The position numbers and the translations under genes are program-made. Positions 1 to 64,000 of a stretch of DNA of 64,000 bases are shown here, one piece after another; position 1 is the stretch's first letter, and each line of letters opens with the position of its first letter. Under the pieces are notes generated by a model. That model saw nothing but the letters and a program-made list of their open reading frames with translations, did no database searches and had not been told where the DNA came from. Origin of the DNA: Caviibacter abscessus (GTDB lineage: Bacteria; Fusobacteriota; Fusobacteriia; Fusobacteriales; Leptotrichiaceae); assembly GCF_001517835.1 (NCBI RefSeq), contig NZ_LOQG01000036.1, positions 62,001 to 126,000 on the forward strand, in the 5' to 3' direction.

Positions 1-2
1 TT

Positions 3-1316
3 GATGTTTTAGATGAAAATTTCATATTTTATGAAAACAATTCTATTGAATACTACAATGAGTTAAAACTTAACTGTTATTTAAATTATCATATAAATGC
101 AAAAAATCAAAAAGATATATCCCTTTTTTTAGAGACATATAACTTTATAGATAAATTTAATATTACTGTTGAAAACAATTTGAAAAATAACGAAGATATT
201 GTTATAAACACAAAACAAATTGATAAATTAGTAAACAGTATAGATAAATTGTTTTTTATAAGAAAAGAATTTCAAGAAATGACAAAATATTTAGATGAAG
301 AAAAAAAAGAAAAATACTCTAAATTATTAAAAGAGCTTTCTCTAACTAAATATTTTTTAAAAAAGGAAACTGTAAATCTTAGAATTGTTGACTTAGAAGA
401 ACAATTAAATAAAATGGATAAAACATTAAAAGAATACGGTCAATTATTTGGTTTAGATTTAAAATTAAATTTTAAAATTGTTGATTTAAAACTTGATAAA
501 ATCCTATTTTTCAACATAAAATCAGCATTAATAGATGTGATTTATAATATAATTTTAGCTGAAGTTGACAGAAAAAATATTGAACTTAATTACTCTAAAA
601 ATAATGTATTTAACATATATTTACTATTAAAGCAAGAATTTAATCAATTAAAAATAGAAATAAGTGCTCATAATCATAAATTAAATTACAATAAAATAAT
701 AGAAAGATTTTTGGAACAAAAAATTATTGAAGAAAGTAATGTTTATTCAAAAAATGAAATATACAATATGATGTTTACAAATGATTTTTTAGCTTCTTCT
801 AAAGATTACGAAATAAAAGAAAGAGAACTAGCTCTTCTTAATTTTTATAACACTTCTAAAAATTTAAACGGTAAAATGTATATAAGACGCAACGAAAATG
901 ATGAAATTACATATGTTGCCAAAATACCGTTACAATTTTTAATACTTAATGCAACTATTGTTAAAATTAAAGAAAACTATTATGCTATTGAAACAAAGTG
1001 TATAGAAGATATTTCAGACTTTTTTATAACTAATACTTTTACAACTAACAATTTTATGTATTATAAAAATAAAGAAGCTGAACTTCCAATTATTAATATG
1101 TACAATGAAGCTATAAAAGCACTTACTGTTGTTATAAAAAATCAAAGACATGTATTTTTAACAGATGATCTTTTGTATCAAGAACAAATATTTGTTAGAC
1201 CTCTTCAAGTTGATTCAAACATGTACATAGGAGATTGTCTTTTAAAGGATAATAAAAGAGCATATATCATAGATTTTAATAAATATTTACAAAAAGGTGT
1301 AAAATATGAAAACTAA
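3..1316 (+). CDS. CheA-like pseudokinase (5' end outside window)
   Basis: The frame is open from the first bases of the window, so the gene begins upstream; the TTG at 180 is not a real start. Read through, it follows the CheA domain order. A P2-like tail is followed by a P3-like dimerisation helix pair (about 195-430; IVINTKQIDKLVNSIDKL resembles the CheA start IRVDIEKVDQLINLVGEL). A P4-like ATPase fold (about 430-930) and a C-terminal CheW-like P5 (about 930-1310, ending YIGDCLLKDNKRAYIIDF) come next. The ATP-site motifs are gone: the N box NSxDHG reads NIILAE, the G1 box DDGAG reads SAHNHK, and the G2 box GRGVGMD reads KERELALL. Inference: a catalytically dead CheA homologue acting as scaffold or regulator. 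It overlaps the next gene by 11 bases. The assignment rests on by-eye alignment only. Confidence 0.6.
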   Translation, partial: DVLDENFIFYENNSIEYYNELKLNCYLNYHINAKNQKDISLFLETYNFIDKFNITVENNLKNNEDIVINTKQIDKLVNSIDKLFFIRKEFQEMTKYLDEEKKEKYSKLLKELSLTKYFLKKETVNLRIVDLEEQLNKMDKTLKEYGQLFGLDLKLNFKIVDLKLDKILFFNIKSALIDVIYNIILAEVDRKNIELNYSKNNVFNIYLLLKQEFNQLKIEISAHNHKLNYNKIIERFLEQKIIEESNVYSKNEIYNMMFTNDFLASSKDYEIKERELALLNFYNTSKNLNGKMYIRRNENDEITYVAKIPLQFLILNATIVKIKENYYAIETKCIEDISDFFITNTFTTNNFMYYKNKEAELPIINMYNEAIKALTVVIKNQRHVFLTDDLLYQEQIFVRPLQVDSNMYIGDCLLKDNKRAYIIDFNKYLQKGVKYEN

Positions 1317-2382
1317 TAATTTTGATTCTATTTTAGAAAATGATATAAAAATAATACGTGAAATATCAGACTTTTTACTAAAAATTGTAAATCCTGAAGA
1401 AATTGATTTTCAAATATGTATAAAAAAGATAAATAAACTTGAAAATGACACATTTTCATTAACCAATATACATGATATTGATTTATTAAGTAACATAAAA
1501 AAGATATTTTTAAATATTGATAGAAATAAATTTTTGTTTTTTGAATTTAAGTATGACTTATTTTCCGTATTATCAAAAATAGAACAACTCTACTCAAGTT
1601 ACAAAGATATCGGGATAAAACAAGATAATAGTAAAATAAAAAAAATTGAAAGCGAATTAATTGATTACGATAAAAAATTTTCAAATGATTTATACATTAA
1701 AAACAAAGATAAAACTTATTACTATATTAAAATAACACTTGATACAAGTGTCCCTTATTTTTATTTATCAAGAAAAAATATACTTAATCATCTTAGAGAA
1801 TATGGAAAGCCATATAATTATATACCCATTTCATTAGATGATGATTCATATAATTACTTTATTTTAGACTATAAAGTAGATAATAGTATAAATGTACAAG
1901 AAATTTTTGAAAATCTAAAAAAAATAGATGATGCTATAATAAAATATACACTATTTAAAGTTAATAATGAAAATAATATATATAATATTAAATTTTTCAT
2001 AAATGAAAAAATAAATGAACATTCTTGTATAATGATTAACACTCTTAATTTCATTGATTTAATTCATTATAAGGATTTTTATGATACTTATGTTGAAGCT
2101 AAAAATCAGATACATATAATAAATAAACTTTTAAATTTAAAAAATGAAAACATAAATTTAATACTTCTTAAAAAAATTAGTGACAGAGAATCTAAGATAT
2201 TTTTACCCAATGGTATTACAAAAAATAATATAACAAAAATAAAAAAAATAATTGAATATATCTTAATAGATAAGACTATTTCAGAGATTTTATATTATGG
2301 TAATATTGACTTTTATGGTTTACAAATGTTAAAATATTTGAGAAAAAGATATAATACTGAATTTAGTGAAATAGTTTACTAA
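1306..2382 (+). CDS. Unknown protein, possibly CheA P1/P2-like with STAS-like C-terminus
   Basis: A 358-residue cytoplasmic protein, translationally coupled to the CheA-like gene by an 11-base overlap. I do not recognise it outright. Residues 1-95 are helical and could be an HPt-like bundle without a recognisable phosphorylatable His motif. Residues about 135-220 (YYYIKITLDTSVPYFYLSRK onward) have the alternating pattern of a CheA P2 domain. The last 70 residues (KIFLPNGITKNNITKIKKII, then NIDFYGLQMLKYLRK) resemble a STAS/MlaB fold, where the usual motif is DxSG/IDFSGLQ. The serine position reads Y. Only 19 bases separate it from the phosphorylase gene, so all three are probably co-transcribed. 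Function unknown; the domain suggestions are weak pattern matches. Confidence 0.45.
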   Translation: MKTNNFDSILENDIKIIREISDFLLKIVNPEEIDFQICIKKINKLENDTFSLTNIHDIDLLSNIKKIFLNIDRNKFLFFEFKYDLFSVLSKIEQLYSSYKDIGIKQDNSKIKKIESELIDYDKKFSNDLYIKNKDKTYYYIKITLDTSVPYFYLSRKNILNHLREYGKPYNYIPISLDDDSYNYFILDYKVDNSINVQEIFENLKKIDDAIIKYTLFKVNNENNIYNIKFFINEKINEHSCIMINTLNFIDLIHYKDFYDTYVEAKNQIHIINKLLNLKNENINLILLKKISDRESKIFLPNGITKNNITKIKKIIEYILIDKTISEILYYGNIDFYGLQMLKYLRKRYNTEFSEIVY

Positions 2383-2401
2383 ATTTTTAAATGGAGGAAT
2401 T

Positions 2402-4867
2402 ATGCAAACGATTACAAAAGATCAACTAAAGGAAAAAGTTGAACTTGCATTAAGAAGACAATATGGTAAAACTGTAGATGAAGCTCATGAATATGAAATT
2501 TATTACGCCGTTGCTAGAGCTACAATGGACGATATTGTTGAAAAATGGTACAACTGCAAGAAATCACAAGCACAAGATAAAGTTAAACAAATGTATTATT
2601 TGTCGGCAGAATTTTTAATGGGTAGATATTTAAGTAATAATTTAATAAATCTTCAATATGATAAAATTGTTAAAGAAGTTTTATCTGAACTGAATGTAGA
2701 TATTGACAAACTTGAAGATAATGAAATGGATGCAGGACTTGGAAATGGTGGTCTTGGTAGATTGGCTGCTTGCTTTCTAGATTCACTTGCAACATTAAGC
2801 TTACCAGGACATGGATATGGTTTAAGATACAAATATGGTATGTTTGAACAAAAAATTGAAAATGGTTTTCAAGTTGAATATCCTGATGACTGGACAAAAT
2901 ATGGTACTCCTTGGTCTATTATAAGACTTGATAGAACATTTGAAATTAAATTTGGTGGACAAATTGAAATACATAAAGATGAAGTAGGAAAAGAATATTA
3001 TAAAAGAGTAAATACAGAAAATGTTAAAGCTATTGCTTACGATGTACCTATAATAGGTTACGGAAATGGAGTTGTAAATACATTAAGACTTTGGGAAGCA
3101 AGATCACCTGAAGGATTTGATTTACAATTATTTAATGCTCAAAGATATATGGCTGCTTCTGAAAAAGCTGTAGAAGCTGAAGATATTTCAAAAGTTCTAT
3201 ATCCAAATGATACTGAAAGAAGCGGGAAATGGCTTAGACTTAAACAACAATACTTCTTTACATCAGCTTCATTACAAGATATAGTTAGAAGATATAAGGC
3301 AATTTATGGAAATAATTTTGATAAATTTGCTGACAAAGTTGCAGTACAATTAAACGATACTCACCCTGTTGTAGGAATACCTGAACTTATGAGAATTTTC
3401 TTAGACCAAGAAAAATTAAGTTGGGATGAAGCTTGGGAAATATCAAAAAATGTATTTGCATACACTAACCATACTATTTTGTCGGAAGCTCTTGAAAAAT
3501 GGGATATCTCATTAATTCAACCTTTACTTCCAAGAATTTACCAAATCATTGAAGAAATAAACAGAAGATTTGTAAATGAATTAAAAGAAAAATATAGTAA
3601 TGACTATGACAGAATAAACAGAATGAGTATAATAGCAAATGGACAAGTTAAAATGGCTTGGCTTGCAATTGTTGGTTCTCATCAAGTAAACGGTGTTGCA
3701 GAGCTTCATACAGAAATTTTAAAACATCAAGAATTAAAAGACTGGTATGATTTATATCCAGAAAAATTCTTAAATAAAACTAACGGTGTTACTCAAAGAA
3801 GATGGCTTCTTAAAGCAAATCCTGAGTTAGCAGAATACATAACTAGTCTTATTGGAGATAAATGGATAACTGATTTATCAGAACTTAAAAAATTAGAAAA
3901 ATATATTGATGATGAAAAAGTATTGAACAATTTATTAGAAATTAAATTAAATAATAAGAAAAAACTTGCTAAATATATTTTAGATACAACAGGTGTTGAA
4001 GTAGATCCTAACTCTATATTTGACATACAAGTTAAAAGATTACATGAATATAAGAGACAATTACTTAACGTCTTACATATCATGAATTTATATAATAAAT
4101 TAAAAGAAAATCCATTACTTGACATAGAACCTAAAACATTTATATTCGCAGGGAAATCAGCTCCTGGATATAGAAGAGCTAAAGGTATCATAAAATTAAT
4201 AAATACAGTAGCTCAAACTATAAACAACGATGCAAGTATAAATGGTAAAATTAAAGTTGTATTCTTAGAAAATTATCGTGTATCATTAGCTGAAAAAATA
4301 TTCCCTGCTGCTGACTTATCAGAACAAATTTCAACAGCAAGTAAAGAAGCTTCAGGTACAGGAAATATGAAATTTATGTTAAATGGTGCTATGACAATAG
4401 GTACAATGGACGGTGCAAACATAGAAATAGTTCAAGAAGCTGGAATTGAAAATGAGTTTATATTCGGATTAAGTTCTGATGAAGTTCAAAGACTTGAAGA
4501 ATGGGGTAAATACAATCCTATGGAAGAATACCACGTTGTTGAAGGACTTAAAGAAGTTATAGACCAATTAACTGATGGTACTTATGATGATAATCATACA
4601 GGACTATTTAAAGAATTAAGTAACTCATTATTATATGGTGTTGACGGAAATAGACCTGATACTTATTTCGTATTAAAAGACTTCGCACAATACAGAGAAG
4701 CTCAACAAAAAGCATCTAAAGCTTTTAAAGATAAAACTAAATGGGCTAAGATGATGCTTAAAAATATAGCAAATTCAGGTAAATTTACTTCAGACAGAAC
4801 AATTGAAGAATATGCTAAAGAAATATGGAACATTAAACCATACGAAGTTAAAAATTACATTAAATAA
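2402..4867 (+). CDS. glgP: Glycogen/maltodextrin phosphorylase
   Basis: An 821-residue GT35 phosphorylase, the usual length for the bacterial family (about 800-830). It releases glucose-1-phosphate from alpha-1,4-glucans. Family landmarks are present: SAEFLMGR and GLGNGGLGRLAACFLDS near the N-terminus, the RLHEYKRQLLN block, and the PLP-binding motif EASGTGNMKFMLNG with the Schiff-base lysine at residue 657. The start is ATG preceded by ATGGAGGAATT. It follows the two CheA-like genes with 19 bases between, and is closed by a strong terminator. Together with MalQ (8.5-10 kb) and the maltodextrin transporter it completes a cytoplasmic maltodextrin pathway. Whether the substrate is glycogen or imported maltodextrin cannot be told from sequence; no glycogen synthesis gene is in the window. 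Confidence 0.95.
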   Translation: MQTITKDQLKEKVELALRRQYGKTVDEAHEYEIYYAVARATMDDIVEKWYNCKKSQAQDKVKQMYYLSAEFLMGRYLSNNLINLQYDKIVKEVLSELNVDIDKLEDNEMDAGLGNGGLGRLAACFLDSLATLSLPGHGYGLRYKYGMFEQKIENGFQVEYPDDWTKYGTPWSIIRLDRTFEIKFGGQIEIHKDEVGKEYYKRVNTENVKAIAYDVPIIGYGNGVVNTLRLWEARSPEGFDLQLFNAQRYMAASEKAVEAEDISKVLYPNDTERSGKWLRLKQQYFFTSASLQDIVRRYKAIYGNNFDKFADKVAVQLNDTHPVVGIPELMRIFLDQEKLSWDEAWEISKNVFAYTNHTILSEALEKWDISLIQPLLPRIYQIIEEINRRFVNELKEKYSNDYDRINRMSIIANGQVKMAWLAIVGSHQVNGVAELHTEILKHQELKDWYDLYPEKFLNKTNGVTQRRWLLKANPELAEYITSLIGDKWITDLSELKKLEKYIDDEKVLNNLLEIKLNNKKKLAKYILDTTGVEVDPNSIFDIQVKRLHEYKRQLLNVLHIMNLYNKLKENPLLDIEPKTFIFAGKSAPGYRRAKGIIKLINTVAQTINNDASINGKIKVVFLENYRVSLAEKIFPAADLSEQISTASKEASGTGNMKFMLNGAMTIGTMDGANIEIVQEAGIENEFIFGLSSDEVQRLEEWGKYNPMEEYHVVEGLKEVIDQLTDGTYDDNHTGLFKELSNSLLYGVDGNRPDTYFVLKDFAQYREAQQKASKAFKDKTKWAKMMLKNIANSGKFTSDRTIEEYAKEIWNIKPYEVKNYIK

Positions 4868-4874
4868 TAAATGT

Positions 4875-4908
4875 AAAAGACTAATTCATTAATGAGTTAG
4901 TCTTTTTT
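4875..4908 (+). terminator. Rho-independent terminator after glgP
   Basis: AAGACTAATTCATT pairs with AATGAGTTAGTCTT (one G-T pair) and is followed by a run of T. It lies 8 bases after the glgP stop codon. Confidence 0.85.
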
Positions 4909-4917
4909 ATAAAAATA

Positions 4918-4926
4918 TGCTAGAAT
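4918..4926 (+). promoter_or_regulatory. Extended -10 promoter for the CNNM/CorC-like gene
   Basis: TGC followed by TAGAAT matches an extended -10 (TGnTATAAT with one mismatch). The -35 region would overlap the T tract of the preceding terminator. A strong Shine-Dalgarno GGAGG follows at 4942-4946. Confidence 0.5.
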
Positions 4927-4953
4927 ACTTATAAAAAAAACGGAGGAATAAAA

Positions 4954-6240
4954 TTGGATATTTTGCCGCAGATACTATTTATTTTGATATTAATCTGTAT
5001 TAACGGATTTTTTTCTTGTGCGGAAATAGCGATAGTATCAGTCAATAAAAGTAAACTTAAAGTTTTAATTGAAAATAAGGATATAAGAGCAATAAGGTTG
5101 CAAAAATTAATAGATTCACCAAGTAAAATGCTTTCAACTATACAAGTTGCAATAACATTATCTGGATTTTTAGCATCTGCAAGTGCTGCCATAAGCATTT
5201 CAGATAAGTTACATTTAATTTTGGAAAATTTAAATATTCCATATACAAGACAACTATCGGTATTTATTATTACTATTTTATTATCATACATAACATTAAT
5301 ATTAGGTGAGCTTGTTCCAAAAAGAATTGGTATGCAAAACTCATATAAAATTTCACTTAAAGTTGCAGGAATAATCACATTTATATCTATAATTTTTACA
5401 CCTATTATAGCAATACTTACAATTTCAACAAATATGGTTGTATGTCTTTTTGGACAGAAAAAATCAAAATCACAAGATGATATATCAAAAGAAGAAATAC
5501 TTGCAGTTATTAATTCAGGTTCTCTTGAAGAAAATGAAAAAGAGATGCTTGAAAATATAATAGAATTTGATGAAAAATTTGCAAGAGAAGTAATGATTCC
5601 AAGACCAAGTATATACGCAATTCCAAATGATACACCTATATATAAACTATTTGATATGGATGATATAACAAGATATTCAAGAATACCTGTATATGATAAT
5701 AATCTTGATAATATAATAGGTATACTTCACACTAAAGATTTAATAAAAATATCAAGAGATTCTAAAGACACAGTGGAAAGTATAATAAAAGAAGCATATT
5801 TTGTTCCTGATACAAAAAAAATAAGTTCTTTATTTATTGAAATGAAAAAACAAAATAAACATCTTGCAATATTAATTGATGAATATGGCGGAGTTTCAGG
5901 TATAGTAACATTAGAAGATTTAATTGAAGAAGTTGTTGGAGAAATAACAGATGAATATGATAAAGAAGTTCATGATATAACAGAAATAGGTAAAAATAAA
6001 TATTTAATCAGTGCTGAATTATCAATTAGTGATTTAAATGATTTTTTTAAAACAAACTTTGATTCTGATTATTATGATTCTGTAGGTGGACTTTTAATTG
6101 AAAAATTAGGCTTTATTCCTGATGACAATCAACGTATTGATGAAATTATCATTGACAATACCTGTTTTAAAATACAAAAAGTAAAAAATAAAAAAATACA
6201 AAAAATCATTATAACAAGAAAAGAGGAAAATAATGTATAA
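4954..6240 (+). CDS. CNNM/CBS/CorC-HlyC domain membrane protein
   Basis: A 428-residue member of the family often annotated as hemolysin C or CorC, probably a divalent-cation (Mg2+) efflux protein; transport has been shown only for some members. Domain order: an N-terminal CNNM/DUF21 transmembrane domain (residues 1-about 170, four hydrophobic segments, motif FFSCAEIAI), a CBS pair (about 200-325, VMIPRPSIYAIP and LIDEYGGVSGIVTLEDLIEE) and a C-terminal CorC/HlyC domain (about 340-420). The start is TTG, chosen because GGAGG lies 7 bases upstream and no better start exists. The last 8 bases overlap the next gene, so translation is coupled. Confidence 0.9.
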   Translation: MDILPQILFILILICINGFFSCAEIAIVSVNKSKLKVLIENKDIRAIRLQKLIDSPSKMLSTIQVAITLSGFLASASAAISISDKLHLILENLNIPYTRQLSVFIITILLSYITLILGELVPKRIGMQNSYKISLKVAGIITFISIIFTPIIAILTISTNMVVCLFGQKKSKSQDDISKEEILAVINSGSLEENEKEMLENIIEFDEKFAREVMIPRPSIYAIPNDTPIYKLFDMDDITRYSRIPVYDNNLDNIIGILHTKDLIKISRDSKDTVESIIKEAYFVPDTKKISSLFIEMKKQNKHLAILIDEYGGVSGIVTLEDLIEEVVGEITDEYDKEVHDITEIGKNKYLISAELSISDLNDFFKTNFDSDYYDSVGGLLIEKLGFIPDDNQRIDEIIIDNTCFKIQKVKNKKIQKIIITRKEENNV

Positions 6241-7030
6241 ATTAATTGCTACCGATATGGATGATACATTACTTACATCACAAAAAAACATATCACCGGA
6301 AAATATGAAAAGTATAATTAAAGCCCAAGAAAAAGGAATAAAATTTGTACTTGCAAGTGGAAGACCAACTTTTGCTATGAATGATTTTGCAAATCAACTA
6401 CAACTTGAAAAATTTGGTGGATATATAATATCATACAACGGTGCTGCTATAACTGATTGCAAAACAAATGAAACAATATTTTCTCTAGGTCTTAATAAAG
6501 AAGATATCTTTTTTCTATTTGATAAAGCTAATGAGTACAATGTATCAATTATAACATATAACGATGATGTAATTTTATACAATAAATACACAGAGTACAT
6601 TGATCTTGAAGTTGAATGTACTAATTTTAAGACAAAACAAATTTTGGACTTATCATCAATTGATTTTACTAAGACAATGAAATGCATGATAATTGCACAT
6701 CCTGAAAAAATAAAAGAACTTTATTTAAAATTAAAAACAATTGTTGGAGATAAATATTATCTATCAATATCTAATCCACACTTTTTAGAAATTACTAATA
6801 TAAATGTAAATAAAGGTAATACAATTAAGTATTTATGCGACATATTAAACATAGATGCAAGTGAAATAATTGCATGTGGAGACTCATATAATGATTTAGA
6901 TATGCTTAAGCTTGCCGGTCTTTCTGTTGCAGCCGGAAATGCTTTAGATGATATAAAAAAAATATGTAAATATGTATCAGTAAATCATAATGAAAATATA
7001 CTTGAAGATGTTATAAAAAAATATTTATAG
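6233..7030 (+). CDS. Cof-type HAD-IIB phosphatase
   Basis: A 265-residue haloacid-dehalogenase hydrolase of the Cof/YidA class, a soluble Mg2+-dependent phosphatase acting on small phosphorylated metabolites. Motif I is MDDTLL (residues 9-14, the nucleophile and acid/base Asp pair). Motif II is the serine of LASGRP, the motif III lysine follows NVNKGN, and motif IV is GDSYNDLDML. A large C2 cap lies between motifs II and III. Length fits the family (about 265-270). It overlaps the preceding gene by 8 bases. The physiological substrate cannot be read from sequence. Confidence 0.9.
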   Translation: MYKLIATDMDDTLLTSQKNISPENMKSIIKAQEKGIKFVLASGRPTFAMNDFANQLQLEKFGGYIISYNGAAITDCKTNETIFSLGLNKEDIFFLFDKANEYNVSIITYNDDVILYNKYTEYIDLEVECTNFKTKQILDLSSIDFTKTMKCMIIAHPEKIKELYLKLKTIVGDKYYLSISNPHFLEITNINVNKGNTIKYLCDILNIDASEIIACGDSYNDLDMLKLAGLSVAAGNALDDIKKICKYVSVNHNENILEDVIKKYL

Positions 7031-7042
7031 TACTTAAAAATC

Positions 7043-7071
7043 TTGCAATTATACTATTTTTATGATAATAT
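7043..7071 (+). promoter_or_regulatory. Promoter for tpiA-secG-hup
   Basis: TTGCAA (7043-7048), a 17-base spacer and TAATAT (7066-7071) preceded by TGA, which gives an extended -10. It lies about 40 bases upstream of the tpiA start and downstream of the HAD stop codon. Confidence 0.6.
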
Positions 7072-7111
7072 TACACTATGTAAATAAAAGCTATTTTAAT
7101 GGAGGAAAAAA

Positions 7112-7870
7112 ATGAGAAAAATTATTATAGCAGGAAATTGGAAAATGAATAAAACGAGTTCAGAAACCAAAACTTTTTTTAATGAACTATTACCATTAAT
7201 TACTAATATTAAAGCTAATGTTGTAGTTGGTGTTCCTTTTACATCAATACCCGCAGCAATTGAAGCAACTAAAGGAAGTATAATAAGCATAGCAGCACAA
7301 AACATGAATCCAAATGAATCAGGTGCATATACTGGTGAAATTTCACCTCTTATGTTAAAAGATTTAGGTGTTGATTATGTAATTCTTGGACATTCAGAAA
7401 GAAGAGAATATTATAAAGAATGTGATAAATTTATTAACCAAAAAGTAAAATCTGCTTTAGCTCACAATTTAAAACCAATTTTATGTATTGGTGAAAAATT
7501 GGAAGAAAGAGAAAGTAATATTACTAATGATATTATAAAAACTCAATTATTAGGTGGACTGGAAAATGTTACAGCTGATGAAGCTAAAAACGTTGTTATT
7601 GCTTATGAACCTGTTTGGGCAATAGGTACAGGTAAAACTGCTACTCCTGAAATGGCTCAAGAAGTTCATAAATTTATAAGAGAATTATTAATTTCTCTTT
7701 ATTCAAAAGAAGTTGCCGATGAAATTACTATTCAATATGGTGGTTCAATGAAACCTGAAAATGTTGTTGAATTATTAAAACAAGAAGATATTGACGGTGG
7801 TTTAATAGGTGGTGCAAGTCTTACACCTAATTCATTTAAAGAATTAATATTAGCCGGACAGGAGGGCTAA
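7112..7870 (+). CDS. tpiA: Triosephosphate isomerase
   Basis: A 252-residue TIM barrel interconverting dihydroxyacetone phosphate and glyceraldehyde-3-phosphate in glycolysis. All active-site residues are present: Asn9 and Lys11 in GNWKMNK, the electrophile His94 in ILGHSERR, the catalytic base Glu166 in AYEPVWAIGTG, and the phosphate-binding IQYGGSM and GGLIGGASL loops. The start is ATG after GGAGG. secG begins 3 bases after its stop, so the two are in one operon; the glycolytic partner fba is elsewhere in the window at 56.6 kb. Confidence 0.98.
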   Translation: MRKIIIAGNWKMNKTSSETKTFFNELLPLITNIKANVVVGVPFTSIPAAIEATKGSIISIAAQNMNPNESGAYTGEISPLMLKDLGVDYVILGHSERREYYKECDKFINQKVKSALAHNLKPILCIGEKLEERESNITNDIIKTQLLGGLENVTADEAKNVVIAYEPVWAIGTGKTATPEMAQEVHKFIRELLISLYSKEVADEITIQYGGSMKPENVVELLKQEDIDGGLIGGASLTPNSFKELILAGQEG

Positions 7871-7873
7871 TTC

Positions 7874-8074
7874 ATGAAAAGTTTATTAGTTATATTTATG
7901 ATATTACTCTCAGTTATACTTGTAGTTGTAATATTACTTCAACCTGATAAAAGCCAAACTGTTGCTAAAACAGAAAGTGTGCTGGACCAAGAAAAAGATG
8001 GAATTGAAAAATTTACGGAATATGTAGCAGTTCTATTTCTAGTCTCGGCAGTTATTTACAATGTTATCAGATAA
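7874..8074 (+). CDS. secG: Preprotein translocase subunit SecG
   Basis: A 66-residue protein with two hydrophobic segments (residues about 3-22 and 47-65) joined by a short polar loop. The layout is that of SecG: an N-terminal helix ending VILLQPDKS, a charged loop (LDQEKDGIEKFTEY) and a second helix. SecG is the small auxiliary subunit of the SecYEG channel. The family is usually 70-80 residues, so this one is slightly short, and it lacks the typical Gly-rich loop after the first helix. The Shine-Dalgarno GGAGG lies at the end of tpiA. A co-transcribed position after tpiA is a common arrangement. Confidence 0.85.
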   Translation: MKSLLVIFMILLSVILVVVILLQPDKSQTVAKTESVLDQEKDGIEKFTEYVAVLFLVSAVIYNVIR

Positions 8075-8104
8075 TTAGTTATATTTTATAGGAGGTTAGA
8101 GAAA

Positions 8105-8386
8105 ATGTCAAAAAAAGAATTTATTGAAGCTTTCGCAGCTAAATCAGGAGAAAATAAAAAGAGATCTGAAGAATTATTAAATCACTTCTTAAATTTAATA
8201 GAAGAAAATTTATTAGAAGATAGAGACGTTCAATTTGTAGGTTGGGGATCATTCTCTACTAAAATTAAAGAAGCTAGAAATGGTAGAAACCCTAAAGATG
8301 GTTCAGTAATCAGCATACCTGCGAAAAAAATTGTTAAATTCAAAGCTGGTAAAAAATTAGCTGACGCAGTTGCTAACACTAAATAA
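8105..8386 (+). CDS. hup: HU family DNA-binding protein
   Basis: A 93-residue nucleoid protein of the HU/IHF family (usual length 90-95). The N-terminal helical dimerisation part begins MSKKEFIEAFAAKSG. The beta-arm region carries the family signature around GWGSFSTKIKEARNGRNPKDG (abridged: GRNP, then the Pro-tipped arm) and ends with AKKIVKFKAGKKL. It binds and bends DNA non-specifically as a dimer. Translation starts at ATG with a strong GGAGGT 11 bases upstream. It is the last gene of the tpiA operon, followed at once by a strong terminator. Confidence 0.95.
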   Translation: MSKKEFIEAFAAKSGENKKRSEELLNHFLNLIEENLLEDRDVQFVGWGSFSTKIKEARNGRNPKDGSVISIPAKKIVKFKAGKKLADAVANTK

Positions 8387-8394
8387 TAATATTG

Positions 8395-8425
8395 GAAAGT
8401 TGTTAAATTACAACTTTCTTTTTTA
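8395..8425 (+). terminator. Terminator after hup
   Basis: GAAAGTTGT pairs perfectly with ACAACTTTC around a TAAATT loop, followed by a T tract; it closes the plus-strand operon. Confidence 0.9.
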
Positions 8426-8467
8426 TAATCTCAATCAAAAAAATTCTTAAAATTGATACTTTGTCAT

Positions 8468-8507
8468 AAAAAAATTGACCTCTAGATTTAGCGGTCAAAT
8501 TTTTTTT
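8468..8507 (-). terminator. Terminator of the maltose operon
   Basis: An AAAATTGACC arm pairs with GGTCAAATTTT, with A and T tracts on both sides. It sits immediately after the malQ stop codon and can also act for the plus strand. Confidence 0.85.
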
Positions 8508-8508
8508 A

Positions 8509-10002
8509 TTAATGTCTTTCTCTTGAATAAAGTTTATTTATTTTTCTAATCTTTTGGGCTACTTCATCAGTAAGTAATGAACCGTCTATTCTCCAACTCC
8601 AGTTTCCTAAAGTTGCAGGAATATTCATACGTGATGAATTATCTAATTCTAAGAAATCTTGTATTTGAGTTATAGCAATATTGGCTACACTACTCCAAGC
8701 TCCTCTAATAAAGCCCCATACATATCCTTCTTCTTTTGTTAATTTTAGATAATCAATTGCAAAATCAAGTTCTACTGAACCTTGTTTATTATCAAACCAA
8801 CCTTTAACAGTATCACTATCATGTGTGCTAGCATATGCTGCCCAGTTTCTTTCAATGTTGTGAGGTAAAAAATCACTTTCATTATTTGGATCATATGCAA
8901 ATTGCATCATTTTCATTCCAGGAAAACCAGTTTGTTCTCTAAATTCAACTACTTCTTTAGTAGTATAACCTAGATCTTCTGCAATTATTTTTATATCTCC
9001 AAGTTCTTCTTTTATCTTTTTGAAAAGTTCATATCCCGGACCTTTTACCCATTCTCCTCTTTTAGCATCTATATCTCCTTTAGGTATCGACCAATAAGCT
9101 TCAAATCCACGGAAATGATCTATTCTAGTTATATCAAATAGTTTTAAAGTTTTTTCAACTCTATTTACCCACCATTTATAACCATCATTTTTCATGTATT
9201 CCCAATTATATATCGGATTTCCCCATAATTGTCCTCCTTCTGAAAATCCATCAGGTGGACATCCTCCAACTTTATCATCTAAAAATTGTTCTTTATTTGC
9301 CCATACATCAACTGAATCATATGAACAATAAATTGGTAAATCTCCTATTATTTGAATACCTTTACTATTTACATATTTTTTTAATTCATTATATTGCTTG
9401 TAAAACATATATTGAACAAAATATTCATAATTTATTTCATCTTTTAATTTTTCAGTATATTCTTTTATTGCTTCATCTTTTCTATTTTTTATATCACAAG
9501 GCCAAGTATCCCAAGGATTACCTCCTAAGTGATTTTTTATTGACATAAATAAAGCATAGTCACAAATCCAATCTTCATTTTCTTTAACAAAAATTTCAAG
9601 TGATTTATAATCTTCAAATCTACTATATGCTTTTTTTAGTATTGGTAATCTATTATTGTATAATGTTCCATAATCAACTCTACTTGTATCATTTCCAAAA
9701 TAAATATCTTTATATTCTTCTTCTTTTAAAAGCCCTTCTTTAGCTAATAAATCTAAATCAATAAAATAAGGGTTTCCTGCAAATGATGAAAATGATTGAT
9801 AAGGTGAATCTCCGTATCCTGTTGGTCCTATAGGTAATATTTGCCAATAATGTAAACCAGTTTTTACTAAGAAATCGCAAAATTTATAGGCTTGTTCTCC
9901 AAAAGTCCCTATTCCATATTTTGACGGTAGTGAACTTATGTGCATTATAACTCCACTTTTTCTTTCTGTATTTATTGCTTTGTAATCATATTCTTTATCC
10001 AT
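8509..10002 (-). CDS. malQ: 4-alpha-glucanotransferase (amylomaltase)
   Basis: A 497-residue GH77 enzyme that disproportionates maltodextrins, producing glucose and longer chains that phosphorylase can use. Family features: SGVIMHISSLPSKYGIGTFG at the N-terminus, LPIGPTGYGDSPYQ, the catalytic nucleophile Asp in ITRIDHFRGFEAYW, the acid Glu in IIAEDLGY, and the STHDSDTVKGW block. Length matches the family (about 490-510). It is the last gene of the operon, 9 bases after the repressor gene, so enzyme and repressor are co-transcribed. It links the imported maltodextrin pool to GlgP in the cytoplasm. Confidence 0.96.
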   Translation of the reverse strand: MDKEYDYKAINTERKSGVIMHISSLPSKYGIGTFGEQAYKFCDFLVKTGLHYWQILPIGPTGYGDSPYQSFSSFAGNPYFIDLDLLAKEGLLKEEEYKDIYFGNDTSRVDYGTLYNNRLPILKKAYSRFEDYKSLEIFVKENEDWICDYALFMSIKNHLGGNPWDTWPCDIKNRKDEAIKEYTEKLKDEINYEYFVQYMFYKQYNELKKYVNSKGIQIIGDLPIYCSYDSVDVWANKEQFLDDKVGGCPPDGFSEGGQLWGNPIYNWEYMKNDGYKWWVNRVEKTLKLFDITRIDHFRGFEAYWSIPKGDIDAKRGEWVKGPGYELFKKIKEELGDIKIIAEDLGYTTKEVVEFREQTGFPGMKMMQFAYDPNNESDFLPHNIERNWAAYASTHDSDTVKGWFDNKQGSVELDFAIDYLKLTKEEGYVWGFIRGAWSSVANIAITQIQDFLELDNSSRMNIPATLGNWSWRIDGSLLTDEVAQKIRKINKLYSRERH

Positions 10003-10011
10003 TAAAATCTC

Positions 10012-10998
10012 CTATTCTATTATGTTTGTTTCAATTATGCTAAAGTTGATTTTATTTTCTACTTTTTTAAGCTTATTTATTAAAAGCTTACAAGCAGCTG
10101 AACCCAGTTCTTTTACATTTATATCAACAGTCATAAATTTGTATCTTCCATACTTTCTAAGTGAAGTGTTATTATATCCCGTTACTTTTACATTGCCAAA
10201 ACCTTTGTCCTGTAATACTTTAGTTGCGGCTATTGCAAACACATCATCCGTTGTAATTATTGCATCAACTTTTTTATGTTCTATAAACTCCTCTATTAGA
10301 TTATATGCATACTCTTCATTAAAAGTAGACTCAAGAACATTTGATTTCATCACATTAATCCTATATTCATGTAATGCTTTTTCATAACCACAATATCTAA
10401 ATTTAGTAACATTAAGAGATTGCGGTCCTCCTAAAAAGCATATCTTTCTTCTTCCTTCTTCTATCATTTTCTTTGTTATATAGTAGCTAGTTTTTATATT
10501 ATCATTATCTACCCAAAGATAATTATTTATTTTTTTAGGAGTTCCTATTATTACAAATGGAAAATCAACATCTTTTAAATACTTAAATAATGTCTCATCT
10601 TCATATGCTCTTAAAAATATCAATCCATCAACCCTATTACTATTAACCAGGGCTTGTATATTATTCATCTCTTTTTCGCTGTTGCTACAATGAATATATA
10701 ATGTGTAATATCCACTTTCAAGTAATTTATCGCTTATATTACTAATTATTTCAGAAAAAAAGTTGTTTGATAAAGGATCGATATCTTGTGAATTAAGTAC
10801 TATCCCTATAATATTTGTATTACTGTTTGTCAAGCTTTGTGCTATTGAATTTGGAATGTATTTCAATTCTTCAATAGCTTGTCTTACAATTTTTTTTGTA
10901 GATTCACTAATTACAGAACTATTCGACATTACTCTTGAAACAGTTGCTATACTTACATTAGCTCTTTTGGCAACATCGGATATTGTTACTCTTTTCAA
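10012..10998 (-). CDS. LacI-family repressor of the maltose operon
   Basis: A 328-residue LacI/GalR-type regulator. The N-terminal helix-turn-helix reads TISDVAKRANVSIATVSRVM (residues 4-23), followed by the hinge helix YIPNSIAQSLTNS, then a periplasmic-binding-protein-like sugar domain. It is encoded inside the operon it probably controls, between the ATPase and malQ genes. A perfect 14-base LacI/CRE-type site lies just downstream of the malE promoter and a close relative lies before the second sugar operon, so I infer a local repressor acting on both. The effector is presumably maltose or maltodextrin, which is inference from context. Confidence 0.9.
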   Translation of the reverse strand: MKRVTISDVAKRANVSIATVSRVMSNSSVISESTKKIVRQAIEELKYIPNSIAQSLTNSNTNIIGIVLNSQDIDPLSNNFFSEIISNISDKLLESGYYTLYIHCSNSEKEMNNIQALVNSNRVDGLIFLRAYEDETLFKYLKDVDFPFVIIGTPKKINNYLWVDNDNIKTSYYITKKMIEEGRRKICFLGGPQSLNVTKFRYCGYEKALHEYRINVMKSNVLESTFNEEYAYNLIEEFIEHKKVDAIITTDDVFAIAATKVLQDKGFGNVKVTGYNNTSLRKYGRYKFMTVDINVKELGSAACKLLINKLKKVENKINFSIIETNIIE

Positions 10999-11019
10999 TT
11001 GTTATACATCCCCATTCTT

Positions 11020-12099
11020 TTATATTCTATTACCTTCTGAATCAAAGAAATGTAATCCATCTACATCAAATTTAAAGTTATGTACTTGACCTACTTCATA
11101 CTCATAATAACTTGGAACTGTTATTATTAATTGTTTTCCATCTTGAAGTTTTACATATAAGGCTTTTTCTTTTCCTAACATTTCTATTACATCTATTTTT
11201 GCTGCAAATCCATTAATATCTGATTGTTCTGATGAGAATCTTTCACTTCTTATTCCCACTGTTACATTTTGCCCTTCATATTGTGAAAGTTTTTCTTTCA
11301 TTTCACCATAAGCATCTATTTTAACTTCTCCACTTGTGCTTACAAATAAACCATTTTCAATTTTACCTTCAATAATATTCATTGTAGGTGATCCTATAAA
11401 TTTAGCAACAAATAAATTTGCTGGTCTATTATAGAAATCTTCCGGTTTACCTACTTGTTGTATTACACCTTTATCTAATAACACAATTTTAGTTGCCATA
11501 GTCATAGCTTCTGTTTGATCATGTGTTACATAAATAGTTGTTGTTCCTAAATTTTGATGTATTCTTACAAGCTCAACTCTCATGTGTTCACGAAGTTTTG
11601 CATCAAGATTTGATAATGGTTCATCCATTAAGAATATATCAGGTTTTCTAACAATAGCACGCCCAAGTGCAACCCTTTGTCTTTGTCCTCCTGATATATC
11701 TGAAGGTTTTGAGTATAGATAATCTGTTATTTTTAATATTTTTGCAGCTTCTAATACTCTATCATGAATTAATTTTTTATCTATTTTTCTCATCATAAGT
11801 GAGAATGCCATATTATCATAAACTGTCATATGTGGATATAGTGCGTAACTTTGGAACACCATTGCAATATTTCTATCTTTTGGTGCAAGTTTATTTACCA
11901 CTCTATCTCCAAATACTAATTCACCTTCAGTTATTGAATTAAGTCCAGCTATCATTCTAAGTAATGTACTTTTTCCACAACCTGATGATCCAAGTATTAC
12001 ACAAAAATCTTTATCATTTATTTCTAAATTAATATTTCTTATTGTAAAGTTTTCTCTTCCTTCATACTTTTTACCAATATTTTTTAATTCTACTTTCAT
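11020..12099 (-). CDS. MsmX/UgpC-type sugar ABC transporter ATPase
   Basis: A 359-residue CUT1-family ATP-binding subunit that energises sugar import from the cytoplasmic side. Motifs: Walker A GSSGCGKST (residues about 36-44), the Q loop MVFQSYALYPHMTV, signature DISGGQRQRVALGRA, Walker B DIFLMDEPLSNLD and the switch His in YVTHDQTEAM. The C-terminal third is the TOBE/regulatory domain typical of MalK, MsmX and UgpC. It follows malG by 11 bases. The second sugar operon (18.4-21.5 kb) has no ATPase, so this protein may serve both, as MsmX does in Gram-positives; that is inference. Confidence 0.92.
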   Translation of the reverse strand: MKVELKNIGKKYEGRENFTIRNINLEINDKDFCVILGSSGCGKSTLLRMIAGLNSITEGELVFGDRVVNKLAPKDRNIAMVFQSYALYPHMTVYDNMAFSLMMRKIDKKLIHDRVLEAAKILKITDYLYSKPSDISGGQRQRVALGRAIVRKPDIFLMDEPLSNLDAKLREHMRVELVRIHQNLGTTTIYVTHDQTEAMTMATKIVLLDKGVIQQVGKPEDFYNRPANLFVAKFIGSPTMNIIEGKIENGLFVSTSGEVKIDAYGEMKEKLSQYEGQNVTVGIRSERFSSEQSDINGFAAKIDVIEMLGKEKALYVKLQDGKQLIITVPSYYEYEVGQVHNFKFDVDGLHFFDSEGNRI

Positions 12100-12110
12100 C
12101 TTATCTCCCT

Positions 12111-12998
12111 CTATCCTTTAACTGAACCTGACGCAAGTCCTGATACTAGTTCTTTTTGTAATACTGCAAATAGTAAAACAATAGGTATTGCTGTTAGCAG
12201 TCCTCCTGCTGCGAATGCCGGTTGATTCATTGTTCTTTGGTCTGTAATAAGTGTGAATAAACCTGCTGCAAGTGTATAACTTTTTGGATTAGTAAGTAAT
12301 ACTTTCGGTAGTAAGTAATCCATAAATGGACCTATGAATGACCATAATGCTATAATTGCAAGCATTGGTCTTGCAATAGGCATTACTATAAGTCTATATA
12401 TTTGCATATTTGAACAACCATCAATTTTTGCAGCTTCATCTAATTCTGTTGATATAGAATCTATATATCCTTTTAATATGAAAGTATTTCCTGCTATACC
12501 ACCTATTGCATATATCAATATTAATGTCATTTGTCTTGTGAAAAATGGAAATATTGAAGTTATTATTTGGTGCATAGTAAAGTAAGCAACTATTCCTCCA
12601 AATGCAGGTATAACTTGTATTAACATTATTGCCATAAGAGATTGTTTTCTACCTTTAAATCTAAATCTTGAATAAACATAACCTGTAAATGATACTACAA
12701 GTAATGTTAAAAAGGCTGTTGAAAACGCAATATATAAAGTATTAACAACCCATCTTAAATATAGAGTTTTTGTAAATAAATATTTAAAATGTTTTAATGA
12801 AAACATAAATTTACCATTTAATATTATATTTTGTTCTTGTGCCCCATTAAATGATGATAATACCATTTCAATTAGAGGTACTATTATAAGTATAGCCCAA
12901 GAAATTAGTAGTATATAACTTATAGCTAGGTTAATTTTTCCTACAAGTGTTAAAGGTGGTTTATCTGATAAGTATAAATTATTATTTTTCTTTTTCAT
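12111..12998 (-). CDS. malG: Maltose/maltodextrin ABC permease MalG
   Basis: A 295-residue inner-membrane permease with six predicted transmembrane helices. The EAA loop that contacts the ATPase reads ELDEAAKIDGCSNMQIYRLI, matching the family pattern EAAxDGA...IxLP. The ending LVSGLASGSVKG is the classic MalG/CUT1 C-terminus. Its start overlaps the malF stop by one base, indicating coupled translation. It forms the channel with MalF, with the downstream ATPase as motor. Confidence 0.93.
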   Translation of the reverse strand: MKKKNNNLYLSDKPPLTLVGKINLAISYILLISWAILIIVPLIEMVLSSFNGAQEQNIILNGKFMFSLKHFKYLFTKTLYLRWVVNTLYIAFSTAFLTLLVVSFTGYVYSRFRFKGRKQSLMAIMLIQVIPAFGGIVAYFTMHQIITSIFPFFTRQMTLILIYAIGGIAGNTFILKGYIDSISTELDEAAKIDGCSNMQIYRLIVMPIARPMLAIIALWSFIGPFMDYLLPKVLLTNPKSYTLAAGLFTLITDQRTMNQPAFAAGGLLTAIPIVLLFAVLQKELVSGLASGSVKG

Positions 12999-14995
12999 TA
13001 TAGTTTTTCCTCCTTAAATGCCTTAGAATTTTTATAACCTATAAAAGCTACTATCATAAGTCCTATTGATATAAATATTGTAATTGCTGATCCTGCTGCT
13101 TGATATCTATTTTCTATTGTAAGTTTATATATATATGAAATCAATAAATCAGTAGATCCTGCTATATTTCCATATTTAGATGGTAAGAATGGACCACCAC
13201 TGTTAAATAGGTAAATAGCAGAGAAATTATTAAAATTAAATGTATATTGACCAACTAAAAGAGGTGATGTTTGAAACAATACTAATGGCACAGTTATTTT
13301 AGTAAGCCTTTGATAATTTGTTGCTCCGTCCATGTCTGCTGCTTCATACAAGTCATTTGGTATTGCTTGTAAAACTCCTGTTGATAATAAGAAAACATAT
13401 GAACTTCCAAGCCATGTTTGCATTAATATCAAGAATATTCTTGTATATGTTGGACTTTGTTTTATCAGTATATCTGTTCCTGTTATAATATGTAATATTC
13501 TTGTAATAGATCCTGTTGATGAAGCCATTATACTAAAGAACATAATTGTGATAAATGCAGGTACTGCCCAAGGTAGAAGATATATTGTTCTAAATATAGC
13601 CTTACCTTTTATTCTTTCATTATTTGCAATTATTGCTAACATAAATCCTACAAATACTGCAAGTGATGTTGCACCGAAAGTCCATATCAATGTCCAACCT
13701 ATAATTAACCAGAATGGTCCTCCAGCAATTCCTTGTCCTTTTAATAATAATTTATAATTATTAAGACCTAACCAACCAAATTTTGATTGATGATTTGGAT
13801 CCATTCCTGTAAATGATAAGAATATTGTTGTCATTATTGGAACAATTACTATAAATAGTATTAATATAAATGCAATTGTTGCAACTATATATGGTAATCC
13901 TTCTTCTTTTAAATTTTCTATTGTTTCAAAGAAAACTCTAGGTCTTACACCTTTTAATTTATCATTTAAAACCTTTTTTACATCATAAAATGATAAGTAA
14001 AAAATCGCAACTACTATACATACTAAAATTATGGCAATTATACCTTCAATCATAAATATCATAGATTTATCAAGTTTTTTACCATTTTGTGCTAAAGTAT
14101 AAAGCCCATATAACCCTTTACCTTGATAATTCCCAAATCCAAGTGCATAAGGTATAGCTGCTAAATAAATGAATAAAGTTCCTATAAATGCCATCAATGC
14201 TTTAAAATATTGACCATTTAAAAATTGACCAAGTCCTGGTATAGGTAATGTTAAGTAAGGTAATGCCTTATTTACACCTTCAACTTCTACAGGAGTTCTT
14301 CTTCTAATATCTGAAATATCGTATTCTAAAATGCTTATATCTGATTTAATATCGTGTTTTAAAGAGTATTCTAAACTTCTTTTTTCGCTTTTTAACGCAA
14401 CACTAGGTATTGCCAGCTTAACTATTTCAAGTTCATCTTTTATTCCTCTTTTTAGCATTTTTACAGCATTTGAATAAGCTTTGCCTGAAATAATGCCTTC
14501 TTCTTTTTTAGCCTTTAAATCTTCAATACCTTTTTGTAATTGTATTTTCTTTTCAGCTATTGCATCTTGATATTCTTTTTGTTTTTGGTTTTCTATATGA
14601 GTTTTTATATTTTTTGAAGCCTCATTGATTTTTATAAGTGTCTCTCTAATAGCTTTATGTTTTGAAATAATCTCACCAATTCTAGTCATTTCAAGATAGC
14701 TTACTTCAAAGTAATACTTAGCATCATAACTAAGTTCAACATAATCTTTATAGAAGTCATATTTTTTCTTGGCAAGTTCTTGTCTTATAGCAAGTTTTCT
14801 TAATATACCAGTTTCTTCATTAACTTCTATTTTGAAATTTTTTAATTTATCATTGAACTCTTTTTCTTTTTTCAAAAACTCGTCTAATTTTTTCAAATAA
14901 TCCAAGTCTTGTCCACCGGAAGCCTTAGCTTTTAGATGTAAGTTTTTTCTCTCGTGTTCAATGTCATAGCTGTCAAATAATTTTTCACTAATCAT
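12998..14995 (-). CDS. malF: Maltose ABC permease MalF with long N-terminal extension
   Basis: A 665-residue permease. The C-terminal part (about 370-665) is an ordinary CUT1 permease with the EAA loop DLYEAADMDGATNYQRLTKI and six helices. The N-terminal part is unusual. Residues 1-about 235 are highly charged and Lys/Glu-rich, predicted helical or coiled coil and cytoplasmic. Two hydrophobic segments follow (YLTLPIPGLGQFLNGQYFKA, a TM2-like hairpin, and another near 315-340). A normal CUT1 MalF is about 300-450 residues, and E. coli MalF gains length through a periplasmic loop, not this. The start ATG has AAGGAT upstream. Role of the extension unknown. Confidence 0.9.
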   Translation of the reverse strand: MISEKLFDSYDIEHERKNLHLKAKASGGQDLDYLKKLDEFLKKEKEFNDKLKNFKIEVNEETGILRKLAIRQELAKKKYDFYKDYVELSYDAKYYFEVSYLEMTRIGEIISKHKAIRETLIKINEASKNIKTHIENQKQKEYQDAIAEKKIQLQKGIEDLKAKKEEGIISGKAYSNAVKMLKRGIKDELEIVKLAIPSVALKSEKRSLEYSLKHDIKSDISILEYDISDIRRRTPVEVEGVNKALPYLTLPIPGLGQFLNGQYFKALMAFIGTLFIYLAAIPYALGFGNYQGKGLYGLYTLAQNGKKLDKSMIFMIEGIIAIILVCIVVAIFYLSFYDVKKVLNDKLKGVRPRVFFETIENLKEEGLPYIVATIAFILILFIVIVPIMTTIFLSFTGMDPNHQSKFGWLGLNNYKLLLKGQGIAGGPFWLIIGWTLIWTFGATSLAVFVGFMLAIIANNERIKGKAIFRTIYLLPWAVPAFITIMFFSIMASSTGSITRILHIITGTDILIKQSPTYTRIFLILMQTWLGSSYVFLLSTGVLQAIPNDLYEAADMDGATNYQRLTKITVPLVLFQTSPLLVGQYTFNFNNFSAIYLFNSGGPFLPSKYGNIAGSTDLLISYIYKLTIENRYQAAGSAITIFISIGLMIVAFIGYKNSKAFKEEKL

Positions 14996-15000
14996 CGCAC

Positions 15001-15408
15001 TTATCCTTTCTCTTGATTTATTAATGTTACTATGTATATTGCAACTAATATTTGCATAATAATACTTATATAATAAAATATTAAATCTTTTCCTAATGGA
15101 TATACAAATAACTTATATAAAATATTTGAAGCTATAAGTATTAACCATATTAACTTATATGTTTTATCTATTTTTATTTTCTTATGTATTATAAAAGTAT
15201 AAATTGCTAAAAATATATAAATTATAATATTAAAAAAATAATTAATAGTATTAGCTATAATATAATCCTGCCTTGATATTTTTTGTATATAAATATTTAT
15301 ATCTTTTGTTATTACAAGTGATTGTAAACTTTCAATAACTATGACTAAAAATACCATAGCTAATAATATTAACAGCTGTTTTTTATTTATGTAAAATTTA
15401 TTATTCAT
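15001..15408 (-). CDS. Small membrane protein between malE and malF
   Basis: About 135 residues from the ATG at 15408, chosen because AGGGGAAC lies just upstream; a longer frame to 15459 would overlap the hairpin that follows malE. The protein has four hydrophobic segments, beginning MNNKFYINKKQLLILLAMVF and ending YIVTLINQEKG, and no recognisable motif. It lies 5 bases before malF, in the malE-malF interval, so it is co-transcribed with the transporter. I do not recognise the family; an accessory role in maltodextrin uptake is only suggested by position. Confidence 0.65.
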   Translation of the reverse strand: MNNKFYINKKQLLILLAMVFLVIVIESLQSLVITKDINIYIQKISRQDYIIANTINYFFNIIIYIFLAIYTFIIHKKIKIDKTYKLIWLILIASNILYKLFVYPLGKDLIFYYISIIMQILVAIYIVTLINQEKG

Positions 15409-15426
15409 TGTTCCCCTATAATATAA

Positions 15427-15461
15427 AATTGAGTAAGAGCAAAAATAACTCTTACTCAATT
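15427..15461 (-). terminator. Intercistronic stem-loop after malE
   Basis: A perfect 13-base stem (AATTGAGTAAGAG with its complement) around a 9-base loop, followed on the minus strand by TTTTATATT, a weak T tract. It lies 9 bases past the malE stop, inside the operon. Such hairpins commonly stabilise or partly terminate the message so that the binding protein is made in excess over the permeases; the role here is inference. Confidence 0.75.
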
Positions 15462-15470
15462 AACATTTTT

Positions 15471-16778
15471 TTATTTTCCAAGGTTTGTTAATAAAGCTTT
15501 AAATGAAGCTTGTATTTCTTTATATGCATGTTCAACAGTTGTAGGTTTTTTAGCATTCCATGAAAGTATTGCATTTTGCCAAGTATCCCATACTTGTCCC
15601 CATTCTTCAAGTAGTGGTCTGTATGCAGCTTTGTCATAAGATTCTAACATTGAAGTAACAACTTTCTTTTCAGAAGCTGATAAATCTGATTTTTCATAAG
15701 TTTCTTTTGTTACATTTTCCATAACTTTTCCAGTTGTTTTGAAAAATTCTACCGCATAAGCAGGGTTCATTAATTCAGATATTAATTCTTGAGCTAATGC
15801 TAATTTATTAGCATCTTCTTCTATTCTTGCATTAATTCCTAAAGCCCATCCACCTTTCCAGTGTCTTAATGCTTTTCCAGCAAATGTTAAGTTGCTTATA
15901 GGTAATATTTCAAGATTTTCTGCTCCTGCAAGAGAAGTTAAAGCAGATGTAGACCATGGTCCTTCTATTCTTGCTACTGCTGAATGACCTGTTTTAAATT
16001 CTTCGTCCATATATCCAAATCCTGAATTTAAATCAAATAAAGCTGTTTTTGCTTGATGATTTTTTTGCCAGTATTCAAATATACCTTTTATAACTGCTTG
16101 TTTTTCAGCAGGTAATTCGCTATATTCCATTGCTAAATCACTGAAGAATTTATTATCTTTTTTACCTAATAATTCTATGTCAGCTGAATTAGTTACTGCT
16201 ACACCGTACCATGCATTAAATACAGGTAACATAGCTTGATTTACAGGTAATGCAGTTATTTCAATAGGTTTAGTTATATCAACTTTAGCATTTTCCGCAT
16301 TTACTTTATTAACAAATGTTATTAAAGTTTCAATGTTAAATGGGAATCCAACATATTTATCTCCGTCTTTTAATTGTCCTCCAAGACCTTTTTCATAATC
16401 CGCAAATCCTCCAACTCTATCAGCTATTGTTTTAGCATCAAATGTTGCTAAAGCTTGCTTTTGCATTAAGTTAGCTAATCTATCTAATGGATATGCAAAA
16501 ACGTCAGTAACATCTTCATTTTGAGCATCAGTTGAGTCTAAAATTCCTAAATGATCAAATGAAGATATTTCTTTAATATTAATAATAGCTTCTGGATTAT
16601 TTGCTTTTACTCTTTCTATAGCTTTTTCGTAGTAAGGAACCCATTCTTTTTCAGCTTGAACTGTTATTTCTGCTTTAATTCCTTTAGCGGCTCCTGTAGA
16701 TTCTTCTTTTTTACCGCAAGATACAAATATAGCTAGTCCTGCCATTGCTAGCCACATCAATTTATTTTTCAATTTCAT
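15471..16778 (-). CDS. malE: Maltose/maltodextrin-binding lipoprotein
   Basis: A 435-residue extracytoplasmic solute-binding protein. The N-terminus MKLKNKLMWLAMAGLAIFVS followed by Cys21 is a lipoprotein signal with lipobox FVSC, so it should be lipid-anchored rather than free in the periplasm as in E. coli. The body has the family-1 binding-protein fold with the characteristic segments VFAYPLDRLANLM, GGWALGINA and a C-terminal helix. First gene of the operon, with its own promoter and operator directly upstream and AGGAGG before the ATG. Maltose specificity is inferred from the linked malF, malG and malQ genes. Confidence 0.92.
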   Translation of the reverse strand: MKLKNKLMWLAMAGLAIFVSCGKKEESTGAAKGIKAEITVQAEKEWVPYYEKAIERVKANNPEAIINIKEISSFDHLGILDSTDAQNEDVTDVFAYPLDRLANLMQKQALATFDAKTIADRVGGFADYEKGLGGQLKDGDKYVGFPFNIETLITFVNKVNAENAKVDITKPIEITALPVNQAMLPVFNAWYGVAVTNSADIELLGKKDNKFFSDLAMEYSELPAEKQAVIKGIFEYWQKNHQAKTALFDLNSGFGYMDEEFKTGHSAVARIEGPWSTSALTSLAGAENLEILPISNLTFAGKALRHWKGGWALGINARIEEDANKLALAQELISELMNPAYAVEFFKTTGKVMENVTKETYEKSDLSASEKKVVTSMLESYDKAAYRPLLEEWGQVWDTWQNAILSWNAKKPTTVEHAYKEIQASFKALLTNLGK

Positions 16779-16797
16779 CTTTCCTCCTCAATTAGCA

Positions 16798-16846
16798 TGT
16801 AATCGTTTTCATTTATATAGTATACCTTGATTTTGTTAAAAGTCAA
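16798..16846 (-). promoter_or_regulatory. malE promoter with LacI/CRE-type operator
   Basis: On the minus strand TTGACT (16841-16846), a 16-base spacer and TATACT (16819-16824) form a good vegetative promoter. Just downstream, at 16798-16811, TGAAAACGATTACA fits the LacI/CRE consensus TGWAANCGNTNWCA at all 14 positions. The site starts about where transcription should start, so a bound repressor would block initiation. The likely ligand is the LacI-family protein at 10.0-11.0 kb. Confidence 0.8.
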
Positions 16847-16859
16847 GATAATTGTAGGC

Positions 16860-18436
16860 TTATTTTAACTCTATAATCTCATCAAAATATGGTTTACTTT
16901 CATCATATAAGTGGTGAGTAACCATTACTATTGTTAAGTCTTTTTGAGCTAATATATTTTTTTCAATTTCTATAGCTTTTTTCTTGTCAAGGCTTGCTGT
17001 ACTTTCATCTAATATCAAAATATCTTTTTCACCCATAATTTCTCTAGCTATTGAAATTCTTTGTTTTTGTCCACCAGATAAATCATCTAAAAATACATTA
17101 TCTAGTCTATCCATTGCAAATTCATCTACATATGATAATTTCAATGATTTATTAAAGACTTCTTCATTTATATTACGCCCTATTAATAAATTATCTTTTA
17201 AAGTTTCTTCAAATATATATGGCTTTTGTTATATTATTCCTACCATTTTTTGTAAACTTCTAAAACTTATATTTTTATAATCCATTCCATCTATAAAAAT
17301 ATTACCACTATAATTTTGTATTTCTCCAGTTAAAAGTTTTAATAATGTTGATTTCCCTGATCCTGATTCTCCAATTATAGCAACTTTCATTCCTTTTTTT
17401 ATTTTTAAGTTAGGATAATTAATCTCTTTATTATCAAAACAGACTTTTAAATTATATGTACTCAATTCATTTTCAAATTTTAACTTATTTTCTTTTTGTT
17501 CATAAGAAAGTATATATTTATCTAGTAATTTAGAAGTCGCACTAAATGTTACTATATTGTAAGCAGCACCTCTTGCATAATTAAATAAACAACTTGTTAA
17601 ATTAGCTATTGAAAACATAACCCCTGTTGTTACTTTTCCTTTTATAATTAAATACCCTGTTGCAATAAACATAATAGTTTGTGCAATTATACTAGCTGTC
17701 ATAGATACAGAATTAGCAATGGTTGAAACTTGTGTTAATTTAACTTTAGGATTTATCAAGCTTTTAAAACTTGATAAAATTTCATTTTTAAAATATGAAG
17801 TTTGATTATTATGATAAAAAACTTCAAAACCATTTATATAATCATTTGTCTTGTTTAAAACACGATTAGAATAATCTGATACTATTTGTGTAGCCTTAGA
17901 TAACTTGCTTTCAAATATTTTTGATGAATAATAAACAAAAGCAGTCATAGCTATTGCAATTAATAATAGTAACCAATTTATATATATTATTGCAAAAGCA
18001 TTTAATGATACAGTAACTATACTTTCAATAGCTCCGTAAAATTGATTAAAACCGTTATCTCTTAATAAATTCATATCATTTATTAACCAAGATACATAAT
18101 CAGATTTACTGTTATTTTTAAATAAAGAGTAATCATTTTCTGATAAAGGAGTTAAAATGTATGCTCTTATAGCATTTAATTCTTCTTGCATAAGTCTTTC
18201 TTTAATTGTATCTTTTACTGCCTGAGAATAACTTACGCCAATCCAACATAATATATCTGCTAGCGACATCAAGATAAATAAATTCCAATTTTTAGAAATT
18301 ATTGCATTTAAAACAAATGTCAATAGTAACGAAGATAAAACGTTTGTTGCAGCCCACACAAACACCAAAAAAGAAACCATATATTTTGTAATTTAAATTT
18401 TAATATGTAATTATATATAACTTTTTTATTTTTCAT
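16860..18436 (-). pseudogene. ABC exporter (fused permease-ATPase), broken by a frameshift and a stop
   Basis: A remnant of a roughly 525-residue ABC transporter with an N-terminal transmembrane domain and C-terminal ATPase. From the ATG at 18436 the frame starts MKNKKVIYNY, then is lost at a six-T run (18367-18372 on the plus strand as A); one extra T restores it. The transmembrane domain and Walker A GESGSGKST follow. A TAA at 17229-17231 then interrupts VGII-stop-QKPYIFEETL at the Q loop. The same frame continues to the signature LSGGQKQRISIAR and Walker B ILILDESTASLD and ends at 16860. Being last in the second sugar operon, its loss is not polar on it. Substrate unknown. Confidence 0.85.
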
Positions 18437-18454
18437 TTAATAATTAATCTCCTC

Positions 18455-19267
18455 TTATTTAACTGAACCTGATGTAACTCCTTTTATAATATGCTTTTGA
18501 GCGATAAAATAAAATATTATTACAGGTATTATTGCAAGAGTTAATCCTGCTAATGCCAAGTGCCATTGTTTTGTATACTCTCCAAAGAAAAAGAACATTT
18601 TAAGAGGTATAGTTTCAAGCCCTGTCTTATTTATTACAAGTGAAGGTAATAAATAGTCATTCCATATCCATATTGTATTAAGTATCATTACAGTTACTGT
18701 TATAGGTTTTAACACAGGAAATATTACATACCAAAACACTTGAAATCTATTACAACCATCTATAATTGCAGCTTCATCAAGTGATCTTGGAAGTGCATTT
18801 ATGCTACCATGATATAAAAAGATTGACAAGCTTGAACCAAAACCTAAATACATAAACATAAGACCTGCTCTATTTAACATATGAGCTTTACCAAATAATG
18901 AAATAAGAGGTATCATTACAGCTTGAAATGGTATTAACATTGCTGCAACAAAGACAAAAAATATTATATTACTAACTTTACCTTTAACTCTTGACAATGC
19001 ATATGCTGCCATTGAAGAAAATATAACAATAATTGATATACTTACTACAGTTATTAATATTGAATTAAAAAATGTTTTAACAAATGATAAATTTTCTGCT
19101 GCTTTTATATAATTATCAATATGTATACCTTTTGGCAAGTTTATTGGTGATTCAAATATTTCTCTTTTAGTTTTAAAAGAATTTGATATCATTAAATAAA
19201 AGGGAACTAACCAAAGCATTCCTAATAATGAACCTAAAAACGTTAAAAATATTTTAGACTTTTTCAT
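18455..19267 (-). CDS. Sugar ABC permease (MalG/UgpE type), second operon
   Basis: A 270-residue CUT1-family inner-membrane permease with six predicted helices. The EAA loop reads SLDEAAIIDGCNRFQVFWYV and the C-terminus KHIIKGVTSGSVK is typical of the MalG-like partner. Its first base overlaps the last base of the upstream permease gene. No ATPase gene is in this operon, so it probably borrows the MsmX-type ATPase at 11.0-12.1 kb. The sugar is not evident; raffinose/melibiose-type or other oligosaccharide systems share this architecture. Confidence 0.88.
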   Translation of the reverse strand: MKKSKIFLTFLGSLLGMLWLVPFYLMISNSFKTKREIFESPINLPKGIHIDNYIKAAENLSFVKTFFNSILITVVSISIIVIFSSMAAYALSRVKGKVSNIIFFVFVAAMLIPFQAVMIPLISLFGKAHMLNRAGLMFMYLGFGSSLSIFLYHGSINALPRSLDEAAIIDGCNRFQVFWYVIFPVLKPITVTVMILNTIWIWNDYLLPSLVINKTGLETIPLKMFFFFGEYTKQWHLALAGLTLAIIPVIIFYFIAQKHIIKGVTSGSVK

Positions 19268-20139
19268 TAAAATTCTACCTCCCTTTTCTTATTATAATAA
19301 ACTTGTATAAGGGAAATTGCTGCAACAGCTATGAAAAATATTATAGCTTTACTTTGTGCGTATGCCATTTTATTTTCTGCAAATGCCGTATTATATATAT
19401 TCATCGCAACCATTTGAGTAGAATTAAATGGTGCTCCACCTGTTAATGATAAATTTTGATCATACAATTTAAAAGAATTGGATAACGTCAAAAACATACT
19501 TACTGTAAATGCAGGTGCAACAAGCGGAAATATTATGTGTCTTAAAATTTGAAACGGATTTGCTCCATCAATTCTAGCAGCTTCAACAAGTTCACTTGGA
19601 ACACTTTCCAAATGAGCTATATATATTATCATTATATATCCAGCCATTTGCCAAGCAGTTAAAATTACAAGCCCCCAAAATCCAGTTTTTGTAGTCGATA
19701 ACCAGCCTTGAAGTGCTTCAAAACCAACTAATTCACCTAAAGAATTAAAACCTTCTAAAAATACAAATTGCCATATAAATCCTAGTATAAGACCACCTAT
19801 TAAATTAGGCATAAAGAATATAGTTCTTAAAAAAGTTTTACCCTTTATTTCTTGCGTTACTAATAAAGCAAGAGATAAACCTACAAAATTTATTATTATA
19901 ACCGAAGCAATAACAAATTTAACGGTAAATATTATAGAATCTCTAAATCCTTTATCTTTAAATATTCTCATATAATTTGAAAATCCTTTAAATTCAGGAA
20001 TATTAATACCATTCCAATTAGTAAATGAATAATAAATACCATATAATAAAGGAATAATTACAACTATAAATAATGCTAACAAAATAGGAGATAAAAATAG
20101 CCAAAAAAATAATCTATTTCTCTTTGATGTACTTTTCAT
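19267..20139 (-). CDS. Sugar ABC permease (MalF/UgpA type), second operon
   Basis: A 290-residue CUT1 permease with six helices and EAA loop ELVEAARIDGANPFQILRHI. It resembles the MsmF/UgpA group by length and by the segment SFKLYDQNLSLTGGAP. The only usable start is ATG at 20139, because an in-frame TAA lies shortly upstream. No Shine-Dalgarno sequence is close to it; instead a very strong one (GGGAGGAG, 20186-20193) lies 46 bases upstream, on the far side of a perfect hairpin. Translation may depend on that hairpin being folded (see the regulatory entry). Confidence 0.88.
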   Translation of the reverse strand: MKSTSKRNRLFFWLFLSPILLALFIVVIIPLLYGIYYSFTNWNGINIPEFKGFSNYMRIFKDKGFRDSIIFTVKFVIASVIIINFVGLSLALLVTQEIKGKTFLRTIFFMPNLIGGLILGFIWQFVFLEGFNSLGELVGFEALQGWLSTTKTGFWGLVILTAWQMAGYIMIIYIAHLESVPSELVEAARIDGANPFQILRHIIFPLVAPAFTVSMFLTLSNSFKLYDQNLSLTGGAPFNSTQMVAMNIYNTAFAENKMAYAQSKAIIFFIAVAAISLIQVYYNKKREVEF

Positions 20140-20150
20140 TTTATAAATTT

Positions 20151-20193
20151 GTGTGATTATTTATAAATTATAAATAATCACACCTCTCCTCCC
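20151..20193 (-). promoter_or_regulatory. Hairpin between Shine-Dalgarno and start codon
   Basis: GTGTGATTATTTATAA (20151-20166) and its exact complement (20168-20183) are separated by one base, giving a stem of about 15 bases. On the minus strand the order is GGGAGGAG (20186-20193), hairpin, 11 bases, ATG of the permease. Folded out, the spacing between ribosome-binding site and start becomes about 13 bases instead of 46. A comparable arrangement is known for phage T4 gene 38. It may also act as a message stabiliser after the binding-protein gene, like the stem-loop after malE. Confidence 0.7.
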
Positions 20194-20205
20194 TAGATAT
20201 TAATT

Positions 20206-21483
20206 TTATCTATCTTGTTGCCAACTATCTTTAGCCGTTTGAATAACTTTTTCCCAAGTTGTTTGACCACTTACATATCTTTGAATTTCAGCACCAAGTA
20301 CATTCATTCCCCAACCTGATGGATAACCCATAAATACCCAGTTAATTGTATTTCCTTCTTTAGAATACTTATATATATCTTTTGCAAGAGGGTCTAATAT
20401 CTTAGTTTCATCATATCCATTGTATGCAGGTATAAATTTAAATTCATTTAAAACATATTCTTTTCCTTTTTCAGAAGTATACATCCATTCAAGGAATGCT
20501 ATAGCTGCTTTTTTAGTTGCTTCATCTTTATTTTTATTTATAGCCCAATACATAGGAACACCTACAGGTAATTTACCTTCAGCAACACCTTCAACATGTA
20601 TAGGTATAAATCCTATATTTTTAGCTAATTCTGGATCTATTTGTTCTACTGAATTTAAAATCCAGTTACCTTGTTGTATCATAGCAACTTTACCTGTTGA
20701 GAATAATTTTTCAACTTGTTGTGAGTAATCCAAACTTACAGTTGGTTGTACTGAATATTTATTTTGTAGATCTAAAATATTTTTAAATTGGTTCGCATAT
20801 TTAAATTCAACTGTTTTTGATTCAAATACTTTATTTATATTACCGTCAAATTCAGGTGATAAGAACACATTTGACAAATGAAGTCCTGTAACCCATGTTT
20901 CTTTTGCAGGTAGTGCAAATACCGCTTTAAGACCTAATTCTGCTTTTTTAGAATCTAATACGTTTACTGCTTCTACTAATTTTGCATAAGTTGTTATTTC
21001 TTCCGCTTTAATTCCAGCTTTTTCAAATACTGCTTTATTGTAAACGAAACCATATCCTTCTTGATTAAAAGGTAAACCATAAACTTTTCCATCAACAGTT
21101 ACACCATCTAAAGTTTTAGGTAATGCTTGTTTTGCTAGATTTACATTTGTTAAATCTTCTAATTTACTCATGTAATCACTTACATCTTGAGGTCCACCAA
21201 CATTAAATATTGTAGGTTCATTTCCAGAAGAAAATCTTGTTTTTAGAGCCGGACCATAGTCATCTCCGCCACCTACTGTAGTTACATTAATTGTAACATT
21301 TGGATTTTCTTTCATATATTCTTTAGCAATTTCTGTAAATTTATCTTTAAATTCAACTTTAAATTGAAATACATCAATAGTTACTTTTTCATTTGTAGTA
21401 TTTTCTGTTTTATTCTTACAACCTACCAACAAAAAAAATAGCATTGACAATAATAGTGATAAGTTAAAAAACTTTCTCATCAT
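20206..21483 (-). CDS. Sugar-binding lipoprotein, second operon
   Basis: A 425-residue family-1 solute-binding protein. The signal MMRKFFNLSLLLSMLFFLLV ends in a GC lipobox (Cys22), so it is lipid-anchored. The family pattern includes TINVTTVGGGDDYGPALKTR, the segment GKVYGLPFNQEGYGFVYNK and a C-terminal W-rich end (TAKDSWQQDR). First gene of the operon; it lies under a promoter and operator arranged as at malE. Ligand unknown; aromatic content and linkage to CUT1 permeases point to an oligosaccharide. The operon's control by the same LacI-type repressor as malE is inferred from the site. Confidence 0.9.
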   Translation of the reverse strand: MMRKFFNLSLLLSMLFFLLVGCKNKTENTTNEKVTIDVFQFKVEFKDKFTEIAKEYMKENPNVTINVTTVGGGDDYGPALKTRFSSGNEPTIFNVGGPQDVSDYMSKLEDLTNVNLAKQALPKTLDGVTVDGKVYGLPFNQEGYGFVYNKAVFEKAGIKAEEITTYAKLVEAVNVLDSKKAELGLKAVFALPAKETWVTGLHLSNVFLSPEFDGNINKVFESKTVEFKYANQFKNILDLQNKYSVQPTVSLDYSQQVEKLFSTGKVAMIQQGNWILNSVEQIDPELAKNIGFIPIHVEGVAEGKLPVGVPMYWAINKNKDEATKKAAIAFLEWMYTSEKGKEYVLNEFKFIPAYNGYDETKILDPLAKDIYKYSKEGNTINWVFMGYPSGWGMNVLGAEIQRYVSGQTTWEKVIQTAKDSWQQDR

Positions 21484-21500
21484 AAACCCTCCTCATTAAA

Positions 21501-21550
21501 CGCAAACGCTTTCATTTATACTAGTATATCCCATTTTTTTCAAAAGTCAA
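21501..21550 (-). promoter_or_regulatory. Promoter and CRE-like operator of the second sugar operon
   Basis: Minus strand: TTGACT (21545-21550), 16-base spacer, TATACT (21523-21528), then TGAAAGCGTTTGCG at 21501-21514, matching 12 of 14 positions of the LacI/CRE consensus. Elements and spacings equal those upstream of malE, which argues for shared control. Confidence 0.7.
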
Positions 21551-21552
21551 TC

Positions 21553-21581
21553 TTGTTTTTTTATCAATTTAAAGGTAAAAT
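21553..21581 (+). promoter_or_regulatory. Divergent promoter for the DMT transporter gene
   Basis: TTGTTT (21553-21558), 17-base spacer and TAAAAT (21576-21581), back to back with the sugar operon promoter; the two -35 boxes are 2 bases apart. Confidence 0.55.
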
Positions 21582-21600
21582 ATAGCCATTAGGAGGAGAC

Positions 21601-22494
21601 ATGAACAATCGCACAAAAGGACTAATTTTATCAATTTTCAGTGCTTCTCTATGGGGAATCGGTGGAAATTTTACACAATATATTTTTGCACATTCTACTT
21701 TCACATATATGCCACTTGTTACAATAAGAATGTTTCTAACAGGTATTATTGTACTATTAATAGGAATTTATTTAGAAGGTTTTGACAAAGCTAAAAAAAT
21801 GTTACAAGACCGAAACACCAGATTAAAGTTATATATATACTCAGTTTTTGGCATGATAGGAGTACAAGTGCCTTTTTTTGCAACTATACAATATAGTTCC
21901 GCACCATTTGCAACATTAATACAATTTTCAACACCGCTTATTATTATGATATACATCAGTTTAAGAACAAAGAAAATGCCTACAAATAATGAAATAGCTT
22001 CAACATTGACAATATTAGCAGGTGTTTTCCTTGTAGTTACAAACGGTAATTTAGAAACTCTTATTGTTGATAAAAAAGCTATACTTTGGGGAATAACAAC
22101 AGCTTGTGGATTCGCTTTTTATTTATTATATGCAAAAGAATTTTTTAGTTGGCCCACTACTTTTACTATGGGATATGGTATGTTATTAGGTAGCATTGAA
22201 CTTTTTATTTTTTTACCTAACAAAAACATATTTATTCATTTTACAGATATAAAAGTAATACTTGCATTTTTATTCATGGTTATATTCGGAACAATAATAC
22301 CTTTTTATTTTTTTGTGGAAAGCATAAGATACATCAGTGCTAAATTAACCTCAATTTTAAGTGTTGCTGAACCAATAGTTTCACTATTTGTTGCAGTTAT
22401 TTTTTTCAAAGATGTTTTTGGAATTATCCAATTAATAGGAGTATTTCTAGTTATCGTTTCAGTATTAATAATAGGATTATTCGCAAAAGAATAA
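21601..22494 (+). CDS. EamA/DMT-family transporter
   Basis: A 297-residue inner-membrane protein with ten hydrophobic segments in two five-helix EamA repeats (residues about 5-145 and 150-295), the standard drug/metabolite transporter layout and length. The start MNNRTKGLILSIFSASLWGI and the second-repeat ending SVAEPIVSLFVAVIFFKDVF are characteristic. The ATG follows AGGAGGAG. It is the first of two transporter genes, 13 bases before the symporter. Members export amino acids or other metabolites, but the substrate cannot be inferred here. Confidence 0.9.
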   Translation: MNNRTKGLILSIFSASLWGIGGNFTQYIFAHSTFTYMPLVTIRMFLTGIIVLLIGIYLEGFDKAKKMLQDRNTRLKLYIYSVFGMIGVQVPFFATIQYSSAPFATLIQFSTPLIIMIYISLRTKKMPTNNEIASTLTILAGVFLVVTNGNLETLIVDKKAILWGITTACGFAFYLLYAKEFFSWPTTFTMGYGMLLGSIELFIFLPNKNIFIHFTDIKVILAFLFMVIFGTIIPFYFFVESIRYISAKLTSILSVAEPIVSLFVAVIFFKDVFGIIQLIGVFLVIVSVLIIGLFAKE

Positions 22495-22507
22495 GGGGAG
22501 GTTATAT

Positions 22508-23686
22508 ATGATAAAAAAAATGGGATTAGTTCCAAAACTTATTTTATCTATTATTTTAGGTATAATAATAGGACTTTATATGTCACTTGGAATTATTAGA
22601 ATTTTTAAAACTTTTAGTATTTTTTTTGGAAGTTTTTTATCTTTTTTCATTCCATTTATGATAATAGGATTTGTTGTAATAGGGATTGCAAGACTTACTA
22701 ATGGTGCAGGTAAACTTTTAGGAATTACTGCCGGCATCGCTTACATTTCAACGATAATTGCAGGAACATGTTCATATATATTTGCATCACTTTTTTATAA
22801 AAATTTAATAAAAGGACTAAGTGAAAAAATTGGTATTCACTCAAAAATAGTTAATCCATATTTTTCAATACCTTTAAAACCTGTCCTTGATGTTACCGCA
22901 GCAATAATATTTGCCTTTATGATAGGTATTACTATAAGTTACCTAAAAAAGGAAAATAAAGGAAATTATACTTTTCATTTTTTTGAAGAATTTGAAATGA
23001 TTGTTACTAAAATTTTGTCAAACTTTGTCATTCCGTTATTACCTATACATATTTTAGGAATATTTTCTGAATTATCGTATTCAGGACAAGTTTTTTCAAT
23101 AATAAAAATATTTGTAAAAATTTATTTGTGTATATTTGCTATACACTATGCATATATGCTTTTTATGTTTTCAATTGCAGGTATATTTACTAAGAAAAAT
23201 CCATTTACATACATTAAAAATCAATTACCTGCTTATTTCACAGCTGTAGGTACACAGTCTTCTGCGGCTACAATACCTATAAATGTAAAATGTGGTTTAA
23301 AAAATGGCACTTCTGAAGAAATAGTTGATTTCGTTATACCATTATGTGCTACTATACACTTATCAGGTAGCATGATTACTTTAACAAGTTGTATTATGGG
23401 TATTTTAATTATGAATAATATGCCACATTCATTTTCTGTGATATTTCCATTTATTTGTATGTTAGCAATAGCTATGGTTGCTGCACCAGGAGCACCCGGA
23501 GGAGCTGTAATGAGTTCTTTACCTTTCTTATTTATGGTAGGTATCGATTCTCAAGGTGCATTAGCTTCTTTATTAATTGCACTATATATAACACAAGATA
23601 GTTTTGGCACAGCTATAAATGTTTCAGGAGATAATGCTATTGCAATTTATGTAGATACTTATTACAAAAAATATATAAAATCATGA
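22508..23686 (+). CDS. Dicarboxylate/amino acid:cation symporter (DAACS)
   Basis: A 392-residue secondary transporter of the glutamate/aspartate/serine family, importing a dicarboxylate or amino acid with Na+ or H+. Recognisable are the re-entrant serine-rich motif TAVGTQSSAATIPIN, the following IPLCATIHLSGSMITL, and the C-terminal DSFGTAINVSGDNAIAIYVD substrate/cation site. Length fits the shorter GltT/SstT-like members (about 390-430). ATG after GGGGAGG. It shares a transcript with the DMT gene and ends at a bidirectional terminator. Which amino acid is carried is uncertain. Confidence 0.9.
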   Translation: MIKKMGLVPKLILSIILGIIIGLYMSLGIIRIFKTFSIFFGSFLSFFIPFMIIGFVVIGIARLTNGAGKLLGITAGIAYISTIIAGTCSYIFASLFYKNLIKGLSEKIGIHSKIVNPYFSIPLKPVLDVTAAIIFAFMIGITISYLKKENKGNYTFHFFEEFEMIVTKILSNFVIPLLPIHILGIFSELSYSGQVFSIIKIFVKIYLCIFAIHYAYMLFMFSIAGIFTKKNPFTYIKNQLPAYFTAVGTQSSAATIPINVKCGLKNGTSEEIVDFVIPLCATIHLSGSMITLTSCIMGILIMNNMPHSFSVIFPFICMLAIAMVAAPGAPGGAVMSSLPFLFMVGIDSQGALASLLIALYITQDSFGTAINVSGDNAIAIYVDTYYKKYIKS

Positions 23687-23715
23687 AAAAAAAGCCTGTT
23701 TTTGCAGGCTTTTAT
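23686..23715. terminator. Bidirectional terminator between symporter and adhesin genes
   Basis: AAAGCCTG pairs with CAGGCTTT around TTTTTG, with A and T tracts on both sides. It serves the plus-strand symporter and overlaps the stop codon of the minus-strand adhesin gene. Confidence 0.85.
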
Positions 23716-25901
23716 TTAATTATTATTTCAACTCTTCTATTTGAAGCTAAATTTTTATTCACTTTATTATTATATCCAAAACTTGATACTTTTCTTATAT
23801 TTTGCGGATTTTTAAGTCCTAATTTAATCATTAAATCAACAATTTTATTTGCTCTTTTAAGTCCTAAATCAAGATTATACTTTTCATTTGCATTTGTATC
23901 AGTATGTCCTGTTATATCTATTATTCTATCTGAATATTTTTCATTTATTTCTTTTATAATTGCTTTTAATTTTTCTATTTGTGTATTTTTAGGAACATAT
24001 TTATCATTAGTAAATTGATCTATTACATATAGCTTTTCTTCAAATTTACTTGTTTTAATACTTTTAATTTCTTCTCTTAATTCATTTATTTCATTTTTTA
24101 ATTTATTAAATTCTTCTCTATCAGCCATTACATAAGATTGATTTGATGAAATAGCAGGTTTTGCTAAGTTTCCAAAATTTGCATTTATTCCGGCTCCAAC
24201 TACAAAATCTTTTCTAGTATCTATTCCTGCACTTAGCTTATATACTATTCTTCTACTTGGCTCAGTTCCACTTATTCCTAGTGCAAAACCACCTTGTTTA
24301 TTATAATAAGCAGCTCCAAATCCTATAGAAACTAATCTACCTTCTCCTACTTGAGGTATATTTGCCATTGCAGATGCTGTTGCAATTCCTCCACTTAAAT
24401 CTTTTCTTAGCTCTTTTATTTGATAAAAGTTAACGGCATCTGTATCTTCTGTACCTGCTACTACATTTGTAATTTTTTGATTATTTGCATTTAATCCCGT
24501 ATCCCCTATATATTTTTTTCCATTATAACTAACACCATTATTATCAATAGTTGTATTTCCTGTTTTTACACTGTCAAACTCAGGTTTTTCAGACATTTGA
24601 ATTTTTAATACATTTGATTCTATTTTTGTTTTTATATTTTTAGAACTTGCGTTGTTTCCACTATAGTCACCTTTTATTGTAAATGTATCTCCTAAGGCTA
24701 CAGTATGTTCAATACCTTCATTAGCTGCAAATTTTAATCCCTTTTCTGCTAAGTTTTTTAATTGTCCTTCTGTTGCAGCTCTACTTTCATCTACATTACT
24801 TTTATCCCAAGTTGTATTTTTAAGTCCTGTTATTTCAGCTTTTACACCGTCAACTTTGACTTTTCCAACTTGTACATTTCCTTCCTGACCATTTAATTTT
24901 ACTTGTTTTTCAGTATCTGAACCTAATGTTATTGTATCTTTAAGTTTTACTTTTATCTCACTATCTGTAACTTCAGTTTCTGTATTTTTATCATCTCCTG
25001 AAATAGTTAAAGACTTATTATTATTAATTGTCCCTTTCATATTTTTCATATACTCATATACAGTTTTACCTGTTACAAAATCTGTATTATTTTCTTCAAT
25101 ATTTCCATTACCTAATGTCTTTTTCCAATTTTCTTTGCTAAAACCAGTTGCTTTTTCAGGATCATTTGCTAATTTATGTAATTGAGAACCTGTTACAGCA
25201 TCGTGCGAACCGTCTTTTATTTCCCCGTCTTTAAGATTAACTAATTTTCTTTCAGAACCTGATTTACCAATTGATAACGCATTTGTAACTGCTTCTGATT
25301 CCTTACCTAATACAATCGCATCTTTTACACCTGTATTGGCTATAATTTTTTCACCAAAAGCATAAATATCGTGTCCTGAATTGCTATCATTTCCTTCATT
25401 TATTTTATGATTATTACCAATAATATATGAATTACTACCATTTAATATATTATTAATACCCATAACTCCAGAATAATTACCTTTTATCTTATTACTTTTA
25501 CCAAATGCACTATTATCATGCCCTTCTATTTTATTAGCTTCTCCAAATACATAATTATTATTGCATTTTTCACCTATTTTATTTATATCTTTACATTCTC
25601 TATTTTCTTCATTTACTTTATTATTATTACCTATTGTATAAGAATTTCCTGCGTATAATACGTTATTTAATCCAACCGCTCCTGAATATGGTCCATATAT
25701 TATATTTCCTTTTCCAAAAGCACTACTTGCTTGTCCATTAATTTTATTATTTTCTCCAAAAACCTGTACTTCAGTATCACGAGCAGTCATACTGGAATTT
25801 TTCTCTATTCTATTACTGGTTCCCTGATTTGTTTCTGCATAAACTAAAGATGACGCAAATAAAAGTATTGCTACTTTTTTAAAGTTAAGATTTTTAAACA
25901 T
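23712..25901 (-). CDS. YadA-like trimeric autotransporter with C-terminal OmpA domain
   Basis: About 729 residues from ATG at 25901 (a TTG frame extends 6 codons further but has no better signal). Signal peptide MFKNLNFKKVAILLFASSLVYA. The head has repeated YadA/Hep_Hag motifs (SSAFGKGN, SGAVGLNN, SYTIGNNN, SAFGKSNK, SGVMGINN). A stalk with HIM/TAA connector segments (GSQLHKLAN, NVVAGTEDTDAVN) follows, then the YadA membrane anchor (ASAMANIPQ to VVGAGINANFG). Unusually the chain does not stop at the anchor. A coiled coil (KLKNEINELREEIKSIKT) and a periplasmic OmpA-like peptidoglycan-binding domain follow, with GHTD, LGLKRANKIV and NRRVEIIIK. It is thus a trimeric surface adhesin probably tied to the cell wall. 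Adhesive function is inferred from family. Confidence 0.92.
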   Translation of the reverse strand: MFKNLNFKKVAILLFASSLVYAETNQGTSNRIEKNSSMTARDTEVQVFGENNKINGQASSAFGKGNIIYGPYSGAVGLNNVLYAGNSYTIGNNNKVNEENRECKDINKIGEKCNNNYVFGEANKIEGHDNSAFGKSNKIKGNYSGVMGINNILNGSNSYIIGNNHKINEGNDSNSGHDIYAFGEKIIANTGVKDAIVLGKESEAVTNALSIGKSGSERKLVNLKDGEIKDGSHDAVTGSQLHKLANDPEKATGFSKENWKKTLGNGNIEENNTDFVTGKTVYEYMKNMKGTINNNKSLTISGDDKNTETEVTDSEIKVKLKDTITLGSDTEKQVKLNGQEGNVQVGKVKVDGVKAEITGLKNTTWDKSNVDESRAATEGQLKNLAEKGLKFAANEGIEHTVALGDTFTIKGDYSGNNASSKNIKTKIESNVLKIQMSEKPEFDSVKTGNTTIDNNGVSYNGKKYIGDTGLNANNQKITNVVAGTEDTDAVNFYQIKELRKDLSGGIATASAMANIPQVGEGRLVSIGFGAAYYNKQGGFALGISGTEPSRRIVYKLSAGIDTRKDFVVGAGINANFGNLAKPAISSNQSYVMADREEFNKLKNEINELREEIKSIKTSKFEEKLYVIDQFTNDKYVPKNTQIEKLKAIIKEINEKYSDRIIDITGHTDTNANEKYNLDLGLKRANKIVDLMIKLGLKNPQNIRKVSSFGYNNKVNKNLASNRRVEIIIK

Positions 25902-25946
25902 CTCTACACGCCCTTTCAATTCTTATATATTTAAATTTTTATTTTA

Positions 25947-25960
25947 TTAAATCGTTTTCA
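25947..25960 (-). promoter_or_regulatory. CRE-like site upstream of the adhesin gene
   Basis: TGAAAACGATTTAA on the minus strand fits the LacI/CRE consensus at 13 of 14 positions and shares its first 11 bases with the malE operator. It lies about 46 bases before the adhesin ATG. The rest of the 25.92-26.11 kb gap is AT-rich; I see no gene in it. Confidence 0.45.
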
Positions 25961-26108
25961 TAGCAAATATTTATACGAGTTTACCTTAATAAAATTAAAA
26001 GGCGAATTTTACATGTTTTTCTATTTACATATTATTTAACTGAAAATATAATATTGATTTATACTACATAAATTACAAATAAATATATGATTTACTATTA
26101 ATTTAACT

Positions 26109-26132
26109 AAAAAAAATGGGGATAACCCCATT
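26109..26132 (-). terminator. Terminator of the metNIQ operon
   Basis: AATGGGG and CCCCATT around ATAA, followed on the minus strand by a T tract; begins 1 base after the metQ stop. Confidence 0.9.
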
Positions 26133-26133
26133 C

Positions 26134-26916
26134 TTAAAATACCGGATAACCTTCATTTGAATATTTTTCTTTTAAAAACTCTTTAACTGCTTCTGAAGCC
26201 ATTGCTTTTTCAATATCTTTTATTTTTTTACTGTTTTTGTTATCATTTCTTGCTGCTAGTATTATTGCATATTTATTATTGTTAGATTTTTCTAAAAATA
26301 GTGCATCTTTAGGAGAAACTCCTATTTTTAACATATGCGAAGGCCAGTTAAATACTAAATCTGCTTCTTGATATGCTTGAACAAGTGCAGGAATTTTAAT
26401 TTCTAAAAATTCAAAATTCTTAACTGAACTTTCTATATCTGAAACTTTGTAAAGTCCATCTTTTTCTTTTAAACTTATTAGTTTTTCCTCTGCCAGTATT
26501 CTTAACGCCCTATCTTGATTAGTCGGATCACTTGGTATTGCTATCTTAGCTTTTTCTGGTAATTCATTTACTGCCTTATATTTTTTTGAATAAAATCCAA
26601 CATATACGTCATATATTGCTTTTATCTTAACAAGATTTCCATTATTTTTAGCATTAAATATATTCATAAACGGTTCATGTTGATGAAAGTTTGCATCAAA
26701 TTCTTTTGCATTAAGACCTACATTGGCTGTAACATAATCAGTTAAAACTTTTATTTCTACCTTATATCCTTTCTTTTCTAAATCTTTAGAAGCAATTTTT
26801 ACTATTTCTTCCATAGGATAAACAGAAGTTGCTATTTTTATTGTTTTATCATTTTCTATTGTACAAGAAATAAATAATAATGCTGAAAATAGTAATGTCA
26901 TTATTTTTTTAATCAC
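26134..26916 (-). CDS. metQ: Methionine-binding lipoprotein (NlpA/MetQ)
   Basis: A 260-residue lipoprotein; the signal MIKKIMTLLFSALLFIS ends at Cys18 (lipobox FISC). The family patterns are clear: VLTDYVTANVGLNAKEFDAN followed by FHQHEPFM, then KIAIPSDPTNQDRALRILAE, and EADLVFNWPSHMLKIG in place of the more common GN-type ligand loop. It is the substrate-binding part of a D/L-methionine importer with MetN and MetI encoded upstream; its ATG overlaps the metI stop (ATGA-type). Methionine as substrate is a family expectation. Confidence 0.9.
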   Translation of the reverse strand: MIKKIMTLLFSALLFISCTIENDKTIKIATSVYPMEEIVKIASKDLEKKGYKVEIKVLTDYVTANVGLNAKEFDANFHQHEPFMNIFNAKNNGNLVKIKAIYDVYVGFYSKKYKAVNELPEKAKIAIPSDPTNQDRALRILAEEKLISLKEKDGLYKVSDIESSVKNFEFLEIKIPALVQAYQEADLVFNWPSHMLKIGVSPKDALFLEKSNNNKYAIILAARNDNKNSKKIKDIEKAMASEAVKEFLKEKYSNEGYPVF

Positions 26917-27563
26917 AAAATATCTCTCCTTTTTTTATCTAATTTTTTTGAAATTTTATTTCCTAATGTTTGAATAAAAAATACTAGTATTATAATTATG
27001 ATAACGATTTTATATAAAAGAGCAAAATCATATTCATAATAACCATGTCTTATTGCATAATCACCTATACCGCCACCTCCAACTATTCCCATAACAGTTG
27101 AATATGAAATAAAACTTATAATAGATGATGTAAGTCCTCTAATTAAACTACTTCTTGATTCTACTAATAAAAAGTGCCATACTATTTGAAATGTTGTAGC
27201 TTTCATTGAAAGCGCGGCATCTATTACACCTATATCAATATCATGAAATGATTGCTCAACAAAACGTGCAAAAAGTGCTACTGCTATAAAGCAAATAGGA
27301 AAACTTGCAGGAATAAGCCCAAAAGATGTACCAAATATTTTTCTTGTAACAGGTATTAACACTACAACAAATATCAAAAATGGAAAACTTCGTACAATAT
27401 TTATATATATATTGGCTGGGACATATAAATACATGTTTTCTCTTATTGCTCCTTTATTTGTTAAAAATAAAGTTGCTCCTAGCGGTATACCTATAAAAAT
27501 TGCACAAATAGTAGGGATTAATACCATAATAAAAGTTTCAAAAAGTGCTTTTAAAATTTCCAT
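26913..27563 (-). CDS. metI: Methionine ABC permease MetI
   Basis: A 216-residue inner-membrane permease of the usual MetI length with five predicted helices. Signature pieces are PANIYINIVRSFPFLIFVV, the ATPase-coupling loop DAALSMKATTFQIVWHFLL and SYSTVMGIVGGGGIGDYAIR near the C-terminus. It overlaps metN by one base and metQ by four, so all three are translationally coupled. Confidence 0.93.
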   Translation of the reverse strand: MEILKALFETFIMVLIPTICAIFIGIPLGATLFLTNKGAIRENMYLYVPANIYINIVRSFPFLIFVVVLIPVTRKIFGTSFGLIPASFPICFIAVALFARFVEQSFHDIDIGVIDAALSMKATTFQIVWHFLLVESRSSLIRGLTSSIISFISYSTVMGIVGGGGIGDYAIRHGYYEYDFALLYKIVIIIIILVFFIQTLGNKISKKLDKKRRDIL

Positions 27564-28231
27564 TATCTTAAATACTCCTTTGCATACTCAGTGTATGATT
27601 TTTGATAATTTAAATTACTAGACTTTCCAACTTTAATTACATCTAAAATTTTACCATTATCTATAATAGCTGCTCTACTGCAAATGTTTTTAACAACTTC
27701 CAATTCATGCGTTACAATTACAACAGTAGTTGAATATTTTTTATTTATTTCATTTATCAAATTTAATATTTCATATTTTGTTGTACTGTCTAATGCACTT
27801 GTTATCTCATCACAAAGTAATATATCTGGTTTTGTGACTAATGCTCTTGCAAGTGCAACTCTTTGTTTTTGACCGCCTGATAAATTAGCAATATATTCAT
27901 TTTCTTTATCTAAAAGTCCTACAAATGATAAATATTTTTTTATTTTGCTATCAATCACCTTATTTTGTAACAATAGCGGCAAAGCTACATTTTCATAAAC
28001 TGTTTTATTATAAAGTAAGTTATATTCTTGAAAGACATATGATATTTTGTCTTTTTTCATTTGAATATCACCTTTATCAGGTATTATAAGCCCTTGTATA
28101 ATTTTTAAAATCGTAGATTTCCCGCTACCTGATTTACCGATAATGCCAAAAATTTCACCCTCATTAATTGATAGGTCTACATTCAGTTTAAAATTATCAT
28201 AGTTTTTATTTATATTTTTTAAATTAATCAT
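27563..28231 (-). CDS. metN: Methionine ABC ATPase MetN, short form
   Basis: A 222-residue ATP-binding subunit: Walker A GKSGSGKST, Q loop YVFQEYNLLYNKTV, signature NLSGGQKQRVALARA, Walker B DILLCDEITSALD and switch His in VVIVTHELEVV. Typical MetN is about 340 residues, with a C-terminal ACT-like (NIL) domain that binds methionine and inhibits transport. Here the protein stops after the nucleotide-binding domain, so that feedback site is missing. The N-terminal segment MINLKNINKNYDNFKLNVDL starts directly as an ABC domain. First gene of the operon, SD AAGGTGAT. Confidence 0.88.
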   Translation of the reverse strand: MINLKNINKNYDNFKLNVDLSINEGEIFGIIGKSGSGKSTILKIIQGLIIPDKGDIQMKKDKISYVFQEYNLLYNKTVYENVALPLLLQNKVIDSKIKKYLSFVGLLDKENEYIANLSGGQKQRVALARALVTKPDILLCDEITSALDSTTKYEILNLINEINKKYSTTVVIVTHELEVVKNICSRAAIIDNGKILDVIKVGKSSNLNYQKSYTEYAKEYLR

Positions 28232-28248
28232 ATTATCACCTTTTTTTA

Positions 28249-28277
28249 ATTTTATTCCCCTTTTATTTATCAGTCAA
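28249..28277 (-). promoter_or_regulatory. Promoter of metNIQ
   Basis: Minus strand TTGACT (28272-28277), 17-base spacer, TAAAAT (28249-28254), leaving only about 10 bases of leader before metN. There is no room for a SAM riboswitch or T-box downstream of it. Confidence 0.65.
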
Positions 28278-28387
28278 TCATGCAAAACTTAAAACTGCCT
28301 AAATACAGGCTTTAAAAAATAAAGTTAATAAAATAACAAGGATTAACAGTATAAAGTTTCATTATATGAAAATAATTATTACTGTAA

Positions 28388-28413
28388 ATAAAAAAACCTG
28401 AATCATCAGGTTT
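28388..28413 (-). terminator. Terminator after potC
   Basis: AAACCTG and CAGGTTT around AATCAT, followed on the minus strand by seven T; lies just after the potC stop. Confidence 0.88.
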
Positions 28414-28416
28414 AGT

Positions 28417-29196
28417 TTATTTAAGCATATATCTTTGTAATTTACGACTTGATACTGCAAGTATTAATGTTCCAAGTATTAGTATAGTTGATAACGCATT
28501 AATTACAGGCGTAACTCCAAATTTTAACATTGAATATATTTGTATAGGCAATGTATCTGAATTTGGTCCTGTAACAAAACTTGTAATTACATAATCATCT
28601 AATGATAATGTTAATGACATTAAAAATGCAGATATAATTCCAGGTTTCATTGACGGAATAATTACTCTTATAAGTGCTTGAAACTCAGTTGCTCCTAAAT
28701 CTCTTGCAGCCTCAACTATTGAAAAATCAAATTCATCTAATCTTGACATAATTATAAAAATTGAAAATGGTATATTAAATGTTGTATGTGCTATAAATAC
28801 AGTAAGCATACCAAGAGGTATAGATCTATACATATTAAAAAAATTAAGCAAAGATACCCCTATAATTAAATCCGGCAAAACAAGCGGTATATATGATAAA
28901 CTTTTAACATATTTTTTTATTTTAAAATTATACCATTTTATTCCTATTGACCCCAAAGTTGCAATTATTACAGATATAAATGATGAACTTATAGCTATTA
29001 ATATACTTCTCCAAAATGTAAGCCACAGCTTAGGAGAATTAAAAAATAATTGTTTATACCATTTTAATGAAAATGAACTCCATGTATATGACTTACTACT
29101 ATTAAATGAAAGTACTATAAGCATTACTATAGGTAAGTAAAAAAATAGCATAACTAATACAAAAAACAATAATGATACTCTTCTTTTATCATCCAC
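28417..29196 (-). CDS. potC: Spermidine/putrescine-type ABC permease PotC
   Basis: A 259-residue permease with six helices: N-terminal MLFFYLPIVMLIVLSFNSS, the coupling loop SIVEAARDLGATEFQALIRV and the segment TLSLDDYVITSFVTGPNSDT, which is typical of PotC. Imports polyamines together with PotB and PotA. It is the last gene of the cluster and is followed by a terminator; no gene for the binding protein PotD is in the window, so the system must use one encoded elsewhere or be incomplete. Confidence 0.92.
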   Translation of the reverse strand: MDDKRRVSLLFFVLVMLFFYLPIVMLIVLSFNSSKSYTWSSFSLKWYKQLFFNSPKLWLTFWRSILIAISSSFISVIIATLGSIGIKWYNFKIKKYVKSLSYIPLVLPDLIIGVSLLNFFNMYRSIPLGMLTVFIAHTTFNIPFSIFIIMSRLDEFDFSIVEAARDLGATEFQALIRVIIPSMKPGIISAFLMSLTLSLDDYVITSFVTGPNSDTLPIQIYSMLKFGVTPVINALSTILILGTLILAVSSRKLQRYMLK

Positions 29197-29198
29197 TA

Positions 29199-30035
29199 TT
29201 ACTCACCGTCCTGTTCTTTAACACTTATAAGCACTCCAATTACTGTTATAATTATAAACAGTGTTGACATAGCTGATGCTGACGGCCAATCACGAAGTAC
29301 AAACATTTTAGATGCTATTACATTTCCAAGCATTATTCCGTCTGTTCCTCCAACTAAATCAGGAACAGCATAAGAACCTATTGCAGGTATAAATGTTAAT
29401 ATAACTGCTGTTATAATTCCACCTTTTATACCGGGTAAAAACACTTTATATAAAGCTTGATATTTACTTGCTCCCAAATCCCTTGCAGCATCTATTAATG
29501 AAAAATCAAATTTTTCAATTGCTGTATATAAAGGTAATATTGCATAAGGCATAAATATATATACACTCACTATAATTACAGCAACTCTATTATATAGTAA
29601 TGGTAACGGTGCTGATAAATTAAAAATTTTTATAAACATTTTATTTATTATTCCGTTATTACCTATTAAACCGATAAGTGCAAATATCCTAACTAAAAAA
29701 TTAGTCCAAAATGGTATTACTATCATAAGTAGCCATAAGTTTTTATATTTTGATCTTGATATAAAATAAGCCGTAGGTATTGATAAAAATATTACTAAAG
29801 CTGTAATAATAAGTGATATATTAAAGGTTTTTAAAACAATTTTTAAAAGTTCCGGTGTTATCAATTCTTTATATGCCTTTAATGAATATTTAGTATATCC
29901 TGCTATTCCACCAAAAGGCCCCTTTTTTAAAAAACTAAAATATACAATTATAGATGTTGGAATTGCAAAAAACACAGTCATCCATATGGTAAGAGGTAAA
30001 TAATATAGATTTCTTAAATCTTTCTGGTTTTTCAA
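29199..30035 (-). CDS. potB: Spermidine/putrescine-type ABC permease PotB
   Basis: A 278-residue permease: N-terminal YYLPLTIWMTVFFAIPTSII, coupling loop SLIDAARDLGASKYQALYKV, and IGSYAVPDLVGGTDGIMLGN, a PotB hallmark. Two bases separate it from potC and none from potA, so the transporter genes form a tight unit. Polyamine specificity is by family only. Confidence 0.93.
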   Translation of the reverse strand: MKNQKDLRNLYYLPLTIWMTVFFAIPTSIIVYFSFLKKGPFGGIAGYTKYSLKAYKELITPELLKIVLKTFNISLIITALVIFLSIPTAYFISRSKYKNLWLLMIVIPFWTNFLVRIFALIGLIGNNGIINKMFIKIFNLSAPLPLLYNRVAVIIVSVYIFMPYAILPLYTAIEKFDFSLIDAARDLGASKYQALYKVFLPGIKGGIITAVILTFIPAIGSYAVPDLVGGTDGIMLGNVIASKMFVLRDWPSASAMSTLFIIITVIGVLISVKEQDGE

Positions 30036-31163
30036 TTACATCACCTCTACAAGATATGCGTCTTCATAATTCCAATAGAAATACACCTTCTCTTTCCATT
30101 CAAACAATTCATCTTCTTCTAAAAATTCTCTATGTTGGTCAAATGCTTTTATTATTCTATTTGAACCTTCAATTTTTATAAATAATTTACTTTGAAATCC
30201 TGTATATATTACTTCTTCTACAACACCTGATAAAACCTTATATTTCTCATTTTCTTTAGGAGGCTTTACATCTACCTTTATTTTTTCAGGTCTTAACGTA
30301 AGTTTAACTTTGTCTCCAATTTTAACAGGTTTATCAAGTTCTACTTTAAATTCTCCAATTTCATTTGAAAATGCAAGTGCATAATTATCAAATACTTCTT
30401 TTATTTCACCTGTTATAAAATTAGTTGCTCCAATAAAATCTGCAACAAATCCATTTGCAGGTGTTTCATAAATTTCATTTGGTGTTCCAACCTGTAATAT
30501 ATCTCCATTATTCATAACTGCTATTCTATCCGATACACTAAGTGCTTCTTCCTGATCATGAGTTACAAACACAAAAGTAATTCCAACTTCATCATGAATT
30601 GTATCAAGATCAATTAAAAGTCTTTGTCTTAATTTTGCATCAAGTGCTGATAAAGGTTCATCTAAAAGTAAAACTTCAGGTTTGCTTATCAAAGCTCTAG
30701 CTATTGAAACTCTTTGTTTTTGTCCCCCAGATAATCCTTGTGGAAATTTATTTTTAAACTTTTTAAGACCTACTAAGTCTAAATATTTATCTACTTCTTT
30801 TTCTATTTCATCTTTTGGCAATTTCTTTAATTTAAGAGAAAATGCAATATTATCAAATACAGTCATATTCGGAAACAATGCATAATTTTGAAATACTGTA
30901 TTTACATTTCTTTTATTAGGTGGCAAAATATCTATTCTTTGACCATTAACTTTAATTTCTCCCTCATCTGGAGAAATAAATCCAGCTATCATTCTAAGTA
31001 ATGTTGTTTTACCACAACCTGATGGTCCTAAAATTGAGAAGAACTCACCTTTTTTTATATTTAAATTAACATTTTTTAAAATTTTATCTCCATCTTCAAA
31101 CGATTTAGAAACACCTATTATCTCCAAGTCTTTTTCCAATTTTACCTCCTTATTTTTTGTCAA
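30036..31163 (-). CDS. potA: Spermidine/putrescine-type ABC ATPase PotA
   Basis: A 375-residue ATPase: Walker A GPSGCGKTT, Q loop TVFQNYALFPNMTV, signature GLSGGQKQRVSIARA, Walker B EVLLLDEPLSALD, switch His in FVTHDQEEAL, and a C-terminal TOBE domain (about 240-375) ending YAYLVEVM-like (EDAYLVEVM). Length equals canonical PotA. Its start overlaps the end of the M18 aminopeptidase gene by 14 bases, so it is part of the same transcript. Confidence 0.93.
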   Translation of the reverse strand: MTKNKEVKLEKDLEIIGVSKSFEDGDKILKNVNLNIKKGEFFSILGPSGCGKTTLLRMIAGFISPDEGEIKVNGQRIDILPPNKRNVNTVFQNYALFPNMTVFDNIAFSLKLKKLPKDEIEKEVDKYLDLVGLKKFKNKFPQGLSGGQKQRVSIARALISKPEVLLLDEPLSALDAKLRQRLLIDLDTIHDEVGITFVFVTHDQEEALSVSDRIAVMNNGDILQVGTPNEIYETPANGFVADFIGATNFITGEIKEVFDNYALAFSNEIGEFKVELDKPVKIGDKVKLTLRPEKIKVDVKPPKENEKYKVLSGVVEEVIYTGFQSKLFIKIEGSNRIIKAFDQHREFLEEDELFEWKEKVYFYWNYEDAYLVEVM

Positions 31164-32487
31164 AATATACTCTTGCTAATTCTTTTAAATCAAATACATC
31201 ATTAATACCACAAAGTTCTCTTACTGAATGCATTGAAAGCATAGGTACACCTAAGTCAACAGAATCAATATCTAAATGTCTTGCAGATAAAGGTCCTATA
31301 GTTGAACCACCAATTTCATTAGAATTATTTACAAAATACTGTAACTTGATATCTGTTCCACTTACTATTTGTTTTAATACTGCCATAGAAAAACCATCAG
31401 ATGTATATTTTTGATTTACACTTAGCTTTATTGCTATACCTTTATTCATTTCACATTGATTTGTTATATCTGATTTATTAAGATGTGATGGGTGAGCTAC
31501 ATGTCCACCATCAGCTGATAAAATAAATGAATTATTTAATACTCTTAAATAATCAGCTCTTGTATACCCTAAAGAATAAATTATTCTCTCTAGTATGCTT
31601 GATAAATAATTTGAATCTGCTCCTTGTTTTGTTGAACTTCCTATTTCTTCATTATCAAAACCTACAAATACATTTATTTGTCCTGCTTCATTTTCAGATT
31701 CAACCAGTCCTATTGTACCAGCATAAACTGATAATAGATTATCAAGTCTTGCTGCTGAAATCATTTCTTCATTTGCTCCTACTAAACATCCTTTTTCAAT
31801 AGGATACATAATTAAATCAAAATCTAATATATCATCAAATTTAATATTACATTTTTTAGATATTAACTTTAAAAGATAGTTATCTTTTTCCAAATAATTA
31901 TTAGCTAAAGTAATTATAGGTAAAAGTTCATTTTGTTTATTTATTTGATGTCCTTTTTCATTAACAGCCCTATCTTGATGTATAGCTAAATTAGGAATTA
32001 TCATTATAGGCTCATCTATTTTAACTGCAACTGTTTTTGGTTTATACACATCACTACTTTTAATTATTACTCTACCTGCAACAGACATAGGTCTATCAAA
32101 CCAAGTTGATAAAAGAGGCCCTCCATAAACTTCAGTATTAAGTCTTATCATATTATTAGTTAAAATTTCTGAATTTGGTTTTATTCTTAAGCTTGGACTA
32201 TCAGTATGTGAAGCAAATATTTTAAAACCCTTTTCTATATCTAATTCATTTGCTATAGTAAAGCCTATTATAGTTGTATTTGTCTTTTTAAGAAAATATC
32301 TTCCACCTTGTTTTAATTCCCATTTTTTATTTGGTTCTAATCTTTCAAAGCCATTTTCTTCAAATATTTGGCTACAGTTTTTTACAACGTGATATGCACA
32401 AGGACTATCATCTATAAATTCAATTATTTCTCTTGCAAATCCCTTTACTTCCAATTCCTTTAAACTATCTTTTGTCATTTTATTCAC
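31150..32487 (-). CDS. M18 family aminopeptidase
   Basis: A 445-residue cytoplasmic metallo-aminopeptidase of the aspartyl-aminopeptidase family (APE1/ApeB). Metal-binding segments visible are FASHTDSPSLRIKP (His and first Asp), VGFDNEEIGSSTKQGADS (Glu pair), the Asp of AARLDNL and LSADGGHVAHP, and the late His in PMLSMHSVRELCG. It removes N-terminal, preferably acidic or neutral, residues from peptides. It overlaps both neighbours (8 bases with the M32 gene, 14 with potA), forming a peptidase pair ahead of a polyamine transporter. Confidence 0.92.
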   Translation of the reverse strand: MNKMTKDSLKELEVKGFAREIIEFIDDSPCAYHVVKNCSQIFEENGFERLEPNKKWELKQGGRYFLKKTNTTIIGFTIANELDIEKGFKIFASHTDSPSLRIKPNSEILTNNMIRLNTEVYGGPLLSTWFDRPMSVAGRVIIKSSDVYKPKTVAVKIDEPIMIIPNLAIHQDRAVNEKGHQINKQNELLPIITLANNYLEKDNYLLKLISKKCNIKFDDILDFDLIMYPIEKGCLVGANEEMISAARLDNLLSVYAGTIGLVESENEAGQINVFVGFDNEEIGSSTKQGADSNYLSSILERIIYSLGYTRADYLRVLNNSFILSADGGHVAHPSHLNKSDITNQCEMNKGIAIKLSVNQKYTSDGFSMAVLKQIVSGTDIKLQYFVNNSNEIGGSTIGPLSARHLDIDSVDLGVPMLSMHSVRELCGINDVFDLKELARVYFDKK

Positions 32488-33976
32488 CTTCTATATTATA
32501 TAACTTTGAAAATTTGTCTTTTAAATAATCTACATAATAATGTGGATTAAATTCTTCCTTAGAACAATTAAATATTAATTCAGCCGGCGTTTTTGCACTT
32601 CCATATTGGTGTATAGTTTCTCTTAAAAATTCATTTATCTTACTAAAATCTCTTTGTTTTATAGCTTCTGATACTTTTACTTTTTTTAACATTGCATTAT
32701 ACATTTGAGACGCATAAGCACTTCCTATTGCATACGAAGGAAAATATCCTAAAAGCCCTCCGCTCCAATGTGAATCTTGTAAAATTCCAATAGTATCGCT
32801 ATCTGGTCTAATTCCTAAATATTTTTCATACATATCATTCCATATTGTAGGTAATTTATCAACATCAATTTCAGAACTTAACATTTCACGTTCTATTTCA
32901 TATCTTATAAGCACATGTATAGGATAAGTAAGCTCATCTGCATCAGTTCTAATAAAACTTGCACTTACACTATTTATTACTAAATGCAATTGTTCTTTTG
33001 TAATTTCAATTCCAAAATATTTATCTATAAGCTCATAAACTAAATATGAAAATTCTTCCTGTTTACCTATTACATTTTCATAAAATCTTGATTGGGCTTC
33101 ATGTATTCCCATAGTAGAACCGCCAGCTAATATTCTTGTTTTATCGTATTCATCAGCAATTTGTTGCTCATATATTGCGTGTCCTGTTTCATGTACTACT
33201 GAATATATACCAGACAAGATATCATGTTCATAATAATGACTTGTTATTCTTACATCTTTATTATTCATATTTACTGTAAAAGGATGTTCACTTTCACTCA
33301 TTACACCTTTTGTAAAGTCAAAGCCTAAAATTTGAGCCAATTCTTTACACAACTTTTTCTGAGTTTCAATATCATAAGTTTTACTGTTTAATTTTTCTTT
33401 CCATTCTTCTATTTTACTATCTTTATGTTTTAATACTTTAATTATAAATGGAGATAATTCTTCTTTTAAAAGATTGAAAAATTTATCTGCAATATCTACT
33501 GTAAGACCAGTTTCAAAATCATCTAAAAGAACATTATATGGATGATCTTTATATCCTCTATAAGTTATAAATTTCTTATTTGTATCTATTATTTGTTTTA
33601 AATAAGGTTTAAATATATTATAATCATTTTCATTTTTAGATTTTTCCCAGTTATATGATGACTTTGAAACTAATGCTGTATATTTTGAATATTCATCAAT
33701 TGGAATTTTACTCATTTTTTCAAAAACATTTTTCTTTAATTTTTCTACAACCTTTTTATCAATATCTGATAATTTTTGTGTATCTATTGAATATAATAAT
33801 TCCTTAAATTCAGGATTAACAAAATTTAAATACGAAAGTTGTGATAAAACTCCCATAGTATTTGAAATCCCTTCTATAGCTTGTTTAGGTGCCTGTGTTT
33901 CAAGATCAAAACTAAGTAAATTCATAGCATGATTTAAAGCACTATCTTTTTTTATATATTCATATATTCTATCCAC
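32480..33976 (-). CDS. M32 family carboxypeptidase (Taq type)
   Basis: About 498 residues. I place the start at GTG 33976 because AAGGGAG lies 9 bases before it; an ATG at 33985 is too close to that site and one at 34009 has none. The zinc motif HETGH is in YSVVHETGHAIYEQQ, with the Glu of the downstream MGIHEAQSRFYEN block. Other family blocks are IRTDADELTYPIHVLIRYEIE (abridged) and HWSGGLLGYFPSYAIGSAYA. A soluble Zn/Co carboxypeptidase that trims peptides from the C-terminus, complementary to the adjacent M18 aminopeptidase. Confidence 0.93.
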   Translation of the reverse strand: MDRIYEYIKKDSALNHAMNLLSFDLETQAPKQAIEGISNTMGVLSQLSYLNFVNPEFKELLYSIDTQKLSDIDKKVVEKLKKNVFEKMSKIPIDEYSKYTALVSKSSYNWEKSKNENDYNIFKPYLKQIIDTNKKFITYRGYKDHPYNVLLDDFETGLTVDIADKFFNLLKEELSPFIIKVLKHKDSKIEEWKEKLNSKTYDIETQKKLCKELAQILGFDFTKGVMSESEHPFTVNMNNKDVRITSHYYEHDILSGIYSVVHETGHAIYEQQIADEYDKTRILAGGSTMGIHEAQSRFYENVIGKQEEFSYLVYELIDKYFGIEITKEQLHLVINSVSASFIRTDADELTYPIHVLIRYEIEREMLSSEIDVDKLPTIWNDMYEKYLGIRPDSDTIGILQDSHWSGGLLGYFPSYAIGSAYASQMYNAMLKKVKVSEAIKQRDFSKINEFLRETIHQYGSAKTPAELIFNCSKEEFNPHYYVDYLKDKFSKLYNIEGE

Positions 33977-34023
33977 TATTATCATCTCCCTTGTAAATAA
34001 ATTAAACAAAAATATTTGAAAAC

Positions 34024-34245
34024 TTACGTTTTCTTAGTTGTTTTTTTGGAATTTTTATCAACTAATTTAGCAGAATAAATTTCCGTATATCCGCATTGAG
34101 CACATACTTTTAAATAAAAAAGCTCATTATTAAGTGATAATAAATTAATTAATTTACTTTCACTTTCTATCTCTTTCGTAGACATGTATATACTTTTTAA
34201 ATAGTGTTCTTTATTGGAACACTTTATACAACGCGAAGTTATCAT
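34024..34245 (-). CDS. Zinc-ribbon protein (YpzJ/COG3478-like)
   Basis: A 73-residue protein with two CxxC knuckles (RCIKCSNK near the N-terminus and VCAQCGYTEIYSAK), separated by a polar segment and followed by a Lys-rich tail. This fits the small family described as nucleic-acid-binding Zn-ribbon proteins (COG3478), whose members end in a CGYTE(F/I)Y motif. Its molecular role is not established. It lies 5 bases after rnhB and shares its transcript. Confidence 0.75.
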   Translation of the reverse strand: MITSRCIKCSNKEHYLKSIYMSTKEIESESKLINLLSLNNELFYLKVCAQCGYTEIYSAKLVDKNSKKTTKKT

Positions 34246-34250
34246 AACTA

Positions 34251-34850
34251 TCAGTCCTTATTTAAAAATTTCTTTAAAAAAGTTTTCCTGTGTATTGGTA
34301 ATATTCCATATTTTTCTATTGCTTCGTAATGTTTTTTTGTTCCATATCCTTTATGATTTGCTATATTGTAATTAGGATATATTTTATCATATTCATACAT
34401 AATCTTATCTCTTGTAACTTTAGCAATTATTGATGCAAGAGCTATACTTAAATTTTTGCTATCTCCCTTAACAAGATATTCTTGTGCTCCATTATATCCC
34501 TTTATTAATTTATTTCCATCAACTATTACTAACTTACCTTGAATAGCCTTATTTTTACTATAAAGATTATCTAAAGCTCTATTCATAGCTAAAAAAGTTG
34601 CATTTAGTATATTTATTTTGTCAATTTCATTTTCACTTGCCATTCCTATGCCATATGAAATATTGTCAGAAGCTTTTAATTTATCATAAATAAAATCTCT
34701 TTTACTTTCACTTAATTTTTTTGAATCATTTATCATTTCAAAAATTTCATTGTCAATCTTATTTATATATACACAACAAGCAACAACGCAACCTAGAAGA
34801 GGCCCTCTTCCTGCCTCATCTACTCCAATATTATCTTTATATTCCAGCAT
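34251..34850 (-). CDS. rnhB: Ribonuclease HII
   Basis: A 199-residue RNase HII cutting RNA-DNA hybrids and single ribonucleotides in DNA. The catalytic carboxylates are visible: GVDEAGRGPLLG (Asp and Glu of the DEAGRG motif), the Asp of VIVDGNKLIKG, and a further Asp in KVTRDKIMYEYD. The length is standard. The start ATG overlaps the end of the pseudouridine synthase gene by 14 bases. Confidence 0.96.
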   Translation of the reverse strand: MLEYKDNIGVDEAGRGPLLGCVVACCVYINKIDNEIFEMINDSKKLSESKRDFIYDKLKASDNISYGIGMASENEIDKINILNATFLAMNRALDNLYSKNKAIQGKLVIVDGNKLIKGYNGAQEYLVKGDSKNLSIALASIIAKVTRDKIMYEYDKIYPNYNIANHKGYGTKKHYEAIEKYGILPIHRKTFLKKFLNKD

Positions 34851-35736
34851 AATCTATTTCAAGTCCCATCTTTTTAATATTTTCTTTCATATCAGAAGGT
34901 ATATCAGCTATTATTTTCATATTCTCATTTGTAATAGGATGTGTAAATTCCAACATATATGAGTGAAGCTGTTGTCTGTTAATTTTGTCAACTTTACCAT
35001 ATATGTGATCACCTACTATACAATGATTAATTTTTTTACTATGTACTCTTATTTGATGCGTTCTTCCAGTTAAAAGTTTAACTTTTACAAGTGAATACTT
35101 TTCATTATAACTTATAGAAGAAAAAATACTCATGGCAAGTTTAGGATTATTTGTATTTTCACTTATTTTTTTTCTGTCTTTTTTATCCCTTCCTATATAT
35201 GAACTTATATTCTCATCTATCTTAGTATATTTACCACGAAGTATAGCTATATACGTTTTATTTATTAAATGCTCTTTAAACATCAACTCCAATTTATCAT
35301 GCACTTCATTAGTTTTTGCTATAATGATAAGACCACTTGTATCTTTATCAAGTCTATGTACTATACCGTTTCTATTTTCATATTTATCTGATAAATTTGA
35401 AAAATGATATAAAAGAGCATTTACCAACGTCTTATTTTTTGTACTATCACTTGGGTGTACAACTAAATTATATGGTTTATTTATAACTACTAAATACTCA
35501 TCTTCATAAACTATATCAAGTTTAATATTTTCAGGCTCTAAGCTTATTTCTTCAAAATTATTTTCCAGCTCAACTTCTATTTCATCATCTTTCATAACTT
35601 TGTATGATAATTTAACTGGTTTCCCATTACATAAAATTTTTGAATTTGCTATTTTATTTCTTGATACTTCAAGTACTTGAGATAAAACTTTATCAACTCT
35701 TTGATTTACATTATTTTCATTAATAATTATTTTCAT
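34837..35736 (-). CDS. RluD-family 23S rRNA pseudouridine synthase
   Basis: About 299 residues from ATG 35736, chosen because AGGAG lies 5 bases upstream; a longer frame to 35784 lacks a site. Domain order: an N-terminal S4 RNA-binding domain (MKIIINENNVNQRVDKVLSQ) and a PseudoU synthase 2 domain with the catalytic Asp in VHRLDKDTSGLIIIAKT and a closing GRTHQIRVHSKKINHCIVGD block. It isomerises uridines in rRNA (RluA/C/D group); the exact position modified cannot be told. It lies one base after the HD-domain gene. Confidence 0.92.
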   Translation of the reverse strand: MKIIINENNVNQRVDKVLSQVLEVSRNKIANSKILCNGKPVKLSYKVMKDDEIEVELENNFEEISLEPENIKLDIVYEDEYLVVINKPYNLVVHPSDSTKNKTLVNALLYHFSNLSDKYENRNGIVHRLDKDTSGLIIIAKTNEVHDKLELMFKEHLINKTYIAILRGKYTKIDENISSYIGRDKKDRKKISENTNNPKLAMSIFSSISYNEKYSLVKVKLLTGRTHQIRVHSKKINHCIVGDHIYGKVDKINRQQLHSYMLEFTHPITNENMKIIADIPSDMKENIKKMGLEIDYAGI

Positions 35737-35737
35737 T

Positions 35738-36154
35738 TTAACTCCTGTCATCAGCATCTTGAAATAAGCACATATATTCATCATCTATTTTATCATGATG
35801 TTTAGAAATTAATACTGCAAGTTCCAAATTTATATCTTTAACTTTATTATATCCAAGTTTTGGGTGTTCTCGTAATATAGTCTTAAACCCTAACTTATGA
35901 ATAACTCTTTTACAAAATGAAATGTTTTCTTTACCGCAATCATGAAGCAAAGCCAATTTTAAATAAATAGCTGGTATATCTTTATTTTCAAGTTTTTTAT
36001 ACACATTGATTGAATGGTATTTATCATAACTATCCATATTATTAAATATATCAAATTCTTTAAAACTTAAAATATCAGAAACTTTTTGCAAGTCTTTTTC
36101 ACTTATTTTATGAAAATAATACTCACAAAATTTTCTATAACAGTATTTAATCAT
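35738..36154 (-). CDS. Small HD-domain protein
   Basis: A 138-residue protein with the metal-binding HD signature: His in YHSINV, the doublet ALLHDCGKENI, and a later HHDK, consistent with a compact HD phosphohydrolase. Start ATG with AGAGGT upstream, overlapping the HAD phosphatase gene by 8 bases. Similar small HD proteins are found beside rluD-like genes in related genomes as far as I recall, but the substrate is unknown. Confidence 0.75.
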   Translation of the reverse strand: MIKYCYRKFCEYYFHKISEKDLQKVSDILSFKEFDIFNNMDSYDKYHSINVYKKLENKDIPAIYLKLALLHDCGKENISFCKRVIHKLGFKTILREHPKLGYNKVKDINLELAVLISKHHDKIDDEYMCLFQDADDRS

Positions 36155-36791
36155 GTAACCTCTTAATTATTTCATCTACATCTGAAACTTCATATTCTTT
36201 ATAATGATTTTTATTATCATATCCCCAAGTACAATGTATATATCTAACTCCTGCATTTTGAGCTGTCATATAATCTACAGACATATCTCCTATAAATACA
36301 ATTTTTTCTTTTGTATATCCTTTAGATATTACTAAATTTATACCATAAGAGTTAGGTTTTGTAGGATAAAGCCCTTGTTCACTTGCTCCAATCACAAAAT
36401 CAAAATTCCATTTAGATAATATTGTTTTTGTATGTTCTAAAGCTAAATTATGATCTTTATTTGTAACTATTCCTATTTTAACTTTATTTTCAACTAAAGT
36501 ATCTAATAATTTATCAATCCCATTATATAGTTTTATATCTTTTAACATATTTTGGGCATAAACTTTTCTCACTTTTGATACAAAAAATTCTTTATCCTCT
36601 TTAATATTTTGTAACTTGTTTATTCTATCAAAGAGATTATAAAACCCACCGCCAACAAAATTTTTATATTCCGTTACATCATATGTATCATATGAAAATT
36701 CTTTTAAAACTTCATTAAACGCATATGCTATTGCAGGTATAGTATTAGCTAATGTTCCATCTAAATCAAACAAGACTACATCTGCATTCAT
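36147..36791 (-). CDS. HAD phosphatase, phosphoglycolate phosphatase-like
   Basis: A 214-residue HAD-IA hydrolase: motif I LFDLDGTLANT (nucleophile Asp and acid Asp), motif II GIVTNKD, motif III Lys in PTKPNSYG, motif IV VFIGDMSVDYMTAQNAG. The helical cap after motif I is the Gph/PGMB type. It probably dephosphorylates phosphoglycolate or a sugar phosphate. It overlaps the upstream unknown gene by 26 bases, with GGGAGAGG before its ATG. Confidence 0.88.
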   Translation of the reverse strand: MNADVVLFDLDGTLANTIPAIAYAFNEVLKEFSYDTYDVTEYKNFVGGGFYNLFDRINKLQNIKEDKEFFVSKVRKVYAQNMLKDIKLYNGIDKLLDTLVENKVKIGIVTNKDHNLALEHTKTILSKWNFDFVIGASEQGLYPTKPNSYGINLVISKGYTKEKIVFIGDMSVDYMTAQNAGVRYIHCTWGYDNKNHYKEYEVSDVDEIIKRLHD

Positions 36792-37512
36792 CGTGTACCT
36801 CTCCCGTTATTATTTGTTCTAAAAATCTTACTATTCCTCTTCTTCCGTATTGATTAAATTTGTATGGTGCATTTTCTTCTAATAACTCTACATAATTTTT
36901 GGCAAATAAATCATACACATAATCATCAAAAAAGAATGATTTATCTAAGTCTTCATTTTTAACATTTTCTTTTACAAACTCTATATATTTTTGCATATCT
37001 GTATTTTCATGCATAAGTTCAAGCATTAATTGAACATTAATTGAACTTTGTAAATTTTGATCAAGTTCTTCCATTTCACATTTTAAAGTTTTAGTTATAT
37101 TCATACACCCTAATTGTTCCAAAGATGATATACCATTTGGAAATATTATACTTTTAGCATTAAACTCATCATTTTTTAAAATTAAATAAACTGAATCATT
37201 AAATGTATACTTATCAAGTTTATTGTATTTTCCTTGTATATCATTTAAAAAATCTGAATATCCATTTTTCCAGTTATTTTCTATAATTTCGCTTAATTCA
37301 TTCAATTTTTCGTTATTTTTACTTGTAAGTTTTATAACAGAAAGCGGATACTTAAGTATTTCAATTTTTATATCATGATAACTTTCAAAATGTAATTTTG
37401 TACTTGCTTGTGATTTAAATAAAGGATATTCCATTTTTTCATCATATACTGCATTTTCCATTAGTTCAAAGTCCACGTAATCAGTAGAATGTACGTATTT
37501 TATTTCGTTCAT
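36766..37512 (-). CDS. Conserved-looking protein of unknown function
   Basis: A 248-residue soluble protein; I chose the second of two adjacent ATG codons because GGAG lies 5 bases before it (first at 37515). There is no signal peptide and no membrane segment. It is rich in Asp, Glu, Asn and Lys and ends with HDECRCSLV. A central stretch, KSIIFPNGISSLEQLG, and the C-terminal GRRGIVRFLEQIITGEVHDE look like ordered elements. I do not recognise the family. It lies between the ROK regulator (5 bases) and the HAD phosphatase (26-base overlap), so it belongs to that transcript. Confidence 0.7.
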   Translation of the reverse strand: MNEIKYVHSTDYVDFELMENAVYDEKMEYPLFKSQASTKLHFESYHDIKIEILKYPLSVIKLTSKNNEKLNELSEIIENNWKNGYSDFLNDIQGKYNKLDKYTFNDSVYLILKNDEFNAKSIIFPNGISSLEQLGCMNITKTLKCEMEELDQNLQSSINVQLMLELMHENTDMQKYIEFVKENVKNEDLDKSFFFDDYVYDLFAKNYVELLEENAPYKFNQYGRRGIVRFLEQIITGEVHDECRCSLV

Positions 37513-37520
37513 CATTTCTC

Positions 37521-38678
37521 CTATTTAATTAGTTTTCTCCCTGAAAACAGATTTGACATTACAAGTGAAACTGAACCTAATTTTTCTATATCAGTACCTA
37601 ATCTAGAAGGTCTTACAAATGTTTTATTTAATATTTCACTAGAAATCGACTTATTCATTCCAGCAATTAATGCTTCATTTAAAGTCATACATGTATTTAA
37701 AATTTCTCCTGCTAAAATTAAATCTCCTATGTCAGAAACATTTAAAATATTACCTAATATTGTTCCAACTTTAAGCCCTAAATCTGTTATAACACTTTTA
37801 TATGGTTCTATTCCTTCATTTGCCTTTTTATATATTTCATGTATAGGTTCATCATATTCAAGATGTTCTTCTTCATTTGTTATCTTTTCATTTATTTTAT
37901 CTATGATACTACTATCCATACATTCATTTTCAAGAGATGATTTAAATGCAAATCCACTTAAATCAGTCGTAACATGACCTATTTCTCCTGCGGCATAATG
38001 TGCTCCTCTTAATATACTTCCATTTATTAAAAATGAAGATCCTATACCATTCTTTAGATAAACTAACATTGCATTTTTTATCTTATTTTTCTTAGAAAAT
38101 GTATTTTCAGCTTTAAGCATTGCTTTTACATTATTATCAATTATTACAGGTATATTAAATAAATCTTGTATATAGTCTTGTATTTTTAAATTTTTATCTT
38201 TAAAACTTTTTGAACTTTTAACTATACCTTGATCATAGTCAACTATTCCAACAACAGATATTCCTATACCTGCTATATTTTTTTCACCGTGTTTTTCAAT
38301 GTTTGCTGTTAATTCATCAACCATTATTTTTATTAATTTATCTTGTAATTTATTATTTTGATAACTTCTTCTTCTCGTTTCTATAATACTTCCATCAAGA
38401 TTTGTAACTGTTGTGTCAATGTAATCCAAGGCTAAATTTACACCTATTATTTTTTTAAATTTTTTATTTATTTTTATAGCCATTCTAGGTCTTCCACCTT
38501 CAGATTTTAAAACTTCATCTTCTGTTAGCAGTAATTTTTTACCTTGTAATTTTTTAATTATTTTTGAAACTGCTGGCGGTGAAACATCTAATATACGAGA
38601 TAATTCTATTCTACTCATAGTTTCTGATGTTGCTATCATCTCAAGAGTAGTGTAATCATTTAGATTAAGTTTTTTCAT
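37521..38678 (-). CDS. ROK-family transcriptional regulator (NagC/XylR type)
   Basis: A 385-residue protein: N-terminal winged helix-turn-helix (residues about 8-60, MSRIELSRILDVSPPAVSKI) and a ROK sugar-binding domain (GGRPRMAIKIN, VGISVVGIVDYDQGIV, GAHYAAGEIGHVTTD). Two departures from ROK kinases are visible. The catalytic Asp of the usual NDANA motif reads IDNNVKAM, and the zinc motif CxCGxxGC after GEIGH is absent (one Cys remains in ENECMD). It is therefore a regulator, not a kinase, and probably binds sugar without the zinc site. Its target is unknown. Confidence 0.87.
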   Translation of the reverse strand: MKKLNLNDYTTLEMIATSETMSRIELSRILDVSPPAVSKIIKKLQGKKLLLTEDEVLKSEGGRPRMAIKINKKFKKIIGVNLALDYIDTTVTNLDGSIIETRRRSYQNNKLQDKLIKIMVDELTANIEKHGEKNIAGIGISVVGIVDYDQGIVKSSKSFKDKNLKIQDYIQDLFNIPVIIDNNVKAMLKAENTFSKKNKIKNAMLVYLKNGIGSSFLINGSILRGAHYAAGEIGHVTTDLSGFAFKSSLENECMDSSIIDKINEKITNEEEHLEYDEPIHEIYKKANEGIEPYKSVITDLGLKVGTILGNILNVSDIGDLILAGEILNTCMTLNEALIAGMNKSISSEILNKTFVRPSRLGTDIEKLGSVSLVMSNLFSGRKLIK

Positions 38679-38688
38679 AGTTGTTCTC

Positions 38689-39318
38689 CTATTTCTTATT
38701 AGTTAAATATTTGATACGACTTGTAACCATTTTAATTCCTACTTTATTAGTTTTACCACGAGGTATTATTACATCTGCATATCTTTTTGAAGGTTCAACA
38801 AATTCCAAGTGCATGGGTTTTACTGTATTAATATATTGCTCTTTGATATTTTTAAAACTTCTTCCACGTTCATTCATGTCACGTTCAATTCTTCTTAATA
38901 ATCTTTCATCATCGTCAGTGTCAACAAAAACTTTCATGTCTAATAATTCTCTTAATTTTTCAATTGCAAGTATTAATATTCCTTCAATAATGATAATTTG
39001 CTGTGAATTAACTATTTCAGTATCAGGAAGTCTTAAATGCTCTTTAAAACTATAGATGGGTTTTCTTATACTATTACCCTCTTTTAGTGCTTTCACATGT
39101 GATATTAGTAGATCAAAATCAATTGCATCAGGGTGGTCATAATTTAATTTTGTTCTTTGTTCAAAAGATAAATGTTTGTTGTCTTTGTAATACGCATCTT
39201 GTTCAAGTAAAACAACTTTACAACCCCACTTTTTCAAATCTTCTACAATTAATGCTGCAACACTAGTCTTACCAGATCCAGTTCCTCCTGCTATACCAAG
39301 TATAATTCTTTCCCTCAT
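38689..39318 (-). CDS. udk: Uridine kinase
   Basis: A 209-residue P-loop kinase phosphorylating uridine and cytidine with NTP in pyrimidine salvage. Walker A is GGTGSGKTS (residues 11-19). Further family blocks are LEQDAYYKDNKHLSFEQR, NYDHPDAIDFDLL, IIEGILIL and DTDDDERLLRRIERDMNERG. Length matches the family (about 205-215). ATG after AGGAG; 10 bases after it comes the ROK gene. Confidence 0.95.
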   Translation of the reverse strand: MRERIILGIAGGTGSGKTSVAALIVEDLKKWGCKVVLLEQDAYYKDNKHLSFEQRTKLNYDHPDAIDFDLLISHVKALKEGNSIRKPIYSFKEHLRLPDTEIVNSQQIIIIEGILILAIEKLRELLDMKVFVDTDDDERLLRRIERDMNERGRSFKNIKEQYINTVKPMHLEFVEPSKRYADVIIPRGKTNKVGIKMVTSRIKYLTNKK

Positions 39319-39327
39319 AAACCACTC

Positions 39328-39786
39328 CTACAATTTAGATAATATTTCTATAATTTCATTTTTGTCATTTGTATTAATAAGCTTTTGTAAAGCTTCTTCT
39401 TCAAAAGATAATTTGGCAATTTTAGCCAATATATCTAAATGTTCTCTTTTGGTTGTTTCTGGAGCAACTATCATAAAAAATATTTTAGATAATTCATCAT
39501 CTAAAGCTGCAAAATCTTTTCCTTCTTTAGAAACAACTACTGCCATTGCCATTTTATTTATCGCACTTGATTTGGTATGAGGTATTGCTATTCCATCTTG
39601 CATACCTGTTGACGAAAGATTTTCTCTGTCATATAAATCTTCTAAAAGAACGTTAAATTCTCCTTCTTTTACTATATCATCAGAATTTAAAAATAGTTTT
39701 GCTATTTCTTCAATTATTTCTTTTTTTGTACTAGAATTTAAAGTAAATGAAATTCTATCCGATGTTAAAAATTCATTAATGTCCAT
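39328..39786 (-). CDS. PTS EIIA, fructose/Ntr type
   Basis: A 152-residue EIIA-2 domain protein. The phosphorylatable His is residue 70 in GIAIPHTKS, preceded by RENLSSTGMQDG. It stands alone without IIB or IIC genes, so it could be a regulatory IIA (PtsN-like) or the sugar-phosphorylating partner of a remote IIBC. The neighbours (udk downstream, miaA upstream by 2 bases) give no sugar context, which favours a regulatory role; that is inference. Confidence 0.88.
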   Translation of the reverse strand: MDINEFLTSDRISFTLNSSTKKEIIEEIAKLFLNSDDIVKEGEFNVLLEDLYDRENLSSTGMQDGIAIPHTKSSAINKMAMAVVVSKEGKDFAALDDELSKIFFMIVAPETTKREHLDILAKIAKLSFEEEALQKLINTNDKNEIIEILSKL

Positions 39787-39788
39787 AA

Positions 39789-40649
39789 TTATCCTTCCCT
39801 AAATTTTTCAAGTATTTTTTGAATAATATTCTCTTCATTTTGCTCATCTAAATTGTATTTTATATATTCATCTTTATTTCTAAACCAAGTAAATTGTCTT
39901 TTTGCATATCTTCTACTATTTTTTTTTATTTCTTCTATAGCTTTTTCTAAAGTTATTTCTCCTTTAAAATATGAAAAAAGTTCTTTGTATCCTATAGCTC
40001 TAATTCTATTTATATCATAGTTATCATAAATAAACTTAGCCTCTTCTAAAAGCCCTTCTTTTATCATTATGTCTACTCTTTTATTTATTCTATCGTATAA
40101 GCTTTGCCTTTCTCTTTCAAGAAATATATGTAAAAAATTAAGATTATTTCCCTTAATATTATTATATTCAATACCATAAGTTTCAATTTTTCTAATAATT
40201 CTTACTTTATTATTAACATCAAAAGTTGAAAAATCAACTTTACCTTCTAGAATTGCTAAAAGATCTTCTATATTTTTTGACATTAATTCTTCTCTATATT
40301 TCTTATCTATTTTAGGCATAGCTGTAAGACCTTTTGTTATTGCTGCGATATAAAGACCGGTACCGCCTGTTAAAATTGGTATTTTTCTTTCTTTTTTTAA
40401 AATTTCATTTACCATTTCATAATACATACCTAAGTCAAAATCTTCATCAGGATTTACAACATCTAACATATAGTGAGGAACTCCTTGCATTTCCACTTTT
40501 GTAACTTTTGATGTCCCTATATCCATATGCTTATATACTTGCATAGCATCTGCTGATATTATTACTGCGTTTAATTTTTTTGCAAGTTCTATTGAAAGTG
40601 CCGTTTTCCCTACTGCTGTTGGTCCTGAAATTACAATAGCATTATACAT
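39789..40649 (-). CDS. miaA: tRNA dimethylallyltransferase MiaA
   Basis: About 286 residues; transfers a dimethylallyl group to A37 of tRNAs reading UNN codons. Walker A SGPTAVGKTALS, the IISADAMQVYKHMDIGTSK block, GGTGLYIAAITKGL and the C-terminal RRYAKRQFTWFRN are all characteristic. The start is uncertain: ATG at 40649 gives the normal N-terminus MYNAIVISG, but ATG at 40661 or TTG at 40670 are possible since GAAGGG lies at about 40662-40667. All overlap or abut the obg stop. Confidence 0.94.
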   Translation of the reverse strand: MYNAIVISGPTAVGKTALSIELAKKLNAVIISADAMQVYKHMDIGTSKVTKVEMQGVPHYMLDVVNPDEDFDLGMYYEMVNEILKKERKIPILTGGTGLYIAAITKGLTAMPKIDKKYREELMSKNIEDLLAILEGKVDFSTFDVNNKVRIIRKIETYGIEYNNIKGNNLNFLHIFLERERQSLYDRINKRVDIMIKEGLLEEAKFIYDNYDINRIRAIGYKELFSYFKGEITLEKAIEEIKKNSRRYAKRQFTWFRNKDEYIKYNLDEQNEENIIQKILEKFREG

Positions 40650-41913
40650 ATTCAAATTCATACCCTTCAATTACTACAGTATCGCCTTCAACAACTCCAG
40701 CTTGAATTAATTTTTCTTCCATACCAATATTTCTCATTATTTGTAGAAATTGTATTATACCATCTTCTCCAACTAATACATATTTATTAAGTACATTATC
40801 TACAACTTGACCTGAAACTTCAAATACATGCGGTTCTATTTCTTTTATTATCCAATCTTGTTTTTTAGCTATAACCTCAGTTAATACTTCATCTAAAGGA
40901 TCAACATTCTCTAGCTCCTCTTTAGGTAATTCTTTTAATAACAAGTATGCCTTTTGAATAACTTCTTTTATTCCTTCGTTAGCAATTACAGATATAGGGT
41001 AAACCTTTTTACCTACAAATTTTTCAAAATCATCTATAACTGACTCATCATATAGCATGTCAATTTTATTTAAAACTATAATCTGCTCTTTATTTGCAAG
41101 TTTTTCACTATATTTTTTTAATTCTTCATTTATTTTTATATAATCTTGTTTAGGATCTCTACCATCTACTGCTGATATATCAACAATATGTACTATTACT
41201 CTACATCTTTCTATATGTCTTAAAAATTTGTCTCCTAAACCTACACCTTGATGAGCTCCTTCTATAAGACCTGGTATATCGGCAATTACAAAACTTTCTT
41301 CATCATTTATTCTTACAAACCCTAATTTAGGCTTTAGTGTTGTGAAATGATAATTTGCAACCTTAGATTTTGCTGCTGATACCTTGTTTATAAACGATGA
41401 TTTACCTACACTTGGATATCCTATCAAAGCAACATCAGCTAAAAGTTTAAGCTCCAATTTTACTTTTAACTCATATCCAAGTCTTCCACTTTCAGAAATT
41501 CTTGGAGCCTTTCTAATTGAGTTTTTAAAGTGTATATTACCTCTACCTCCGTCTCCACCTCTAAGTAAAAGTTTTTTTTCATTTGGAGTATCCATATCAA
41601 GTAATAATCTATTGGTTTCAAAATCTCTTATCATAGTTCCAACAGGTACTTTTATAACTACATCTTCACCATTTTTACCAGTACATTTTGCAGCCATACC
41701 CTTTTCACCGTTAGTTGCTTCTATTCTTTTTATATTTTTAAAATTAACTAAAGTGTTCATATTCGGATCAGCAAGAAAATAAATAGAACCTCCTCTACCT
41801 CCGTCTCCACCATCTGGACCTCCGAATTGAACAAATTTTTCTCTTCTAAAAGTTGCGGCTCCATCACCACCATTACCTGATTTTACAGTTATTACACTTT
41901 CATCTATAAACAT
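40642..41913 (-). CDS. obg: GTPase Obg
   Basis: About 423 residues from ATG 41913 (GAGAGGA upstream; a longer frame to 41943 lacks a site). Domain order: Gly-rich Obg fold (residues 1-about 158, GNGGDGAATFRREKFVQFGG), G domain (about 159-330, GYPSVGKSSFINK, ADIPGLIEGAHQGVGLGDKF, NKIDM) and the Obg C-terminal OCT domain (about 345-423). An essential ribosome-associated GTPase in assembly and stringent response. Confidence 0.96.
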   Translation of the reverse strand: MFIDESVITVKSGNGGDGAATFRREKFVQFGGPDGGDGGRGGSIYFLADPNMNTLVNFKNIKRIEATNGEKGMAAKCTGKNGEDVVIKVPVGTMIRDFETNRLLLDMDTPNEKKLLLRGGDGGRGNIHFKNSIRKAPRISESGRLGYELKVKLELKLLADVALIGYPSVGKSSFINKVSAAKSKVANYHFTTLKPKLGFVRINDEESFVIADIPGLIEGAHQGVGLGDKFLRHIERCRVIVHIVDISAVDGRDPKQDYIKINEELKKYSEKLANKEQIIVLNKIDMLYDESVIDDFEKFVGKKVYPISVIANEGIKEVIQKAYLLLKELPKEELENVDPLDEVLTEVIAKKQDWIIKEIEPHVFEVSGQVVDNVLNKYVLVGEDGIIQFLQIMRNIGMEEKLIQAGVVEGDTVVIEGYEFEYV

Positions 41914-41966
41914 TTTGTTCCTCTCTAAAATAGGACTTAACAAAGTAAGTCCTAATATTAACTATT

Positions 41967-42305
41967 CTATACTTCTTGCCCCAACTGAAGCTCCTCTAAT
42001 TTCATACCTTTTGGAATTGAAATAAAAACCTTATCAGTTATTTTTGAGATATTTCCACCTAACGCATAAGTTGCTCCAGCTATAAAATCAATTAATCTTT
42101 GTCCTTCTTCCTGGTTTAATTGCTCCAAACTAAAACTAACTATATTACCTTTTTTTATCGGTTCTATAAGTGATTGTCCATCTTTATATGATGTTGGTCT
42201 AGTTATATTAATACACCCTGAAGTCGCAACATATTCTTGTTCAGTTTCTATATTATTTATTTCTTCTTTTTCATCATCTTCTTTAAATACATTAAATAGT
42301 TTCAT
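41967..42305 (-). CDS. sepF: Cell division protein SepF
   Basis: A 112-residue SepF: an acidic linker after the amphipathic N-terminus (MKLFNVFKEDDEKEE) and the conserved core NIVSFSLEQLNQEEGQRLID followed by FIAGATYALGG and KVFISIPKGM. SepF anchors FtsZ rings to the membrane. It is best known from Gram-positives, cyanobacteria and archaea, so its presence beside outer-membrane genes is notable. First gene of the obg-miaA transcript, under a good promoter. Confidence 0.9.
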   Translation of the reverse strand: MKLFNVFKEDDEKEEINNIETEQEYVATSGCINITRPTSYKDGQSLIEPIKKGNIVSFSLEQLNQEEGQRLIDFIAGATYALGGNISKITDKVFISIPKGMKLEELQLGQEV

Positions 42306-42332
42306 ATATTTCCTCCACTTTTATTTAACTGA

Positions 42333-42361
42333 ATTATATAACTTTTTTAACTTTTTTGCAA
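42333..42361 (-). promoter_or_regulatory. Promoter upstream of sepF-obg-miaA
   Basis: Minus strand TTGCAA (42356-42361), 17-base spacer, TATAAT (42333-42338); GGAGG follows before the sepF ATG. Confidence 0.7.
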
Positions 42362-42476
42362 TAGTTAGTACACTAAATTTTAATACTTACATGAAAATAG
42401 AGAGATTTTCAGCAAAACTAAACAAATACAATTAATTTAACTGTATCAAAAGATTTATTAACACCTCTCTATAATA

Positions 42477-43175
42477 CTATTTTCTTCTTTTTCCAAATAA
42501 TCTTAATAAATTTAAGAATAAATTGATAAAGTCTAAATAAAGAGCAAAGGCTCCAACTATTTCTATTCTATCAACTAAATCAGTTTGTCCGTGTCTAACC
42601 GCATATATTATATTATTTTTTATAATATATGTATCATATGCAGTGTAAATAACAAAAACTATTACACCTAAAATTGAAAATATAAAAGTTAATGTATCAC
42701 TTTTTAAAAATATATTAATAATCCCTATTATAATTATTGAAATTATCCCAGCAGTTAAAAAGGTTTTATACTTTAAAAGATTACTTTCTGTTGTATAACC
42801 ATATACAGCCAAGATGGTAAATAATAATATTGTTCCTCCTAAAACTGCTAAAACTGAATTAAAATCATACGCAAAAGCTATAAGAGTTAATGTTTGCCCT
42901 GTTGCTAATGCATAAAGTACAAAAAGTGATTTTAAAACTACAGCACTTGCTTTATACGATAAAAGTGCTAGTGAAAATCCACCTATAATTTGTACAATAA
43001 TAGCGATTGAATATGTTTTCTCAAATATAGCATAAAATGAAGCAACACTTGAATTTAAAAGTATCATACCAAAAGTTAAAAATAGTCCAAATGCCAACCA
43101 TAAAAAACTTCCTCTAATTTTTATACCTATAAGTTGTTCTAAGTCAACACTTTCTCCATTTATATCATAATACAT
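42477..43175 (-). CDS. Bax inhibitor-1/YccA family membrane protein
   Basis: A 232-residue protein with seven hydrophobic segments, the BI-1/YccA/YetJ topology and length. The C-terminal part carries the family features FVIYTAYDTYIIKNNI and the conserved acidic pair around DRIEIVGAFALYLDFINLFL near the last helix. Bacterial members can act as pH-sensitive calcium leak channels (YetJ), but the role here is not known. Ten bases after thrS, in the same transcript. Confidence 0.88.
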   Translation of the reverse strand: MYYDINGESVDLEQLIGIKIRGSFLWLAFGLFLTFGMILLNSSVASFYAIFEKTYSIAIIVQIIGGFSLALLSYKASAVVLKSLFVLYALATGQTLTLIAFAYDFNSVLAVLGGTILLFTILAVYGYTTESNLLKYKTFLTAGIISIIIIGIINIFLKSDTLTFIFSILGVIVFVIYTAYDTYIIKNNIIYAVRHGQTDLVDRIEIVGAFALYLDFINLFLNLLRLFGKRRK

Positions 43176-43185
43176 AAACTACCTC

Positions 43186-45090
43186 CTATAATTTAGGTTC
43201 TACACTTTCAGATAACATTAATATTAATTCATCAATTGTCATAGTTTTACTTTCTTGCATTCCATATTGTCTAACATTAACAGTATTTTGTTCAACTTCA
43301 GATTTACCAATTATTAATTGTAATGGTATTTTTTGTTCAACATTTGCTTCTCTTATCTTATAACCAATCTTTTCATCTCTTGTATCAATCTCTATTTTAA
43401 ATCCTAAATCAATAAGTTTATTATATAGTTCTTGTGCATATGGAACTTGTTCTTTTGATATAGTTAAAATTCTTGCTTGTATTGGTGCAAGCCATAAAGG
43501 AAATGCTCCTGCATAATGTTCTATAAGTATTCCCATAAATCTTTCAAGACTTCCATATAAAGCTCTATGTATCATAACCGGAGTATGTTTTTCTCCATCT
43601 GCTCCTATATAACTTGCTTTAAATCTGTTTGGTAAATTAAAGTCTAATTGTATTGTTCCTGTTTGCCATATTCTTCCTATTGAATCTCTCATTTTAAAGT
43701 CAATTTTTGGTCCATAAAATGCTCCATCTCCAGGATTTAGCTTATACTCTTTATTTGATTTTAAAAGAGCTTGTGACAGTGAATTTTCTGCAATTTCCCA
43801 TAAGCTATCTTCTCCAATAGATTTTTCAGGTCTTGTAGATAGCTCAATATGATATGTAAATCCAAATAATTTGTAATATCTATCATATAAATTAATTATT
43901 TCTATTATTTGTTCTTCTATTTGCTCTTTAGTACAGAATATATGAGTATCATCTTGAGTAAATGCTCTAACTCTCATAAGTCCATGTAAAGCTCCTGAAA
44001 ATTCATGTCTATGTACATGCCCCATTTCAGCAAGTTTTAATGGTAAATCTTTATATGATCTAAGACTACTCTTATACGCTAAAACTGTTCCAGGGCAATT
44101 CATAGGTTTTATAGCAAAAACTTTATCATCAATTTCAGATGTATACATATTTTCTTTGTAATTATTCCAATGCCCTGATGTTTCCCATAATTCTCTATCT
44201 AACATATTAGGGGTTCTTATTTCTTTATATCCAGCTTTTACATGTTCTTTTCTCCATAAATCTTGTAATTTCAAGAACATATCCATTCCTTTTGGTAAAA
44301 AGAAAGGAAATCCAGGTCCATGTTCATCAAGGAAAAATAGATTTAATTGTTTACCTAGTTTTCTATGATCTCTTCTTTCTGCTTCTTCAAGCATTTTTAA
44401 ATAATCATTTAATTCTTCTTTTGTAGGGAAAGCAACTCCGTATATTCTTTGTAGCATTTTATTATCCGAGTTTCCTCTCCAATAAGCTCCTGCTTTACTC
44501 ATAAGTTTAAATGCTTTTACATATCCTGTTGAAGGTAAATGTGTTCCTCTACACAAATCAAAAAATTCTCCTTGTGTATAAGCACTTAAAGTTTCATCTT
44601 CAAGTCCTTCAAGTATTTCTACTTTGTAAATTTCATTTTCTGCCTTATATTTATCAATTAATTCTTGTCTTGAAAGCTCAAGTCTTGAAAACTTATAATT
44701 TTCTTTTATTATTTTATTCATTTCTTTTTCAATATTCACAAGATCTTCATCTGTAAAAGGTCTTTGTGGATCAAAATCATAATAAAATCCATTTTCAACA
44801 ACAGGACCTATTCCAAGTTTAGTATCAGGGAATAATCTTTTTACTGCTTGTGCCATTATATGTGTTGTACTATGTCTTAATATATGTATTCCTTGTTCAC
44901 TTTCTATAGTTATTAATTGAAGGTCTCCAGATTCTTTTAAGGTGTATGAAACATCAACTTGAACTCCATTAAATATAGCTCCAACTGTCTTTTTAGCAAG
45001 ACTTGTTGATAGCATTTTAGCAAATTCAATAACTGAAATTTCATTTTCTAATACTCTTAAACTACCATCAGGTAAATTGATTTCTACCAT
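43186..45090 (-). CDS. thrS: Threonyl-tRNA synthetase
   Basis: A 634-residue class II synthetase with the full domain order: TGS (residues 1-about 60), editing domain (about 65-225, HSTTHIMAQAVKRLFP and the C-x-H of LCRGTHLPSTG), catalytic core (about 240-530) and anticodon-binding domain (about 535-634). In the core the zinc Cys is in KPMNCPGTVLAY, and motif 2 is HRHEFSGALHGLMRVRAFTQ. ATG with GGAGGAG upstream. There is no T-box leader: only about 170 bases lie upstream, containing an ordinary promoter. Confidence 0.97.
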   Translation of the reverse strand: MVEINLPDGSLRVLENEISVIEFAKMLSTSLAKKTVGAIFNGVQVDVSYTLKESGDLQLITIESEQGIHILRHSTTHIMAQAVKRLFPDTKLGIGPVVENGFYYDFDPQRPFTDEDLVNIEKEMNKIIKENYKFSRLELSRQELIDKYKAENEIYKVEILEGLEDETLSAYTQGEFFDLCRGTHLPSTGYVKAFKLMSKAGAYWRGNSDNKMLQRIYGVAFPTKEELNDYLKMLEEAERRDHRKLGKQLNLFFLDEHGPGFPFFLPKGMDMFLKLQDLWRKEHVKAGYKEIRTPNMLDRELWETSGHWNNYKENMYTSEIDDKVFAIKPMNCPGTVLAYKSSLRSYKDLPLKLAEMGHVHRHEFSGALHGLMRVRAFTQDDTHIFCTKEQIEEQIIEIINLYDRYYKLFGFTYHIELSTRPEKSIGEDSLWEIAENSLSQALLKSNKEYKLNPGDGAFYGPKIDFKMRDSIGRIWQTGTIQLDFNLPNRFKASYIGADGEKHTPVMIHRALYGSLERFMGILIEHYAGAFPLWLAPIQARILTISKEQVPYAQELYNKLIDLGFKIEIDTRDEKIGYKIREANVEQKIPLQLIIGKSEVEQNTVNVRQYGMQESKTMTIDELILMLSESVEPKL

Positions 45091-45121
45091 CTTTTCTCCT
45101 CCATAATTATAAATTACACCT

Positions 45122-45150
45122 ATTTTATCACGATTTAGTTATTTTGTCTA
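45122..45150 (-). promoter_or_regulatory. Promoter of thrS
   Basis: Minus strand TAGACA (45145-45150), 17-base spacer, TAAAAT (45122-45127) preceded by TGA (extended -10); transcript leader about 25 bases. Confidence 0.6.
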
Positions 45151-45204
45151 ACTTTAAAAAAATAGTAGATAAAAAACGCCTATTATCCTAATTTAAATAT
45201 TTTT

Positions 45205-45261
45205 TTGATTTATCCCCCACTTAGTGATATAATTTATGTAGGGAATAAAGTGGGGGATAAA
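45205..45261 (+). promoter_or_regulatory. Promoter enclosed by a 14-base inverted repeat
   Basis: TTGATT (45205-45210), 17-base spacer and TATAAT (45228-45233) form a near-consensus promoter. TTTATCCCCCACTT (45209-45222) in the spacer is exactly complementary to AAGTGGGGGATAAA (45248-45261), which contains the Shine-Dalgarno of the next gene. The arms therefore cover both the promoter and the ribosome-binding site. This looks like an operator pair for an autoregulator, or a hairpin; the transcribed RNA would hold only the right arm. Confidence 0.65.
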
Positions 45262-45263
45262 TT

Positions 45264-46191
45264 ATGGATAATCTTAAAGAAAAATCTATTGAAAATATTG
45301 AATCAAAATATCAAGACCTTAAATTTAACAGACTCTTTACTTATTATTCCGGAAAAGGAATAACACTTAATCAACAAAATTTCAAGAAAAATTTAAATTT
45401 ACTTACAAAAGATGGAAAATATAATTTACTGGCACAATTATTATCTGATGATTGCCATATGCCCATTAGAATTTCTATTTTTTTACCGGAGAAACAAAAT
45501 CATCTTCTTTATACTCAATAAAAGAATTTGGAAACACCTGCATACTTTTATCATTATATCAAGTTCTTGTATACGCTGATGTTATTAATATTATTCAAGT
45601 AGATGAAACAAACAGAATATTATCAAGAAAAGATGTACCTTTATTTGATATGAATGCCTTTCGTGAAGCAACTATAAATGCTTTTGTTCATAATAAATGG
45701 ATAAATGGTAATGCCCCTATGTTTACCATTTACAGCAATAGAATCGAAATACTTTCTCACGGAAAACTTGCATCTAATCAAACAATGGAAGGATTTTTTC
45801 TTGGAGAATCAATACCTGTTAATCAAAAATTATCAGATATATTTTTACAACTACATATAAGTGAACGTTCTGGAAAAGGTGTCCCAAAAATAATAGATAC
45901 ATATGGTAAAGATGTTTTTGATTTTAGAGAAAATTCGATAGTCGTTACTATCCCTTTTAATTGGATAAACAATAAAGTTGGGGATAAAATGATAAACAAA
46001 AGACTAAATCTCACCAGAAAAACAATCCTTAAAGAAATAAGAATAACCCCAACATTACGCAAGAACAATTAATGCAAATAATTGATATTGGGAAAACAGC
46101 TATTCAAAATAACATATCATATTTAAGAAATAACGGATATATTGTAAGAGTAGGTTCAAATAAAGATGGATATTGGGAAGTACAAAATTAA
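45264..46191 (+). pseudogene. AlbA_2/RecG-C-like ATP-binding regulator, frameshifted twice
   Basis: Three segments in three frames read as one protein of about 309 residues. The first (45264-about 45490, MDNLKEKSIENIESKYQDL) breaks at a seven-T run. The second (about 45490-46040, with FREATINAFVHNKWINGNAP, GFFLGESIPVNQKLSDIFLQ and SERSGKGVPKI) breaks at AGAATAACC, where one A is missing. The third ends in a winged helix (TQEQLMQIIDIGKTAIQNNI) at 46191. The GHKL-like ATP-binding part and HTH match COG2865-type regulators; the usual N-terminal AlbA_2 domain is absent, so the gene is also 5'-short. Probably a decayed regulator. Confidence 0.85.
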
Positions 46192-46207
46192 AAAAAGGAG
46201 CATAAAT

Positions 46208-48166
46208 ATGGAAAAAATACAAATTGAATTAATGAATGAGTTTAAATACTTATCAAACTTAAAATCTAACAAATCAAAAACTATGTTTACATTTAATGTA
46301 AGAACTCCAGATGTAAAAGAAAATAGGTACTTAAATAATCTATATTTATATAAAGATAATCAAAGTATATGTTTAATTGAAAATGACACTTTTACATTTA
46401 ATGATTGGTTAACTGATGATAGTATAATAATCAAAAGAAAAAATAAAGATGATGATGATTATACTTCAACATTTTTTAAACTTACATTAGGACAAGGAGA
46501 AGCAAAAAAATTATTTAGCATACCTTTACCTGTGTTAAATATAAAAAGAATTGATGATGAAAACTATTTGATTCATGCAACTATTAATACGAAATATCCT
46601 GATCTTTATTTAAAAAATTCTAATGAGAGAAAACAAATAATTACTGACATAACTGAAAATAATTTTAAAGTTGAAATAGAAGAAATTCCTTTTTGGGAAA
46701 ATGGTGGAACTTATACAGCATACCAAAGACATCATTTATTCATATTTAATAAAAATCAAAATGAATTAACACCTATAATGAATGATGTTTATGACAATGT
46801 TTCAACGTTTGATATTGATAAAAATAAAATAGTATATATTTCATCTAATTTCAAAGAAAAACTTGATTTTTATTCTGGAATATATGAATATGACTTATTA
46901 ACTAAAACAACTAAAGTTATTTATGAGAAAAAAGATTTTGGATTTTCTAATGTATTATATACAAAAAACTATATCTTTACATTAGCTTCAGATATGAAAA
47001 CTTATGGAATAAACGAAGACACAAGACCTTATTTAATTTCACGTGATACAAACGAAATGAAACTTATGTTTTCTGAACCTTTACGTTTTGGAAACACAAC
47101 AGGTTCTGATGCAAGAATGGGTTCAAATAAATACATTGAAATTGATTATGAAACAAATAAACTTTTATTTATCTCAACAGATGAAAATATAGCAAAACTT
47201 ATGAAATATGATGGTAAATTAACTGTTGAATCAGATTATAACGGTTCTATTGATGGATTTACAATGATTAATAACGATATTTATACTTTAGCATTTGTTA
47301 ATAACAATTTAGCAGAAATATATAAAGGATCTGAAAAAATAACTAATTTTAATGACAGTATTTTTGAAAATAAATATGTAGCTACACCTTTAGCTATAAA
47401 GTTCTATTCAAATGGAAGTGATATAACAGGATTTGTTATGTTACCTGAAAATTTTGATAATACGAAAAAATATAAGGCAATACTTGATATTCATGGAGGA
47501 CCTAAAACTGTTTACAGTACTATATACTATCATGAAATGCAAGTTTGGGTAAATTTAGGATATGTTGTTATGTTTACTAACCCTCATGGTTCTGATGGTA
47601 GAGGAAACGAGTTCAGTGATATCAGAGGAAAATATGGTTCTATAGATTATCAAGATTTAATGAAATTTGTAGATGTTGTTTTAGAAAAATATCCTAATAT
47701 TGATGAAAATAATCTTGGAGTTACAGGTGGATCATATGGTGGATTTATGACTAACTGGATAATAACACAAACAAATAGATTTAAATGTGCTGTAACTCAA
47801 CGTTCAATATCAAACTGGACTTCAATGTATGGTGTAAGTGACATAGGATTCTGTTTTGCAGGCGATCAAAACAATACAAAATTTGAAGATGACAATTTCT
47901 TTGATACTTTATGGAATTATTCACCGCTTAAATATATAAAAAATTGTAAAACACCTACTCTAATAATACATGCAGATGCTGATTATAGATGTCCTATAGA
48001 ACAAGGATATCAATTATTTAATTCTCTTAAAGTTATGGGAATTGATTCTAAAATGATTGTATTTAAAGATGAAAACCACGAACTTTCTCGTAGTGGTAAA
48101 CCAAAAGCAAGAATTTCAAGACTTACAAATATTACAAATTGGTTTGAAAAATATTTAAATGGATAG
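46208..48166 (+). CDS. S9 family prolyl oligopeptidase-like serine peptidase
   Basis: About 652 residues from ATG 46208 (AAGGAG 7 bases upstream; a longer frame to 46166 overlaps the pseudogene). An N-terminal beta-propeller-like part (1-about 400) precedes the alpha/beta-hydrolase domain. The catalytic triad is Ser509 in TGGSYGGFMTNW, Asp592 in IIHADADYRCP and His624 in DENHELSRSG. This is the acylaminoacyl-peptidase/DPP group of S9C. There is no signal peptide, so it should be cytoplasmic, releasing residues or dipeptides from short peptides. A terminator-like hairpin follows. Confidence 0.92.
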   Translation: MEKIQIELMNEFKYLSNLKSNKSKTMFTFNVRTPDVKENRYLNNLYLYKDNQSICLIENDTFTFNDWLTDDSIIIKRKNKDDDDYTSTFFKLTLGQGEAKKLFSIPLPVLNIKRIDDENYLIHATINTKYPDLYLKNSNERKQIITDITENNFKVEIEEIPFWENGGTYTAYQRHHLFIFNKNQNELTPIMNDVYDNVSTFDIDKNKIVYISSNFKEKLDFYSGIYEYDLLTKTTKVIYEKKDFGFSNVLYTKNYIFTLASDMKTYGINEDTRPYLISRDTNEMKLMFSEPLRFGNTTGSDARMGSNKYIEIDYETNKLLFISTDENIAKLMKYDGKLTVESDYNGSIDGFTMINNDIYTLAFVNNNLAEIYKGSEKITNFNDSIFENKYVATPLAIKFYSNGSDITGFVMLPENFDNTKKYKAILDIHGGPKTVYSTIYYHEMQVWVNLGYVVMFTNPHGSDGRGNEFSDIRGKYGSIDYQDLMKFVDVVLEKYPNIDENNLGVTGGSYGGFMTNWIITQTNRFKCAVTQRSISNWTSMYGVSDIGFCFAGDQNNTKFEDDNFFDTLWNYSPLKYIKNCKTPTLIIHADADYRCPIEQGYQLFNSLKVMGIDSKMIVFKDENHELSRSGKPKARISRLTNITNWFEKYLNG

Positions 48167-48177
48167 ATAAAAATAAA

Positions 48178-48827
48178 GTGGACTATTGCAAGCATAAAAA
48201 ATGCTTTAGCTCATCAAAAAAACTCGTAATCATACTATTAGATTACGTGTTTTTTCTTTTAATTTATGCAGTATTATTCCATCTATCCTTATTCTTTTGC
48301 ATATGTATTTTTAAATTAAAGCCCATTAAACTCTTTTCTATGAATTGCTTTGACTTTTCTAATATCTTTTGCTTTATCGTTTTTTATATCCTTTTACAAA
48401 AACTTGATAAAAAAGATAATATTTCATTAAGTGATTCGAAATTTTTTGAGTAATAACTGTTTGTATAACTTATTAAATTATTAATTTTATTAGAAAAAGC
48501 ATAGATAAGCACAGAAAGAAGTCTAACGGGATGAACTTTAGTTTTGTAATAAAATACTTTATTTAAATAACTTAGATCTAACACCTCCAAAATATTTTTA
48601 TACACTACAGGATCATTGTTAGGAATTTCCAAATGTATCAAATTGAAAAATTTAGGTTGATTTATTTTTAAATTTAGTTTAAAATGAAATACGTTGTTCA
48701 TAGGTACATTATACCATAAAACCTTGATTTCACTAGGTTTTGTTGGGATTTTGTACCTTTTTTTGTAAAAAAAAGGAAGCTTAAATTTTTGCTTCCTTTT
48801 GGGGACTTATTTTGCAACAGCCCCTTT
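48178..48827 (-). mobile_element. Remnant of an IS1182-like insertion sequence
   Basis: A 105-codon frame (48384-48701, minus) reads like the start of an IS1182/DDE transposase: LEIPNNDPVVYKNILEVLDL, then VHPVRLLSVLIYAFSNKI, but the catalytic part is missing. At the transposase-start side, GGGGCTGTTGCAAAATAAGT (48805-48824, minus strand) looks like an IS1182-family terminal repeat. At the other side, GGACTATTGCAAGC (plus, 48180) resembles it imperfectly. The element is thus about 650 bases instead of about 1.6-1.9 kb, with an internal deletion. Not mobile by itself. Confidence 0.7.
48217..48257 (+). terminator. Terminator downstream of the S9 peptidase gene
   Basis: ACTCGTAATC pairs with GATTACGTGT (one mismatch) and is followed by T-rich sequence. 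Another weak hairpin (AAGCAT/ATGCTT) lies just before it. Confidence 0.6.
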
Positions 48828-49301
48828 TTATTATGATTGCCTTTTTTTCTATTTATCTCCATTTAAATGAATCATATTATCTGGCATATCTCTAATCCAT
48901 ACTTCTATCTCCCATGCTAATGATGATGAAAATATTTTAAAGTCTAAAAATGCAGTTATATATATTTTCCCAGCATAAACATTTTCTGTCATGTTTTCAA
49001 TTTTTTTATTCTTTTTGGATCTGGTATTCCTACTGAAGTTATAGCCTCAATAAAATAAATACAGTTTTTTCTTTTCTGAATTATGCCTTAAGTATTAAAG
49101 TTTAGATCTTCTCACTTTACCAATTCTATTAACTTCAATTTTATATTCATATGAATTATTCCTTCAATTTCTTACAGTGAAATTTCTATATTATAAAGTT
49201 TATTATTATAGATTTTTACTGTATAATACTAGGATTATGTGTGTTACTAGTCTATTATTACCCTTTTGTTTCCATTAACAAGAAATTTTAAAATCTTATA
49301 T

Positions 49302-49326
49302 AAAAGGTCGCTGCAACTACCTTTTT
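49302..49326 (-). terminator. Hairpin ending the toxin-like transcript
   Basis: AAAAGGT (49302-49308) and ACCTTTT (49319-49325) with a partly paired interior. On the minus strand it lies 14 bases after the small peptide's stop and ends in TTTTATA. Confidence 0.55.
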
Positions 49327-49339
49327 AATTAAAATAATT

Positions 49340-49411
49340 CTAATATATTATTCTTGGAAATAAAAGAAAAATTAGTATTAAAATTATAAGTATTACACAC
49401 TTAGAAAGCAT
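49340..49411 (-). CDS. Candidate type I toxin, 23-residue hydrophobic peptide
   Basis: A tiny frame: starts MLSKC, continues with an almost pure run of Ile, Leu, Val and Phe (VILIILILIFLLF), and ends PRIIY before TAG. Despite its size it has a near-perfect Shine-Dalgarno (AAAGGAGGTG, 49417-49426) 5 bases before ATG. It also has an extended -10 promoter about 25 bases further up and a hairpin terminator downstream. Composition and length resemble the Ibs toxins of enteric type I systems (about 19 residues), which insert into the inner membrane. An oppositely directed terminator lies just past its promoter, as expected for an overlapping antisense RNA. It sits inside the dead restriction gene. 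Toxicity is inference. Confidence 0.6.
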   Translation of the reverse strand: MLSKCVILIILILIFLLFPRIIY

Positions 49412-49495
49412 AGCTTCACCTCCTTTCGAGATGTGCTTTATTATTATATCATACGAAATAATATAAAAAAAGAGAGATTGCAGTCTCTCTTTTTT
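49388..49495 (+). ncRNA. Candidate antisense antitoxin RNA
   Basis: Proposed from the strong plus-strand terminator at 49465-49495 (AGAGAGA and TCTCTCT around TTGCAG, then T tract), which has no plus-strand gene to end. A plausible promoter is TTGGAA (49354-49359), 16 bases, TATTAA (49376-49381). An alternative is TTAACA (49275-49280), 16 bases, TATATA (49297-49302). The first would give an RNA of about 108 bases covering the toxin's Shine-Dalgarno and start codon. Ends are inferred; the hairpin could instead be a bidirectional terminator for decayed genes. Confidence 0.4.
49443..49451 (-). promoter_or_regulatory. Extended -10 promoter of the toxin-like gene
   Basis: TGATATAAT on the minus strand is a perfect extended -10; the -35 region is only a T run. 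Transcription would begin near 49436, 25 bases before the ATG. Confidence 0.55.
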
Positions 49496-50274
49496 ATGCT
49501 CTCTAAGTGTTTTTTATTTAACAATATATTGTACATTTTTATTATATACTTAATTTTAAAAATAAGCAATACTTTTTTATTTTCAGATTGAGATAATATC
49601 TGGCATTTTTCTTATTATTTTTTTTGGACTATATAAATAAATTAAATTTTCATGAGATTTCAAAAAAATATCTTTTTCTTTTTTCCACTGATTTGATTTA
49701 TATGTTTTAATTAATACTAACATTTCGTCAGTTAAACAATACACGTAGCTAGGACTGTTTGTTGCTTTCCAATTATCTTCAATAAAAGCTACATTTCTAA
49801 AGTATGCATTGCCTATTAGCATATGAAACTTCGTAAAAACTTCTGATAAAAGCTATAACATCATGTATTCTTATACATTTATTTGTAGCTTCGACCATTC
49901 ATCATTCTTTTTAGTATTTGCCATTGCTAAAATAACATATCCACATAAGTCTTATTGTTGTTTTAGTGGAACTTTAAATTCATTTAAAATGTTCTTTTCT
50001 TGGCTTCTTCTAATTTAGAAATACATAAATCTCCTTAATATTTCATCGTACATTATTTCAGACTTAGATATAACCAATAGCATTTGTCTATTCAACCTAT
50101 TTTTATAAGATCATAGCAATCATTTCTAAACATATCTAATTTTAAACGATTAAAATTTTTATTATTAAAAATTTTCAATAATTAAAAAAATTCTAAAAAC
50201 CTTTAGCTCTTATTTTCAAACCATTACAAATTATAATAGTTTGATTTCAATTTTCTTAAATTTTCCCTATTGAT

Positions 50275-50302
50275 AAAAAAAGATTGGCGTTTAAGCCAAT
50301 CT
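50275..50302 (-). terminator. Terminator of the first beta-barrel gene
   Basis: AGATTGGC and GCCAATCT around GTTTAA with a T tract on the minus strand. The stem is identical to the one after the paralogue at 53.4-54.4 kb. The interval 50.03-50.27 kb upstream of it shows no recognisable gene. Confidence 0.88.
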
Positions 50303-50310
50303 AATATATA

Positions 50311-51339
50311 TTACCATTCATATTTAGCTGATAAGATACCTTTACCGTTAATTTCTACTTGTGGTTGGAATTTAACCTTTAAAGGCATTTGTGCTATAGC
50401 ACCTAATTTTAATCCAATAACTGGTCTATATTCAACCTTTAATTCAGGTTCAAAAATAACTTGAGCCCATTGTGAATTGTTAATAGCTTTTATATCAGTA
50501 AGTTCTGCTTTTAATGTAAATTTAGGAGTTAGTGTAACAACTTCTATAGGTTTGTAATCATATAAAACTGAAACTAAAGATTTAACACTTCCTTCAAGAA
50601 CATTACTACCATTCTTTTTATAAGCAATTACACCTTCTAATTTACCTTCTACTGTTACTATATTTGTATATTTCGCTTCAGGTCTAATTTCAACTTTTAA
50701 TTCTTCATGTTTAGTGGTATCTGTCTTTACTGTTTCTACAGCTTTAACTTGTAATTTTAATTCTGTTGAAGGTATAGTTTTTAATTTACCATTAAATTCT
50801 AATCCTGCGTGTGCTTTAATTTCATCAAACTTCACTCCACCTAAAGCTTTAAGACCTAATTCAACATCTTTTATACCTTTATAATTAAATCCTAATTCAG
50901 CATCAAGACTTCTATTTTTTTCTACAACTTTTTTAGCTCCATAACTTAATTTACCAAAAATATCATAATTAGATACATTAGTATTTGCTTCTAATTCAAA
51001 TTTAGTATTTAAATCAAAATTAGTTTCTGCTTTTAATGATGTTCCTATTCCGTAAAATTTAGGGAAAGCATATTTAGCCCAAACTTTTGAATCTTCTTTT
51101 TTGAAAAAATTGTACTCTGACATTTTATTTCCATTAGATTTAATCTCTAAACCTGCTGAAAACCCTGTATTTTCTACTTTTATTTCACCTTTTAATTTTG
51201 TTTCTAACTTTGTTTCTTCTGATTTATAATCTTTATATAATTTACTTGATATTGCTCCTTCTACTTCAACGAACCCTTTTACACTACCATATGATAGTGC
51301 GGTGCTGATAATTGATAACAATATTAAACTTTTCTTCAT
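50311..51339 (-). CDS. Outer-membrane beta-barrel protein (paralogue 1)
   Basis: A 342-residue protein with signal peptide MKKSLILLSIISTALSYG, then alternating polar/hydrophobic strands throughout and a C-terminal ...SAKYEW. An aromatic last residue is the usual outer-membrane insertion signal. It shares a plan with the gene at 53443-54447: GxVEVEGxI near the N-terminus, SKVWAKY/SKVWAEY, YKPIEVVTLTPKFTLKAELT, WAQVIFEPELKVE, and ending LSAKYEW/SAGIKYEW. I take it as a porin-like or structural barrel; no named family is recognised. It has its own promoter and terminator. Confidence 0.78.
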   Translation of the reverse strand: MKKSLILLSIISTALSYGSVKGFVEVEGAISSKLYKDYKSEETKLETKLKGEIKVENTGFSAGLEIKSNGNKMSEYNFFKKEDSKVWAKYAFPKFYGIGTSLKAETNFDLNTKFELEANTNVSNYDIFGKLSYGAKKVVEKNRSLDAELGFNYKGIKDVELGLKALGGVKFDEIKAHAGLEFNGKLKTIPSTELKLQVKAVETVKTDTTKHEELKVEIRPEAKYTNIVTVEGKLEGVIAYKKNGSNVLEGSVKSLVSVLYDYKPIEVVTLTPKFTLKAELTDIKAINNSQWAQVIFEPELKVEYRPVIGLKLGAIAQMPLKVKFQPQVEINGKGILSAKYEW

Positions 51340-51392
51340 TTTTAAATATCCTCCTAGATTATCATTGTATTCTATATCTAATTGTTAGCACA

Positions 51393-51445
51393 AGTATACC
51401 TTTTTTTGTAAAAAAACGATTTCAAATCTTAGAATTTCCTTAGAA
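51393..51445 (-). promoter_or_regulatory. Promoter of beta-barrel gene 1 with TTCTAAG direct repeats
   Basis: Minus strand: TTCTAAG GAAA TTCTAAG (51428-51445), then 29 bases, then TATACT (51393-51398) within GGTATACT. No good -35 is present. The same module precedes paralogue 2 at 53354-53405. The repeats are 11 bases apart, one helical turn. The remaining 51.45-51.67 kb intergenic DNA holds an imperfect palindrome (TTATATAC...GTGTATAA) and a TATAAT at about 51475; nothing else is clear. Confidence 0.6.
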
Positions 51446-51672
51446 GATATTTAACTTTTTTTATAGAACTCTTTGTATAATCTTATATACATTAAGTGTA
51501 TAAATATAAAAATATATTTAACCATTTTGGTTCACGTTTAGAAACAAATTAACAAAAATACTTTGAAAACTTGAATTTTTGTACTTTCCAGGCATTTTAT
51601 TTACATATATAGTCATTTGTGATATAACGTAAAAAATTATGCTCATATATTTTAGGAAAGGATTTAAATTAA

Positions 51673-53222
51673 ATGAAAAAATTACTTTTATTATTTAGTT
51701 TTATAACTATATGTTTAGCTAAAGAGAATTTAAAACTTGAATACAATTATAATAATGGACATAAAATTATTGTTAATTACAACGGTAAATATGTTGATGC
51801 TAATACAAATTATGAACTTTCTTTACATTCTAATAATGAAAAAGATATTTTTGGAAGAATAAATCTTTCTTATATTAATGAAAACATCAAATTAGGTGGA
51901 TTTACAGATTATAAATACAAAGATGCAAAATTTCATTTTGAAGCTGGACTTTATGCAGGCTTAATATTAAAAACGATTTATTATTACCTACAACAAAATA
52001 TTTTGTAGCTGAAAAAACAACCACTTTTAAATATAAAACACCACAATCTCAACAACTTCTTGCTCTATCTAAACCAGAATCTGATGAAAAAAGTAAAATA
52101 GAAAAAGGATTAAATACATTTTTAAATAATAAGGTTATAAAAAAATTAAAAGATTTTGCTCAAAAAGGTAAAATTCCTAAAATGAAAATTTCATATTATG
52201 ATAATTATTCTTTAATGTCATTTAAAGAGGAAGGTTTAAGTATATATCAATTAGCTCCTTTACGCACACTATTTAATGACCAAAATGTAAAAAATGCAAT
52301 CATTCAAAATTCTCTTAGTTGGTTTCTTCCTTATGAAAAATTTATTACATTTGAAAATTGGGAAATAGAACAAGATGCAAGAAGAAAAGTAATTCAAACA
52401 AATAAAAAGAAAGTTAATTACATAATACCTTTGTATGCTAAATTAGGTTATCATCAAAAAATAGATAATATAAATATAGGATTTGACACAGAATTTAATT
52501 ATGAATCTGTTGGATTAAATTACTATATAAACCATAGAATTGAAAAAACTGGAGAAATAGTCAAAAATCAAAATGTTTTTAAAGTACGCAGTAACTTACA
52601 AAATTTTAAATATAGTATAAAACTATATGCAAATTATGAAATAAATAATTGGAATATAAGCAGTTCGATATATTTAAAATATAGACTATCAACTCAGGAT
52701 ATTAGTATAGATGAAGTAACTGATCATTTTGTACTTAATAAAGCATATTTAATTAAATTTTTGATAATGAACTACGGATTAAAGCTTGGTATTGCAAAAG
52801 ATGATTATATAAAAGGAATTACTCACGAATTATTAGTTAATCCAAAATTTAAGGTTTCTTATACATATAATATGGAACAATTTAAGTTAATTCCCTCTGT
52901 TACTTTATCTATGAATTACTATAAATTTGATAAAGACTATATAATAAAGATTTTTAGTAATGAACTAACAGAAAAAGAAGCTAAAGAAGGATTTATAAAA
53001 CCTATTAAAGCTCAAAATATAAATTTAAAAGAAAATATCATATACCTTGACTATTCAATTAAACCAGAACTTACTTGTTCGTATGAAATTAATAAAAACG
53101 TAGAAATTTTTGCAAATGGTGGTGCAGATTTTACAATGAAACCTGTTAAACTAAATGGAAAAAACACACATGAACTTAATGCTAAAGGTATTGGGAGTCT
53201 AGGATTAAATTTTAAATGGTAA
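51673..53222 (+). pseudogene. Outer-membrane beta-barrel protein (paralogue 3), frameshifted
   Basis: One gene of about 516 codons split by a single frameshift. From ATG 51673 (GGAAAGGA upstream) it reads signal peptide MKKLLLLFSFITICLA and strands to GLYAGLILK. At a five-A run (about 51970) the frame is lost. With one more A it continues NDLLLPTTKYFVAEKTTTFK and stays open to 53222, ending GSLGLNFKW, again an aromatic C-terminus. The segment just after the break (about 52030-52180) is Lys/Gln-rich and probably a loop. The only lesion is in a homopolymer, so this could be phase variation or a sequencing error rather than decay. Confidence 0.75.
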
Positions 53223-53353
53223 AAAATTAAATTATCATTAAATAAATGAAATGAAACAAATCCTTAAATATCATATGGTTAAAATATTTACCTTAATATT
53301 TATATCGTTATAATATACCAATAAATACCTCAAATAAAAAAGGTTAAATATGT

Positions 53354-53405
53354 TTCTAAGGAAATTCTAAGATAAGACATTTTTTTATTTTTTTGAGGGT
53401 ATACT
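53354..53405 (+). promoter_or_regulatory. Promoter of beta-barrel gene 2 with TTCTAAG direct repeats
   Basis: TTCTAAG GAAA TTCTAAG (53354-53371), 28 bases, then TATACT (53400-53405) in GGGTATACT; the same order and spacing as upstream of paralogue 1, including the flanking GTTAAATAT. Probably a shared activator or UP-like element. Confidence 0.6.
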
Positions 53406-53442
53406 GTTACTAATATTTATAAGAATATGTAGGGGGAAACCA

Positions 53443-54447
53443 ATGAAAAAAACAATATTATTTATATCTTTACTAACTACACTAGCATCAGTTGCATCAA
53501 CGACGGGTAATATTGAAGTGCAAGGATCAATAAAAAAAGAATTAACTAATTCATCATCTAATACTGACTTTGAATCAAAAATAAAGGGAGAACTAGCTAT
53601 AAAAGGTTCAGGACTTAAACTTGGGACAGAATTAAAAATCGAAAATACAAGCGTAAAAAATAGCGATTCAAAGGTTTGGGCTGAATATAAATTCCATGAA
53701 ATTGGAGGTATAACTCCAACATTAAAAGGAACTGCAAAATTTGATGGAAAATTTGATTTAGAAGCTAAATTTAATGCTGCTATAGGTAAAACAGATTTTG
53801 AATTTAATACTAAATATGAATCTGAAAAATTAATAACTGGAAAAGGAGTTTCAGCTAATTTAAACGCTAAATTTAACCAAGTTAAAAATACTAAATTTGA
53901 AACATTAATAGGTACATGGAGAAATCTTGAAAATGGTAAAAATGAAGCTAAATACTATGGTGAATTTGGAGTAGAATATAAAGGATTTGAAAATATACTA
54001 TTAAAATTTAGTGAAAAATTAACTTTAAATGAAAAAACAGAGGCTAGTTTACAACTTAAAGCTTCAGTAAAATATGAAGGTGTAAAAAATGTTATTTTAG
54101 AAGCTAAAGTAGATTCTGAATTAAATAGTATTAATAAACCAAATGCCTTGGGATATAACATAATAACAGAAGGTTATGCTGAATATAAATATAAACCTAT
54201 AGAACCTATTACTCTAAGTCCTAAACTTCATCTTAAAGCTGTTGCAAAAAGTAATGGTAGTAATGGTTCAGGTCCAAAACATTCTTGGGGAGAATTAACA
54301 ATAACTCCATCAGTTAAATTACAATGTAAAACTATTAAAGAATTAACATTTACAGCAACATCTGAACTTCCAATTAAATTTAACTTTGAAAAATATACTA
54401 CAACAGTTACAGGTAAATTTAGTGCAGGTATAAAATATGAATGGTAA
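53443..54447 (+). CDS. Outer-membrane beta-barrel protein (paralogue 2)
   Basis: A 334-residue protein: signal peptide MKKTILFISLLTTLASVAST, repeated amphipathic beta strands and C-terminal AGIKYEW. Like paralogue 1 it has SKVWAEYKF, a YKPIEPITLSPKLHLKA block and WGELTITPSVKLQ near the end. Start ATG after AGGGGG. Promoter repeats and terminator stem are the same as for paralogue 1, pointing to duplication of the whole transcription unit. Function not recognised; probably a porin-like or surface barrel. Confidence 0.78.
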   Translation: MKKTILFISLLTTLASVASTTGNIEVQGSIKKELTNSSSNTDFESKIKGELAIKGSGLKLGTELKIENTSVKNSDSKVWAEYKFHEIGGITPTLKGTAKFDGKFDLEAKFNAAIGKTDFEFNTKYESEKLITGKGVSANLNAKFNQVKNTKFETLIGTWRNLENGKNEAKYYGEFGVEYKGFENILLKFSEKLTLNEKTEASLQLKASVKYEGVKNVILEAKVDSELNSINKPNALGYNIITEGYAEYKYKPIEPITLSPKLHLKAVAKSNGSNGSGPKHSWGELTITPSVKLQCKTIKELTFTATSELPIKFNFEKYTTTVTGKFSAGIKYEW

Positions 54448-54455
54448 TATATATT

Positions 54456-54484
54456 AGATTGGCTTAAATGCCAATCTTTTTTTA
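54456..54484 (+). terminator. Terminator of beta-barrel gene 2
   Basis: AGATTGGC and GCCAATCT around TTAAAT, then seven T. Confidence 0.9.
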
Positions 54485-54490
54485 TTGCAC

Positions 54491-54515
54491 AAAAAAAGGA
54501 ACTTTTGTTCCCTTT
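54491..54515 (-). terminator. Terminator after the COG2426-like gene
   Basis: GGGAACAAAAGTTCC on the minus strand followed by seven T, directly after the stop codon. Confidence 0.85.
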
Positions 54516-54973
54516 TAAATTAAATTAAAACCTACTACACTTAATATACTTATTATAACTCCTGCTAATATTAAGCCCAAAAATATGTAAATCATACTCT
54601 TTTTAAAGTCCATATCAAGTATACTTGCGGCTAATGCCCCTGTCCAAGCTCCTGTTCCTGGAAGTGGTATCCCTACAAAAAGTAGTAGTGCTATATAAAT
54701 TCCAAATTTACTTTTTTTTGTTAATTTTTGTCCTGCATTATGTCCTTTTTCTAAAAATAGCGTAAACAGTTTAGACAAATATTTTTTATTTTTCCCATAT
54801 TCTAATACTTTTCTTGCAAATAGAAATACTATAGGTATCGGTAATATATTCCCAAAAATTGCTACTATAAATGATATATAAATAGGAAGTCCTATTGCTT
54901 GAGAATAAATTAGAGAACCTCTAAGTTCTATCAAAGGTAACATTGATATAAAAAAAACGTAAATATATTTCAT
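54515..54973 (-). CDS. COG2426/small multidrug-export-like membrane protein
   Basis: A 152-residue membrane protein with about four hydrophobic segments. The N-terminal MLPLIELRGSLIYSQAIGLP and central GIPLPGTGAWTGALAASILD are the two conserved motifs of the family annotated as putative small multi-drug export proteins. Substrate and even transport activity are unproven for the family. It shares its first base with the pyrG stop codon, so translation is coupled. Confidence 0.85.
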   Translation of the reverse strand: MKYIYVFFISMLPLIELRGSLIYSQAIGLPIYISFIVAIFGNILPIPIVFLFARKVLEYGKNKKYLSKLFTLFLEKGHNAGQKLTKKSKFGIYIALLLFVGIPLPGTGAWTGALAASILDMDFKKSMIYIFLGLILAGVIISILSVVGFNLI

Positions 54974-56571
54974 TATGTTTCTATTCCCTTTTTATCAAGT
55001 ATTGCTTTTATCCAAGCTTTAAATAAAGGATGTGGTTTATTAGGTCTACTCTTAAATTCAGGATGATATTGCGTTGCAACAAAGTATGGATGATTTGGTA
55101 TTTCAATAACTTCAACATAATTTTCATCAGGAGATGTACCTGAAATTATGAATCCATTATCTTCAAATAATGCCTTATACTTATTATTAAACTCATATCT
55201 ATGTCTATGTCTTTCATGTATTACTTCTTGTTCATATGCTTTTCTTGCAATACTTCCTTCTTTTAAAACACAAGGATAAGCTCCAAGACGCATAGTTGCA
55301 CCCATATCTGTAATATTTTCTTGAGCTTTCATCAAGTGTATTACAGGATTTTTAGTATTTTCATCAAATTCTTCTGAACTGGCATCTTTTAAATTAAGTA
55401 CATTTCTTGCAAATTCGATAGTAGCCATTTGCATACCAAGACATATTCCTAAAAAAGGAACATTATTTTCTCTTGCAAACTTAACTGTAGATACTTTACC
55501 TTCAATTCCTCTTCCACCAAATCCACCTGGAACTAATATACCATCATATTTTTTCAACTCGGTTAAATCAAATTCTTCTGCTTTTAAATAATCTACATTA
55601 ACTTTAGTAGAATAATTATAACCTGCATGTTCTATTGATTCGTGTATACTTATATACGCATCTTTTAATTCAACGTATTTACCTACTACCGCTACATTAA
55701 TTTGGCGTTTAGGATTTTTAAATCTGTATACCATTTCTTTCCATTTTTCAAGACTTGGTTTTTCATTTTTAAGACCTAGTTTTTTACAAACTTCATCAGC
55801 TAATCCTAAATCTTCCATAATAATAGGTAATTCATATATATTATCAGCATCTAATGCTTCTATTACAGAACTTTCATCTACATCACAAAATAGGGCTATT
55901 TTTTTCTTAACTTCTTGCGGTACATTATATTCACTTCTTAAAACTATTATATCCGGTGTTATTCCAAGACTTTGCATAATTTTAACGCTTTGTTGAGTTG
56001 GTTTTGTTTTTAATTCTTTTGCAGCTTTTAAATATGGTAATAATGAAACATGGATGTATATAACATTTTCTCTACCTACATCTTTTTTAAATTGTCTAAT
56101 AGCTTCAATAAATGCTGTACTTTCAATATCACCTATTGTTCCACCTATTTCAGTTATTACAACATCAGAATCAGTTTTAGTTCCTGCTTTTAGGATATTT
56201 CTTTTAATCTCATCTGTTACATGAGGTATATATTGAACAGTTGCTCCTAAATAGTCACCTTTTCTTTCTTTAGATATGATACTAGACATTATTTTACCAT
56301 TTGTAACATTACTATATTTTGTTAATTCTTCATTGATAAATCTTTCATAGTGTCCTAAATCCAAGTCAGTTTCCATACCGTCAACTGTAACAAAAACTTC
56401 TCCATGTTGATATGGACTCATAGTTCCTGGATCAACATTAATATATGGATCAAATTTTTGCATAGTTACACGATAACCTCTCTCTTTAAGAAGTCTTCCA
56501 AGTGATGCTGCCGTTATACCCTTACCTAATGATGAAACTACTCCACCTGTAACAAAAACATATTTTGCCAT
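54973..56571 (-). CDS. pyrG: CTP synthase
   Basis: A 532-residue enzyme aminating UTP to CTP with glutamine. The N-terminal synthetase domain (1-about 265) starts [20 protein letters not shown] and contains [11 protein letters not shown]. The C-terminal class I glutaminase domain has the nucleophile Cys in [20 protein letters not shown] (oxyanion GGFGGRG before it) and the closing His-x-Glu in [10 protein letters not shown]. Length is canonical. It lies downstream of fba, separated by a hairpin. Confidence 0.97.
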
Positions 56572-56593
56572 TTTATTTCCTCTCCTATTTAAT

Positions 56594-56620
56594 AAAGGGT
56601 CATAAAAATAATGACCCTTT
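56594..56620 (-). terminator. Stem-loop between fba and pyrG
   Basis: AAAGGGTCAT and ATGACCCTTT, a perfect 10-base stem with a 7-base loop; short T tract on the minus strand. It can end or attenuate the fba transcript before pyrG. Confidence 0.7.
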
Positions 56621-56641
56621 TCTATTTATATTATGTTTCTC

Positions 56642-57628
56642 TTATTTTCTTACTGTACCCTTTTTGTATGCACCTTCTGCACCGTAAACATCCACTATTT
56701 TTTCTTTATAGTATTTTTTCATAAATTCTTTACCTTTAGCAAGATATTTTCTTGGGTCAAATTCTGCTGGATTATCAAAGAATGCTTTTCTAACACCTGC
56801 TGTAAATGCTAATCTACCATCTGAATCAACATTTATTTTAGCAACTGCTGATTTTGAAGCTAGATTTAATTGGTCATCAGGTATACCTATAGCATCTTCT
56901 ATTTTTCCACCATTTTCATTTATTATTCTTACATATTCTTGTGGAATTGATGAAGAACCATGTAATACAATTGGGAATCCAGGTATTCTTTGTTCAATTT
57001 CTTTTAATATATCAAGTCTTATATGTGGATTATCTCCAGGTTTAAATTTGTATGCACCATGTGAAGTTCCTATTGCTATTGCTAATGAATCAACACCTGT
57101 TTTTGAAACAAAATCTTCAACTTCGCTAGGTTGTGTAAAGATGTGTTCTTCTGCTGATACTTCATCTTCTATACCTGCTAATACACCTAATTCTGCTTCA
57201 ACAGTTACATCATATTTATGAGCAAAATCTGCAACTTTTTTAGATATTGCCACATTTTCATCATAGTCATATTTTGAAGCATCTATCATTACTGATGAGA
57301 ATCCGTTTAATATACAATCTTCAGCTATTTCATAACTTGGACCATGATCTAAATGTAATGCAACCGGTATATCTGAACCTGAAGCTTCAACATATGATAC
57401 TGCTGCTTTAGCAATCCAAGGTATCATATCTCTTCCTATATAATTTCTAGCACTTGGTGAAACTTGTAAAATTACAGGTGCTCCCATTTCAACACATGCT
57501 TCAATTATAGCTTGTAATTGTTCTAAATTATTAAAATTGAAAGCTGGTACTGAATATCCTTCCTTATTCGCTTTTGCAAACATTTCCCTTGTATTAACCA
57601 GACCTAAGTCTTTATAGTTATACTTCAT
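56642..57628 (-). CDS. fba: Class II fructose-bisphosphate aldolase
   Basis: About 328 residues from ATG 57628 (AGGAGG 7 bases upstream; a longer frame to 57652 has no site). Zinc and substrate residues: HLDHGPSYE (Asp and His), TVEAELGVLAG (Glu), TSHGAYKF (His), VLHGSSSIP (His), and NVDSDGRLAF. It cleaves fructose-1,6-bisphosphate in glycolysis, feeding tpiA's reaction. Under its own strong promoter, which lies inside the 3' end of the lysozyme gene. Confidence 0.96.
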   Translation of the reverse strand: MKYNYKDLGLVNTREMFAKANKEGYSVPAFNFNNLEQLQAIIEACVEMGAPVILQVSPSARNYIGRDMIPWIAKAAVSYVEASGSDIPVALHLDHGPSYEIAEDCILNGFSSVMIDASKYDYDENVAISKKVADFAHKYDVTVEAELGVLAGIEDEVSAEEHIFTQPSEVEDFVSKTGVDSLAIAIGTSHGAYKFKPGDNPHIRLDILKEIEQRIPGFPIVLHGSSSIPQEYVRIINENGGKIEDAIGIPDDQLNLASKSAVAKINVDSDGRLAFTAGVRKAFFDNPAEFDPRKYLAKGKEFMKKYYKEKIVDVYGAEGAYKKGTVRK

Positions 57629-57678
57629 TTTATTCCTCCTAATATATATCATAATTGTTTTTACAATTCGTTATTATT

Positions 57679-57695
57679 ATTCTAGCAAAGATAGA

Positions 57696-57707
<12 letters not shown>
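57679..57707 (-). promoter_or_regulatory. Promoter of fba
   Basis: Minus strand TTGAAA (57702-57707), 17-base spacer, TAGAAT (57679-57684) preceded by TGC (extended -10). Confidence 0.7.
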
Positions 57708-60328
<2,621 letters not shown>

Positions 60329-60339
<11 letters not shown>

Positions 60340-61249
60340 TATCCTCGTATATTTCTTTTAATTTTCTAAATCTTCCCCTGATACCTGACTTAGTAATATT
60401 AAGTAATCCGGCTAATTCTTCAAGAGACATATCTTCATTTTCAAGCCTTACTCTTGCTGTTTCTTGCAAAGCATAGCTTAATGTTTTTATTCCTATGGTT
60501 TCATCTATTTTATTAATCATTTCTACTTGCTCTAAAGATGTTTTCATTTTTTTTGTTTCATTAGCCAGTTCATAATTAATATTTCTATTAATTTTAGAAG
60601 ATATTTCTTTATTTATAGTTACTTCTTCATATTCAAAAAAACAAGTAACTCCACCTAATAAAATTATGGTATCTAATATATCTTCACAATTTCTTATATA
60701 TACAATATTTTTATTTTTCTTTTCAGTTTGAAATACTTTTTTACCCATGTTTAAAAACAATAGATATAAAAAAGTTGAAGCATCTTCTGTATCTATAAAA
60801 AAATCCAATGAATAACCTTTTAATGGATCCTTAACATATCCACAACTTAAAAAATATCCTCTTATTATACCAGATGTAATCTCCTTATTTTCCGCTTTGG
60901 TTACATCATATGTTTTAAGATTAAAAAGTTGTGCTATGAAATCATTATATATATTTTCATTATTTTTTTGCTTTTCTATTTTTATAACATAAACGTTATG
61001 TGTTCCTAATTTGTTATGCCTTGAATAACTAAATTGAAAGAAAAGATTAGGTATCATTTTTAAATTCTCAAACACCCTTCTTGCAATATAGTTTATTTCT
61101 GTTTTGAAATAAATACCATCTTGAGTAAAACTATTTTTTGATAAAAATAAGCCTAATAATTCTGACATTACTTCATTTTCTTTTTTATTTTTCACATTTA
61201 ATATTTCTTTTTTTAATTTAATTGAATATGAAACATTATTTTTTTCCAT
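60329..61249 (-). CDS. whiA: WhiA-family DNA-binding regulator
   Basis: A 306-residue WhiA: an N-terminal LAGLIDADG-like fold (residues about 1-215, SGIIRGYFLSCGYVKDPLKG in place of the GAFLxxGS(V/I) motif) and a C-terminal helix-turn-helix (IKTLSYALQETARVRLENED, then MSLEELAGLLNITKSGIRGR). WhiA influences division and chromosome segregation in Gram-positives. The usual neighbours rapZ and yvcK are not here; instead a MATE gene precedes it with a 14-base overlap. The motif departures suggest a diverged member. Confidence 0.85.
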
Positions 61250-62606
61250 ATTTCATACCTGTTTCCCATTTTAGTTTTTTTACAAGTACTAAAAATACTA
61301 TTGCTGCTAAAGCATTTGAAAATAAATTTCCCATAAATACAGAACAATATCCTAAATATACTTGTGTTGAGATTATAAATAAATATCTAAATAACCATAT
61401 TCTTAAAAATCCCATAAATAAAGGTATAAATGTTTTACCAACAGCGTTAAAAACTGCTTGACATATCATAGTTATACCAAATGGAATTATTGAATATGTA
61501 TAGTATTTAAGTGATTCATTTGCTACTTCTAATACATTTTTTTGTGATGTAAACATTTTAGTTATTATAGATGATAAAGGAAGTACTGTTATAGTAGTTA
61601 AAAATGCAATAATTAAACTTATTATCATTCCAACTCTAAATACCTTTTTTGCTTTTGTTGCATTTCCTATACCTATGTTAAGACTTATCATTGTAGTTAC
61701 AGTTGTACTTACACAAGCCGGAAGTTGAAAACAAAGACTATTTATATTCCCCGCTATTCCAAGACCTGCTAAAACTACTCTACCATAATTTTCTATTTCC
61801 ATATTAATTAATAAAAAGCCTAAATTTATCATCATAAAATTAAACATTGATGGTATTCCTAATCTTATTACTTCTGTTAATATTACACCATCATATCTAT
61901 ATTCTCTTAAATCTAGTGTATATAAATATTTTTTTATAAACAAGTCATAATACATCCAAATTGCTGTAACTACATAAGCACAAAAAGAGGCAAATACAGC
62001 TCCTTTTATGCCAAAATTAAATATTTTTAGAAATATAAAATTAAATAGTATTTTTAACACTAATAAGACTATCATTCTATAAAACGGTGATTCTGGATTA
62101 CCTTCGGCATTTTTTATAGCATTAAAAATTGCTGCTAAAAATTGTAAAGGTATAACAAAAGAATACAGACAAATATATATGAAAACATCCGCTTTCATAA
62201 TATCTGCAACCGTTGTTGACATATAATATGCCACTAATATGCTTACTGGTATTAAAAATATTCCACAAATTATTGAAAAAATAAGTATTTGAAGAGAGAT
62301 TTTTTTTACTTTTACAACATCTCCTTTACCTACCATTTGGCCTATCATTGCCATAGCAGCAACTCCAAGACCTTGTGATAAACCAATCATTATATCTATT
62401 GAGGGTTTAGCGTAAGTTATAGCACTAGTTCTTTCAGGACCTAAAGTTCTATTTAAAAAAAGTCCATCTGTAAAAGGTATCATTGATTGTACTACCGCCA
62501 TCATAATTGTCGGTATGCAAAGTATTAATAATGTGGTCCACACATTGCCATCTAATATTAATTTTCTTCGGCTTTCCATATCAAGCTTTGTAATCCCCAG
62601 TGCCAC
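61236..62606 (-). CDS. MATE-family efflux transporter
   Basis: A 456-residue protein with twelve predicted helices in two MatE repeats; begins with a soluble stretch then LILCIPTIMMAVVQSMIPFT, with GLSQGLGVAAMAMIGQMVGK typical of the first repeat and GLGIAGNINSLCFQLPACVS of the second. A Na+- or H+-coupled exporter of drugs or metabolites; substrate unknown. GTG start chosen for GGAG 7 bases upstream. Its end overlaps whiA by 14 bases. Confidence 0.92.
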   Translation of the reverse strand: MALGITKLDMESRRKLILDGNVWTTLLILCIPTIMMAVVQSMIPFTDGLFLNRTLGPERTSAITYAKPSIDIMIGLSQGLGVAAMAMIGQMVGKGDVVKVKKISLQILIFSIICGIFLIPVSILVAYYMSTTVADIMKADVFIYICLYSFVIPLQFLAAIFNAIKNAEGNPESPFYRMIVLLVLKILFNFIFLKIFNFGIKGAVFASFCAYVVTAIWMYYDLFIKKYLYTLDLREYRYDGVILTEVIRLGIPSMFNFMMINLGFLLINMEIENYGRVVLAGLGIAGNINSLCFQLPACVSTTVTTMISLNIGIGNATKAKKVFRVGMIISLIIAFLTTITVLPLSSIITKMFTSQKNVLEVANESLKYYTYSIIPFGITMICQAVFNAVGKTFIPLFMGFLRIWLFRYLFIISTQVYLGYCSVFMGNLFSNALAAIVFLVLVKKLKWETGMKYGKK

Positions 62607-62630
62607 TTTCTTACTCCTTATCTAAAACTT

Positions 62631-62657
62631 AATGGCATACTAAAAAAGTACGCCATT
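62631..62657 (-). terminator. Hairpin between crr and the MATE gene
   Basis: AATGGCATAC pairs with GTACGCCATT (one G-T pair) around an A-rich loop. The T tract is weak, so it may only attenuate. Confidence 0.55.
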
Positions 62658-62661
62658 TATT

Positions 62662-63171
62662 TTATAATTCAACTTCAATTATTGTTTGATCAGCTTCTTT
62701 AACTTCTTGATTTTCAAAAGTTTTTATAGCAGTGTATTCATCTGAATCTAAAATAACTACCGGTGTTATAACTGATGGAGAATTAGCTTTTAAAAATTCT
62801 AAATCATATTTAATAATTGGATCTCCTGCTTTAACAGTATCTCCTTCTTTTGCAATTATTTCAAACCCTTTTCCTTTTAATTCAACAGTATTTAATCCAA
62901 AGTGAACTAATATGTTTACTCCTTGCTTTGTTTCAATTGTAAAAGCATGTCCTGTTTCAAATAATTGACTTATTACACCGTCTGCTGGTGCAACCATTAC
63001 TCCTGATGCAAAAGGTTCTATTCCTACACCGTCTCCTAACATCTTAGAAGCAAATGTTTCATCAGGTACTTCACTAATAGGTATTACTTTTCCTGCAATA
63101 GGTGATACTACTACATTTTTAGTAACTACTTCTTCTTTCTTTTTAGAAAATAAATTTGCAAAAAATCCCAT
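62662..63171 (-). CDS. crr: PTS glucose-type EIIA (Crr)
   Basis: A 169-residue stand-alone EIIA-1 protein. The active-site histidines are His75 (ETGHAF) and the phosphorylated His90 (NILVHFGLNTVEL), the same numbering as E. coli EIIA-Glc. Start VVSPIAGKVIPISEVPDETF and SKMLGDGVGIEP are conserved. It receives phosphate from HPr and passes it to a IIBC; in enteric bacteria it also regulates other permeases, including the maltose system. No IIBC gene is nearby. Own promoter, SD AAGGAG. Confidence 0.94.
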   Translation of the reverse strand: MGFFANLFSKKKEEVVTKNVVVSPIAGKVIPISEVPDETFASKMLGDGVGIEPFASGVMVAPADGVISQLFETGHAFTIETKQGVNILVHFGLNTVELKGKGFEIIAKEGDTVKAGDPIIKYDLEFLKANSPSVITPVVILDSDEYTAIKTFENQEVKEADQTIIEVEL

Positions 63172-63201
63172 ATCAATTTTCTCCTTCTATACATATATAT
63201 T

Positions 63202-63230
63202 ATATTACCATATTTATATAGTGCGTGCAA
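63202..63230 (-). promoter_or_regulatory. Promoter of crr
   Basis: Minus strand TTGCAC (63225-63230), 17-base spacer, TAATAT (63202-63207), overlapping the msrAB stop region. Confidence 0.6.
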
Positions 63231-64000
63231 TTATAAAAACTGAATATAATACCCATATCCTAGCTTTTTCATTTTATCAATAGGTATAAAATTTAATGAA
63301 GCACTATTTATACAATATCTTGTTCCTTTAAATTCTTCAAATACATGCCCTAAATGAGAATTACTTCTTTTACTGACAACTTCCGTTCTTATCATATCAT
63401 AACTTTTATCAGTTTTATACTGTATAACTTCGTTATTAATCGGAGCTGAAAATGAAGGCCAGCCACAACCAGATTCAAACTTTTTATTAGATAAAAATAA
63501 TGGTTCTCCTGATGTAATGTCAACATAAATTCCTTTTTCAAATACATCATTATATTCATTATTAAACGGCTTTTCCGTTGCTCTTTCTTGCGTAACCTCA
63601 TATTGTAACTGAGTTAAATTTTCAATTTTTTTAGTATAAAAACTTGAATCTACAACTGGAGTAACAGGCTTTGATATATTTATATGACAATAACCGTCTT
63701 TATTTTTTTCAAGATAATCCTGATGATACTGCTCAGCTAAAGCAAAATTTTTAACTTTTTGTACTTCGACAACTATTTTTTTAATATGCTTTGTACTTTC
63801 ATATTGCATAATTCTTTCAATCATTTCAAGATCTTCATCTTTTATGTAGTATATTCCTGTTCTATATTGAACACCTACATCATTACCTTGTCTATTTAAA
63901 ATAGTTGGATCTATAACTTGGAAAAAATGTGTAAGTATTATTCCAAGTGTTATCATTTCATCATCATATACTATTTTCAAAGCTTCTGCATGCCCTGTTT
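63231..64000 (-). CDS. msrAB: Peptide methionine sulfoxide reductase MsrA-MsrB fusion (5' part outside window)
   Basis: The frame stays open to the window edge (codons for TGHAEAL precede the TTG at 63980), so the gene starts beyond 64000. The visible part is the C-terminal portion of MsrA ([32 protein letters not shown]; the catalytic Cys is outside) followed by a complete MsrB domain (from about [14 protein letters not shown], with [19 protein letters not shown] and the catalytic Cys in [11 protein letters not shown]). MsrB lacks the CxxC zinc pairs of zinc-type members. It repairs both S- and R-methionine sulfoxide in proteins. Confidence 0.92.

Follow-up and report, generated by a model that had tools for sequence, protein, structure and literature searches.

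A gene of Caviibacter abscessus raises the question of what role could be served, in a trimeric autotransporter adhesin (TAA), by an OmpA-like domain placed behind the membrane anchor. The gene is a single uninterrupted open reading frame at 25901..23712 on the minus strand of the window, by which we mean the whole stretch of 64,000 nucleotides that was analysed, and its translation is a protein of 729 amino acids. It starts with an ATG at 25901, with an in-frame TTG further out at 25919, and the stop codon occupies 23714..23712. Between this gene and its convergent neighbor, which end at 23712 and 23686 respectively, an inverted repeat (aaaagcctg ... caggctttt, window 23690-23713) has the look of a terminator that serves both directions. 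The parts of the protein are encoded as follows.

25836..25901, minus strand: apparent signal peptide, residues 1-22, ending ...SLVYA (translation read by eye)
24477..25835, minus strand: passenger, residues 23-475; short repeats resembling those of heads lie towards the N-terminus (by eye)
24372..24476, minus strand: best stretch of YadA_stalk (PF05662), residues 476-510 (Pfam)
24174..24356, minus strand: YadA membrane anchor, residues 516-573 in Pfam, extended to F576 (Pfam, predicted fold, match to Hia)
24042..24173, minus strand: linker and heptad-patterned helix, residues 577-620, presumably periplasmic (model, heptad test)
23715..24041, minus strand: OmpA-like domain, residues 621-729 (Pfam, predicted fold, solved matches, ligand residues)
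23898..23900, minus strand: codon of D668, putative counterpart of Acinetobacter baumannii OmpA D271 (motif and spacing)
23853..23855, minus strand: codon of R683, putative counterpart of A. baumannii OmpA R286 (motif and spacing)

The N-terminus carries an apparent Sec signal peptide, as judged by eye, and Pfam recognizes three domains in the order YadA_stalk (53 bits against a cut-off of 28.4 for the best stretch), YadA_anchor (27.2 bits against 22.7) and OmpA (residues 630-723, 45.4 bits against 27.2), all above their curated cut-offs. The stalk preceding the anchor, a feature of type Vc autotransporters, is thus present, and family models of TAAs match the protein between residues 208 and 543, at scores far under their cut-offs. 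A first-pass annotation had proposed that an OmpA domain follows the anchor, an architecture that is borne out by this domain order, by the predicted fold, by five paralogues in the same genome and by fusions in two more genera.

Structure prediction was carried out for residues 479-729 only, as a single chain and from 19 aligned sequences. The model has a mean pLDDT of 78.2 and a pTM of 0.44, the latter value meaning that the relative placing of its domains is unreliable. It contains a helix (492-513) and four strands (524-533, 536-546, 552-561 and 566-574), followed by a low-confidence linker (580-593), a second helix (595-617) and an OmpA-type fold from residue 623. Foldseek searches of solved structures matched the Hia anchor 2gr8 (TM 0.88 of the target, rmsd 1.6) and likewise Hia 3emo, and a profile of 19 fusion tails reaches within one residue of the end of the solved Hia anchor. 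As modeled, the protein therefore has the helix plus four strands that mark a type Vc anchor in Hia, and the predicted anchor is a complete one of the YadA/Hia type, its last strand ending at F576. The possibility that the apparent anchor is not a beta-barrel segment, one of two findings that the first-pass annotation had named as fatal to its proposal, is rejected on the sequence, the predicted fold and the solved Hia match.

F576 is the counterpart of the last residue in classical TAAs, whose chains stop at the anchor, and it is followed by 153 further residues. Examples of such classical ends are ...GYEF in two proteins of genome G012 (identical over the stretch read) and ...NMQF in a short TAA on a contig labeled Rickettsiales, which was the one locus found when genome contigs were scanned with the 729-residue protein alone. 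In the topology of Hia and YadA the end of the last strand faces the periplasm, so the chain past the anchor would need no further membrane crossing, which speaks against the second of those objections, that the chain could not pass to the periplasm.

In the extension, a linker (577-594) leads to a heptad-patterned helix (595-617), which is followed by the OmpA domain (621-729). Hydrophobic residues occupy the a and d positions of the helix (F598, L601, I605, L608, I612 and I615), and when residues 577-620 were shuffled 2000 times, only 0.1% of the shuffled sequences reached the heptad pattern of the original, in keeping with the coiled coil that had been suggested after the anchor.

The best Foldseek hit of the model is 3td5, the OmpA domain of A. 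baumannii with a peptidoglycan pentapeptide. A second aligner, by which the anchor part was barely tested, returned solved OmpA domains at Z scores of 16.5 and below, with 3td5 at 15.3; these matches and the Pfam score together argue that the predicted domain has an OmpA fold. In A. baumannii OmpA, D271 and R286 are reported to bind diaminopimelate (PMC6572160). D668 and R683 stand 15 residues apart, equal to the spacing of that pair, and would supply the Asp and Arg that contact diaminopimelate. An Asp/Arg pair at the ligand spacing is found in all 39 listed fusions, and also in 26 of 27 OmpA sequences that lack an anchor in the same frame (L020_4 being the exception). This conservation suggests that the OmpA domain binds diaminopimelate-type wall stems through D668 and R683. 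Diaminopimelate epimerase scores above cut-off in all five genomes tested, that of C. abscessus among them. This leaves room for the usual ligand to be present, although the enzyme, which also serves lysine synthesis, does not show wall composition.

The domain-architecture search that the first-pass annotation had recommended, for YadA_anchor followed by OmpA, was productive. A profile search of 98 Fusobacteriota genomes gave at least 39 joint, in-frame matches, found among the matches listed in seven genomes and three of 29 genera; six of those listed belong to the C. abscessus genome and 33 to six others. The weakest listed fusion has an E value of 4e-38, and matches were listed down to about 2e-21, so very divergent fusions could lie beyond this range. 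Nineteen plasmid records match the 729-residue protein, but in no record does a single place cover 80% of the query; the 15 that are listed align with either the anchor or the OmpA portion, and with no more than 43% of the query.

A closer census covered ten genomes of the family, in which there are 58 OmpA matches and 124 anchors, two of the latter scoring below the Pfam cut-off; an anchor was counted as accompanied when OmpA lay within 700 nucleotides downstream on the same strand. In C. abscessus (G000), which has a genome of 1.219 Mb and is described, at 1.22 Mb, as having the smallest of its family (PMC5093955), all six YadA anchors are followed by OmpA in frame. The proportions elsewhere are 6 of 8 in G003, 10 of 12 in G012 (nine in frame), 4 of 15 in G005, 10 of 24 in G014, 3 of 15 in G018 (two in frame), 2 of 9 in G022, 0 of 20 in G004 and 0 of 15 in G013, while G001 has no anchor. 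The two genomes with anchors and no OmpA fusion, G004 and G013, are Sneathia-like, 1.3 Mb in size, and contain one OmpA-domain match each. Contig C1 of G012 (1.34 Mb) holds open frames of 4700 to 5737 amino acids with anchor and OmpA, which, as read from these frames, are very large adhesins in a small genome. At another site (L095:256-3333) three similar genes are adjacent; two of them have an OmpA domain at the C-terminus and the third, by eye, has none, and these are possibly tandem duplicates.

An assembly or frame accident could in principle join a TAA to an adjacent ompA gene, and anchors with out-of-frame OmpA neighbors do exist in G012 and G018. The six in-frame copies in this genome and the 33 in six others make such an accident so improbable that we reject misassembly and frame slip on the strength of at least 39 in-frame copies in seven genomes. 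The out-of-frame pairs themselves (G012:C1:441177-441786 and G018:C101:6342-6988), each on one strand, are probably broken fusions.

Anchors without OmpA provide a comparison within the same protein family. We examined 37 of them, comprising 14 of 14 in G014, 18 of 20 in G004, two of two in G003, two of two in G012 and one in G029; the remaining two of G004 and those of G005, G013, G018 and G022 fall outside this survey. A tail of 24 to 74 residues follows the anchor in 35 of the 37, and only two stop at the anchor. By their heptad scores, 3 to 6, the tails resemble coils, but taken one by one only 11 of 35 do better than shuffled versions of themselves at p<=0.05, with a median p of 0.10, and the test is weak for any single tail. 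These sequences suggest that a tail past the anchor is common in this TAA family and that OmpA is present in some genera. The statement of the first-pass annotation that YadA-type proteins normally end at the anchor therefore holds for classical TAAs and fails for most of these relatives. The 729-residue protein itself departs from a usual, though not strict, trait of type Vc, an anchor at the extreme C-terminus; we keep it in the type because these 35 relatives and the Veillonella TAAs also run past the anchor.

The OmpA tail might instead serve mainly in biogenesis, holding or trimerizing the chain in the periplasm during export, with wall binding incidental. A role of this kind has been proposed for SadB, which aids SadA export, and is one possible role of TpgA, whose loss is reported to lower surface display of the adhesin AtaA (PMC8151025). 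However, the ligand residues retained in all of the listed fusions would be needless for a pure chaperone, and OmpA-less relatives in the same genomes, which are presumably exported, have a short tail only. We consider this explanation improbable.

Another view is that the fusions are mainly envelope stabilizers, that is, tethers between outer membrane and wall in the manner of OmpA or OmpM, for which adhesion is secondary. Of nine OmpA-domain matches in the 1.2 Mb C. abscessus genome, six are on TAAs; the remaining three belong to frames of 350-398 amino acids in which no lipobox is seen by eye, so there is no short Pal-type lipoprotein among the nine. This distribution would favor a tethering role, as would the existence in relatives of short versions with little passenger. 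On the other hand, the three other OmpA-domain proteins could do the tethering, and one of the two that were scanned matches the barrel model OMP_b-brl weakly (21.9 bits, cut-off 28.7). Moreover, the fusion frames extend to 5737 amino acids, far beyond the needs of a tether, and the Sneathia-like genomes with 15 and 20 anchors manage with no fusion. Stabilization as the main function is therefore unlikely in our judgment.

The short fusions in question are L055:905-1846 (G014, 314 amino acids), L096:305-1405 (G014, 367 amino acids) and L115:180-1295 (G005, 372 amino acids), all from Streptobacillus-like genomes. Their OmpA domain is clear and the anchor weak, at 26.2 bits in L055 and 21.9 in L096 against a cut-off of 22.7. 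Judged from these sequences, they are possibly tethers without a fiber.

The history of the fused modules was approached through a tree of 36 distinct fused OmpA domains, built on 113 columns only and having long branches. One supported clade takes in 33 of the domains as well as L137 and L138, which come from frame-broken TAAs; L125, L126 and L135 lie outside it. A single clade for all fused OmpA domains was not rejected (p 0.217; 0.27 without L135), so that repeated grafting of OmpA onto TAAs may be considered beside a single origin. Within C. abscessus, the paralogue L038 (G000:C38:80000-85033) matches L039 and L041 at 90-92% in the anchor but at only 37-39% in the OmpA domain, a disparity that points to module exchange, and the modules appear to have been exchanged at the linker.

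The explanation that we prefer, with a probability of about 0.8, is that the protein is a type Vc adhesin to which peptidoglycan-binding domains are covalently joined in the periplasm, where they tie the surface fiber to the wall. The chain would be exported by Sec by way of its signal peptide and, as in the TAA family generally, would be inserted with the assistance of BAM as a trimer whose passenger is exported. Each chain would contribute its four predicted strands to a shared outer-membrane barrel, the last ending at F576 on the periplasmic side. A flexible linker would follow, and then helix 595-617, whose heptad pattern suggests that it holds the three tails together. Provided that the protein trimerizes as other TAAs do, there would be three OmpA domains per trimer, and these, given the conservation of D668 and R683, would bind diaminopimelate-type wall stems. 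The likely benefit would be a load-bearing, non-covalent link between fiber and wall that resists pulling out of the adhesin and that would also help to hold the outer membrane to the wall. Trimerization, wall binding and load bearing are thus what we infer for the 729-residue protein.

A bolder version of this proposal, which we regard as doubtful, is that all six Caviibacter adhesins double as wall tethers and take over much of the holding of outer membrane to wall, so that force on the fiber passes straight to the wall. If this were true, one trimer of each of the six adhesins would provide eighteen wall-binding domains in a reduced genome, and in Streptobacillus-like genomes the relatives that have little passenger would represent this machine pared down to a tether alone.

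The architecture is already in print. Eight TAAs of Streptobacillus moniliformis ATCC 14647 are described as having an additional OmpA domain at the extreme C-terminus, for which wall attachment was proposed (Bechon et al. 2020, PMC7549365), and the Caviibacter protein, which likewise has PF03895 and, behind it at the C-terminal end, PF00691 within a single chain, is a further example. It differs in belonging to another genus and in that OmpA accompanies every anchor of its genome, as opposed to 10 of 24 in the Streptobacillus-like G014. The ten in-frame fusions of G014 (eight with open frames of 607 to 2097 amino acids and two of 334 and 367) were set beside the eight published S. moniliformis genes by number, not gene by gene. 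Among the papers listed by our literature searches on the architecture, whose scope took in few subscription papers, there was no second report of TAA-OmpA fusions, and PMC5093955 contains no occurrence of YadA, OmpA or autotransporter. The present sequences extend the architecture to two further genera and to a genome, that of Caviibacter, in which every anchor is fused; they also show that the ligand residues are conserved, that most relatives lacking OmpA have a tail, and that there are signs of exchange between modules.

TAAs of Veillonella and other Negativicutes are reported to carry SLH domains or a coil past the anchor, and coil tails occur in Fusobacteria TAAs too; the effect of such extra C-terminal domains on function, exposure or membrane stability is given as unknown (PMC7549365). 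The plan of an anchor followed by a presumed wall-binding part is the same, but SLH or a coil alone stands where the Caviibacter protein has OmpA. The inverse autotransporters YeeJ and intimin, which are not trimeric, resemble it as adhesins with a peptidoglycan-binding domain and differ in that this domain, LysM, precedes the barrel. Binding of peptidoglycan by the LysM domain was reported from pull-down experiments (PMC5595812). Deinococcus SlpA (PMC9388160) and OmpM of diderm Firmicutes (PMC10628300) likewise combine an outer-membrane barrel with wall-binding domains, and SlpA has a homotrimeric coiled coil; in both, however, the domains are SLH, the barrels of SlpA are large, and the published accounts call these proteins connectors or tethers and not adhesins.

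Among systems known to work, the nearest by analogy is the AtaA-TpgA pair of Acinetobacter, where TpgA, a separate periplasmic protein, is described as binding both the TAA AtaA and the wall (PMC8151025). Residues 610-700 reach 30.6 bits with the TpgA family model, far under its cut-off of 350, and lie inside a TAA chain, which sets the Caviibacter segment apart from the TpgA family. Models of other OmpA-type lipoproteins score higher (YiaD 44.5, PA1041 38.6, YfiB 36.8 and Pal 36.2 bits), so it is in arrangement, and not by closest descent, that the segment resembles TpgA. In simulations, TpgA-N is reported to about double the peak extraction force of AtaA, and formation of the periplasmic complex alone, without the wall, already reinforces the AtaA anchor (PMC13082670); wall binding might thus not be the main effect. 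If wall binding by the Caviibacter protein is real, the fusion offers a natural one-chain test both of the role of wall-binding domains placed behind a YadA anchor (PMC7549365) and of how large adhesins resist extraction (PMC13082670). Since single genomes contain versions with an OmpA tail as well as versions with a short one, the tails can be compared within one family. In the Acinetobacter pair, as is proposed for the Caviibacter protein, the barrel of a TAA is connected in the periplasm with a part that binds peptidoglycan; Acinetobacter uses two proteins for this, and Caviibacter would use one chain.
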